From: Lachnospiraceae bacterium
Lineage (GTDB): Bacteria; Bacillota; Clostridia; Lachnospirales; Lachnospiraceae
Length of the DNA: 48,316 nucleotides
NCBI GenBank assembly: GCA_029062885.1
Contig: JAIDPH010000347.1
Location: 1 to 48,316, forward strand
Direction of reading: 5' to 3'
Shown in pieces: positions 1-48,316 of this stretch. The translations under genes were made by a program, and so were the position numbers. The stretch's first letter is position 1. Each line of letters starts with the position of its first letter. The notes beneath the pieces are model-generated. The model saw only the letters and a list, made by a program, of their open reading frames with translations, did not search any database and was not told the origin of the DNA.

Positions 1-2
1 CA

Positions 3-167
3 TATGCAATTAGTGATGCTTGTGTAGCATGCGGCGCTTGTGAAGCACAGTGCCCTGTAGGTGCAATCAGTATGGGAGACGGTAAGTTTGAAATCGATGC
101 TGACAAATGTATCGATTGCGGTTCTTGTGCAGGAGCTTGCCCGACCGGTTCTATTGCTCAGGCATAA
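3..167 (+). CDS. ferredoxin, 2x[4Fe-4S] (5'-truncated by window edge)
   Basis: Translation YAISDACVACGACEAQCPVGAISMGDGKFEIDADKCIDCGSCAGACPTGSIAQA* has two CxxCxxCxxxCP motifs. Confidence 0.93.
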   Translation, partial: YAISDACVACGACEAQCPVGAISMGDGKFEIDADKCIDCGSCAGACPTGSIAQA

Positions 168-188
168 ACAACTCAAAAAAGATAAAAG

Positions 189-223
189 AGCATCCAACCT
201 AATTAGTTGGATGCTTTTGTTTT
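189..223 (+). terminator. intrinsic terminator after ferredoxin
   Basis: AGCATCCAAC (189-198) / GTTGGATGCT (206-215), 10-bp stem followed by TTTGTTTTT. Confidence 0.85.
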
Positions 224-236
224 TAAGAGGCACTTT

Positions 237-1352
237 ATGAAAAATTTTTCTTATTTTTTGTTTGAGAACTTTGATGCAGATTTGGAGTCAGAAAATCCCG
301 GTAATCCCCGTCGAATCATAAACGCACGAGCGGATGCTATCTTATCCAGGGTTGCCGATTTTTCTCCACAGACCTGTCCCGCTACACGGTTGTGGGACGA
401 ATTTGGTACAGCGGCAGTAAATCAACTGATTACCGCAGGAGTTTTCCGCGAAATGGATGGACAGATTGCTTACGATACTCCTATCTTTTTGGCAGAAGAC
501 GTACCTGCCCTGAAATCCTTTTCCGCTATAGCTGCGTCTCCGTTAGCTGATAGACTGTGGGAGCTCCGTGATAAGCTATTGGATATTGTCAGCGAAATTA
601 ACAACGGCTTTGACCCACAAAGAAATTTATACCACATCCTTTGCGGTATGATTTTTGATGGTTTTTTCTTTGACTGGCTGGAGCAGAGAGATACTGTCGC
701 CGTCTCCCGAATACATCCCTCAGGACTGGATTACCTTTCTATTATTTATGAAGACTGCCCTGAATTAAAGCAGTTCTCCGATGGTTTACTTTGCTCCTAT
801 AACCGTCTGACAGACGGGGAGATAGCTCTAGAATCCTTCGGCGATGCGGACGGAAATCGTTTTGACCTTTATCGCTGTTTTCGACTGCGGGAAGAGGGAC
901 ATCTTCCGGAACACTTCAAACAGGCAGATGAATTGCTGAATAAACTGCCTAAAGGAAAAGAACGCCAAGTCCTCCTCGATGCCACTCGTTCTCTTCTGCA
1001 AGGCAATGGATGTCAATCAGAATGTCTCGCCATTCTTGAGCTATTCGGATATGCTAAAAACGGAAGGATCTGCGTCCCTGTATTCTGTCAGACTGATGAG
1101 CCAATTATTAAGCGTCTGGCGTCACTGATAGAAAAAAATCTTTACGATGAAGCAGTACATATACTGCGGGAGGCACAGGCGAACCTGGAAATAACTGCTA
1201 CAAAACACGGCGTCCCCTCCGGCGAGATTGCAAATGAGCTATATCATATTCTTTTTGGGAGCATCAATGAAGAACTTGTAAAACGAGGTTTGACTGCTGC
1301 CCCACCATATAAATCCGGAGAAGGACGGTTCTTGCAATGTATTGAATGGTAA
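237..1352 (+). CDS. hypothetical protein (about 371 aa)
   Basis: Long ORF; internal ATG at 237 preceded by AAGAGG is a better start than 207, which lies inside the terminator. Confidence 0.65.
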   Translation: MKNFSYFLFENFDADLESENPGNPRRIINARADAILSRVADFSPQTCPATRLWDEFGTAAVNQLITAGVFREMDGQIAYDTPIFLAEDVPALKSFSAIAASPLADRLWELRDKLLDIVSEINNGFDPQRNLYHILCGMIFDGFFFDWLEQRDTVAVSRIHPSGLDYLSIIYEDCPELKQFSDGLLCSYNRLTDGEIALESFGDADGNRFDLYRCFRLREEGHLPEHFKQADELLNKLPKGKERQVLLDATRSLLQGNGCQSECLAILELFGYAKNGRICVPVFCQTDEPIIKRLASLIEKNLYDEAVHILREAQANLEITATKHGVPSGEIANELYHILFGSINEELVKRGLTAAPPYKSGEGRFLQCIEW

Positions 1353-1411
1353 GATTATTAGGATTGAAAAATACTTACGAAGTTATAATGGTATTATGTT
1401 TGGAGGTAAAA

Positions 1412-1819
1412 ATGAAAAAATGGGTTATTGTGCTTGCACTAAGTATACTTTGCAGTATGAGTGCATGTAGTAATAAAAATACGAATAATATATCAGATTC
1501 AGGTCAAAATGATGTTGCAAATGAAGTTTCAGATGAGTCAGGTTCTGATGAAGTGGACGCAAATAACAGAACTATAATAGCTGAGGCGGTTGGTATTGAG
1601 GAAAATGACAGAAATATGCGTTTTATATTGAGTACGCTGAATACGATTAGTGCAGGGCAGATACAAAGTGCTGAAGTGGTTGAAGAAGATGGTGAGAAAG
1701 TAATAAATTTAGTTGCAGAAGATGGCACAAATTATTGTATTTATTTATCCGGAAGCGGAAGCGTTGAGGCAGTAAAAAATCTTGATACCGGGGAATGGTC
1801 TGTTAAATCCGAAAGATAA
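1412..1819 (+). CDS. putative lipoprotein, hypothetical
   Basis: MKKWVIVLALSILCSMSAC signal peptide with lipobox; GGAGG RBS at 1402-1406. Confidence 0.7.
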   Translation: MKKWVIVLALSILCSMSACSNKNTNNISDSGQNDVANEVSDESGSDEVDANNRTIIAEAVGIEENDRNMRFILSTLNTISAGQIQSAEVVEEDGEKVINLVAEDGTNYCIYLSGSGSVEAVKNLDTGEWSVKSER

Positions 1820-1823
1820 GTTA

Positions 1824-2405
1824 CTATAATTTGTTAATGATAAATCCTACAGCCAGACAAATAATAAATGCTATCACGCCTGCCAGAAGTGCCGATAAAA
1901 TTTTTTGATATATTCTTTTTCCATACTCTTGCTGCGACTCTTCGTAGGTTAACGGCTTATTTTCAACGAATGCAACAATTTCCTTATAGGTTTGAATATC
2001 ATAATGTTTCTTTATTCTTTCAATAGTAAATGCAGTGCATATAGTAACAATTGCAAATAACGCCCAAATACCGATTCCGATAATACCTGCAAATTTAAAT
2101 AACGGATATGCGCTTATGACCATTAGAAAGAGCTCAATTGTAAATACCCAGCCTAAAATGTTAAAACCTTTTAAATCCTTTTCTTCAATTATTTTTTTCA
2201 TTTCTTCCAAATCTCCTTTTATGAAATCGTCTAAAGATACATTAAATATGTTGCTAAGCATAGTCAGACTTTTTATGTCCGGACAGCTTTTATTTGTTTC
2301 CCAGTTTGAAATAGTCTGCCTTGAAACAAATATTCTTAATGCCAGTTCATCTTGTGAAATATTTTGGCTTTCCCTATATTTCTTTATTTTCATTCCTATA
2401 TCCAT
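1824..2405 (-). CDS. XRE-family helix-turn-helix regulator with C-terminal transmembrane region
   Basis: MDIGMKIKKYRESQNISQDELALRIFVSRQTISNWETNKSCPDIKSL HTH_3; hydrophobic C-terminal segments. Confidence 0.88.
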   Translation of the reverse strand: MDIGMKIKKYRESQNISQDELALRIFVSRQTISNWETNKSCPDIKSLTMLSNIFNVSLDDFIKGDLEEMKKIIEEKDLKGFNILGWVFTIELFLMVISAYPLFKFAGIIGIGIWALFAIVTICTAFTIERIKKHYDIQTYKEIVAFVENKPLTYEESQQEYGKRIYQKILSALLAGVIAFIICLAVGFIINKL

Positions 2406-2457
2406 TTCGCACCTCCTCCTTTTCAATACCATTTTATAGGATGGACATATTTTTGTC

Positions 2458-2475
2458 TGTCAAAAGTCTTTGACA
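2458..2475. promoter_or_regulatory. candidate operator, inverted repeat TGTCAAA-AGTC-TTTGACA
   Basis: Perfect 7-bp half-sites in the divergent region between the XRE regulator and the 2551 gene; contains TTGACA (-35-like). Confidence 0.5.
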
Positions 2476-2550
2476 TTCATATTTTAATTGATAAATCCAC
2501 TTGTTAAAGTTATACTGAAAACGAAGAGTTTATTTGTAGGGGGTAAAAAG

Positions 2551-3033
2551 ATGAGCATTCGCAGCATTGGATATGATAGTGATAATTTAGACCAAATTAT
2601 ATGTTACTTTATGAGGACTATTCTCCATTTGCAAGCCTCAGGAGTAGAAAATTTACCATTGGAAAATAATCTTGCTGAGCCTTGGAAAAAATTTTTAAAT
2701 ACGGCTATGCAAATATCCTTAGATTCTCCATCGCCTGAATTAGCTCGGTTGATTTTAGATTCTGAATACGATACTATATTGCATTATGAACAAATTTCAA
2801 GGGAAATTGTAATAGGCTTGCAGTTGATAAAGGAATTAGCATGGCATATTCATTATGACGAGGACTGTTATTGCTATTTATTATCAACTGAAAATCTATG
2901 GGGGAATTCTGCCCTTGAATATGCTACTCGTACATTTTATCCTAACTTACCAGAAAACGTAAAAACTAAATATGATATAGTTAGTTTGATTAAATATGTT
3001 CCGGAAGATATGTTTCGATTAGATGATTATTGA
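2551..3033 (+). CDS. hypothetical protein
   Basis: ORF with start MSIRSIGYDSDNLDQ; GGGGG RBS-like sequence upstream. Confidence 0.6.
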   Translation: MSIRSIGYDSDNLDQIICYFMRTILHLQASGVENLPLENNLAEPWKKFLNTAMQISLDSPSPELARLILDSEYDTILHYEQISREIVIGLQLIKELAWHIHYDEDCYCYLLSTENLWGNSALEYATRTFYPNLPENVKTKYDIVSLIKYVPEDMFRLDDY

Positions 3034-3108
3034 TAGAATTTACAACTATTTCCACAATTCATCATAATACGGAAAATTTCCTCCATAAATACAATCACGG
3101 CAAAGCAT

Positions 3109-3576
3109 CTATATTTTTATATCTTTTCTTAAAAGTGGAGTTTCACTCAACTGTGCGCCATCGAAATTACCATAAAATCGGTTTGCCTCTTCATTAGTTG
3201 CACGGATTAGATAATACTGGTCAATGTCATTTTGTATGCATTCTCTTTCAAATTCCTTAAAAAGCAGCTGCGCGATTCCTTTATGCCTGTATGCTTTTAA
3301 AACATAAACCCAGTCTACATACGCCATCTTATGTCCATCCTGCACACATCCATAAAAATGATATTCTATCCGTCCCACCACGATACCGTTTTCTTTTGCA
3401 AGAATAGAGATGGTTCTATTATAAAAAGGATCTGAAATCCTGCTTTTTATTCCTATTTCATCAACTTTCTCAGCAACCATATTGTCCGGCTCTTCACTCA
3501 TTGCAATTTTTAAATAATTAATATATTCCTCTGCATTATCCTGTTTTAATTTTTCAAATATCATCGAATAGTTCAA
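3109..3576 (-). CDS. GNAT-family N-acetyltransferase
   Basis: GIVVGRIEYHF...MAYVDWVYVLKAYRHKGIAQLLFKEFE: acetyl-CoA-binding motif with R-x-K-G-I-A. Confidence 0.85.
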   Translation of the reverse strand: MNYSMIFEKLKQDNAEEYINYLKIAMSEEPDNMVAEKVDEIGIKSRISDPFYNRTISILAKENGIVVGRIEYHFYGCVQDGHKMAYVDWVYVLKAYRHKGIAQLLFKEFERECIQNDIDQYYLIRATNEEANRFYGNFDGAQLSETPLLRKDIKI

Positions 3577-3596
3577 CTCCTATAATGTTTATCCCA

Positions 3597-3673
3597 GTTG
3601 TACAATATAGATAATATCATAATATACTATATAACGCAAGCAAGCCTGCGTCACATTGCCTATATTGTACAAC
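3597..3673. repeat. 77-bp element with perfect 14-bp terminal inverted repeats
   Basis: GTTGTACAATATAG (3597-3610) / CTATATTGTACAAC (3660-3673), with internal ACGCA...TGCGT. Confidence 0.7.
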
Positions 3674-3685
3674 GGTCGTTTTGAA

Positions 3686-4297
3686 TCATCCCCCAATCCA
3701 CCCCTTCTTCCCACTCTTCTTCTCCCGCTTGCTTCTAGGTGCCTTTTCTTTGACCTTCTGCCTTTCACGAAGCATTTCATCTATCTTACGGAAATGTTCC
3801 TCTTCCTGTTTCCAGCGTTCTTCTTCACGCTCATCTCTGGCGCGGAACTGATAATCCAATTCTTTCAATATACTCTCTTTTATTTCAGTACACATTTCTT
3901 CATTAGCCTTCTTGACAGTCTCTACCATAATCTGTTGCAACAGATATTGCAGTCTTTTTGCCTTTTCTTCTTTTTCCGCCTCCTCAGATAATGAAACTAT
4001 GAATTTCTGTCTTTTGCCAAGCATAAAATCCATTGCCTTGTCCTCATCAGCAGATTCCGGCTCTTCGCTTTTCAATACCGATTTAATCGCCTTCAGCTGT
4101 AATCCCTGTTCCTTGAGCATCTTAATTTTCCTGAATCTGCTTACATCTTCCATCGTATAATAACGATGCCCCATTTCATTCCTTTTAATCGGGAGCTGCA
4201 ATTCTTCCTCCCAATAACGAAGTACATGCGTCTCCACTTGTACCTGTTTTGCCGCCTCTGAAATCAGCAACATCTCCTGTTTTGTTTCCATTTCCAT
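3686..4297 (-). CDS. MerR-family transcriptional regulator with C-terminal coiled-coil
   Basis: LLISEAAKQVQVETHVLRYWEEELQLPIKRNEMGHRYYTMEDVSRFRKIKMLKEQG; Glu/Lys-rich C-terminus; AGGGGA RBS. Confidence 0.85.
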   Translation of the reverse strand: MEMETKQEMLLISEAAKQVQVETHVLRYWEEELQLPIKRNEMGHRYYTMEDVSRFRKIKMLKEQGLQLKAIKSVLKSEEPESADEDKAMDFMLGKRQKFIVSLSEEAEKEEKAKRLQYLLQQIMVETVKKANEEMCTEIKESILKELDYQFRARDEREEERWKQEEEHFRKIDEMLRERQKVKEKAPRSKREKKSGKKGWIGG

Positions 4298-4392
4298 TCC
4301 CCTTTCAGTTTTGCATTTTTCGACAAAATCTGCCACATAATGTAAAAAGAGACAACCATGCTCAGGCTTGTCTCTTTTGTATGAAAAAATAT

Positions 4393-5736
4393 TTATTTTT
4401 GTAAATTTCCAAACTTCGTGAAATCCGGCAGCCATACCAGCTCTATGGTTCCAATCGGACCGTTTCTCTGCTTGGCAATTATAACTTCCGCTATATTTTT
4501 TTTCTCGGTATCTTTATTGTAATAATCATCACGATATAAAAACATGACTACGTCCGCATCCTGCTCAATAGCACCAGATTCTCGCAAATCGGAAAGCATC
4601 GGTCTGTGGTCAGGTCTCTGTTCTACAGCACGGCTCAGCTGCGATAATGCAACGACCGGTATATTAAGTTCTCTCGCCAGAGCCTTCAACGAACGCGATA
4701 TATCCGAAATCTCCTGCTGTCTCGAGTCTGTAGAGCGTCCGCTTCCTGACATCAGCTGCAGATAGTCGATAATAATCATTTCAAGATTATGTTCCAGCTT
4801 ATATTTACGGCATTTAGAACGCAGCTCCGAAATACTGATTCCCGGTGTGTCGTCGATAATCAGATTGGATTTTCCGATAACTCCCGCACTCTCAATCAGC
4901 TTCTCCCACTCATCATCCGTCAGATTACCTGTCCTAAGATGCTGTGAATCCACTTTAGACTCCATGGAAAAAAGGCGGTTTACAAGCTGCTCCTTAGACA
5001 TTTCCAGACTGAATATAGCTACCGTCTGGTGCTGCTTAAAAGCTATGTATTCTGCAATATTCAGGACAAAAGCAGTCTTACCCATAGATGGTCTTGCCGC
5101 TATAAGAATCAAATCTGAAGGCTGCATACCTGCGGTTCTGTAATCCAAATCAATGAATCCGGTTGCGATACCTGTCACATTTCCTTTATTATGTGAAGCC
5201 CTCTCAATTCTGTCCATCGCATTCATGACAACCTCTCTGATTGGCACAAATTCTCCGGTATTTCTGCGCTGTACTAAATCAAATACCCTTTTCTCCGTAT
5301 CCTCCAGAATTACTTCCAGACTTTCCTTACCCACATAACAGGTATTGGCAATCTCTTCGTTCAGTTTAATCAGCTTACGGAGCACTGATTTTTCAGCTAC
5401 TATATTTGCGTAATATTTTATATTAGCAGACGTCGGCACTGTGGTAATAAGTTCCCTGACGAATTCCAGACTGCTGACTTCGGGCGGCACATCCTTTTCT
5501 TTAAGCCTGTCCTGCAAAGTCACAAGATCCACCGGCTTACCTTCGTCATTAAGCTCTATCATAGCTTCAAAAACTATTCCGTACTGCTTGCTATAAAAGT
5601 CATCGCCCGTAATAATTTCGGAAGCCACCACAATCGCTTCCCTATCCATAATCATAGAGCCGATAACCGACTGCTCCGCTTCGATACTATGCGGCAATAT
5701 TCTTTTTAACAAAGCCTCTTCAATCGGCTGTGGCAT
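4393..5736 (-). CDS. dnaB: replicative DNA helicase DnaB
   Basis: LPHSIEAEQSVIGSM, ARPSMGKTAFVLNIA (Walker A), IIIDYLQLM, RDDYY motifs. Confidence 0.97.
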   Translation of the reverse strand: MPQPIEEALLKRILPHSIEAEQSVIGSMIMDREAIVVASEIITGDDFYSKQYGIVFEAMIELNDEGKPVDLVTLQDRLKEKDVPPEVSSLEFVRELITTVPTSANIKYYANIVAEKSVLRKLIKLNEEIANTCYVGKESLEVILEDTEKRVFDLVQRRNTGEFVPIREVVMNAMDRIERASHNKGNVTGIATGFIDLDYRTAGMQPSDLILIAARPSMGKTAFVLNIAEYIAFKQHQTVAIFSLEMSKEQLVNRLFSMESKVDSQHLRTGNLTDDEWEKLIESAGVIGKSNLIIDDTPGISISELRSKCRKYKLEHNLEMIIIDYLQLMSGSGRSTDSRQQEISDISRSLKALARELNIPVVALSQLSRAVEQRPDHRPMLSDLRESGAIEQDADVVMFLYRDDYYNKDTEKKNIAEVIIAKQRNGPIGTIELVWLPDFTKFGNLQK

Positions 5737-5783
5737 TTTTTTATCCCATCCTTTAGCATTCACCTATGTATTATATCATTTCT

Positions 5784-6242
5784 TTAGTCTGCAGCATTTT
5801 CTTCGATAACTTTTACTTTTAACTTCCCTGTTACCTGCGGATGAAGTTTCACACTCACTTCATAAACGCCTAATGCTTTGATTGACTCAGGCAGCTGTAT
5901 CTTCTTTTTATCCAACTCCAAATCACATTGCTGTTTCGCCGCCGAAGCAATTTCCTTAGAGGAAACGGCACCGAAAGCTTTGCCGTCTTTACCGGATTTC
6001 ATCTTAAGAACGACTTCTTTCGTCTCTAACACTTTAGCCAGTTCCTGAGCTGCTTCAAGTAACTGCTGTGCTTTCTTTGCCTCATTTGCTTTCTGCAGTT
6101 TCAAATCGTTTAAGTTCTTTGCATCCGCTTCTAATCCCAATCCCTTAGGCAGTATAAAATTCCGTGCATAGCCGTCACTTACGTTTACAACCTCACCTTT
6201 TTTACCTAAGGATTTAACATCCTGTATCAATATGACTTTCAT
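5784..6242 (-). CDS. rplI: 50S ribosomal protein L9
   Basis: MKVILIQDVKSLGKKGEVVNVSDGYARNFILPKGL. Confidence 0.97.
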   Translation of the reverse strand: MKVILIQDVKSLGKKGEVVNVSDGYARNFILPKGLGLEADAKNLNDLKLQKANEAKKAQQLLEAAQELAKVLETKEVVLKMKSGKDGKAFGAVSSKEIASAAKQQCDLELDKKKIQLPESIKALGVYEVSVKLHPQVTGKLKVKVIEENAAD

Positions 6243-6267
6243 TTTAATTCCCACACCTTTCTTATAC

Positions 6268-8325
6268 TTAATCAAGTTCTCCTTCTTCTATCATAACATC
6301 AAGCGTATTCTTAATCACAATAATTCCGCCTTCTATACTGCTGTCCTTTAACTGACATCCTGCCATAGTCAGGTGGCCTCCGCCTCCCATACGCTCCATA
6401 ATTATCTGTACATTAACTTCATCAATAGATCGCGCCGAAATGTATATCTGACCATTGTATTGTGTCAGAACAAAGCTCGCTTTTACTCCTTTGATATTAA
6501 GTAATTCATTTGCCGCCTGCGCGCCCACAACCGTAGGACTCTGAAGCTGTTCACCATGACACACGGAAATAGCATATGCCTGTCTGTAAATCTCTGCCTG
6601 GCTTACCGCATCTGCCTTGGCTTTATATTCCGCAGCATCATCACGGAACAGTTTACGAATCCATGTTACGTCTGCGCCGTTCCTTCTAAGGAATGCTGCC
6701 GCTTCAAATGTCCTGACACCTGTTTTAGTCATAAAGTTATTAGTATCAATCATGATGCCGGCATATAGGCATGCCGCCTCTTCTGACTTAAGGCGCATAT
6801 TATCGCTTGTATACTGTAATACTTCAGAAACCATCTCACAGGTAGAAGACGCATATGCTTCAGTATATGACAATGTTGCATTTTCAATTATTTCCGTACC
6901 TTGTCTATGATGGTCGAGCACTACAACTGTTTTGCACCGTTTTAACAGTTCAGGGCACTCCGTGAGGCTTGGCTTATTAACGTCAACAACTACCAGAACC
7001 GCATTGCCTCCAATCATCTCCAATGCCTGTGCACTGCTGATAATCATATCTTCTTCATAATCGTTATTATCCTTAAATATCGAAACCATCGGCTGCATAG
7101 ATGCCGTAACATCATCCAGAACAATGTGTGCCTGTTTGCCCAAAGTCTTAGCGATACGATAAATGCCGACCGACGCGCCAAAGCTGTCCGTATCTCCCAG
7201 ATGGTGCCCCATTACATAGATTACATCCTTAACCGAGATAATTTCTTTAAGTGCATGCGCTTTTACCCTCGCTTTTACACGGGTGCTCTTCTCTACCTGC
7301 TGGCTCTTTCCTCCAAAGTACATTATGTTCTCGGGCATTTTCATTACTGCCTGATCGCCGCCGCGTCCTAACGCCAAATCAATGGCATTTCTGGCAAATT
7401 CATAATTCTGCGCGTAGGTAAGTCCATTCAGTCCGACTCCGACGCTTATGGTAACAGCCATCTCATTTCCGATATTTACGGTCTTGACATCTTCCAGAAT
7501 GTCAAATTTGTTCTCCTGAAGCAAAGCAACCGCCTTTTTCCTCATTATGACCAGATACTTATCTTTCTCCAGTTTCTTACAAATACCGTCTAAAGATGCA
7601 ATATATTTATTTACTTTTCTATCAATAAGCGCAATCAGAAGTGACCGTCTTACTTCCTCAACGCTTTCTAATGCTTCTTCATAATTATCCAGATAAATCA
7701 ATCCAACCGCAAGACTCTGATCGTCCACTTCCTGCAAGGCAATTCTCAATGCAGTTTCATCAAACAGGTATAATGCAATCAGATATCCTTCATATCCTTT
7801 TGCTTCAATAATATCGCTGTTCTCTGCCATTTCCTTTAATGAAATCTTTTTGAGTTTTGCAATATAATTACGCTCTCCGTAATCTATCCTGATCTCTATT
7901 TCATCTTCTACATTTCCACCCGGCAGCTTTTCTTTGGTAATCACCGGAAAAAGAGATGTTATTGATTTACGATAACCTTTTTCTTTATGCACGGTCTCCT
8001 CAAAAGCAATGTTTGTCCAAATTATTTTACCATTGTCATCAAGCAGGGCATGCGGAAGGTCTAAATCCCGTAGCAACCGCCTCTGTATCTGACCATACTG
8101 CGTTGCAAAACTAATCAGTTCGTTAATAATGATGGGTTTATTATAGAACATTAAAGAAATAATAATAGCAAAATAAAAAATAATAAAACAGGTCAATACC
8201 AGTCCCGCACGATATTCTACGAAAAATATGAGAATGTCTATCGCTATTAATAAAAATCCTAAGTATAAAGAAGACTGTAAATACGATTTCAATCTTCCTT
8301 TCAATTTTACACTATTTTTCATCAT
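6268..8325 (-). CDS. gdpP: GdpP-like DHH/DHHA1 phosphodiesterase (probable c-di-AMP phosphodiesterase)
   Basis: Two N-terminal TM segments, degenerate GGDEF-like region, DHH motifs (GHHLGDTDSFG, VVLDHHRQG), GGGGH; adjacent to rplI-dnaB. Confidence 0.92.
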   Translation of the reverse strand: MMKNSVKLKGRLKSYLQSSLYLGFLLIAIDILIFFVEYRAGLVLTCFIIFYFAIIISLMFYNKPIIINELISFATQYGQIQRRLLRDLDLPHALLDDNGKIIWTNIAFEETVHKEKGYRKSITSLFPVITKEKLPGGNVEDEIEIRIDYGERNYIAKLKKISLKEMAENSDIIEAKGYEGYLIALYLFDETALRIALQEVDDQSLAVGLIYLDNYEEALESVEEVRRSLLIALIDRKVNKYIASLDGICKKLEKDKYLVIMRKKAVALLQENKFDILEDVKTVNIGNEMAVTISVGVGLNGLTYAQNYEFARNAIDLALGRGGDQAVMKMPENIMYFGGKSQQVEKSTRVKARVKAHALKEIISVKDVIYVMGHHLGDTDSFGASVGIYRIAKTLGKQAHIVLDDVTASMQPMVSIFKDNNDYEEDMIISSAQALEMIGGNAVLVVVDVNKPSLTECPELLKRCKTVVVLDHHRQGTEIIENATLSYTEAYASSTCEMVSEVLQYTSDNMRLKSEEAACLYAGIMIDTNNFMTKTGVRTFEAAAFLRRNGADVTWIRKLFRDDAAEYKAKADAVSQAEIYRQAYAISVCHGEQLQSPTVVGAQAANELLNIKGVKASFVLTQYNGQIYISARSIDEVNVQIIMERMGGGGHLTMAGCQLKDSSIEGGIIVIKNTLDVMIEEGELD

Positions 8326-8494
8326 AACCTCTTATTACCGTAAAAGTAACTTGTAAGTCGGTGCATACACACACTGTTCCATCTTTATGATTAAATAATT
8401 ATAAATAAGTATAACACTTTTTGGAAATATCCGCCACCTCAATATATTGTGGTCTTTCGCCCAAATTCGACATATTGTTACAATTTATGGCTAC

Positions 8495-9658
8495 TTACTT
8501 TTCTTTGGTATTTTCACTGATTATTCCACTTACCTTTTTACATACCCAGTCAATCAGCTGATTATATCGCAGCAATTTTTTCAGACACTCTATTATTATT
8601 GACACTGCTAAACTTAATACCAGTACAGCAATATATATTTTCCACGAATCATTAAGAGAATATATAATTTCCGTATAAAAATAGTAATAAATGAAGGTAT
8701 GAATCAGGAAAATATTTGTTGCCTGTGTTCCTATGAATTTTAAAATATGGCTTAATACCGGCACATGACTTATATATTCCTGCACGAGTATTGGCAAGAA
8801 AAAAATCAACAGCCAGCTTAAACGGAAATTTACATATTGATTTACCTCAAAAGAAAACCAGCCGCATAAGAGCATCGCCGCAAACAAAATCAGCTTTCTC
8901 CATGAACGATTCCACTGTCTCAGCTTTTCAAACCAATTTTCATATGCAAATGCAGTCCCCAGAAAAGCAACCGGAAGCAGTTCCGCATACAAAACACTTT
9001 CTGTTTTCAAAAATATTACCGCCGGAAGTAAGCATACCGGTCCAAGCAGCAAATACCGTCCCTTTGAATAGGCATAATAAATAAGCGGCATTGAGAAAAC
9101 AAGCAAAATAAATAACGACAGATACCACCATGTGACGTTTATCGTAGGTGTGTCTGCATAATTTGCCAGCCCGGTCATATCAAAAAATATATAGATTACT
9201 CTTTGAACATTATTATTTCCATAACCAAGCTGCATGTTCATAATTATTTTTTTATAAAAAAACGCTAATATATATATCAGCCATACCGACATTTCCAGCT
9301 TAATCAAACGCACTGCAACTATTTCGGCATAGTTACCGGGCTTTTTTTGCGGCATGTTAATAAACTTCTTCGTCACTCCATATGCCGTGATAAAACAAAA
9401 TCCGGCAACACAAATCTTACACCACGCTACTATGGCAACCAACAGCAGCGGGTCTTGTATAAATGTATCTACCGAATACTCAACGATGTGTTCCGGATTA
9501 AATAAATGGTGAATCAACAGCATGAGTATCAAAATTCCTTTTAAAATCAAGGTATGTTCTTTTGTAAAACCATTTTCCCCATCAAGAATATTTCCCATAT
9601 GCTTAATCTCAATCCTTCCTCTCCGCCGTTCTGCATCATTCAATTCCATTACACCCAT
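8495..9658 (-). CDS. acyltransferase-3-like integral membrane protein
   Basis: Multi-TM protein; LILKGILILMLLIHHLFNPEH resembles acyltransferase-3 family starts. Confidence 0.65.
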   Translation of the reverse strand: MGVMELNDAERRRGRIEIKHMGNILDGENGFTKEHTLILKGILILMLLIHHLFNPEHIVEYSVDTFIQDPLLLVAIVAWCKICVAGFCFITAYGVTKKFINMPQKKPGNYAEIVAVRLIKLEMSVWLIYILAFFYKKIIMNMQLGYGNNNVQRVIYIFFDMTGLANYADTPTINVTWWYLSLFILLVFSMPLIYYAYSKGRYLLLGPVCLLPAVIFLKTESVLYAELLPVAFLGTAFAYENWFEKLRQWNRSWRKLILFAAMLLCGWFSFEVNQYVNFRLSWLLIFFLPILVQEYISHVPVLSHILKFIGTQATNIFLIHTFIYYYFYTEIIYSLNDSWKIYIAVLVLSLAVSIIIECLKKLLRYNQLIDWVCKKVSGIISENTKEK

Positions 9659-9686
9659 AAAAACTTCTTTTAATATAAAATAGTTA

Positions 9687-9714
9687 AAGGCAGAGTATCC
9701 ATACCCTGCCTTTA
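9687..9714 (-). terminator. intrinsic terminator after rpsR
   Basis: Minus strand AAAGGCAGGGTATGGATACTCTGCCTTT. Confidence 0.75.
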
Positions 9715-9751
9715 CTGTTACTGTCTAATCGCTTCTTATGCTTAACACTGC

Positions 9752-10015
9752 TTAGTCCTGAACATAAGGCATCAAGGCTACATGTCTTGCACGCTTGATT
9801 GCTACTGTCAGAGCTCTTTGATGCTTAGCACAGTTGCCTGTAATTCTTCTGGGAAGAATTTTACCTCTTTCAGACACATATCTTTTTAATTTATTGACAT
9901 CTTTGTAGTCAATTACATTATCTTTTCCACAAAATACACAAACTTTCTTTCTTCTGTGTATTCCGCCTTTTCTTTTTGCAGCGAAATCAGGCTTTTCTAT
10001 TTTAGTATAAGCCAT
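9752..10015 (-). CDS. rpsR: 30S ribosomal protein S18
   Basis: [62 protein letters not shown]. Confidence 0.98.
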
Positions 10016-10041
10016 ATAATTACCTCCTATCAACTTCTTGA

Positions 10042-10485
10042 TTAGTTAAACGGCAGCTCCTCGTCTATTCCGTCCGGAATATTCATAAAACCGTCTCCGG
10101 CATCTGCCGGCTGTGGTCTGCTGCTGCCGCCGGCGAATCCCCCATCGCCTGCGGAACTATTATTTTTGCTCTCAGCAAATTCCTGTTCTTCAACTACTAC
10201 TTCTGTGGTATATACCTTGACCCCATCCTTATTGGTATAACTACCAGTCTGGATGCGTCCTGTCACTGCAACCTTGATGCCCTTGTGGAAATATTTTTCT
10301 GCGAACTCCCCTGCCTTGCCAAAGGCAACACAGTTAATAAAATCCGCTGTATTCTCATCTCCATTACGGCTAAATCTACGATCTACTGCTAACGTGTATC
10401 TGGCAATCGCCATTGCATTTTCACTCTGTGAATATCTCACTTCAGGATCACGGGTCAAACGCCCCATAAGTATAACTTTATTCAT
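10042..10485 (-). CDS. ssb: single-stranded DNA-binding protein
   Basis: [21 protein letters not shown] fold; acidic tail EELPFN. Confidence 0.97.
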
Positions 10486-10501
10486 TAAGTACCTCTTTCT
10501 A

Positions 10502-10792
10502 CTAGTTCTCGTCTTGTTTTACGCACAAGTATCTGATCACATTATCCATAATACGAACACGGCTTTCAATTTCAGCCGGGACAGTGCTCTCAGCGTCGAA
10601 CTGGATAAAGTAATAGAAAGCATCCTTCATTTTCTGCACTTCGTATGCTAATCTTCTTTTACCCCAGTCATCAACGTTTGTAACTTGTCCACCGAATCTT
10701 TCGATAAGAGCTTTACATTTTTCTACTATTGCTGCTCTCTCGTCATCTTCGACTTTCGCATTAACAACAACGGCTAATTCATATTTGTTCAT
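10502..10792 (-). CDS. rpsF: 30S ribosomal protein S6
   Basis: MNKYELAVVVNAKVEDDER...DDWGKRRLAYEVQKMKDAFYYFIQF; rpsF-ssb-rpsR synteny. Confidence 0.97.
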   Translation of the reverse strand: MNKYELAVVVNAKVEDDERAAIVEKCKALIERFGGQVTNVDDWGKRRLAYEVQKMKDAFYYFIQFDAESTVPAEIESRVRIMDNVIRYLCVKQDEN

Positions 10793-10897
10793 GCTTGTTA
10801 CCTCCTTTTGGTCTCTGGCCCCCTATGGGAGCAAGGATATTTGACTGTATGTTAAAAAACAATACCACGGATTATTATGATAACATAAGTTACCACA

Positions 10898-10921
10898 GTT
10901 TTCAATTAAATTTGAAAACTT
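10898..10921. repeat. perfect inverted repeat in rpsF/DUF951 intergenic region
   Basis: AGTTTTCAA-TTAAAT-TTGAAAACT, 9-bp stem with 6-nt loop. Confidence 0.6.
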
Positions 10922-10923
10922 TT

Positions 10924-11112
10924 TCAATTATTTTTTTTGATTTCCCTAATATTTTTTTCCACAAGTCTTCTTGCAATCATAATCTGATGACTGCAGCCTT
11001 GACATTTTAAGCGGAAATCCGCCCCGATACGCAGCACTTCCCACTCCTTGGAGCCGCAGGGATGCTGCTTTTTCAGTTTCACCACATCGCCTACCTGAAT
11101 ATCCACCGTCAT
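10924..11112 (-). CDS. DUF951-family protein
   Basis: VGDVVKLKKQHPCGSKEWEVLRIGADFRLKCQGCSHQIMIAR: characteristic small HPCG/C..C family. Confidence 0.85.
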   Translation of the reverse strand: MTVDIQVGDVVKLKKQHPCGSKEWEVLRIGADFRLKCQGCSHQIMIARRLVEKNIREIKKNN

Positions 11113-11127
11113 TCCCCTTATCCTAAT

Positions 11128-11847
11128 CTATGAGAGCTGTGAAAAAATTTCTCCAATACTTCCCTGGACCACCAAATCTGCTACGCTATCCCGCGGCGTA
11201 GGAGTCTTATTAATCAATATCAGCTTATTTCCACTGTAATAATCAATCAACCCGGCTGCCGGATATACTGCGAGAGAAGTTCCTCCGATAATCAGAACAT
11301 CCGCTTTGCTGATATAATGAACAGCCTGCTGCAACGTATTCTGGTTCAGACCTTCTTCATATAAAACCACATCAGGTTTAATACCTCCGCCGCAGGAACA
11401 TTTCGGCACACCTTCTGAATGCAGTATATATTCCGCATCATATGACTTACCACAGTCTTCACAATAGTTACGAAGCACTGAACCATGAAGTTCTAATACA
11501 ACTTTACTTCCTGCCGCCTGGTGAAGCCCATCAATATTCTGTGTTACTACGGCCTTCAGCTTACCCTTTTTCTCCCACTCGGCAAGCTTTAAATGCGCCG
11601 CATTGGGCTTTGCGTCAAGGCAAAGCATCTTATCCCGATAAAATCGATAAAATTCTGCTGTGTGCCTGCGGTAAAAAGTATGACTCAAAATCGTCTCAGG
11701 AGGATAATCGTATTTTTGATTATAAAGACCGTCTACACTCCGAAAATCCGGAATGCCGCTCTCGGTAGATACTCCGGCGCCTCCAAAAAAGACAATATTA
11801 TCCGTTCCGCGTATAATTTCATCTAATTGTTCAATTTCCTTCGTCAT
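11128..11847 (-). CDS. NAD-dependent protein deacylase, Sir2 family
   Basis: FFGGAGVSTESGIPDFRS, TQNIDGLHQAAGS, HGS, C..C...C.C zinc site. Confidence 0.96.
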   Translation of the reverse strand: MTKEIEQLDEIIRGTDNIVFFGGAGVSTESGIPDFRSVDGLYNQKYDYPPETILSHTFYRRHTAEFYRFYRDKMLCLDAKPNAAHLKLAEWEKKGKLKAVVTQNIDGLHQAAGSKVVLELHGSVLRNYCEDCGKSYDAEYILHSEGVPKCSCGGGIKPDVVLYEEGLNQNTLQQAVHYISKADVLIIGGTSLAVYPAAGLIDYYSGNKLILINKTPTPRDSVADLVVQGSIGEIFSQLS

Positions 11848-11880
11848 AGAATAACCATGCTCCTTTCTCAACCTGCGAAT

Positions 11881-11945
11881 TTGTGCCCTCAAGCACAAAT
11901 ATTGCGTAACACATGCAAGCATGTGCGAAAATTTATTTTTCGCAC
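11881..11945. repeat. cluster of three consecutive/overlapping hairpins between leuA and sir2
   Basis: TTGTGC-CCTCAA-GCACAA; CACATGC-AA-GCATGTG; GTGCGAAAA-TTTAT-TTTTCGCAC (last two overlap). Confidence 0.6.
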
Positions 11946-11950
11946 TTTTC

Positions 11951-13624
11951 CTAACCCAGTTCTAATCGATTGACCGCCGAGAAAATCGCTCTTATTGATG
12001 CTCTTGTAATATTAGAACTTACTCCGACGCCGTAAGTAACTCTTCCGCTATTCACATCCAGCAGATGGATATATGCTGCTGCCTGGGAATTAGAGCCGCT
12101 CTGCAGTGCATGCTCTTCATAATCCAAAATCTTTATATCGATTGAAAGAGCTTCCTTCAGTCCTCTCTTGGCCGCATCAATCGGTCCGTTACCCACTGCC
12201 TCAAACTGCTTCGGAACATCATGATCCGTATATTCGACAAGGACTCTAGTATCAAATTCGGACTTCGTCTCTCCACTCAAATCATCCACGCGCAGTTTAC
12301 GGAAATGAATCGGCTCCTTCTTATTCAGGTATTCATTGCGGAAACTGTCCATAATCTGATCAGGCGAAACCTCTCCCTGCTTTTCGGAAATCGCCTGAAT
12401 GACATTGGCAAACTCCTTGTGCATTCCCTTAGGAAGCTTGAATCCAAAATAAGTATCCATAATGAATGCAACGCCGCCTTTTCCGGATTGTGAATTAATT
12501 CTGACTATAGGCTCATACTCTTTACCGATATCCGCCGGATCTATAGGCAGATAAGGGACCTGCCATATCTGGCTGTTGCGCTCTTTCATCGCCTTAACGC
12601 CCTTGTTGATAGCATCCTGATGAGACCCTGAAAATGCAGTAAATACCATTTTTCCTGCATAAGGGTGTCTCGGATGAATCGGAAGTTTACAACATCTTTC
12701 ATAAATTTCGATACTTTCATTAATATGTTCTATACTAAGTTTGGGGTCGATTCCCTGTGAAAACATATTATATGCAATATTTAAAATATCTACATTACCG
12801 GTTCTCTCACCATTTCCAAACAGAGTTCCCTCAACACGCTCCGCTCCGGCAAGCAATGCCAGTTCCGCGCTTGCAACACCTGTTCCCCTGTCATTATGCG
12901 GATGCACACTCAAAATGATGCTTTCCCGATTCTTGAAATGTTTATTCATCCATTCAATCTGGTCTGCATAAACATTTGGTGTATTCATCTCCACAGTAGA
13001 AGGCAGATTTATAATCATCGGTGACTCTTTTGTTGGTCCCCATGTCTCCTGCACTGCCGTACAGATTTCCAATGCATAATCTAACTCTGTACCGGTAAAA
13101 CTTTCAGGCGAGTATTCAAGAACAATTTTACCCGGAAAATCCTTAGCACGTTCTTTGACCATCTTCGTGCCTTCTACTGCAATGCCCGTAATCTGTTCCC
13201 TGTTCATGCCAAACACAACATCTCTTTGCAAAGTAGATGTAGAGTTGTAAATATGGACTACCGCCTGTTTACATCCCTTAATTGAATCAAAGGTTCTGTC
13301 AATCAGTTCTTCTCGGCACTGTGTGAGCACCTGCACCATTACATCATCAGGTATCATCTTGCGGTCTATCAACTGACGAAGGAAATCATATTCAATCTGA
13401 CTTGCCGCCGGAAAACCGATTTCTATTTCTTTGAATCCCAGTTTAATCAGATAATTAAAGAATTCTATCTTTTCATGCACAAGCATCGGATCAATCAATG
13501 CCTGGTTTCCGTCGCGCAAATCTACGCTGCACCAAATTGGTGCTTTCACAATCTCCTTACATGGCCATTCTCTTTCCGGATAATCTATAACCGGATTTTT
13601 CTGATATCTTTGATAATTTAACAT
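11951..13624 (-). CDS. leuA: 2-isopropylmalate synthase
   Basis: WCSVDLRDGNQALIDPM, HPHNDRGTGVASAEL, LeuA dimer C-terminal domain (allosteric). Confidence 0.96.
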   Translation of the reverse strand: MLNYQRYQKNPVIDYPEREWPCKEIVKAPIWCSVDLRDGNQALIDPMLVHEKIEFFNYLIKLGFKEIEIGFPAASQIEYDFLRQLIDRKMIPDDVMVQVLTQCREELIDRTFDSIKGCKQAVVHIYNSTSTLQRDVVFGMNREQITGIAVEGTKMVKERAKDFPGKIVLEYSPESFTGTELDYALEICTAVQETWGPTKESPMIINLPSTVEMNTPNVYADQIEWMNKHFKNRESIILSVHPHNDRGTGVASAELALLAGAERVEGTLFGNGERTGNVDILNIAYNMFSQGIDPKLSIEHINESIEIYERCCKLPIHPRHPYAGKMVFTAFSGSHQDAINKGVKAMKERNSQIWQVPYLPIDPADIGKEYEPIVRINSQSGKGGVAFIMDTYFGFKLPKGMHKEFANVIQAISEKQGEVSPDQIMDSFRNEYLNKKEPIHFRKLRVDDLSGETKSEFDTRVLVEYTDHDVPKQFEAVGNGPIDAAKRGLKEALSIDIKILDYEEHALQSGSNSQAAAYIHLLDVNSGRVTYGVGVSSNITRASIRAIFSAVNRLELG

Positions 13625-13643
13625 AATTTATTTCCTCCATTTT

Positions 13644-13670
13644 AAAAGCCCGTTTATACAACGGGCTTAT
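13644..13670 (-). terminator. terminator between HPr gene and leuA
   Basis: Minus strand AAGCCCGTTGTATAAACGGGCTTTTAAA. Confidence 0.7.
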
Positions 13671-13679
13671 CAGATAGTG

Positions 13680-13943
13680 TTATTCGCCAAGACCACTTTC
13701 TATAGCACTGACCAATGCTTTCAATGCTTCTGCTTCATCTTCGCCTTCACACACAAATTCAATCTCATCGCCGCACTTGACGCATGCCCCCAAGACGCTT
13801 AACACGCTTTTGGCATTCGCTGTATTTTCCTTAAAAGAAAATGTAATTAGTGATTTAAATTTCATGGCTTCCTTGCATAGGATGCCTGCCGGCCTTAGAT
13901 GCAGCCCTGTTGGGTTTTTTATGACTACCTTTTGACTTACCAT
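13680..13943 (-). CDS. HPr-family phosphocarrier protein
   Basis: VVIKNPTGLHLRPAGILCKEA with His15 motif; AKSVLSVL. Confidence 0.94.
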   Translation of the reverse strand: MVSQKVVIKNPTGLHLRPAGILCKEAMKFKSLITFSFKENTANAKSVLSVLGACVKCGDEIEFVCEGEDEAEALKALVSAIESGLGE

Positions 13944-13995
13944 ACCCTCATTACCTCCAATTCATATTTATAACTATATCATTTTTTTAGAAATA

Positions 13996-15345
13996 TCACA
14001 ATAGAATGTTTTGTATTAGCTCCGCTAATTTTTTGGCTTCGTCCTCTATCATATTTTTATCCTTACCTTCAATCATAACACGGACAAGCGGCTCTGTTCC
14101 GGATGGTCTGATTAAAACACGCCCTGTTCCGGCGAACTTTTTATTAAGCTCCTCTATAGCATCCGCAATCTCCGGATAATCCATATATTTTTCTTTTTTA
14201 TGATTCGGGACTTTTGCATTAACAAGCGCCTGTGGCAGAACTTCCATAACCTTTGACAGCTCGGACAACGGCTTCTTTGTATCTACGATAACCTGTAGCA
14301 GATGCAGTGCGCTTAAGAGTCCGTCACCTGTTGTATTTTCATCTAAGAAAATAACATGACCCGACTGCTCGCCACCCAGACTTGCGCCAATCTCACGCAT
14401 TCTTTCCAACACATATCTGTCGCCTACTTTAGTCTGTTCTATATGAATGTTGTTCTTTTCTCCCATAATGAAAAATCCAAGGTTGCTCATAACAGTTGCA
14501 ACAATCGTATCATTTTTAAGTTTTCCGTGATTTTTCATATAGAGACCGACTATTGCCATAATCTGGTCGCCATCTACCACTTTCCCCGACTCGTCTACTG
14601 CTAACAGTCTATCCGCATCACCGTCAAAAGCAAGTCCTAAGTCAGCCTTCTCATACACGACTCTTGCCTGCAGTTCATTCATATGTGTAGAGCCACAGTT
14701 AGCATTAATATTAGTCCCATCCGGATTGTTATGTATGGCTACCACTTCTGCCCCGAGTTCCTTCAGCGTTTCCACTGAGGTATAGAAAGAAGCGCCTTCC
14801 GCACAATCAACAACAATTTTCATTCCCTGCAGTTCCACTTTTACCGACTGCATCGCGTGGTTTATGTACTCTTCTCTTGCATCTGTTCGGTATTTAATCT
14901 TTCCTACTCCTGCGCCGATAGGGAACTTAATATCCGACAGTCCGTTGCGTATAAGCGCCTCTATCTCGTCCTCCAGAGAGTCAGGAAGTTTATAACCGCT
15001 TCCGTCAAAAAATTTGATTCCGTTAAATTCCACTGTATTATGGGAAGCTGATATTACAACACCTGCATCCACTTTATATTTTCTCGTCAGATATGCAACT
15101 GCCGGCGTAGGGACAATCCCTACATAGACTGCATTCGCGCCTACAGAACATGCTCCTGCCATCAAAGCATTAGCTAACATATCTCCTGAAATTCTGGTAT
15201 CACACCCCACCATTATAGTAGGCTTATGCTTGTTCTCTCTGGAAAGCACATAGGCTCCCGCCTGCCCCAACTGCATGGCAAGCTGCGGGGTCAATTCCTC
15301 ATTAGCAATTCCTCTGACGCCATCTGTACCAAACAATCTACCCAT
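13996..15345 (-). CDS. glmM: phosphoglucosamine mutase
   Basis: MGRLFGTDGVRGIAN, GVVISASHN, FDGDADRLLAVD, RPSGTEPLVRVM. Confidence 0.97.
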   Translation of the reverse strand: MGRLFGTDGVRGIANEELTPQLAMQLGQAGAYVLSRENKHKPTIMVGCDTRISGDMLANALMAGACSVGANAVYVGIVPTPAVAYLTRKYKVDAGVVISASHNTVEFNGIKFFDGSGYKLPDSLEDEIEALIRNGLSDIKFPIGAGVGKIKYRTDAREEYINHAMQSVKVELQGMKIVVDCAEGASFYTSVETLKELGAEVVAIHNNPDGTNINANCGSTHMNELQARVVYEKADLGLAFDGDADRLLAVDESGKVVDGDQIMAIVGLYMKNHGKLKNDTIVATVMSNLGFFIMGEKNNIHIEQTKVGDRYVLERMREIGASLGGEQSGHVIFLDENTTGDGLLSALHLLQVIVDTKKPLSELSKVMEVLPQALVNAKVPNHKKEKYMDYPEIADAIEELNKKFAGTGRVLIRPSGTEPLVRVMIEGKDKNMIEDEAKKLAELIQNILL

Positions 15346-15391
15346 ATCGTAAAACTGCTCCTTTCCAAGTCTGCAATTTTTTAATCCAATC

Positions 15392-16675
15392 CTACTCTTC
15401 TTCCACTTCTGTCACATTAACTTCCACTCTGACAGGTTCCTTTAATGGCACTGTTTCATCCAGATTAAAGACCAACTCCATCATATAAGCACCTTCGCTT
15501 ATATTTTCCATACCTCTGCTTTCCATGTAAGCCGTTACATCCACTGCAGCTATAATAGCGTTTGTGTCCACAGCTTCTATATCCCGAGCCAGACCGACTA
15601 ATGTCAGTGAATAAGTGTCTGACTCTTCTGTAATTTTGGCTTCATAGCCTTCCGGTACATTGATTATGTGTATTCTGTTTACAGGCATTATCACAGGCAG
15701 TTCAATCTCCTGTTCGACGGTAACAGTCACCTGAATTCTTCCCTGGAAGCCTTCCTCTGCCAGTATCACACCGTCCGGAAGATAATCATTCAAGTTAATA
15801 GTTTTATCAAGACTTTCCACAGCGCCTGAGATATCCAGCACAGTATCCGGAATATCAATAGAGTTGATATTCTCAATTGCTTTTGCCTTTCCGGCAATTA
15901 TTACGCTGTCTTTGGTTGAAATCACCTCACCAGTAGCCTGATATCCTCTGGCAGGAGTTCCTGTTATATTCAGATTAATGGGTATTGTTTTAGTCTGAAG
16001 AATATCCACATTAACCCGCACTTTATTAATGTTTTTAACAATGCTGCTTGATATAATTTCATTGTCATTCTCATCATACAGATGTACTACCGCATCTGTA
16101 TCGATATTGCTTGTAAATCCGGAAACATTCACAGTTACCGAAGCCCGCTTTATCTGCGATATAATTGATTCCGGTCCGGTTATCTCTACTAAGTTCTGCT
16201 CTGTAGTGATATCGCCTCTTATATATCCATCTTTTACCGTACCTGTCGTACTGGTTCTGAGCGGCAGAGTCTTAGTCATCTTATTTTCAATATTAAGCTT
16301 TACGCTGTCTATATTCCCCGTAATGCTTTCCAGTTTGTCATTGTACTTATTCGTTGAAAGTCTGATCGTTATTGTATTCAGGCTCGTCAAATCGTTCATA
16401 TCTGCAACCGCTACTATATTGTTTTCATCCAATAAATCAATTATGGAGCGTTTCGCTGATATTGTAACTACATCTATGACATCGGTATTATCCAATACCT
16501 CATATATCTGTCCGTTGTTTGTAATCAAATCCGCGTTCTGGATTTGAACTGGCACGTTATATACCCTGAATGTTCCGACAGGATCATTGATATTCGTAAC
16601 AATAAGCCATAGAATAGCAGCAAAAATGAAAGAACCTAGCTTAAGTCCCCAGTTTCTGGTCAATTTATTCTTCAT
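15392..16675 (-). CDS. cdaR: YbbR-domain protein (CdaR)
   Basis: NWGLKLGSFIFAAILWLIVTNINDPV followed by repeated YbbR domains; between cdaA and glmM. Confidence 0.92.
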   Translation of the reverse strand: MKNKLTRNWGLKLGSFIFAAILWLIVTNINDPVGTFRVYNVPVQIQNADLITNNGQIYEVLDNTDVIDVVTISAKRSIIDLLDENNIVAVADMNDLTSLNTITIRLSTNKYNDKLESITGNIDSVKLNIENKMTKTLPLRTSTTGTVKDGYIRGDITTEQNLVEITGPESIISQIKRASVTVNVSGFTSNIDTDAVVHLYDENDNEIISSSIVKNINKVRVNVDILQTKTIPINLNITGTPARGYQATGEVISTKDSVIIAGKAKAIENINSIDIPDTVLDISGAVESLDKTINLNDYLPDGVILAEEGFQGRIQVTVTVEQEIELPVIMPVNRIHIINVPEGYEAKITEESDTYSLTLVGLARDIEAVDTNAIIAAVDVTAYMESRGMENISEGAYMMELVFNLDETVPLKEPVRVEVNVTEVEEE

Positions 16676-17546
16676 TCTTAAACCTGCCTTTCCACAACTT
16701 CCGTTTTTTCTCATCTGTCGGTCTGTTTTGAATACTGCGCAGAGTTTCTTTCAGGCGTTCGGCATCCAAGCCCCGCTGCAAGCTGCCATTATATGCAACG
16801 CTGATTTTACCTGTCTCTTCGGAAACAATAACTGTCATGGAATCTGTAGCTTCTGAAATACCAACACCTGCACGATGCCTTGTTCCAAGTTCCTTGCTTA
16901 GTCCCATATTGTCGGATAAAGGAAGATAACATGTTGCTGCAGTGATGCGGTTTTCCCTTATTATAACAGCGCCGTCATGCAATGGCGTATTATGCTCAAA
17001 AATATTAATTAAAAGCTGGCTGGATACAATACCGTCAACATCGATTCCGGTTCTTTCATATTCGCTTAACGACTGCTCATTCTGAATTACAATCAGGGCT
17101 CCTGTCTTAACTTTACCCATTTCCACAGAAGCTTTTACAATCTCGTTTATAGTACGATCCGACAACCGACCTCCGTCAGTTTTAGAAGAACTAAGTGACA
17201 AAATTGGCGTAAAGAAATTTTTTCGTCCCAGCTCTTCCAAGGCTTTCCGCAACTCAGGCTGCAATACGACAACAAGGGCAATCGCTGCAATACTGAACAA
17301 ATTCGTGACAATCCACAAAATCGTATTCATTTTGAAGAAAACCGCTATCATTAAAAAAACCGCTATAACAAAAAGGCCCTTTAAGAGCGCCCATGCTCTT
17401 GTGTTCTTAATCCAGAGCAGAATGTAATACAGTATAAAAGCAATAATCAAAATCTCTGCAACATCCGTCCAGAGTAATTTCGGCATATACAATTTAGATA
17501 AATAGTTTTTTATCAATGTATTAATCTGCTGCATAGTCAATCCCAC
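16665..17546 (-). CDS. cdaA: diadenylate cyclase CdaA
   Basis: Three N-terminal TMs; DGAVIIRENRITAATCYLPLS and GTRHRAGVGISEATDSMTVIVSEETGKIS (DGA/RHR motifs). Confidence 0.96.
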   Translation of the reverse strand: MGLTMQQINTLIKNYLSKLYMPKLLWTDVAEILIIAFILYYILLWIKNTRAWALLKGLFVIAVFLMIAVFFKMNTILWIVTNLFSIAAIALVVVLQPELRKALEELGRKNFFTPILSLSSSKTDGGRLSDRTINEIVKASVEMGKVKTGALIVIQNEQSLSEYERTGIDVDGIVSSQLLINIFEHNTPLHDGAVIIRENRITAATCYLPLSDNMGLSKELGTRHRAGVGISEATDSMTVIVSEETGKISVAYNGSLQRGLDAERLKETLRSIQNRPTDEKKRKLWKGRFKNEE

Positions 17547-17563
17547 AAAAATTATTTTTTTAC

Positions 17564-18511
17564 TTAGCGGGTACTTCTACCCCTTCCCTGCCGTGAAATC
17601 TGTTTTACCCTTTTCTCAGGTCTGGTCACAGTTACCTTAGGCACTGCTTTTACATAATAATAATATTCGTCATCTTCAAACTGAACCTTTTCTGCTCTGC
17701 TGTAGTCCACATGAAAAGCAAAAAACTGTAGTACTACTGTCAGAATTAATGAGATTATTGTTCCAAATATTGCTCCAAGCAGGGACACATTTGTATCAAA
17801 CATCAAATCACCCATGAAAATCACCATGATATTAACGAGAGAACCGGCTACCATTGCAATCGTCCATGCATAATCAATACTCATCCTGCGGATAAAATAA
17901 ACTAATATAATTGTAATCGCAAATGCCGCAATTGTCACAACCATCTCTTTACTGTTTAAAATTCCATCTATAATAATTCTGAATTTCGCTACCGTTTCTT
18001 CCTCCGCCATCCCGAGTAAAATGGATGCATTATCATCCACATAACGAATCATGTAGTATGAAACCACGCCACACGCTACCGACATAGCAGATGCAGGAGT
18101 TCCAACCAACCCCATGGAAAGCGGAATCACATATGGGATCTTAAGCAAAAAGCAAACCGGAGTCAGCACGACTGCCACAGTATCCTTAGGTGAAAATCTA
18201 AAATAGAGCAGAAACATCAGCAAAAATACCACTCCGATAACAACTGCACATTCCAGACTGAAAGCATACAAATGCAGCAATACAAATAACGCCGCCATAA
18301 TTACAATAAAATTCATTGGCATAAAAGAGCACATCAGAGCCACAATCAGCACAATAGAAATTTTATTGATACCCGCCCGATATCCCAGATTGGTATTTAT
18401 TAAAATCAGGGAAATAAATGCCAATAGGAATTTCAGTATAGGCGTTATATAAACCTCATATTTACTGTAAAATAATTTCATATACTGTTTTACAACAAGC
18501 AATGTCGTCAT
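17564..18511 (-). CDS. uncharacterised multi-spanning membrane protein
   Basis: About 10 hydrophobic segments and a charged C-terminal tail FEDDEYYYYVKAVPKVTVTRPEKRVKQISRQGRGRSTR. Confidence 0.75.
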   Translation of the reverse strand: MTTLLVVKQYMKLFYSKYEVYITPILKFLLAFISLILINTNLGYRAGINKISIVLIVALMCSFMPMNFIVIMAALFVLLHLYAFSLECAVVIGVVFLLMFLLYFRFSPKDTVAVVLTPVCFLLKIPYVIPLSMGLVGTPASAMSVACGVVSYYMIRYVDDNASILLGMAEEETVAKFRIIIDGILNSKEMVVTIAAFAITIILVYFIRRMSIDYAWTIAMVAGSLVNIMVIFMGDLMFDTNVSLLGAIFGTIISLILTVVLQFFAFHVDYSRAEKVQFEDDEYYYYVKAVPKVTVTRPEKRVKQISRQGRGRSTR

Positions 18512-18534
18512 TTATTCATCCTCTCACAAATATG

Positions 18535-18903
18535 TTATAGTTTAGAATTACTATACATATGAGATAATTTTTTCAAATTCATATAATACAACCGCATGCT
18601 CTTACGTGCCTTACTGTAGCGATATGAAAAAACTATATATGACAGAACCGCATATCCGCCCACTGTGGCCGCATATAAATACAAAACATTCTTGCCGAAT
18701 TCCAGCAAATCCATTCCGTAGATATCTGTCATAAATATTTCAAAATCATAAAAAATATACACGGCAAAAACCACTACAAATGCAATAGTTGCACTTATAA
18801 TGGATTTCAACACTTGCCATCCAATATAATCACTGCGAAAGTAATTACCAATCGCTACATTTTTCCTGCCTGCACCGGTTTCATAAGACGCCAGCTTAGT
18901 CAT
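18535..18903 (-). CDS. uncharacterised small membrane protein
   Basis: Two hydrophobic segments; co-directional with the 17564 gene. Confidence 0.7.
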   Translation of the reverse strand: MTKLASYETGAGRKNVAIGNYFRSDYIGWQVLKSIISATIAFVVVFAVYIFYDFEIFMTDIYGMDLLEFGKNVLYLYAATVGGYAVLSYIVFSYRYSKARKSMRLYYMNLKKLSHMYSNSKL

Positions 18904-18950
18904 CAAAATTACGCGTTCTTCATTCAGCATGAAAAATCTCCAATCTAAAG

Positions 18951-19358
18951 CTAATTCAGGAAACGCATTTTAGGATTCTCTTTGGTATCCTTCTTAGGTG
19001 CAGGTTTTGGCGCTTCCGGCTTCTTGATACTGTTGCTTAACTGATTCGCCATTGAGTTCTTGCATTTATCGCAAAAACGTCCTGAAAGAATAGGCGTCTC
19101 ACAGTTTTCGCAAAACAGAACAAAACCCGAGCCCTCTGCTATCTCCAAACGCTCATCTCTCAGCCATTGCTGAATTTGATTCGTTGAAACATCACAAGCT
19201 TCCGCCACTTCCGGAATAGTTGAATGCTTATGTTCCTGAATGTATTTCTTTACTTCCTGAAACTTTTCCTCCAGAGCTTCCCTACACTGCATGCAGATTG
19301 GCGGCCCTGAAACATAATTAAAAATCTTCCCACATTTCCTACAATTTCTTACGTTCAT
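18951..19358 (-). CDS. YvyF/TIGR03826-like flagellar-operon-associated zinc-ribbon protein
   Basis: NCRKCGKIFNYVSGPPICMQCREALEEKFQEVKKYIQEH...CETPILSGRFCDKCKNSM; adjacent to comFC. Confidence 0.85.
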   Translation of the reverse strand: MNVRNCRKCGKIFNYVSGPPICMQCREALEEKFQEVKKYIQEHKHSTIPEVAEACDVSTNQIQQWLRDERLEIAEGSGFVLFCENCETPILSGRFCDKCKNSMANQLSNSIKKPEAPKPAPKKDTKENPKMRFLN

Positions 19359-19373
19359 AATAATACCTCCTGT

Positions 19374-20102
19374 TTATATTCCATTTCCTATTGCCAGTGC
19401 AACAAAATAAATACGCTTAATTCCTGCCCTGCGCATCTCGTATGCCATGGCATCAATTGTACTTCCTGTTGTATAAATATCATCAACTATTATAATCGTA
19501 TTTAATTTTACATCATTACGGCAAATTTTAAAAGCCCTTTTCAAATTATTTTGCCTTTCTACCGCAGATAAATCTTTCATAGGGACCGTTTTACGCACTC
19601 TTTTTATCAGATTTGTCTCTACCGGTATATTTAATCGCCTGCCCAGCTCTCTCGCAATCAGTTCCGCCTGATTGTATCCCCTCTGTCTTTTCTTGGAGTC
19701 ATGAATCGGAACAGGCACTAGCGCATCAGGCTTTAATTCCGTTATCCTTCTGCCAAGAACAGCCGCCAGCCTCTCCCCGTAATATACTGCATATTCCTGT
19801 CTTCCACGATACTTAAAGCGATAGATAGACTCAGCCATACTTGGATATGTAAAAAGCGCCATCCCCCTGTCATAGCTATGCTCTTTGCACGCACAGTCGT
19901 GGCAGAAAATCGCCCTTTTATCATTCAGCTCTTTTCCGCACTTACTACAGCACGGTGCTTTTACGTATTTAATTTTCTTCGTACACTCCTCACAGATGAG
20001 GTTTCCGAAAGGCTTTACCGCCTTGTCACAGACAGGACATCTTCTTGGATAAATCAAATCCAGAAGCATCCCACAGAAGAACTTGAAAGGATTTTCCTTC
20101 AT
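19374..20102 (-). CDS. comFC: ComF-family phosphoribosyltransferase
   Basis: CPVCDKAVKPFGNLICEECTKKI zinc finger; IIIVDDIYTTGSTIDAMA PRPP-binding motif. Confidence 0.95.
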   Translation of the reverse strand: MKENPFKFFCGMLLDLIYPRRCPVCDKAVKPFGNLICEECTKKIKYVKAPCCSKCGKELNDKRAIFCHDCACKEHSYDRGMALFTYPSMAESIYRFKYRGRQEYAVYYGERLAAVLGRRITELKPDALVPVPIHDSKKRQRGYNQAELIARELGRRLNIPVETNLIKRVRKTVPMKDLSAVERQNNLKRAFKICRNDVKLNTIIIVDDIYTTGSTIDAMAYEMRRAGIKRIYFVALAIGNGI

Positions 20103-20119
20103 TCGTAAAATTTACTCTC

Positions 20120-22360
20120 CTATAATATTTCCTTAATTCTATCAGACAGCCCGCTATAGCGCCTGTTCTGATTGATATTGTCAATCATTTCCTGTAATGT
20201 TTCACTGCTTCCCAAAATCGTAACACAATTTCTGGCCCTTGTAACCCCTGTATATAACAAATTTCTGTTAAAAAGCATCCTCGGTCCGGAAAGCAGCGGC
20301 ATGACAACCGCCGGATACTCGCTTCCCTGAGATTTGTGTATGGTAATTGCATATGCAAGCTCTATCTCGTCTAACTGTAAAAACTGATAGGTCACTCTCC
20401 TGTGCTCATCATATTCCACGACTACACTGTGAGTATATTCATTAATTTCCACAATCATGCCAATATCACCATTGAAAACGCCCATGCCTTTATCAATCGG
20501 TATCCCATAACTGCTTATGACTTCCCATTCCAACTGGTAATTATTTTTTATCTGCATTACCTTGTCTTTTTCCCTATACAATGTATCGCCGCTCAAATAT
20601 TCCTTCTTCTTCTCAGACGGAGGATTCAAATATTTCTGCAAAATACCATTTAACACCTCTACACCGAGTTTTCCCTTGCGCATCGGCGTTAATACCTGAA
20701 TATCGTAAGGCTGTGCTCCTACATAGGGCGGAAGTTTCTCCAGAATCAACTGAATCATATGCTTATAAATGACATTTACATCATTTCTTTTCAAAAAGAA
20801 AAAATCCTTGCTTTTATTATCCAGTGGAATATGCTGCCCTGCATTAATCCGATGTGCATTTAAAACTATGTCGCTTTCTTTTGCCTGCCTGAAAATTTTC
20901 TCCAAAATCACTACCGGAAAATGTTCACTTTCCATCAAATCCTGCAAAACCTGTCCCGGTCCGACAGAAGGAAGCTGATTCGCATCACCCACCATTATAA
21001 GCCGCGTTCCGATCGATACAGCCCTTAGCAGCGATTGAAAAAGGAAAATATCCACCATAGACATCTCATCTATGATAATCACATCTGCCTCAAGCGGGTT
21101 CTCTTCATTCTTTTCAAAGCGCGCCAAATTGTGTCCTTCTGTTACTGCTCCATTCAGTTCCAGCAATCTGTGTATAGTTCTTGCCTCATATCCCGTGGTC
21201 TCTGTCATTCTTTTAGCCGCTCGCCCGGTTGGCGCAGCCAAAAAGATATCCATTTCCTCAGACATAAAGTACCGGATAATCATATTAATAGTGGTCGTTT
21301 TACCTGTGCCCGGCCCGCCGGACAATATCACGATGCCATTTTTGACGCTCTCATAAACCGCTTTTTTCTGAAGCTCATCCAACTCTATATTAAGTTCCTT
21401 TTCCAGAGCCTCTATTTTTTGTTCAATTTTATGTTCTTCGGATGAAAGATAATCTCCGTCATGAACGGATATGTTCAAATCATGCAGCATTCGTGCACAG
21501 TTAAGTTCGGCATAATAGTAAGACGCGGCATATATTTTTCTGCCGGATTCATCCTTCCCCGGTATTTTTATAACTATTTTTTTATCCATCGCAAGGTTCT
21601 GAATTTGGGGTTCCATATATGATTCATCTAACCCCAAAAGTTCTCCGGCCTTTTTTTTCAGAATATCCTCCGGCAGGTAGCAGTTTCCTTCTGCGCCGGC
21701 CTGCAGCAATGTATATAGCAGACCACTCCGAATACGGTAATCGGAATCAATATGAATACCTATTCTTTCAGCAATACCGTCTGCAATCTTAAAACCAATA
21801 CCGTCAATATCTTCCGCAAGCTGATAAGGATTCTCCTTCATAATACCGTAGAGATTCATGCCGTAAGCCTCATAAATACGAATAGCCAACACACCTGAAA
21901 TACCATACTTTTGAAGAAAAGTCATAGCTTCCCTTGCGTCTCTTTTTTCATATACCTGTATCGCTATCTCTTTTGCTTTCCGCTCACTTATCCCTTTTAC
22001 TTCCGCAAGCCTCTCCGGCTCTTCTTCAATAATACGAAAAGTATCATTCCCGAATTTCTTAACGATTCTGGCCGCAAGCGCTTCACCCACGCCTTTTATA
22101 GTTCCCGAGCCAAGATAACGCTCCATACTTACAGCATCATCCGGTTCTACAATTCTATACTGTTCAACTTTAAATTGTTCACCATAAACCGGATGCGATG
22201 TGTAATCACCTTCCGCCTCTATTGTTTCTCCCTGCTCTATTGTCTGAAATCCTCCAACGCAAGTTACGATTTTCCCCTCGGCTATCAATTCAAAAACAGT
22301 GTATCCGTTATCCGTATTCCGGTATATTATATGTTCAATATATCCTCGTATTTTTTCCAT
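20120..22360 (-). CDS. recD2: RecD2-family ATP-dependent DNA helicase
   Basis: N-terminal OB region, helix-hairpin-helix segment, GGPGTGKTTTINMI, DEMSMVD, TIHKSQGSEY, YTGVTRAR. Confidence 0.95.
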   Translation of the reverse strand: MEKIRGYIEHIIYRNTDNGYTVFELIAEGKIVTCVGGFQTIEQGETIEAEGDYTSHPVYGEQFKVEQYRIVEPDDAVSMERYLGSGTIKGVGEALAARIVKKFGNDTFRIIEEEPERLAEVKGISERKAKEIAIQVYEKRDAREAMTFLQKYGISGVLAIRIYEAYGMNLYGIMKENPYQLAEDIDGIGFKIADGIAERIGIHIDSDYRIRSGLLYTLLQAGAEGNCYLPEDILKKKAGELLGLDESYMEPQIQNLAMDKKIVIKIPGKDESGRKIYAASYYYAELNCARMLHDLNISVHDGDYLSSEEHKIEQKIEALEKELNIELDELQKKAVYESVKNGIVILSGGPGTGKTTTINMIIRYFMSEEMDIFLAAPTGRAAKRMTETTGYEARTIHRLLELNGAVTEGHNLARFEKNEENPLEADVIIIDEMSMVDIFLFQSLLRAVSIGTRLIMVGDANQLPSVGPGQVLQDLMESEHFPVVILEKIFRQAKESDIVLNAHRINAGQHIPLDNKSKDFFFLKRNDVNVIYKHMIQLILEKLPPYVGAQPYDIQVLTPMRKGKLGVEVLNGILQKYLNPPSEKKKEYLSGDTLYREKDKVMQIKNNYQLEWEVISSYGIPIDKGMGVFNGDIGMIVEINEYTHSVVVEYDEHRRVTYQFLQLDEIELAYAITIHKSQGSEYPAVVMPLLSGPRMLFNRNLLYTGVTRARNCVTILGSSETLQEMIDNINQNRRYSGLSDRIKEIL

Positions 22361-22434
22361 AAGTAATTCACTAACCTTGCCGGATATCTTCCTCACAATC
22401 TTGCTTTATTTTATCATACCTTTTCATAATATGC

Positions 22435-22460
22435 AAACAAGCTGCCATAACCGGCAGCCT
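22435..22460 (-). terminator. terminator after rod-binding protein gene
   Basis: GCTGCC-GGTTAT-GGCAGC stem followed by TTGTTT on the minus strand. Confidence 0.65.
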
Positions 22461-22473
22461 GCTTTATAAATTT

Positions 22474-22872
22474 TTATTCAACGTTTTCAGCTTTTAAATC
22501 TGACGGAGTAACCGGATTAATATTCCTTTTCATCTGCTCATATAGCATTTGTGAAAGTGAATTAGGTCCTCCCTCTTCAGATGTTATCTGCTTGGCAATT
22601 TCCTGAAATGCGCTATCTTTAAAATAGCTCGTCATATTGCTCGCATAACCGTCTTCTTCATCGTCATCACCAAACACTTTGGTTGTTTTTTCCATCCCTT
22701 TCAAAACCTGTTCCCATAAATATGCTTCAAACTGTTTACAGGCTTCAAGAAGTTCTGCATCTTCCGCATCGTTATCCGCCGCTCTATTTAACTTATTCTC
22801 CAACTCCTTAGTTGATGCTTTGTTAGCCTCTTCAAGATAGTTAGTATAATTTGATATTCCGCCAATATCCAT
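22474..22872 (-). CDS. rod-binding protein (FlgJ N-terminal-like)
   Basis: LLEACKQFEAYLWEQVLKGMEKT...YFKDSAFQEIAKQI; downstream of flgG. Confidence 0.85.
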   Translation of the reverse strand: MDIGGISNYTNYLEEANKASTKELENKLNRAADNDAEDAELLEACKQFEAYLWEQVLKGMEKTTKVFGDDDEEDGYASNMTSYFKDSAFQEIAKQITSEEGGPNSLSQMLYEQMKRNINPVTPSDLKAENVE

Positions 22873-22929
22873 CGTGCTTTACCCTCCGTAAAAATCCTCA
22901 GAATATATTTTCTTCAGATAATAATATTA

Positions 22930-23748
22930 TTAACGTTTCAGATTATTAGCTGTATCCATCATGGAATCTGATGTTGTAATAGCTTTGGAATTCATCTCGT
23001 ATGCACGCTGTGCCACAATCAGATTTACCATTTCATCAGCAACGGAAACATTGGAGCCTTCAAGATACCCCTGAACAATTTCACTCTTCCTCACATTGTT
23101 ATTGGTCTCTTCATTCAGAGGTCCACCACTCGCTTCAGTCACTTCAAAGAGTGTATCGCCCACTCTCTCCAAACCGCCAGGATTATTGAACTGATATAAT
23201 CCTATCTTCATACCGATAGGCTGTGGATTATTATTCTCATCCGGATAGCATACTTCTCCGGTCTGATCTACAAAGACTTTACTTGCAACATAATTACGAT
23301 TCAGAGTTATATCTCTTCCTGTAGTCGTAAGCACCGGAAGTCCATCCTGATTAGTCAGAATAAGACCGCCGTTTGGCGCCATTGACCATGTAAAGTCACC
23401 ATTTCTCGTATAATATGTATTTCCGTCTTCTCCCCTCACTGCAAAGAAACCTTCACCGGAAATTGCAAATGCTGTATCACTCTCCGATGCCAATAAGCTG
23501 CCCTGCGTGAAAATATTATTAATAGAAGATGTTCTTACGCCAAGTCCTACTTGAGAGGTTGTCGGCTTAGGATCTCCATTAGCTGTCGTTGTTTTTGTCT
23601 GCAAGGTCTGATAAAGCAGAGACTTAAACTGTGCATTCTGCGCCTTATAACCTGCTGAATTAACGTTCGCAAGATTGTTCGCAATCGTATCCACATTTGT
23701 CTGCTGTGCATTCATACCTGTTGCCGCTGTCCATAAACTCCTAACCAT
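22930..23748 (-). CDS. flgG: flagellar basal-body rod protein FlgG-like
   Basis: MVRSLWTAATGMNAQQTNVDTIANNLANVNSAGYKAQNAQF...NVSVADEMVNLIVAQRAYEMNSKAITTSD. Confidence 0.93.
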   Translation of the reverse strand: MVRSLWTAATGMNAQQTNVDTIANNLANVNSAGYKAQNAQFKSLLYQTLQTKTTTANGDPKPTTSQVGLGVRTSSINNIFTQGSLLASESDTAFAISGEGFFAVRGEDGNTYYTRNGDFTWSMAPNGGLILTNQDGLPVLTTTGRDITLNRNYVASKVFVDQTGEVCYPDENNNPQPIGMKIGLYQFNNPGGLERVGDTLFEVTEASGGPLNEETNNNVRKSEIVQGYLEGSNVSVADEMVNLIVAQRAYEMNSKAITTSDSMMDTANNLKR

Positions 23749-23792
23749 TTACTTTACCTTCCTTTTCTCACCTGTCTTCATTCAGATTCCGC

Positions 23793-24569
23793 TTAGATTC
23801 TTCCCGTCTGATTTACCGCATCATCTAATGTACTGTCATATGTAGTAATCACTTTTTGATTAGCCTCATACTGTCTCTGTATCGTAATCATATTTACCAT
23901 TTCCGTAACAACGGACATATTTGCCATTTCCAGATAACCTGAATACACTTCGCTTTCTGAGGGTATTAGCTCAGCGCCATCAACCGGCTGAAAATAATTT
24001 TCACCATAACGCTCAAGATAATTATAATCAGCAAAGTCTGCTACCATAATAGTATCAACATAAGCATCACCCTGATAAATTTCACCCATTCTGTTTATGG
24101 TAACAGGTTCATTGGGGTTCAAACGTATATGTCTTCCGCCGCTTCCCAATACGAAATCGCCATCCTGTGTTACAAGTTCACCCCGGGTCGTCATCGTGAA
24201 ATTACCGTCTCTGGTATATTTCGTCGAAGTTTCACCTGCTTTATTTGTAAATTCTATTGCAAAAAAACCATTTTCCGACAGCGCCAAATCCAACGGATTA
24301 TCAGTTACTTTGAAAGGACCTCCCGAATAATCCACATAATTTTCACCAATCTTAACTCCAAGAGACATAGTTCCAATATGATTCGGTAGATTGGGAGTCT
24401 CTGAAGTGTCTTTTATCTTATAAGCCAATACTCTGTCAAAAGACTGACTTGTAGCCCCTTCTTTCTTATAACCATTAGTCGTCGCATTCGCCAGATTATT
24501 GGTCATGGTATCCATTCTATGCTGTTCGTTAATCATGCCCGTATAGGCAGTATATAAACCTTTAAGCAT
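23793..24569 (-). CDS. flgF: flagellar basal-body rod protein FlgF/FlgG-like
   Basis: MLKGLYTAYTGMINEQHRMDTMTNNLANATTNGYKKEG...EMVNMITIQRQYEANQKVITTYD. Confidence 0.88.
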   Translation of the reverse strand: MLKGLYTAYTGMINEQHRMDTMTNNLANATTNGYKKEGATSQSFDRVLAYKIKDTSETPNLPNHIGTMSLGVKIGENYVDYSGGPFKVTDNPLDLALSENGFFAIEFTNKAGETSTKYTRDGNFTMTTRGELVTQDGDFVLGSGGRHIRLNPNEPVTINRMGEIYQGDAYVDTIMVADFADYNYLERYGENYFQPVDGAELIPSESEVYSGYLEMANMSVVTEMVNMITIQRQYEANQKVITTYDSTLDDAVNQTGRI

Positions 24570-24600
24570 CCTCTTTTACTTCCTTTCATACCCCTTTGGT

Positions 24601-25593
24601 TTAGTCTTCTCTGTATCCCGCTAAAAATTCTACATATTTGCCGGTCCCGATTGCAACCGCAGTCATCGGATCTTCTGCAGTCATAGTGTTGATTCCCGTT
24701 TTCTCAGCAATCAAATCTTCCAATCCACGAAGCAGGCTTCCGCCTCCGGTCAATACAATACCTCTGTCTGCGATATCCGCGGCAAGCTCCGGAGGTGTTT
24801 TTTCCAGTACACTGTGTATAGTTTCAACTATCTGTACCGTTGTTTCGTGCAGAGCTTCTTCTGTTTCTTCCGAAGAAACTTTGACAGTTCTCGGAAGTCC
24901 TGTCACAAGGTTACGTCCTCTGACATCCATATAATCTAACTCCGGTCTTCTAAAAGCGGTACCGATTTTGATTTTCAAATCTTCTGCAGTTCTTTCACCA
25001 ATCAGCAGATTATGCTTCTTACGCATATAACGTACAATTGCCTCATCAAAATCATCTCCGGCAATCTTAATGGATGCGCTAACTACAGTGCCTCCAAGAG
25101 AAATAACAGCTATATCCGATGTACCGCCGCCAATATCCACTATCATATTTCCACATGGTTTGGAAATATCGATTCCGGCGCCGATAGCCGCTGCAATCGG
25201 CTCTTCTATAATAGACACTTCTCTGGCTCCCGCCATATAAGTTGCATCTTCTACTGCTTTCTTCTCAACTTCTGTGACACCGCTGGGTACACATACGGCA
25301 ATACGAGGTTTCCTGAAGCTTTTCTTGCCGAGTGCTTTCTGAATGAAATATTTCATCATTTTTTCTGTTACACGATAATCAGAAATAACACCCTGACGTA
25401 ATGGCCTGACTGCTACGATATTACCCGGCGTCCTTCCAAGCATCAGTCGTGCATCTTCACCAATTGCTTTTATTTTGTTTGTATCTCTGTCAAAAGCTAC
25501 AACAGACGGCTCTTTTAAAACAACACCTTTCCCCCTGATGTAAACTAAAATACTGGCGGTTCCCAAATCAATCCCTATATCTGTATACTGCAT
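24601..25593 (-). CDS. mreB: MreB/Mbl rod-shape-determining protein
   Basis: DIGIDLGTASILVYIRGKGVVLKEPSVVA; IVDIGGGTSDIAVISLGG; VLTGGGSLLRGL. Confidence 0.93.
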   Translation of the reverse strand: MQYTDIGIDLGTASILVYIRGKGVVLKEPSVVAFDRDTNKIKAIGEDARLMLGRTPGNIVAVRPLRQGVISDYRVTEKMMKYFIQKALGKKSFRKPRIAVCVPSGVTEVEKKAVEDATYMAGAREVSIIEEPIAAAIGAGIDISKPCGNMIVDIGGGTSDIAVISLGGTVVSASIKIAGDDFDEAIVRYMRKKHNLLIGERTAEDLKIKIGTAFRRPELDYMDVRGRNLVTGLPRTVKVSSEETEEALHETTVQIVETIHSVLEKTPPELAADIADRGIVLTGGGSLLRGLEDLIAEKTGINTMTAEDPMTAVAIGTGKYVEFLAGYRED

Positions 25594-25629
25594 CTTTGTA
25601 TCCCCTTTCTCCCTGTATACGCGGTATCT

Positions 25630-25658
25630 ATTATAAGATAATTTCCAATTGCCATCAA
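25630..25658 (-). promoter_or_regulatory. sigma-A-type promoter for mreB-flg operon
   Basis: Minus strand TTGATG-N17-TATAAT, about 37 nt upstream of the mreB start. Confidence 0.65.
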
Positions 25659-25742
25659 AGTAAACATTTTAATGCCTAAATGAATATAAAGGCATAATTC
25701 GCAATATACATTATAACCTAAAGAAAGAGTTTTTCAAAGGGC

Positions 25743-25771
25743 TTTCCTAATTTTTTTTATTTTTTAGGAAA
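25743..25771. repeat. inverted repeat TTTCCTAA...TTAGGAAA downstream of uvrA
   Basis: 8-bp stem with 13-nt A/T loop; possible weak terminator. Confidence 0.45.
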
Positions 25772-25885
25772 AATTTAAAAAGATGCCAAAACCAGAACAG
25801 TTCCATCCATTCTGATATCAGCATCCATGCTAATAAATTTATCGACATCTATTTTATTTTTCTTAACCCCTGATTTAAAAAAATT

Positions 25886-28747
25886 TTATTTGCCACTCGC
25901 TCTCTCTAACATTTTTTTCACATATACGCCGGTATAGGAATCAGGGTTATTCGCAATCTGTTCCGGGGTGCCCTCTGCAATAACGGTTCCACCGCCATCA
26001 CCGCCTTCGGGGCCTAAATCTATGATATAATCGGCTGTCTTAATCACGTCCAGATTATGCTCAATTACAACCACCGTATTTCCACCGTCAGTCAGTTTGT
26101 GCAAAATATCTACCAGCTTATGAACATCTGCAAAATGCAATCCGGTTGTCGGTTCGTCAAGAATGTAAATAGTTTTGCCAGTACTACGCCGGCTAAGTTC
26201 AGTAGCCAGCTTAATGCGCTGAGCCTCGCCTCCTGACAGTGTGGTAGATGGCTGTCCAAGCTTTACATATGAAAGGCCTACATCATATAAGGTTTCTATC
26301 TTTCTTTTTATAGAAGGCACATTCTCAAAAAACGGCACAGCTTCTTCCACAGTCATATCCAGTACATCATAGATGCTCTTTCCCTTATATTTAACTTCCA
26401 GAGTTTCCCTATTATACCGTTTACCGCCACAGACTTCACATGGTACATATACATCCGGTAAGAAGTGCATCTCTATCTTGATGATTCCGTCACCGCTGCA
26501 CGCCTCACATCGTCCGCCCTTCACATTAAAGCTGAATCTTCCCTTGTTGTATCCTCTTGCCTTGGCATCCATAGTTGATGCAAAGAGATCCCTAATCTGG
26601 TCAAAGACGCCCGTATAAGTCGCCGGATTAGAACGGGGGGTTCTTCCTATTGGCGACTGGTCAATATTAATAACCTTATCAAGCTGTTTTATGCCAAGTA
26701 TATTCTGATGCCTGCCCGGTATTGTTCTCGCTCTGTTCAAATCCCTTGCCAGACGTTTATATAGAATTTCATTTATCAAGGAGCTTTTCCCCGAACCGGA
26801 AACTCCTGTCACACAGGTCATAACTCCCAGAGGAATCTTAACATCTATGCCTTTCAGATTATTTTCTTCTGCGCCTTTAATAGTAAGGTGTCCAGCTGCC
26901 TTTCTTCTGCTGTTCGGCACCGGAATCTGCATTTTACCGCTTAAATACTGCCCCGTTATGGACTCTTCAACACGCATGATTTCTTCCGCAGTGCCTTCCG
27001 CAACCACCTCGCCACCGTGCGAACCTGCTCCCGGACCGATATCAACAATATGGTCCGCTGCTAACATCGTATCCTCATCATGTTCCACGACGACCAAAGT
27101 ATTCCCCATATCCTTCAAATTCCTTAAGGCAGCTATGAGCTTATCGTTATCCCTCTGATGCAGGCCAATGCTTGGCTCATCCAAAATATAACATACTCCT
27201 ACAAGTCCTGAACCAATCTGGGTTGCCAGTCTGATTCTCTGTGCTTCGCCTCCAGACAACGATGCCGTTGCTCTGGACAAAGCAAGATAATCTAATCCTA
27301 CCTCGATAAGAAATCCTACTCTTGCCCTTATTTCTTTCAAAATCTGCTTTCCTATCAATTCCTGCTGCTTAGTCAGGTTCATGTTTCCGACAAATTCATG
27401 CAGGTTTTTGATTGACATTGATGTAATCTCATATATATTCCTATCACACACAGTTACAGCAAGAGATTCTTTCTTAAGCCGCATTCCATTACACTCTCTG
27501 CATGGCGTAATACGCATAAATTCTTCGTATTCCTGTTTCATTATTTCCGAGCCGGTCTCTCTGTATTTGCGCTCAACATTCTTAATCAGTCCTTCAAAAG
27601 CAACCGGATATACGCCTTCTCCACGCTGCCCCTTATAATGTACTTCCACTTTTTTGCCGTTCGTTCCATAAATAATTACCTGCTGCACGGAATCCGGCAG
27701 TTCTTCAAAAGGTGTATCAAGGCTGAACTTATATTCTTTAGCAAGCGCCTGTAAAATTGCATTGGTAAAACTGCCTTCGCTGCCACTGGACTGCCAGCCC
27801 ATCGCAACAATAGCACCATCCTTTATACTCACGGTTTTATCCGGAATCATCAGATCTGCGTCAAATTCCATCTTATATCCCAGACCGAAACATTCAGGAC
27901 ACGCGCCAAAAGGGTTGTTAAAAGAGAAGCTCCTTGGTTCAATCTCTCCAATACTGATACCACAATCCGGACAGGAAAAGCTTTCACTAAAAGTAATCGG
28001 CTCACCATCGATTACGTCCAGAATCATCAATCCCTCTGACAGATTCAGTACATTTTCTATGGAATCGGTCAGTCGTCTCTCGATTCCTTCTTTTACAACC
28101 AGCCTGTCTACAATAATTTCAATATTATGCTTAATATTTTTATCGAGTTTGATTTCCTCGGAAAGTTCATACAAATTTCCGTCTACCCTGATTCTGACAT
28201 AACCGCTTTTCTTTGCTCTTTCAAATACCTTGACATGCTCGCCTTTTCGACCCCTGACAACCGGCGCCAGCAGTTGAATCTTAGTTCCCGCCGGCATGGC
28301 AAGTATCTGATCCACCATCTGATCTACAGTCTGCTTTTTAATTTCCTTGCCACAATTAGGACAATGCGGTGTTCCGATTCTGGCATAAAGAAGACGAAAA
28401 TAGTCATAGATTTCCGTAACCGTACCTACCGTAGAGCGAGGATTCCTGTTAGTAGATTTCTGGTCTATGGAAATTGCAGGAGAAAGCCCTTCTATTTTCT
28501 CAACATTCGGTTTCTCCATCTGTCCTAAGAACTGTCTTGCATAGGACGAGAGCGATTCCATGTACCTTCTCTGACCTTCCGCATATATGGTATCAAATGC
28601 CAGGGAAGATTTACCCGAACCCGAAAGTCCTGTAAGAACTACAAATTCATTACGTGGAATATCCACATCGATATGCTTCAGATTATGCTCGCTTGCTCCC
28701 CTTATCTTGATATATTCCCTCGGTCGCATTTTTACTGTGTCAGTCAT
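25886..28747 (-). CDS. uvrA: excinuclease ABC subunit A
   Basis: [35 protein letters not shown]; two ABC signatures; zinc fingers. Confidence 0.98.
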
Positions 28748-30771
28748 TTTTGATTCTCCTCTTCCATATCTCGTAGTATTTTCTTAAGTTCTACCATCTT
28801 ATCACGCAGTTCTGCTGCAGCTTCGAAATTCAAATCTGCCGCAGCTTTCTTCATCTTCTTCTCCACATCCTTGACCAGTTTTTCTAATTCCTGACGACTC
28901 ATGGACTCAGGGTCTTTTTCAAACTTGACTTCTTCTTTGTCGATAACTTTGGAAATGCTTATTAAATCCCGAACCGCTTTCCTGATGGACTGTGGTGTAA
29001 TTCCATGTTCTTCATTGTATTTTTGCTGGATTTCGCGTCTTCTGTTTGTCTCCGAAATAGCAACCTTCATGGAATCAGTCATGTTATCGGCATACATTAT
29101 AACATGTCCATCCACATTTCTGGCAGCACGTCCTATCGTCTGTATCAGAGAAGTTTCCGAGCGCAGGAAGCCCTCTTTATCTGCATCCAGAATCGCTACC
29201 AGAGAAACCTCCGGAATATCCAATCCTTCTCTCAGCAGATTAATTCCTACAAGAACATCAAATACATTCAACCTCATATCCCGAATAATTTCCGCTCGCT
29301 CCAGGGCGTCAATATCGGAATGCAAATATTTCACGCGGATTCCCACATCGTTCATATATTCTGTCAGGTCTTCCGCCATACGCTTCGTCAGGGTAGTTAC
29401 CAGAACTTTGTTTTTCTTCTCTACCTCTTTATTAATCTCTGTCACCAAATCGTCAATCTGTCCTTCTACAGGTCTTACGTCCACTTCCGGATCAAGCAGT
29501 CCTGTCGGTCTGATAATCTGTTCCGTACGCAACAGTTCATGCTCCGCCTCATAATCAGACGGAGTTGCCGACACAAACATCATCTGATCAATATGCTGCT
29601 CAAATTCTCCAAAGTTAAGAGGTCTGTTATCCAAAGCCGAGGGCAGACGGAAGCCATAATCTACCAACGTTGTTTTTCTGGCACGATCGCCAGAATACAT
29701 TCCTCGTATCTGCGGCACAGTCATATGTGATTCATCTATAATAATAAGAAAGTCGTCTTTGAAATAATCCATCAGGGTAAAAGGCGTTGCACCCGGAGGC
29801 ATACCGTTCAGATGTCTGGAATAGTTCTCAATTCCGGAACAAAAGCCAGTTTCCCGCAGCATCTCAATATCGAAATTCGTGCGTTCAGCAATCCGCTGCG
29901 CCTCCAGCAATTTATCTTCACCCTTGAAATATTTTACCCTCTCTTCCATTTCTATTTCAATATTTTTACATGCCTCATTAATTTTCTCCTGAGGAACAAC
30001 ATAATGAGACGCCGGAAAGATAGCAATATGTTCCAATGTTGCGTGAACCTGTCCCGTCAAAGGATCAGTCTGTGCAATCCTGTCTATCTCGTCTCCGAAG
30101 AATTCAATCCTTATAAGATAATCGCCGCCCTCCGCCGGATATACTTCCACTACGTCACCACGCACGCGAAAGCAGCCGCGTTCCATATCCATATCATTCC
30201 TATTATACTGTATATTTATCAGTTCCCTTATTACCTGATCCCTGTCCTTAGTCATACCGGGGCGAAGGGACACAATCATTTCTTCATAATCATCCGGACT
30301 TCCCAATCCGTAAATACACGAAACGCTGGCTACTACTACCACATCTCTACGTTCTGCAAGGGATGCAGTAGCGGACAGTCTGAGCTTATCAATTTCATCA
30401 TTAATGGAAGAGTCTTTTGCAATATAAGTATCCGTAGACGGAACATACGCTTCGGGTTGATAATAATCATAGTAACTTACAAAGTATTCTACGGCATTCT
30501 CCGGAAAAAATTCCCTAAATTCACCATATAACTGCGCTGCCAGTGTTTTATTGTGCGCTATTACCAAAGTCGGTTTCTGGAGCTGTTGAATAACATTCGC
30601 CATTGTGAATGTTTTTCCGGAACCGGTAACTCCCAGCAACGTCTGAAATTGATTTCCTTCCTTGAAGCCTTTCACAAGCTCAGCGATAGCCTGAGGCTGG
30701 TCACCGGTAGGTTGGTATTCACTGTGAAGTTTAAAAGGTTTTGATTCATTTTTCGCAGAAAAATTTTGCAC
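28744..30771 (-). CDS. uvrB: excinuclease ABC subunit B
   Basis: [40 protein letters not shown]-terminal motif; ATGA overlap with uvrA. Confidence 0.98.
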
Positions 30772-30835
30772 TAAAAATCACCTCCATAAACAGTATTAAT
30801 GATATCATAAGTTTGGGGATTTGTACAGCACTATA

Positions 30836-30850
30836 CAAACATTTGTTCTG
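30836..30850 (-). promoter_or_regulatory. candidate LexA/SOS box upstream of uvrBA
   Basis: Minus strand AGAACAAATGTTTG against the Bacillus-type consensus CGAACN4GTTYG; only the first base differs. Confidence 0.7.
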
Positions 30851-30865
30851 ATTTTATTCTGTTTT

Positions 30866-31075
30866 CACGAACTTAGATAAAGTAAATAAAAACGGAGCTC
30901 ATTGCAATGCAGAGACGCTCCATTTTTATTTACTTTACCTAAGTTCTGGTTGTTGTAATAATTAGATAATTGCAAAACTCTATCTCAATAGCCAGAACTT
31001 GGACTAAATAAACAAAAATGGGGCGTCTCTGCTCCGCAATGAGCCGCATTTTTGTTTATTTTGTTCAAGTTCGTG
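30866..31075. repeat. composite nested inverted-repeat element (two 84-nt hairpin units in inverted orientation)
   Basis: 30866-30949 aligns without gaps to the reverse complement of 30992-31075 (66/84 by eye); each unit folds as a 29-bp stem with 18-nt loop. Confidence 0.88.
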
Positions 31076-31120
31076 ACTCGAAACAATAATTTCGCAATCA
31101 GATATGTTGTAATAATATAC

Positions 31121-31155
31121 AAAAGGAGTGTTCCTGTAATATGAGCACTCCTTGG
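31121..31155 (-). terminator. terminator after ctpA
   Basis: AAGGAGTG...CACTCCTT stem followed by TTTGTATATT on the minus strand. Confidence 0.8.
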
Positions 31156-31175
31156 CAAATATCATAAAAATCCTA

Positions 31176-32537
31176 TTATCTAATCATATCTTCCATCTCT
31201 TCTATAGCACGTTCTAATTGATTATCAATGCCGTCATCATAATATGCATCTGCATCAAACTCACATACGATATCCGGTTCAATGCCTATATTATGAATGT
31301 TATTACCATTCGGTGTATAGTATGCACTGACCGTAAGTTTCAATGCCGTTCCGTCAGTAAGCGGAAGTATTCTCTGCACGATGCCTTTTCCATAAGTGGT
31401 AGTACCGATGAGTACCCCTTTATCATAATCCTTGATAGCGCCTGCAAGAATTTCAGAAGCGCTGGCAGAATTGCCATTCACCAATACAATCAAAGGCATC
31501 TGTAATTCTTTTTTCCCATCGCAGTTATATTCCGTGCGCTTTCCTGAACGGTCTTCTGTATATACAACCAGTCCTTTCGGCAGAATCTGTCTTGCGATAT
31601 CTACCACTACAGAAAGGCTTCCACCGGGATTACTACGCAGATCAAGAATAAGTCCTTTAGCGTCGGAGCCTTTTATCACTGCCAATGCTTCGACAAACTG
31701 ATCATAAGTTACTTCGTCAAATTCCGTAATCTGGATATAGCCTATACCATTGTCCAGCATTTCATGGTTAACCGTAGGGGATTCAATCTTTTTCCTTACT
31801 ACATCTATCTCCAGATAGTCCGGTTCACCTTCTCTGTAAATAGTAAGATGTACGGTTGTTCCTTCCTCACCCTTAATCATTGCAACTATTTCTGACAGTT
31901 CCAATCCATATGCCGACTCACCGTCTACTTCATATATAATGTCATTCTCTCTCAAACCTGCTTCCTGCGCAGGAGTACCTGCTATAACACCGCTGATCTT
32001 CCCATACCCGGTCTTTTCATCCAAACTTACATATGCTCCAATGCCGTAATAAACACCCTCTGTATCCTGCATCAGTGCTTTCCATTCTTCCGCAGTATAA
32101 TAAACAGAGTACGGATCACCTAAAGACGCTACCATTCCGGCATACATTCCCTCAATCATTTCGTCGGTATTGATATCTTCTTCATTATAATAATATTTCT
32201 CTATAACCTCTTCAATCGATTCCAGCTTCGCAATCGTATCGTCGTTAGTAACACCATCCGCCGATTTCCTTTCGGTGTTTGCCGGCTGGGCATTTGCAAT
32301 TTTGAAGGCAGCATCCGCCTGCGCTCCAACAAATATACAGCTTGCTGTAAGCACACTGGCAAGTATACCCGTCAGTAATCCTACGATAAACATTCCCTTC
32401 GTTTGACGTGATTCCTGCCGTACTCCCTGCGGGTTCTGCTGATTCTGTGGCTTCTGTTGTCCATTAGGATACAAATTATTCGCCGCTCCCTGATTCATTT
32501 CATTATTATTACTATATCCATAATTATCCAAAATCAT
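31176..32537 (-). CDS. ctpA: S41-family C-terminal processing peptidase with PDZ domain
   Basis: GIGAYVSLDEKTGYGKISGVIAGTPAQEAGL PDZ; LILDLRSNPGGSL; VNGNSASASEILAGAIKD; TYGKGIVQ. Confidence 0.93.
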   Translation of the reverse strand: MILDNYGYSNNNEMNQGAANNLYPNGQQKPQNQQNPQGVRQESRQTKGMFIVGLLTGILASVLTASCIFVGAQADAAFKIANAQPANTERKSADGVTNDDTIAKLESIEEVIEKYYYNEEDINTDEMIEGMYAGMVASLGDPYSVYYTAEEWKALMQDTEGVYYGIGAYVSLDEKTGYGKISGVIAGTPAQEAGLRENDIIYEVDGESAYGLELSEIVAMIKGEEGTTVHLTIYREGEPDYLEIDVVRKKIESPTVNHEMLDNGIGYIQITEFDEVTYDQFVEALAVIKGSDAKGLILDLRSNPGGSLSVVVDIARQILPKGLVVYTEDRSGKRTEYNCDGKKELQMPLIVLVNGNSASASEILAGAIKDYDKGVLIGTTTYGKGIVQRILPLTDGTALKLTVSAYYTPNGNNIHNIGIEPDIVCEFDADAYYDDGIDNQLERAIEEMEDMIR

Positions 32538-32568
32538 TCATCTCCATTTATATTATTATTTTAATTCC

Positions 32569-33807
32569 TTACTGTAAATAATTCCACGGGCTCACATAGT
32601 TTCCATTAAGACGAACACTGAAATGCAAATGATTACCTGTTGAACGCCCGGTACTGCCTACTGCTGCAATCGACTGCCCCTTATAAACACTCTGTCCTTT
32701 CGACACATATAGCGCTGAGGCATGCATGTAGATGGTATATAAACCATCTCCGTGGTCTATCATAATGTAGTTCCCCATGGAAGAGCTATATGTCGCTGCT
32801 ATCACATCCCCATCATATGCTGCATAAATTGTAGATCCATACGGTGCCGCAAGGTCAAGCCCATTATGGAATTTCTGAGTTCCGAGTATAGGGTCTGTCC
32901 GATATCCGTATTCGTCAGAAATTCTACTGTAAGAGGGGCATGGCCATGAAAACATACCGCCATCATAAACTCTCGCCTTGGCGTTTGCTGCTGCAAGTCT
33001 TGCCTTTTCCTCTGCAACAGCCTTTTCTAATGCCTTTATTTCCTCATTCTCCTGAGCTATCAGATCTTCATATTCTTTAATTGCCGCCGCTTTAGTGGAT
33101 ATATCCGCTGTCACGGAAGTAAGCTGCGTCTGCTTCTCGGCCATCAATGTGTTGACTGCTGCCTCTTCATCTTCGACAGCAAGCTTTGCCTCTTCCAAAG
33201 CTTCCTTCTCAATTTCCAGTTCCTCTTTACAGAGGGCTATCAATTCTGTAGTGCTTATATATTCATCCAACTGGTCTCTGTCATATGCAGATAATGCTTC
33301 GATATAATCCGCCTTGTTCATCAGGTCCACGAAATTGTCCGCAGAAAGGAGCAACTCCATATAAAGTGTATCACCGCATTCATACATGAATTTGATGCGT
33401 GCCTTCATCGCCTCATACTGTTCTTCCTGTTTCGCGGTTGCAGTTTCCAATTCTTCGGTCGTCTCTTCAATCTCAGTCTCTTTATCTGTAATCATCGTTT
33501 TGTATTCATCAATCTTATCCTGAATATTAGCAAGCTGCGTATCTAACTCCGTTACATATGCTGTCAGGCTGCTTTTGGATTTCTCCAATTCTTTTTTGAG
33601 TGCTTCAACATCAGTCATACTGCTTTTCAGCTTGGAAACTTCCTGCTTGGCCGCCTCAATCTCGGCCTCTTTCTCCTTAATACTATCGTTGGTAACTGCC
33701 TCCACAGGTTTCGGCGGAAAAAGAAAGACTATACCGAGACATATTATAATACAAAATATTTTTTTATAACGCTTTATCATACGTTTGCTGCCTTTCATAA
33801 ATCCCAT
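32569..33807 (-). CDS. murein hydrolase activator/M23 peptidase with coiled-coil (EnvC/PcsB-like)
   Basis: Signal/TM, long coiled coil, M23 domain (HNGLDLAAPYGS, GNHLHFSVR); downstream of ftsEX. Confidence 0.92.
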   Translation of the reverse strand: MGFMKGSKRMIKRYKKIFCIIICLGIVFLFPPKPVEAVTNDSIKEKEAEIEAAKQEVSKLKSSMTDVEALKKELEKSKSSLTAYVTELDTQLANIQDKIDEYKTMITDKETEIEETTEELETATAKQEEQYEAMKARIKFMYECGDTLYMELLLSADNFVDLMNKADYIEALSAYDRDQLDEYISTTELIALCKEELEIEKEALEEAKLAVEDEEAAVNTLMAEKQTQLTSVTADISTKAAAIKEYEDLIAQENEEIKALEKAVAEEKARLAAANAKARVYDGGMFSWPCPSYSRISDEYGYRTDPILGTQKFHNGLDLAAPYGSTIYAAYDGDVIAATYSSSMGNYIMIDHGDGLYTIYMHASALYVSKGQSVYKGQSIAAVGSTGRSTGNHLHFSVRLNGNYVSPWNYLQ

Positions 33808-33837
33808 ATATCTGCCATTACCATAACGAATCCTGTA

Positions 33838-34734
33838 CTAAACCCTCAGATGCTTCTTGACGGTAGCAAAGCTGCCAAAAAAGCCGATTCCTATGCCGAT
33901 TCCCAAAGAAACCGGAATAAGTACATGGAAAATTTCACCAACCGTCAGGAAACTGAGCAGTCCGCTAAGCATCTCAAACCTTTCCACCATATATTCCATA
34001 ACCTTATTGTATAAAAAGTAAATAGTCACCAAGGGAAGCGCGGCTCCAATCAAACCAATCAGCATTCCCTCAATAACAAATGGCGACCTGACAAAGAAAT
34101 CCGTTGCTCCGATATATTTCATAATGTTAATTTCTTCTTTTCTGACAGAAATTCCGATTGTCACGGTATTGCTTATCAGGAATACTGCCACTGCCAATAA
34201 GATTGCAATAATTCCCACTGAAGTATATGCTATCAGCGCATTGATTCCCGTCAGGGTTGACGACAGTACTTCAAATCGATTTACTTTCCTGACCCCCTGA
34301 ACAGACAATACATATGTCACTAATGCAGACTGCATGGAAACATCACTTAAGTAAACCCGATAGTTATCGGAATTAGCAAGCGGATTTTCCGTAAATCCAT
34401 CTGAATACTCCTTTAGCCAATCGTGCTTAAAGGTTTCCCATGCTTCATCTGCAGATACATAATGAATCTCGGATACCTCTGTCCTCCGCGAAATCATTTC
34501 TCCAATTTCCTGTTTTCTGACATCCTCCAATCCCTCGTCAAAAAAAACCGTAATGTAAACCTTCTGCTCAGCATTTTTTACGATATACTGAAAATTCGCA
34601 ATAATTGAATAGAACAATCCAAATAAAAACAAACAGGCACCTATTGTTGCAATAGAAGCAAGGGTGAACGATTTATTTCTAAAAATATTACGAAATCCCT
34701 GACGGATTGTATAGAAAAACGTACTAATCCTCAT
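33838..34734 (-). CDS. ftsX: cell-division ABC transporter permease FtsX
   Basis: FFYTIRQGFRNIFRNKSFTLASIATIGACLFLFGLFYSI; C-terminal TM topology. Confidence 0.95.
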   Translation of the reverse strand: MRISTFFYTIRQGFRNIFRNKSFTLASIATIGACLFLFGLFYSIIANFQYIVKNAEQKVYITVFFDEGLEDVRKQEIGEMISRRTEVSEIHYVSADEAWETFKHDWLKEYSDGFTENPLANSDNYRVYLSDVSMQSALVTYVLSVQGVRKVNRFEVLSSTLTGINALIAYTSVGIIAILLAVAVFLISNTVTIGISVRKEEINIMKYIGATDFFVRSPFVIEGMLIGLIGAALPLVTIYFLYNKVMEYMVERFEMLSGLLSFLTVGEIFHVLIPVSLGIGIGIGFFGSFATVKKHLRV

Positions 34735-35470
34735 CAATATATCCTCCCTTTTCTTCATCGCTCACAATTACGCCCCGCTTCAAAGTGACCACCCTTTTCT
34801 GCATAGCATTGACAATTTCCTTATTATGGGTAACGACCAGTACAGTTGTGCCGTTCTCATTAATCTGCTCAAGAAGTCTCATAATTTCCAATGAGTTCTT
34901 GGGGTCCAGATTTCCTGTAGGCTCATCTGCCAGCAGAATAGCCGGTTCATTAACCAGCGCCCTTGCCAGAGCTACACGCTGTTGTTCACCACCCGAAAGC
35001 TGTCTTGGTTTGGCTTTGTACTTTCCCGCGAGCCCTACAACAGCAAGAATACTCGGCACATTTCTCCTGATTTCCTTATTGGATTTCTGTATGATTCTCT
35101 GCGCAAAAGCCACGTTTTCATACACATTCCTATCCTTTAGCAAGCGGAAGTCCTGAAATACAATACCAATATTACGCCGGAACTTCGGTATCTTTCTATG
35201 CTTTATTCTGGAAAGGTCATAACCCATGACTTTAATCTCGCCGCTCGTAATCGTAAGCTCACGCATAAGCAGTTTGATTAATGTAGATTTTCCCGAACCG
35301 CTGTCACCAACAATAAAAACGAATTCCCCTTTGCTGATATGCAGATTAACTTCCTTTAATGCCGGTGCTCCGGTTGAATAGGCCTTACTTACGTTCGTAA
35401 GTGAAATGATCTCATCGTTCCTATTCTCTGCCGTTGCTTTTCTCCTTCTCTTTCTTACAGACGCATCCAT
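34724..35470 (-). CDS. ftsE: cell-division ATP-binding protein FtsE
   Basis: GDSGSGKSTLIKLLMRE, LSGGEQQRVALARALVNEPAILLADEPTGNLDP; start site uncertain. Confidence 0.95.
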   Translation of the reverse strand: MDASVRKRRRKATAENRNDEIISLTNVSKAYSTGAPALKEVNLHISKGEFVFIVGDSGSGKSTLIKLLMRELTITSGEIKVMGYDLSRIKHRKIPKFRRNIGIVFQDFRLLKDRNVYENVAFAQRIIQKSNKEIRRNVPSILAVVGLAGKYKAKPRQLSGGEQQRVALARALVNEPAILLADEPTGNLDPKNSLEIMRLLEQINENGTTVLVVTHNKEIVNAMQKRVVTLKRGVIVSDEEKGGYIDED

Positions 35471-35491
35471 TATAGATCTGCTCCTCTCACT

Positions 35492-36580
35492 TTAATACTC
35501 AAAACTCTCCATATATTTCATATATTTAACAACCATAAGCGCTATTTTAAAAGTAATTGCATCTTCAAACACCCTTAAATCCAATCCTGTATTCTTCTGC
35601 AATTTATCAAGCCGATATACAAGCGTATTTCTATGTATGAAAAGCTGTCGGGAAGTCTCTGATACATTCAGGCTGTTTTCAAAAAACTTGTTAATGGTCA
35701 TCAACGTCTCTTCGTCGAAATCATCCGGGCTTCTTCCATCAAAAATTTCCTTAATAAACATTTTACAAAGAGGAATCGGCAGTTGATAAATCAAACGACC
35801 TATGCCAAGTTCGCTATACGCTATTATGTCTCTTTCCTCAAAAAAGATTTTTCCGACATCCAGGGCCATACGCGCCTCTTTATATGAACGGCTGACTTCC
35901 TTAAGTTCACTGACCGCTGTACCATATGCAATTCTTACATTCTTCATACGTTCTTTCTCTAAAAATGCCGCTATCCCCGCCGCAGCTTTTTCAATTTCTC
36001 TGTTGTTCTCTCCCTCAGACAGGCTCTTTACAACGATTACATTATTTTCATCTACGGCTGTAGTAAAATCCATACTGCTGCCGCCGAAATAACCACGCAT
36101 GATTTCCAGCACATTACTTTCCTTTGCATTGTCTGTCTCAATAATCATTACCGCTCTTCTGTCATTCGTGGGAATATGCAATTTCTTAGCCCTGCTGTAT
36201 ATATCCACCAGCAAAAGATTGTCCAAAAGAAGATTTTTGATAAAATTATCCTTATCAAATCTTTCTTTATATGCCACTATAAGATTCTGAATCTGAAAAG
36301 ACGACATTTTGCCTACCATATAGACATCCTCACCAATGCCGCCGGCAATCAGAATATACTCCAGCTTCTGATCTTCAAAAATCTTAAAGAACTGATATCC
36401 CTGTATCTCCTGAGAGTCTGCAGGCGATTTGGCAAACTCCGCCGCAAGATTTGAACACTTTTCCATCTCATCCGTAGTCATAACAACGACTTTTCCGTCG
36501 ATATCCATTATGCAAAGTTCCACACGTGCTATTGCTTTCAATCCCTCGATAGTATTCTGTAAAATCTGATTTGAAATCAT
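35492..36580 (-). CDS. PucR/CdaR-type helix-turn-helix transcriptional regulator
   Basis: NVSETSRQLFIHRNTLVYRLDKLQKNTGLDLRVFEDAITFKIAL, PucR C-terminal HTH_30. Confidence 0.88.
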   Translation of the reverse strand: MISNQILQNTIEGLKAIARVELCIMDIDGKVVVMTTDEMEKCSNLAAEFAKSPADSQEIQGYQFFKIFEDQKLEYILIAGGIGEDVYMVGKMSSFQIQNLIVAYKERFDKDNFIKNLLLDNLLLVDIYSRAKKLHIPTNDRRAVMIIETDNAKESNVLEIMRGYFGGSSMDFTTAVDENNVIVVKSLSEGENNREIEKAAAGIAAFLEKERMKNVRIAYGTAVSELKEVSRSYKEARMALDVGKIFFEERDIIAYSELGIGRLIYQLPIPLCKMFIKEIFDGRSPDDFDEETLMTINKFFENSLNVSETSRQLFIHRNTLVYRLDKLQKNTGLDLRVFEDAITFKIALMVVKYMKYMESFEY

Positions 36581-36797
36581 TTGTAATCACCCTTTCAAAA
36601 TGCATTAAAATTTCCGTCAGTAAATTTTTAGCACATTTATACAATAATAAGGCCTGATAATTTCTGCAAAAAAATACATCTGCATTCTATTTTAATCTAT
36701 TTTACCAAAATAATCTACCCTAAAACGTGAATTTTTTGTGTATTTTTAATTATTTTGACAAATTTTCGCACAAAAATTTTTTGGAAAAATATACAAA

Positions 36798-36828
36798 AAA
36801 AGCAGAGGGCAAATTGCCGCTCTACTTT
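36798..36828 (-). terminator. terminator overlapping the 3' end of the glycosyltransferase gene
   Basis: Minus strand AGTAGAG-C-GGC-AATTT-GCC-CTCTGCT then TTTTTTT. Confidence 0.75.
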
Positions 36829-37487
36829 TTATATTTATTAACTCTCCTGTTAAACCACAGATTCAAAAGCCTCTTTCCTATTTTAGCAATCGGCAGTTCC
36901 CTCTTCCATGCGCACCTAAAATCCTCCGGAAGTCCCACCCAGATTTTCGTGTTTATATACTGTCTGCTGCGCATTAGCCATTTCTGCTGTAGCAAAAACG
37001 GCATCCTCATAAAAATGATTGTCGGTGCTATCATATTGATATCATTAATAATATCTTCGTGTTTCTCTTCCATTTCCGAAATAGCTACAGTCCTGGCTAT
37101 TGTAATGCCGTCCTGTATCTCCATAAGCTCCTTTTTTAACTCTTCCGTACGTTCATATGTATCCGAAAGGACGAGAACCGGCATATGCTCCTGCGCAACT
37201 CTGTACAACAGGGCTTTCATAAATTCCTTCTCCTGCACCTCACGATACCTCGCCTTCGCCGTTACATCCGCAGCTTTAAGAATCTCCGTATCTCCCCATA
37301 AAGTCAGGTCAGCAGATTCAATCCAGGCCTTCTCATCTTCATTTTTGACTGCTTCCATCAGTACAGGCGCCGTCAAATATAGTATTGTATGCGCTGTGCC
37401 TTCATGCAGGAATTTATCAGTCAGTGTAAGTGATTCCTTCACATAGCGATCCTTCAGTTTTATTCCCAGTAAGTTAATATTTTTCAT
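36822..37487 (-). CDS. WecG/TagA/CpsF-family glycosyltransferase (divergent)
   Basis: INLLGIKLKDRYVKESLTLTDKFL...WIESADLTLWGDTEILKAADV...GLPEDFRCAWKRELPIAKIGKRLL. Confidence 0.65.
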   Translation of the reverse strand: MKNINLLGIKLKDRYVKESLTLTDKFLHEGTAHTILYLTAPVLMEAVKNEDEKAWIESADLTLWGDTEILKAADVTAKARYREVQEKEFMKALLYRVAQEHMPVLVLSDTYERTEELKKELMEIQDGITIARTVAISEMEEKHEDIINDINMIAPTIIFMRMPFLLQQKWLMRSRQYINTKIWVGLPEDFRCAWKRELPIAKIGKRLLNLWFNRRVNKYKK

Positions 37488-37623
37488 ATAAAGTTCTCGC
37501 AATTAATATAAATAAATTTTATTTCTCTTTCTATAATATCTTATTCGTAATTACTTGTAAAGAAAACTGATATATGGTATCATATGGTTAGATTTAGAGG
37601 TGAATCAGAGGGAGGTGTCCATT

Positions 37624-37815
37624 ATGGATATTGCAAAATTATCCATGTCAATGTCAGCAGTACAGACGAATACTGCTTATGGTGTAGCGATGCTAAGCAA
37701 GTCTTTAGATGCCGCTTCGTCCACCGGAGAACAGCTTGTCAGTATGATGGACGCTGCTGCAATGGAGCGTTCAGTTAATCCGGCTGTTGGTTCTAACTTT
37801 GACACGTATATCTAA
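37624..37815 (+). CDS. YjfB-family putative motility protein
   Basis: MDIAKLSMSMSAVQTNTAYGVAMLSKSLDAASSTGEQLVSMMDAAAMERSVNPAVGSNFDTYI; GGGAGGTG RBS. Confidence 0.85.
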   Translation: MDIAKLSMSMSAVQTNTAYGVAMLSKSLDAASSTGEQLVSMMDAAAMERSVNPAVGSNFDTYI

Positions 37816-37816
37816 A

Positions 37817-37846
37817 CAAAACGCCACTGATATCGGTGGCGTTTTG
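37817..37846. terminator. bidirectional terminator between convergent genes
   Basis: CAAAACGCCAC-TGATATCG-GTGGCGTTTTG, 11-bp perfect stem. Confidence 0.85.
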
Positions 37847-37856
37847 TATTACCTAA

Positions 37857-38825
37857 TTAAAATATAAACCACATATAAATCAGTTGCATTACAAATGTAA
37901 ATCCCCCAGTCATATAAAATAAAGCTAATATAAAAGCAATGATAAGCGGGATGCTAATAATACGTCCTTTGTTTTCTTTGCGGCGTGCCCAAATATTTTT
38001 AAAATGCTCCGACCTATTCTCATTTTTTGCAATCCAAATCAATACGCATACCGCCAGCGACGTTGCAATTACCGCCATAAAAAGCGCCGGTCCTATCATC
38101 GCAATCAAATCCTCATTAGTAAGCGCTTCCTCCACACTTCCATCAGAAGTACCCGACTGGAAGAAGTCAGACAGATACATCGTGAATACAGACGGAGCGT
38201 TAAAGACCATGTGCGCAACAACAGACGCCCACAGGCTGCCGCTTGCCTCCACTACCAACGCACACATAAATCCCATTGCAACTGCATACGCCGCCTGATT
38301 GAAATTCAAATGCATTACTCCAAACAATACAGCCGACCAGATAACAGCCTGCAATACTGAGCCCGAATTCTTATAGCCTCTGAATATTATTCCACGAAAT
38401 ACAAATTCCTCACTGAACGGGCCAAAGATTGCAATCATAAACAGCATTACAAGGAATGGCATCTGCAGCACATCGCCGCTTATTGATTCGACTGCATTAT
38501 CTACAAAAAGCATAGATATGGCATTGATAGCCGATGTCATCGGCATAAGAAGAAAAGTAAACAAAATCACCATAAAGAATGTAGATATTTTAATCTTGTG
38601 AAATCCTAGAAATTCATTAAAACTCGCTGCTCCGGATTTCATATATGACGTAATTGCAAAAATCAGCGCCGGCACCAGCATAATTGCCTGCGCCATAAAA
38701 AGATTTCCAACGATTCCAATATTAAGCGCTATACCCTGAAATACAAAAACCCATATCAGCAGCATTAAAGCATAGTTAGCAAGTATTATACATAAATAGA
38801 GCCAGTTTACCTTTTTATTATTCAT
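37857..38825 (-). CDS. CPBP-family intramembrane metalloprotease
   Basis: FGPFSEEFVFRGIIFRGYK, ILFGVMHLNFNQAAYA, HMVFNAPSV (EExxxR, FxxxH, HxxxN). Confidence 0.93.
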   Translation of the reverse strand: MNNKKVNWLYLCIILANYALMLLIWVFVFQGIALNIGIVGNLFMAQAIMLVPALIFAITSYMKSGAASFNEFLGFHKIKISTFFMVILFTFLLMPMTSAINAISMLFVDNAVESISGDVLQMPFLVMLFMIAIFGPFSEEFVFRGIIFRGYKNSGSVLQAVIWSAVLFGVMHLNFNQAAYAVAMGFMCALVVEASGSLWASVVAHMVFNAPSVFTMYLSDFFQSGTSDGSVEEALTNEDLIAMIGPALFMAVIATSLAVCVLIWIAKNENRSEHFKNIWARRKENKGRIISIPLIIAFILALFYMTGGFTFVMQLIYMWFIF

Positions 38826-38878
38826 ATAAAGCGATATCCACCATACCGTTCATACGATATGTTCCTTTCCTTAGTTTA

Positions 38879-39712
38879 TTATATTTTATAGATTGTTTTC
38901 TCTCCAATAGATATCTTTTTTTCCTTTAAAAGATGCCCTACTGCTCTCTTAAATTCATTTTTGCTCATCTGCGTTACCTTTTTAATGACCTCCGGAGATG
39001 CTTTATCCGTAAAAGGCAGTACGCCATCATAGCTGTCGATTATACTCAGCAGTTTCTCCGCATCCGGACCGATTTGCATATATGCTTTTTCGCGGACGCT
39101 TAAGTTAAGCTTTCCGTCTTCTTTTATATCAATGACTCTGGCTGACACAGAAGTACCCAGCCTGATATCTCCATACATTTCCTTCTTGGTAATAAGTCCC
39201 GAATAAATATCATCCACCGCCACAAAAGCTCCAAAGTTATCACTGATTTCATATACCGTTCCGGTCACTTTATCATCTTTACCGTATGGACTGTCCTGAC
39301 GCAGATAAGGATATATATGCATAGTAGCGCAGAGTCTGTTACTTTTATCGACATAAAGAGCTACAAGATATTCCCCGCCTTCTCTCACCTGTCCTATCTG
39401 TTCTTTAAAGGGAAGCAGTAAATCTTTCTCCAAGCCCCAATTCAAAAAAGCGCCGTTTCTTCCCATCTGAGCTACCCTCAGTTTCGCAACTTGACCCAGG
39501 GTAAGCATCGGCTTATTGGTAGTCGCTATCGGACGGTCCTTAGAATCCCTATAAACAAATACTTCAACACTGCTGCCCAGCTCCGCATCACGAGGCACCT
39601 GCTTTGCCGGCAGAAGGATTTTCTCCTCCGGCAATTCTTTGTCAGCCAGATAGACGCCAAAATCCACTTTTTTTACTATTGTCAACGTCTGTATTTCGCC
39701 TAACGTTATCAT
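38879..39712 (-). CDS. S1-like RNA-binding-domain protein (CvfB family)
   Basis: Tandem S1-like domains; C-terminal winged-helix SKNEFKRAVGHLLKEKKISIGEKTIYKI. Confidence 0.9.
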   Translation of the reverse strand: MITLGEIQTLTIVKKVDFGVYLADKELPEEKILLPAKQVPRDAELGSSVEVFVYRDSKDRPIATTNKPMLTLGQVAKLRVAQMGRNGAFLNWGLEKDLLLPFKEQIGQVREGGEYLVALYVDKSNRLCATMHIYPYLRQDSPYGKDDKVTGTVYEISDNFGAFVAVDDIYSGLITKKEMYGDIRLGTSVSARVIDIKEDGKLNLSVREKAYMQIGPDAEKLLSIIDSYDGVLPFTDKASPEVIKKVTQMSKNEFKRAVGHLLKEKKISIGEKTIYKI

Positions 39713-39738
39713 CCAATAACCATACCTTTCTCCGAGAG

Positions 39739-40461
39739 CTATGCTTCTTTCTTACCTGTAAATTCAACAATACTGTAAGGCGCTCCATCCTCTGTGCCTA
39801 AAACGACAGTATAGAGTGTTCCCTGCGCATCAGCCGATACAACCGGAATTATAACATCACCTAACAACGCCTGTTTCTTATATTCTGCACGCATCTGGGC
39901 TATATGAAAGTTTTTGGGAATATATTGCATAGCCATCCTTACATGCTGTCCGTTATTCATGTGTCCGTTTGTATCCAGATTGTGCACTCCGACCTGGACA
40001 GCCTCATTCTGTATGCCGCCCTCCGGAACTGCAATCTTTCTCGGTGCATAGTCCATAGGCAGTTTCTCCGACAATACATAGCCCTCCGTCATTTCCTTCG
40101 GTGGTTTAGCCGGAATCATCTTCTCCATATCCATCAGGCTCCATATAGAATTGGCATAAGCAAGTCGCTCTCCCGATTCTGTCTGCATCAGGAAATTCCT
40201 GTATCCCATAAAAGCCTTGAATTCATAGGGTGAAGTACCTATAATCACATTCTCACATAAATTCGGGTAACGCTCTATCACTATCTGCCACGAAGACAAC
40301 AACCATGCCATATTCCTTTCCTTCAGATAGTCCACGCCCAGTCCGATATCTTCCGAATGAAAGGTGGAGCAGTCCTGAAAATAGTCAAGTAAGGACTCAA
40401 GTGTCAGTCTTCCATCCGTTCCCACTTCGCTATAACGTATTCTGCTTTGAAATGTGTACAT
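39739..40461 (-). CDS. acyl-ACP thioesterase-like protein
   Basis: MYTFQSRIRYSEVGTDGRLTLESLLDYFQDCSTFHSEDIG...NLDTNGHMNNGQHVRMA. Confidence 0.85.
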   Translation of the reverse strand: MYTFQSRIRYSEVGTDGRLTLESLLDYFQDCSTFHSEDIGLGVDYLKERNMAWLLSSWQIVIERYPNLCENVIIGTSPYEFKAFMGYRNFLMQTESGERLAYANSIWSLMDMEKMIPAKPPKEMTEGYVLSEKLPMDYAPRKIAVPEGGIQNEAVQVGVHNLDTNGHMNNGQHVRMAMQYIPKNFHIAQMRAEYKKQALLGDVIIPVVSADAQGTLYTVVLGTEDGAPYSIVEFTGKKEA

Positions 40462-40520
40462 TTGAATTACCTTCTTTTTAATATAAATTAGCAAAAATCC
40501 TACAAAAATATATTATTAAT

Positions 40521-40550
40521 AAAAAACCTCAGCGAATCACTTCACTGAGG
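40521..40550 (-). terminator. terminator after tRNA-Gln
   Basis: CCTCAG...CTGAGG stem followed by TTTTTT on the minus strand. Confidence 0.75.
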
Positions 40551-40560
40551 CTGCTTTAGC

Positions 40561-40631
40561 TGGGCTACAAGGATTCGAACCTTGAAATGACGGAGTCAGA
40601 GTCCGTTGCCTTACCGTTTGGCGATAGCCCA
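40561..40631 (-). tRNA. tRNA-Gln (anticodon CTG)
   Basis: Minus strand TGGGCTATCGCCAAACGGTAAGGCAACGGACTCTGACTCCGTCATTTCAAGGTTCGAATCCTTGTAGCCCA; cloverleaf with loop CTCTGAC. Confidence 0.92.
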
Positions 40632-40696
40632 TCAGCGTTACAACTTGAAATTATACAGCATGTTTATTTGATTTGCAAGTACTATTTTTTATTTAT

Positions 40697-41037
40697 CTAA
40701 AAAAATTCTATTTTTGCTTCTTTCACATCATCAATAGTTTCTATTTCTTCTACATTAGTCATAATCCAAAAATAGTATTTCTTTCCGTCTATTTCATCTA
40801 TTTGCATTACTTCATCCACTTTCTCTGAATTAACACTCATTGAGAAGATCTGCTCATCATCGGATACGCCCCATGCCGGTGCTTCTATCTTGTCCCATCC
40901 GTTTCCACGAAAAGTATTTTCTATATCAGTTATTTTTTCAAGTTCTTTCTGAGAAGATATTATAAGCCATATTATAATATAGAAAAAATCGCTATTGAAA
41001 ACACGGCAATTCTTATGAATTTGATACTATTTTTCAT
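40697..41037 (-). pseudogene. truncated, frame-disrupted paralogue of the 41971-42813 membrane protein
   Basis: N-terminal MKNSIKFIRIAVFS and C-terminal IEAPAWGVSDDEQIFSMSVNSEKVDEVMQIDEIDGKKYYFWIMTNVEEIETIDDVKEAKIE retained; central part lost, stop/frameshift between. Confidence 0.88.
40724..40890. repeat. direct repeat copy 1 (167 nt)
   Basis: Matches 41998-42164 without gaps; 4 mismatches by eye. Confidence 0.9.
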
Positions 41038-41065
41038 TTTTGTCCTTGCCCCATAAACTAATAAA

Positions 41066-41467
41066 TTAAAAAGTCTCAATATAACTGCCTATTTTTTCTA
41101 CAATGTACTTAGCGTTTTCTACTAATTGTCTTGTCTCCTCTTTGCTGGCGACATAAAAATCATCATAATCAGATGCATTACGAATTTGTTCAGCACTCGC
41201 AATTTTTTGATAATCCTCTGGCGTAAAAGTACCATCTCCATTATAGATAAAACAGTAATTAAACTGCTTCAATCCTCCGTTGTGCGTTGTTACCTCAATC
41301 TGTTTCATTGCCAAAAGTGCTTTAATGCCTTTCTCAATTGCATAAAATGCTCTATTATTTGCCGATTTATATGAATCTCTTTCCAATAACCCGACCGCCT
41401 CTTCTAACAGCTCACCAGCTCTCTTCAATCTCACTTTTGCAAGTACATCATAATATTCTTTATCCAT
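41066..41467 (-). CDS. HEPN-domain protein (partner of MNT nucleotidyltransferase)
   Basis: RLKRAGELLEEAVGLLERDSYKSANNRAFYAIEKGIKALLAMKQIEVTTHNGGLKQFN; 8-nt overlap with upstream NTase. Confidence 0.85.
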   Translation of the reverse strand: MDKEYYDVLAKVRLKRAGELLEEAVGLLERDSYKSANNRAFYAIEKGIKALLAMKQIEVTTHNGGLKQFNYCFIYNGDGTFTPEDYQKIASAEQIRNASDYDDFYVASKEETRQLVENAKYIVEKIGSYIETF

Positions 41468-41813
41468 ATAAAACCTCGCCCTCTAAATCTATATTCCGAA
41501 AATACAAATACCACGATTTCTTTTGAATAAATTCAGCATACGGCAGGCAGACAAAATTTACTACCGAGAAATATTTCATTGCCAATCGCATCGAAATTTC
41601 AGCAATTTTGTCATTGTACTTTTTTGATTCCAGTCTGTCACAAGCCGTGATGAGCGCAATATCAATATCTGAGTCCTGTGTATAATCTCCTCGTGCACAA
41701 GAACCATATAAAACCACCTTTATAAGATCTTCTCCCATTACTGCTTTTATCATTTCCGTAGTTTCTTTTTTTACTTTTTCAATAATAACATCGTTTAATA
41801 TAATTTCATCCAT
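41460..41813 (-). CDS. minimal nucleotidyltransferase (MNT family)
   Basis: VVLYGSCARGDYTQDSDIDIALIT: intact GSx10DxD motif. Confidence 0.92.
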   Translation of the reverse strand: MDEIILNDVIIEKVKKETTEMIKAVMGEDLIKVVLYGSCARGDYTQDSDIDIALITACDRLESKKYNDKIAEISMRLAMKYFSVVNFVCLPYAEFIQKKSWYLYFRNIDLEGEVLYG

Positions 41814-41841
41814 CTGTTCTCACTCCTAATGTGATTACAAT

Positions 41842-41867
41842 AAGTTAGGACAATATATTGCTAACTT
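41842..41867. promoter_or_regulatory. candidate operator upstream of MNT-HEPN
   Basis: AAGTTAG-GA-CAATATATTG-CTAACTT: 7-bp outer arms around a 10-bp perfect palindrome, about 29 nt upstream of the MNT start. Confidence 0.5.
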
Positions 41868-41970
41868 AAATATTTGTTCCTTAAATAAATTATATCCAAT
41901 ATATTCAACCAGCTCAATTATTTTTTATATGTTTCCATATCTAAAGGATTTCCTGGTTAAATACTCTTTC

Positions 41971-42813
41971 TTAGTTCATTTCGATCTTTGCCTTTTTCAC
42001 ATCATCAATAGTTTCTATTTCTCCTACATTAGTCATAATCCAAAAATAGTATTTCTTTCCGTCTATTTCATCTATTTGTATCACTTCATCCACTTTCTCT
42101 GAATTAACACTCATTGAGAAAATCTGCTCATCATCGGATACGCCCCATGCCGGTGCTTCTATCTCATCATAATCAACTCCACGCCACATAGTGTTTGCAA
42201 TGTCTTTTCGAATTGTTTCCTCCACCGTGTATCCTTCATAGCTTCCTACACCATCATACTTTAAGACTTTGCTTCCGGAACTATAAAACAGACCATTCTG
42301 CCCGAAAAACTCAAACTCAATAACACCTTCTGTTCTTTTAAAATAAACAAAAAATTTGTCTCCTACCTGTATACGATAAATCTCTTCCAACTCATTCTGA
42401 TTGGTGCTCTTTTTTTCAAATTCTATCTCATGTTCCAAAATACTTCCTAAATCGTCATATCCCTTACTTCCAATACCTGATGAATAAGCACAAAGATATC
42501 CATTATTTCCGTTAAAAGCTTTTTGTAACTTAATCGTTTCTGACATACCTTTTCCCAAATTTACCATCAGCACTATAAAAATCGCCATGCTCAAAACATC
42601 TAATATCATGATTCGCGGAACTGCACATTTTGGTTCTTTCAATAGTATTACTATTAATATTACTTCTATAAAACAGCAAATTATGAAAGGTATAAGCCTG
42701 ATTTTTACATCATCTACATATTCTATTATTACATAACCCATAAACATCAATGATAATATTGAAAACACAGCAATTCTTATGAATTTGATACTATTTTTCA
42801 TCTTTTTCTCCAA
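41971..42813 (-). CDS. hypothetical membrane protein (intact paralogue of 40697-41037)
   Basis: About 3 N-terminal TM segments then a soluble domain; shares N- and C-termini with the truncated copy. Confidence 0.8.
   Translation of the reverse strand: MEKKMKNSIKFIRIAVFSILSLMFMGYVIIEYVDDVKIRLIPFIICCFIEVILIVILLKEPKCAVPRIMILDVLSMAIFIVLMVNLGKGMSETIKLQKAFNGNNGYLCAYSSGIGSKGYDDLGSILEHEIEFEKKSTNQNELEEIYRIQVGDKFFVYFKRTEGVIEFEFFGQNGLFYSSGSKVLKYDGVGSYEGYTVEETIRKDIANTMWRGVDYDEIEAPAWGVSDDEQIFSMSVNSEKVDEVIQIDEIDGKKYYFWIMTNVGEIETIDDVKKAKIEMN
41998..42164. repeat. direct repeat copy 2 (167 nt)
   Basis: See copy 1; same orientation, start-to-start distance 1274 bp. Confidence 0.9.
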
Positions 42814-42983
42814 TACATTTTCTATTTGACCGTAAAAAAGTCACTTATTATAATTGCTTACTTATAACTTTATAATAACACAAAAAAACAACCCTGCAAA
42901 TATGATAAGTAACAGAAAAAGACCAGCGCACTATAGCCTAGTACGCCAGCCTCTTTTCATTTTCTGCTCTTTCCGTCTATATA

Positions 42984-45095
42984 TTAAATCTCAAACATCA
43001 ACTCGCCGTAAGTAGGAATCGGCCAGATTTCCTTATCGACGATCATTTCCAGTTCGTCAGCGGGTACGCGGAGTTCTTCCATAGCAGCTTTTACGGTATC
43101 TTTGTAGAAGAATGCCTGCGCTTTTATATCTTCCATAGCAGATGCTTCTTCTTCAAGTTTCTTCAATTTGGCAAGAGCGACCTGCATAGAAGCTAACTTC
43201 GTACTTACAGTTTTCAAAAGCTCAATCTGTACAGACGCATCCGCGCCTGCTTCCTCAACTGCATTAACTGTGTCCGCAAGCGATTTTGTATATTTAACAA
43301 CAGCCGGGATAATCTGCTTGCCTGCCATATCAATCATAGTCAGAGCTTCGATGTTGATTGTCTTAGCATAGGTCTCGTAAATAATCTCCTCACGGGATTC
43401 CAGTTCAACCTTTGTAAAGATACCAAACTTCTCAAACAGCTTTACAGCTTTATCCGTTGTGATGGTGTCGGCTGCTTCAATCATGGATTTAATATTTGGA
43501 AGTCCTCTCTTCTCTGCCTCTGCAACCCACTCATCAGCATAGCCGTTGCCGTTAAAAATGATTCTCTGATGTTTAGTCAGATACTCCTTAATCAAATCAT
43601 GAATAGCTTCTTCAAGGTCATCTGCTTTCTCCAGCCTGTCTGCCGCTTCACAGAAAGCTTCCGCAACAATAGCATTCAATGTTGTGTTAGGGCTTGCAAT
43701 GGAATCTGCTGAACCAACCATACGGAACTCAAATTTATTTCCGGTGAATGCAAACGGAGAAGTTCTGTTTCTGTCAGTAGCATCCTTCTGGAAATCAGGC
43801 AGTGTCGAAACACCGGTCAGAAGCTTGCCGCCCTCTTTAACAGTGGTAGCCGCGCCTGTTTCAATAAGCTGGTTTACAACATCTTCAAGCTGCTCTCCGA
43901 GGAAAACCGAAATAATTGCCGGGGGCGCTTCATTCGCACCAAGTCTGTGGTCATTGCCGACGTCTGACGCAGACTGTCTGAGAAGATCGGCATGTGTATC
44001 AACCGCTTTAAGTATGCATGCAAGAACCAACAAGAACTGTATGTTTTCATTCGGCGTATCACCGGGATCCAGAAGATTCACACCGTTATCCGTTGTAATA
44101 GACCAGTTGTTATGCTTACCGGAACCATTAACGCCTGCGTATGGTTTCTCATGAAGCAGACACCTCATGCCATGTGATACGGCAACTCTTTTCATTGTTT
44201 CCATTACGATCTGGTTGTGGTCTACCGCAATATTAGCTGTCTCATAGATTGGCGCCAGTTCATGCTGTGCGGGCGCAACTTCGTTATGCTGTGTTTTAGC
44301 TGTAACTCCCAGCTTCCAAAGTTCCTTATTCAGGTCTTTCATAAACCCGCCGACACGTTCTCTGATTACGCCGAAATAATGGTCCTCCATCTCCTGACCC
44401 TTTGGTGCAGGTGCGCCGAAAAGTGTACGTCCGGCGAACATCAGATCCGTTCTCTTCATATATAAGCCTTCATCTACAAGAAAATATTCCTGTTCAGGTC
44501 CTACGCTTGATACGACTTTGGTAGCTTCCGTATTTCCGAATAAACGGACAATGCGAAGCGCCTGTTGGCTCAACGCCTCCATAGAACGCAGAAGTGGCGT
44601 CTTTTTATCCAGCGCCTCACCTGTATAAGAACAGAATGCGGTAGGAATACAAAGGACAGGTCCGCATGATGACTCTTTCAAGAATGCAGGGGAGGTAATA
44701 TCCCATGCCGTATATCCTCTCGCCTCAAAAGTTGCACGAAGTCCACCCGAAGGGAAAGATGAGGCATCCGGCTCACCCTTTATAAGCTCTTTTCCGGAAA
44801 ACTCTGTCAACATATTACCAACCTCATCCGGATGTGTTACAAAAGCATCATGCTTCTCAGCCGTAATACCCGTCAAAGGCTGGAACCAGTGTGTATAGTG
44901 CGTCGCACCGTTTTCCACAGCCCAGTCCTTCATGGCTTTCGCAACAACATTCGCAATGTCCATGGACAGCTCGCCGCCCTCGTTCATAACCCTTACCACT
45001 TCTTTGTAAGCACCCTTTGTAAGCCGTTCTCTCATCTTGGTAAGTGTAAACAAGTTCTTTGCAAAAATTTCTTCCACATTAAAAACTTCACTCAT
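42984..45095 (-). CDS. glnN: glutamine synthetase type III (GSIII)
   Basis: GPEQEYFLVDEGLY, AKTQHNEVAPAQHELAPIYETANIAVDHNQ, HEKPYAGVNGSGKHNNWS, NRTSPFAFTGNKFEFRMVGS. Confidence 0.96.
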   Translation of the reverse strand: MSEVFNVEEIFAKNLFTLTKMRERLTKGAYKEVVRVMNEGGELSMDIANVVAKAMKDWAVENGATHYTHWFQPLTGITAEKHDAFVTHPDEVGNMLTEFSGKELIKGEPDASSFPSGGLRATFEARGYTAWDITSPAFLKESSCGPVLCIPTAFCSYTGEALDKKTPLLRSMEALSQQALRIVRLFGNTEATKVVSSVGPEQEYFLVDEGLYMKRTDLMFAGRTLFGAPAPKGQEMEDHYFGVIRERVGGFMKDLNKELWKLGVTAKTQHNEVAPAQHELAPIYETANIAVDHNQIVMETMKRVAVSHGMRCLLHEKPYAGVNGSGKHNNWSITTDNGVNLLDPGDTPNENIQFLLVLACILKAVDTHADLLRQSASDVGNDHRLGANEAPPAIISVFLGEQLEDVVNQLIETGAATTVKEGGKLLTGVSTLPDFQKDATDRNRTSPFAFTGNKFEFRMVGSADSIASPNTTLNAIVAEAFCEAADRLEKADDLEEAIHDLIKEYLTKHQRIIFNGNGYADEWVAEAEKRGLPNIKSMIEAADTITTDKAVKLFEKFGIFTKVELESREEIIYETYAKTINIEALTMIDMAGKQIIPAVVKYTKSLADTVNAVEEAGADASVQIELLKTVSTKLASMQVALAKLKKLEEEASAMEDIKAQAFFYKDTVKAAMEELRVPADELEMIVDKEIWPIPTYGELMFEI

Positions 45096-45127
45096 TCTTA
45101 ACACCCTTCCCTTCCCGGTATTACAGT

Positions 45128-45156
45128 AAAAAAATGCTCCAAAAAAACTTTGGAAC
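45128..45156 (-). promoter_or_regulatory. terminator-like hairpin in the 5' leader of the GSIII gene
   Basis: Minus strand GTTCCAAA-GTTTT-TTTGGAGC followed by ATTTTTTT, about 35 nt upstream of the GSIII ATG. Confidence 0.6.
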
Positions 45157-45278
45157 ATCTTCGTTCAAAATACCATATGCATAAATACTATTTAATTTAT
45201 AAGTGGTCATTGACCCTTTCTTTAAGATACTCTTGTTTTCCCGAAAATGCAATACCTATATTTGAACTTTGTATAATT

Positions 45279-45301
45279 TGCAAAAAATGAAGCTTTTTGC
45301 A
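45279..45301. repeat. hairpin in GSIII upstream region
   Basis: TGCAAAAA-ATGAAGC-TTTTTGCA, extendable by ACTTTG/CAAAGT. Confidence 0.55.
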
Positions 45302-45342
45302 CAAAGTCATATGTTCATATTACACAAATAATAAATTCTTAT

Positions 45343-46569
45343 TTATCCATTCCTCATCCTCATAATATCATACTTCTCGGGAGCCTTTGATAACTCGATA
45401 TCAATAATCTGTCCCGCATGCGGGCAGCTTTCTACTTCTTCCCCTTCCTCATTATACATATGCAATACCTTAACCGGAATATTTCTACCGTCCGGTTTCA
45501 TAATTTCTATTTCGTCTCCCACACAGAATTTATTCCGCTGTCTGAACCTTGCAAGTCCTTTTTCATCAACAGAATCTATGATTCCCAGATAAACATATTC
45601 AATTACATAGGTATTGTTATCATAAATCTGTGTCGTTTCATCCGGTCTGCCAAAATAGAAGCCTGTCGAGAACTGGCGGTATGTACACTTGGATATTTCA
45701 TCCTGATACCAGCCCATATTAGTGCGGTACTTCTCCTCCGATTCCAGATAGTCGTCTATTGCTCTGCGATATGTACGTGCGACTGTGGCAACATAGAGAG
45801 CAGTTTTCATCCTTCCCTCTATCTTGAAGCTGTCGATTCCCGCATCTATCATTTCCGGAATATGCTCTATCATACACAGATCCTTGGAGTTAAAAATATA
45901 TGTACCTCTCTCGTTTTCATAGACAGGAAGGTACTCTCCCGGACGGGTTTCCTCTACTACCGCATATTTCCAACGGCATGGATGCGTGCAGGCTCCCTGA
46001 TTAGAATCTCTTCCGGTAAAATAATTACTCAAAAGGCAGCGTCCTGAATAAGAGATACACATTGAACCATGAATAAAACTCTCAATCTCCATCTCCTCCG
46101 GTATTTTCTCCCGAATTTCTTTAATCTCACGAAGGGAAAGTTCTCTTGCGGACACAACTCTCTTTGCACCCTGTTCATGCCAAAACCGGTAAGTCATATA
46201 ATTGGTATTATTAGCCTGTGTGGATACGTGAATATCTATTTCAGGGCAGATTTCCTTTGCCAGCATAAACATACCGGGGTCCGCAATAATAAGAGCATCC
46301 GGTTTCATTTCTTTTAATTCTCTAAAATATTCCGTCGCGCCCTCAATGTCGTTATTATGCGCCAGAATATTTGCCGTTACGTGTACACGCACTCCGTATT
46401 TATGCGCAAAGTCAATTCCCTCAATCATCTCTTCTTTAGTGAAATTTTTCGCCTTAGCACGCAGTCCGAAAACTTCTCCGCCAATATAAACCGCATCGGC
46501 GCCAAATATTACCGCTGTCTTCAGCACTTCCAGACTCCCCGCCGGAATCAGCAACTCCGGTTTCCTCAT
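45343..46569 (-). CDS. U32-family peptidase-like protein (TrhP/RlhA type)
   Basis: PELLIPAGSLEVLKTAVIFGADAVYIGG, SFIHGSMCISYSGRCLLSNYFTGRDSNQGACTHPCRWKY, FKIEGRMKTALYVA. Confidence 0.93.
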   Translation of the reverse strand: MRKPELLIPAGSLEVLKTAVIFGADAVYIGGEVFGLRAKAKNFTKEEMIEGIDFAHKYGVRVHVTANILAHNNDIEGATEYFRELKEMKPDALIIADPGMFMLAKEICPEIDIHVSTQANNTNYMTYRFWHEQGAKRVVSARELSLREIKEIREKIPEEMEIESFIHGSMCISYSGRCLLSNYFTGRDSNQGACTHPCRWKYAVVEETRPGEYLPVYENERGTYIFNSKDLCMIEHIPEMIDAGIDSFKIEGRMKTALYVATVARTYRRAIDDYLESEEKYRTNMGWYQDEISKCTYRQFSTGFYFGRPDETTQIYDNNTYVIEYVYLGIIDSVDEKGLARFRQRNKFCVGDEIEIMKPDGRNIPVKVLHMYNEEGEEVESCPHAGQIIDIELSKAPEKYDIMRMRNG

Positions 46570-46595
46570 ATCAATAACTAAACTCCTTTCTCATC

Positions 46596-47237
46596 CTATA
46601 TCTTCACACTCACCGTAATGCCATCTCCTACCGGCAGAACAGCCGTCGTAAGCTGTGGATGGTGTTTCAGCTCATACAGATAATCCCGCATTCTGGTATG
46701 TATCGTTCGATTTCTTCTTGTCACTGCATATCTGGACTGAATGATGTCCCCATCCTGCAGCACATTGTCGGATAAAAGAATCCCGCCTTCCGGCATCAGC
46801 CGCAACACTTCCGGTAAAAAGTTTATGTACTGTCCCTTAGCGGCATCCATGAAAATAAAATCAAATACTCCTTCCAGCTTTGGCAACAATTCTAAAGCGT
46901 CTCCTTCCAGCAGCGTAATACTGTCTTCCTTGCCGGCACGCTTAAAGTTTTCTTTTGCAACCGGAATTCTCTTTTCATATTTCTCTATAGTAGTTATCCT
47001 ACAGCCCTTCGGGGCATACTCGCTCATTAATAATGTAGAAAAGCCAATGGCGCATCCGACTTCCAGAATTGACATAGGCTTTTTCATTGCAAGCAGCAGC
47101 TTGATGAAGCTCTGCATCTCGGTTCGAATTATCGGCACATCGGTCTTTTTGGCTTCCTTTTCTATTTCATTTAAAAAAGGAGTATTGCCCGGATCCAGAG
47201 AATTAATAAATGCTACTGTACGCTCATTTACTATCAT
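46596..47237 (-). CDS. trmR: SAM-dependent O-methyltransferase, probable TrmR (YrrM-like)
   Basis: ILEVGCAIGFSTLLMSEYAPKGCRITTIE, FDFIFMDAAKGQYINFLPEVLRLMPEGGILLSDNVLQDG; mltG-like/O-MT/U32 order. Confidence 0.8.
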   Translation of the reverse strand: MIVNERTVAFINSLDPGNTPFLNEIEKEAKKTDVPIIRTEMQSFIKLLLAMKKPMSILEVGCAIGFSTLLMSEYAPKGCRITTIEKYEKRIPVAKENFKRAGKEDSITLLEGDALELLPKLEGVFDFIFMDAAKGQYINFLPEVLRLMPEGGILLSDNVLQDGDIIQSRYAVTRRNRTIHTRMRDYLYELKHHPQLTTAVLPVGDGITVSVKI

Positions 47238-47619
47238 CCTCTTCCTCCGCTTCTACATAGTCTGCTGTCATAATCTCCAACATCTCCTCTACCTTCATAG
47301 AAGTATTAAGATCATATATTCCGGGCACAATCTTTCCGTGATATTCCGAAAGAAGCTCCTGTATATAAAATAGGTTTGCATCCCTGATAAGCCCTTTTTC
47401 CTGAAGTGTTTCGCCTATATCTTTCACGGAATCTTCACTTTTTACATAAATGCTGATTGTCCTGCCTTCTCCAAAAGTCATCGGTTCCTCAGCAAAAACT
47501 CTGTATCCGTAGTCATAAGCCTTTATAGCCGTATTGTAGACAAACATAACAATAAAGACCGCCGCCACTATTTTAATGCAAGTTTCCACGATTGAACCTA
47601 TTATTTGCTTTATGTCCAT
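47224..47619 (-). CDS. short MltG/YceG-like protein: TM plus LysM-like N-terminal domain, no catalytic domain
   Basis: ISIYVKSEDSVKDIGETLQEKGLIRDANLFYIQELLSEYHGKIVPGIYDLNTSMKVEEMLEIMT; 131 aa only. Confidence 0.7.
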   Translation of the reverse strand: MDIKQIIGSIVETCIKIVAAVFIVMFVYNTAIKAYDYGYRVFAEEPMTFGEGRTISIYVKSEDSVKDIGETLQEKGLIRDANLFYIQELLSEYHGKIVPGIYDLNTSMKVEEMLEIMTADYVEAEEEDDSK

Positions 47620-47654
47620 CTAAAACCTCCCCGCTGAACCTATGGTTCAGAGTT

Positions 47655-47990
47655 TTACTCAAAATCCAGTCCTGCCATAATCCACACATTAACTTCCTGC
47701 ATCATACGGCAAAATGCAAGCTCCGCTCTTAAGAAATTATCTACCAGCGGATTCTCTCTGAATTTTTCATTTTCTCTCTCAAATGCGTCCAGCTTATCAA
47801 ACAGTTCGTCGCCTTGTGCATCCGTATTCTGCATAGCAAAGTTCTTCTGTCGGAATTCCCTGACTTTTTCAAACAGTTCCGGTTGCTCTTTAAGTTTCCT
47901 TTTCTGATAATCATATTCTTTGTAAATATCCGTGTTCATAATCTCTTGAACAAAATTCTCAGTAGCTTTTGTCACAATGCTGTCTGCCAT
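47655..47990 (-). CDS. YlbF/YmcA-family protein
   Basis: VREFRQKNFAMQNTDAQGDELFDKLDAFERENEKFRENPLVDNFLRAELAFCRMMQEVN. Confidence 0.85.
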   Translation of the reverse strand: MADSIVTKATENFVQEIMNTDIYKEYDYQKRKLKEQPELFEKVREFRQKNFAMQNTDAQGDELFDKLDAFERENEKFRENPLVDNFLRAELAFCRMMQEVNVWIMAGLDFE

Positions 47991-48013
47991 GATGTCTTCT
48001 CCCTATCGTATCA

Positions 48014-48316
48014 TTAGACTTCCATAATAATCGGTAATATCATCGGACGCCTCTGTGTTTTCTTCCATACAAAATCACTAAGCACATCTTTAATTGTAGA
48101 CTTTAGTTTGCCCCAATCAGTCTGACCTTTGCTTAAGCATCCTTCAACTGCGCTATCCACCAACAACCTTGCTTCTTCCAAAAGTTCATCTGATTCTCTT
48201 ACATATACAAATCCCCTTGATACAATATCCGGTCCCGATACAAGCTGGCTTCCATATGAATCAAGAGCCATCACGACAATCATAATACCATCTTCCGCCA
48301 GATGCTGTCTATCCCT
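48014..48316 (-). CDS. rnj: ribonuclease J C-terminal part (5' end outside window)
   Basis: RDRQHLAEDGIMIVVMALDSYGSQLVSGPDIVSRGFVYVRES...KSTIKDVLSDFVWKKTQRRPMILPIIMEV; frame open to the window edge. Confidence 0.93.
   Translation of the reverse strand, partial: RDRQHLAEDGIMIVVMALDSYGSQLVSGPDIVSRGFVYVRESDELLEEARLLVDSAVEGCLSKGQTDWGKLKSTIKDVLSDFVWKKTQRRPMILPIIMEV

Follow-up and report, generated by a model that had tools for sequence, protein, structure and literature searches.

A MITE-like hairpin element dispersed in gut Lachnospiraceae, with nested copies between uvrB and ctpA and a strongly covarying stem

The window analysed here, the whole 48,316-nucleotide stretch of contig JAIDPH010000347.1 (Lachnospiraceae bacterium, assembly GCA_029062885.1), contains a region of inverted repeats between two open reading frames, uvrB and ctpA, as had been stated in a preliminary description of the locus, and both of these lie on the minus strand; the gene names were taken from that first reading and the sequence. 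Upstream of uvrB, CAAACATTTGTTCTG (30830-30850) is similar to a Gram-positive SOS box and is conserved in the sibling genome G050 and in the more distant genomes G007 and G020. A terminator-like hairpin, GGAGTGTTCCTGTAATATGAGCACTCC, follows ctpA (31125-31151) and is missing in G050, leaving just the hybrid hairpin described below. A tRNA gene (40560-40631, minus strand) was the window's sole match in Rfam. The features of the region are listed in Table 1.

Table 1. Coordinates of the two element copies, their parts and the neighbouring genes in the window
Feature	Position	Strand	Remarks
uvrB	28744-30771	-	ORF; neighbour gene outside the element
Copy 1, hairpin of the older element, opposite orientation	30864-30949	-	model R1, E 3.9e-18
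Copy 1 apical loop	30899-30916	-	repeat search
Copy 1 left-end remnant, AAGTTCTGGTTGTTGTAATAAT (consensus AAGTTCTGGTTATTGAAATAGA), insertion target of copy 2	30941-30962	-	comparison with other copies
Copy 2 target-site duplication, left, TGTTGTAATAAT	30951-30962		12-mer identical on both flanks
Copy 2, complete 142-bp MITE-like element	30963-31104	+	ends TAGATAATTGCAAAACT ... AATTTCGCAATCAGATA; layout as in the 143-bp G238 elements
Copy 2 left terminal inverted repeat, TAGATAATTGCAAAACT	30963-30979	+	TIR core AATTGCGAAACT enriched
Copy 2 hairpin, CCA-GAACTT-variable 7-ATAAACAAA...loop...-AAGTTC-GTGAC	30992-31077	+	model R1, E 5.9e-18; fold z -9.3
Copy 2 apical loop, GTCTCTGCTCCGCAATGA, loop type 2	31025-31042	+	
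Copy 2 right terminal inverted repeat, TATCTGATTGCGAAATT on the minus strand	31088-31104	-	
Copy 2 target-site duplication, right, TGTTGTAATAAT	31105-31116		12-mer identical on both flanks
ctpA	31176-32537	-	ORF; neighbour gene outside the element

A repeat search returned an outer inverted repeat of 96 nt (30865-30960/30981-31076, 77% complementary) together with two inner hairpins, both with 30-nt arms and an 18-nt loop (30869-30898/30917-30946, 93% complementary, and 30995-31024/31043-31072, 90% complementary), which agrees within 1-2 nt with the architecture first described. Folding was far stronger than expected by chance, the single units in unit orientation reaching z values of -9.3 and -12.8 relative to shuffled sequence and the whole 210 nt a value of -16.4, with no shuffle equalling the native sequence. 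One long hairpin is predicted at -103 kcal/mol, better than two hairpins of about -40 kcal/mol each, but only because both units are inverted copies of each other. An earlier remark on G-U pairs proved right for both copies: read on the minus strand, arm 1 pairs along its whole length, and on the plus strand arm 2 acquires additional pairs.

Positions 30866-31075 hold a single type of dispersed, non-coding repeat, present as two copies in opposite orientations, and the striking composite structure is explained by nested insertion, copy 2 being placed within the left end of copy 1, the older of the two. The left target-site duplication of copy 2 sits in the left end of copy 1, and copy 2 was therefore inserted into copy 1, in the opposite direction. 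Both the outer inverted repeat and the complementarity of the loops arise from the nesting of the two copies in inverted orientation, so that the kissing loops raised in the preliminary description, and likewise a three-level ancestral structure, are rejected as by-products of this arrangement. The hairpins of the original description were retained, but the element boundaries had been missed, the complete unit being 30963-31104 plus its duplications and not 30992-31075. Copy 2 has the termini TAG...ATA and terminal inverted repeats (TIRs) of about 17 bp, while the outer ends of copy 1 are eroded, with no recognisable TIR when its flanks are compared with the consensus.

At the same locus in G050, a sibling at about 91% DNA identity, we found one hybrid hairpin, in which the left arm comes from copy 1 and the right arm from copy 2; the pair therefore predates the split of the two genomes and was later shortened in G050. 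Such a hybrid would be as expected if the older pair had lost sequence by deletion between direct repeats. G007 and G020 have no hairpin between uvrB and ctpA.

Written in unit orientation, the sequence is CCA-GAACTT-seven variable bases-ATAAACAAAA(TAAGG)-GC-loop-GC-CCGTTTTTGTTTAT-seven complementary bases-AAGTTC-GTGAC, a hairpin of about 84 nt with fixed polarity (CCA on one side, GTGA or GTCC on the other), outside which lie two differing flanks of about 15 nt and then the terminal inverted repeats ending in TAGRYAATTGCGAAACT. The region used as a BLAST query gave 77 matches, in both orientations, at dozens of sites of its own genome, and the covariance model R1 gave 56, copy counts throughout being those of the searches. 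Beyond this genome, R1 matched in 14 of the 77 genomes of the genus, several of them with at least 57 matches, and in nine of 250 genomes of the family, each from a different genus (the genome of the window plus eight other genera), which answers the question of further copies in relatives raised at the outset. The exact left-arm pattern, searched in 85,462 species genomes, matched only a few Lachnospiraceae MAGs and one genome labelled Ruminococcus. The CCA/GTGA base, the apical asymmetry, an ACAAAA block and the polarity are conserved across genera, and the side sequences and apical asymmetry persist between species whereas the apical loops are species-specific. The 142-143 bp have no coding capacity, a single ORF-like read-through of a copy being one 276-nt frame. 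A phage origin was rejected: 60 IMG/VR contigs carried the left-arm pattern and none of them the right arm, and these are therefore chance matches.

The ends of the element are recognisable by enrichment, the TIR core AATTGCGAAACT being found 48 times in G000 and 94 times in G050 compared to 21 and 18 times for a reversed-pattern control, and the TAGRYAATTGCGAAACT ends 242 times in G238 compared to nine in the control. G238, which belongs to another genus, has dozens of young 143-bp elements (TAGGCATTTGCGAAACT...AGACTTTCGCAATTACCTA), usually flanked by an 11-bp direct repeat such as ATTACTACTAA (L363), CATTTATTTTA (L353) or TAGCTGTAGAA (L360). Of the 61 G238 elements with TAG..CTA ends, 13 lie between 11-bp duplications containing no more than one mismatch, as opposed to 0.2 in shuffled pairs; duplications of 9, 10, 12 and 13 bp also occur, with the mode at 11 bp. 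Mobility is further documented by occupied and empty sites, two copies (C52 and C333) having empty orthologous sites in G050 and a G050 copy being absent from the matching site in G000; the sites filled in one sibling and vacant in the other are C52, C333 and one in L068. The element thus behaves like a MITE, since it is short and non-coding, has terminal inverted repeats and target-site duplications, and occurs as dispersed copies with presence/absence polymorphism; this is the part of the earlier proposal, a mobile MITE-like palindrome, that was supported.

Several related structures were also encountered. Another MITE-like family, with members about 220 bp long (L312-L317, L323, L331; in G050 and G000), has the same terminal repeats and 11-bp duplications around a different and larger hairpin, GTAGTTGTGCAATATATACAAAACAAAAGCAGGTGC...GCGTGCCTGCGTTGATTTGTATATATTGTACAAC. 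Remnants of 50-80 bp without a hairpin keep both terminal repeats (L398, L376 and L382 in G238, L310 in G050), and around one of them, L398, there is a 12-bp duplication without mismatch. Together, the family with shared ends and the hairpin-less derivatives support the view that the ends, and not the hairpin, define the mobile unit. Longer G238 elements (L377, L386, L397 and L399; 174-240 bp) have extra sequence in the loop or an arm; in many cases this includes a common segment with CACCAGGACTCCTCCCA..., which represents a second repeat nested within the hairpin. In G050 the hairpin of the C12 site (L154, L078/L167) stands between GAACTT direct repeats, and in G000 it is precisely missing between these repeats.

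In its anatomy the element is ERIC/bcr1-like. Target duplications are TA for Correia elements and TTTAT for bcr1, as opposed to about 11 bp here. The Correia/NEMIS elements of Neisseria, whose transcripts can be processed by RNase III (PMC10969869), are likewise MITEs with terminal repeats, but the long internal hairpin of the present element is separate from its terminal repeats. With bcr1 of the B. cereus group (about 147-167 bp), often found in untranslated regions (PMC3446304, PMC2267715), it has in common a Firmicute host, an intergenic, MITE-like character, a similar size and a conserved fold, though the host group and the sequence are different and the resemblance is one of anatomy. ERIC/IRU, a MITE of about 127 bp in enterobacteria and Vibrio (PMC2267715, PMC10969869), is also small, non-coding, intergenic and dispersed, with a long imperfect hairpin and no known transposase; this likeness too is one of anatomy, the Lachnospiraceae element having a different sequence and a hairpin internal to separate terminal repeats of about 17 bp, with a target duplication of about 11 bp.

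The stem is the most informative part of the family. In a set of 48 copies, pairing extends to 97.8% of stem cells, and two-sided changes occur at 16 of the 22 pairs, amounting to 114 cells; shuffles gave 22 and slid controls no more than 13. Pairing is not uniform along the stem: in 129 copies mismatches peak at positions 8-10 (14, 25 and 12%), fall to 8.5% at position 11 and for the most part stay within 0-5% over positions 12-22. In G238, G-T mismatches at positions 8 and 9 affect 50% and 86% of copies, compared to 0-5% for mismatches at almost all remaining positions below the apical asymmetry. The two zones also differ between near-identical G238 copies, i.e., pairs with at most three differences outside the stem, where two-sided and one-sided differences number 25 and 1 at positions 11-24 and 0 and 26 at positions 3-10, counts that are non-independent and reflect few independent events; independent double changes in very young copies number about 3-6. 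Two copies, L353 and L399, differ from their subfamily consensus over 143 positions solely by one complementary double change, and a compensatory indel as well as several double changes were noted between orthologues in G000 and G050. The mid-stem rate is about 1.1-1.9 per site (left arm) as opposed to 1.4-2.1 outside, which is close to that of unpaired positions, and hypermutation of the variable stem segment is for this reason unsupported.

We consider it probable that the family as a whole is a MITE with nested copies, moved in trans, whose hairpin arms are at times copied from one another. A putative transposase, working by cut-and-paste or replicatively, would recognise the TAGRYAATTGCGAAACT ends and duplicate about 11 bp of the target, and between these ends lies the imperfect hairpin of about 30 bp with its fixed polarity. 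Less certainly, replication across this hairpin may occasionally copy one arm from the other (template switching), in which case a mid-stem change in one arm would quickly be transferred to the other and the arms would stay complementary while drifting. TIR pairs 1-4 kb apart and three DDE_Tnp_1 genes (in G000, G050 and G238) were checked for an autonomous partner and none was found, draft assemblies being prone to break at repeats.

Other origins of the repeats were weighed against this explanation. Dispersed imperfect palindromes that in places stand head-to-head, in the window as well as at L004 and at L352 in G238, recall REP/BIME-type palindromes moved by a RAYT tyrosine transposase, the first of the identities suggested for the element. 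The head-to-head pair of the window is, however, a nested insertion, and the search for a RAYT/TnpA-REP gene in the genome of the window returned a single Y1 transposase, an IS200/IS605-type TnpA (NF033573, 146 bits) that scores 34.8 bits with the REP-associated model, under the cut-off of 80, with no unit adjoining it and no RAYT flanked by inverted units. Furthermore, a REP is a palindrome of 20-40 bp with a GTAG-type head (PMC2817692, PMC3733652), while the units described here measure 142-143 bp, have a hairpin of about 84 nt with CCA and GTGA sides, and possess terminal inverted repeats and target duplications, which are not REP features; this identity was abandoned as very improbable. 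A structured RNA, in which the transcript would fold within an operon or UTR and alter mRNA stability or termination, the covariation being due to selection, fared somewhat better. It draws on the very strong covariation, on the fold of the single units (z of about -9 to -13), on the location of the copies, nearly all intergenic and many between tandem genes near start codons (44 tandem, 13 divergent and 12 convergent among 69 classified copies), and on the precedent of ERIC and Correia elements, which act at the RNA level (PMC10969869). G-U pairs on the unit strand slightly outnumber A-C (47:31), but this bias is weak and not significant (p 0.09, with copies that are not independent) and hardly argues for selection on an RNA strand; the orientation relative to tandem genes shows no preference (16 with, 27 against, p 0.13). 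In Rfam, no family matched the window element above the gathering score and other copies gave just sub-threshold miRNA hairpin matches, and the copies are polymorphic between sibling species. A bidirectional terminator for convergent genes is not favoured either, with only 12 of 69 copies between such genes and no terminator called by a simple scan. An RNA function appears improbable, although a role in mRNA stability or termination may be possible at single sites.

The main rival to arm copying is structural selection acting on the same MITE, in which the hairpin, extruded or as single-stranded DNA, would be needed for transposition, so that only lineages with a paired mid-stem keep spreading and the double changes would have arisen in source copies by ordinary compensatory substitution. 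This agrees with the conservation across genera of the polarity, the CCA/GTGA base, the apical asymmetry and the ACAAAA block, with a mismatch zone at positions 8-10 conserved in two independent lineages, and with the youth of most copies, whose differences may have come from source copies. It is less easily reconciled with the double change standing alone in two copies among 143 positions, which is hard to obtain via two independent steps, with a mid-stem evolving no slower than unpaired positions, and with hairpin-less derivatives of 50-67 bp that have target duplications, which fit TIRs being sufficient for movement but may be later deletions; we regard selection as rather unlikely, while giving it considerably more weight than an RNA function. 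A mid-stem rate close to that of unpaired positions is what copying predicts, whereas two rare independent hits would not be expected to give it. Ordinary compensatory evolution would be expected to run more slowly and to leave intermediates, and single-event coupling is preferred over it. Template switching is known to explain multibase compensatory changes by one replication event and to repair and preserve hairpins (Monttinen and Loytynoja 2022, PMC8794818), a result obtained for RNA genes, whereas here a like signature comes from young copies of a mobile DNA element, for which any RNA role is putative. Against arm copying stand the persistent G-T at positions 8-9 in most G238 copies and the TAAGG/CCGTT apical asymmetry, which is kept across genera. 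Copying without restriction would have erased both, and copying is therefore either confined to part of the stem or these sites are held by selection; also, template switching would be expected to invert some loops, and none of 85 was inverted only. On balance we infer hairpin-templated arm correction in preference to selection, and its more specific form, in which the arms are rewritten together in single events confined to positions of about 11-22, by template switching or by an arm-copying step of transposition, is proposed tentatively, as possible though somewhat short of probable.

This hairpin MITE family of gut Lachnospiraceae, with its mapped ends and target duplications, is absent from Rfam and from the literature searched, and its hundreds of copies of varied age, with coupled and uncoupled stem zones, constitute a natural experiment on selection versus template switching. 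This question bears on the use of covariation to call functional RNAs: if arm copying is the true cause, a family without RNA function would yield the full covariation signature usually taken as proof of conserved RNA structure. Exchange may also affect the loops, as the loop types at two orthologous sites differ between sibling genomes (L022 vs L279 and L069 vs L282), and at the second of these both genomes have the same variable stem segment, suggestive of exchange or conversion of the loop.
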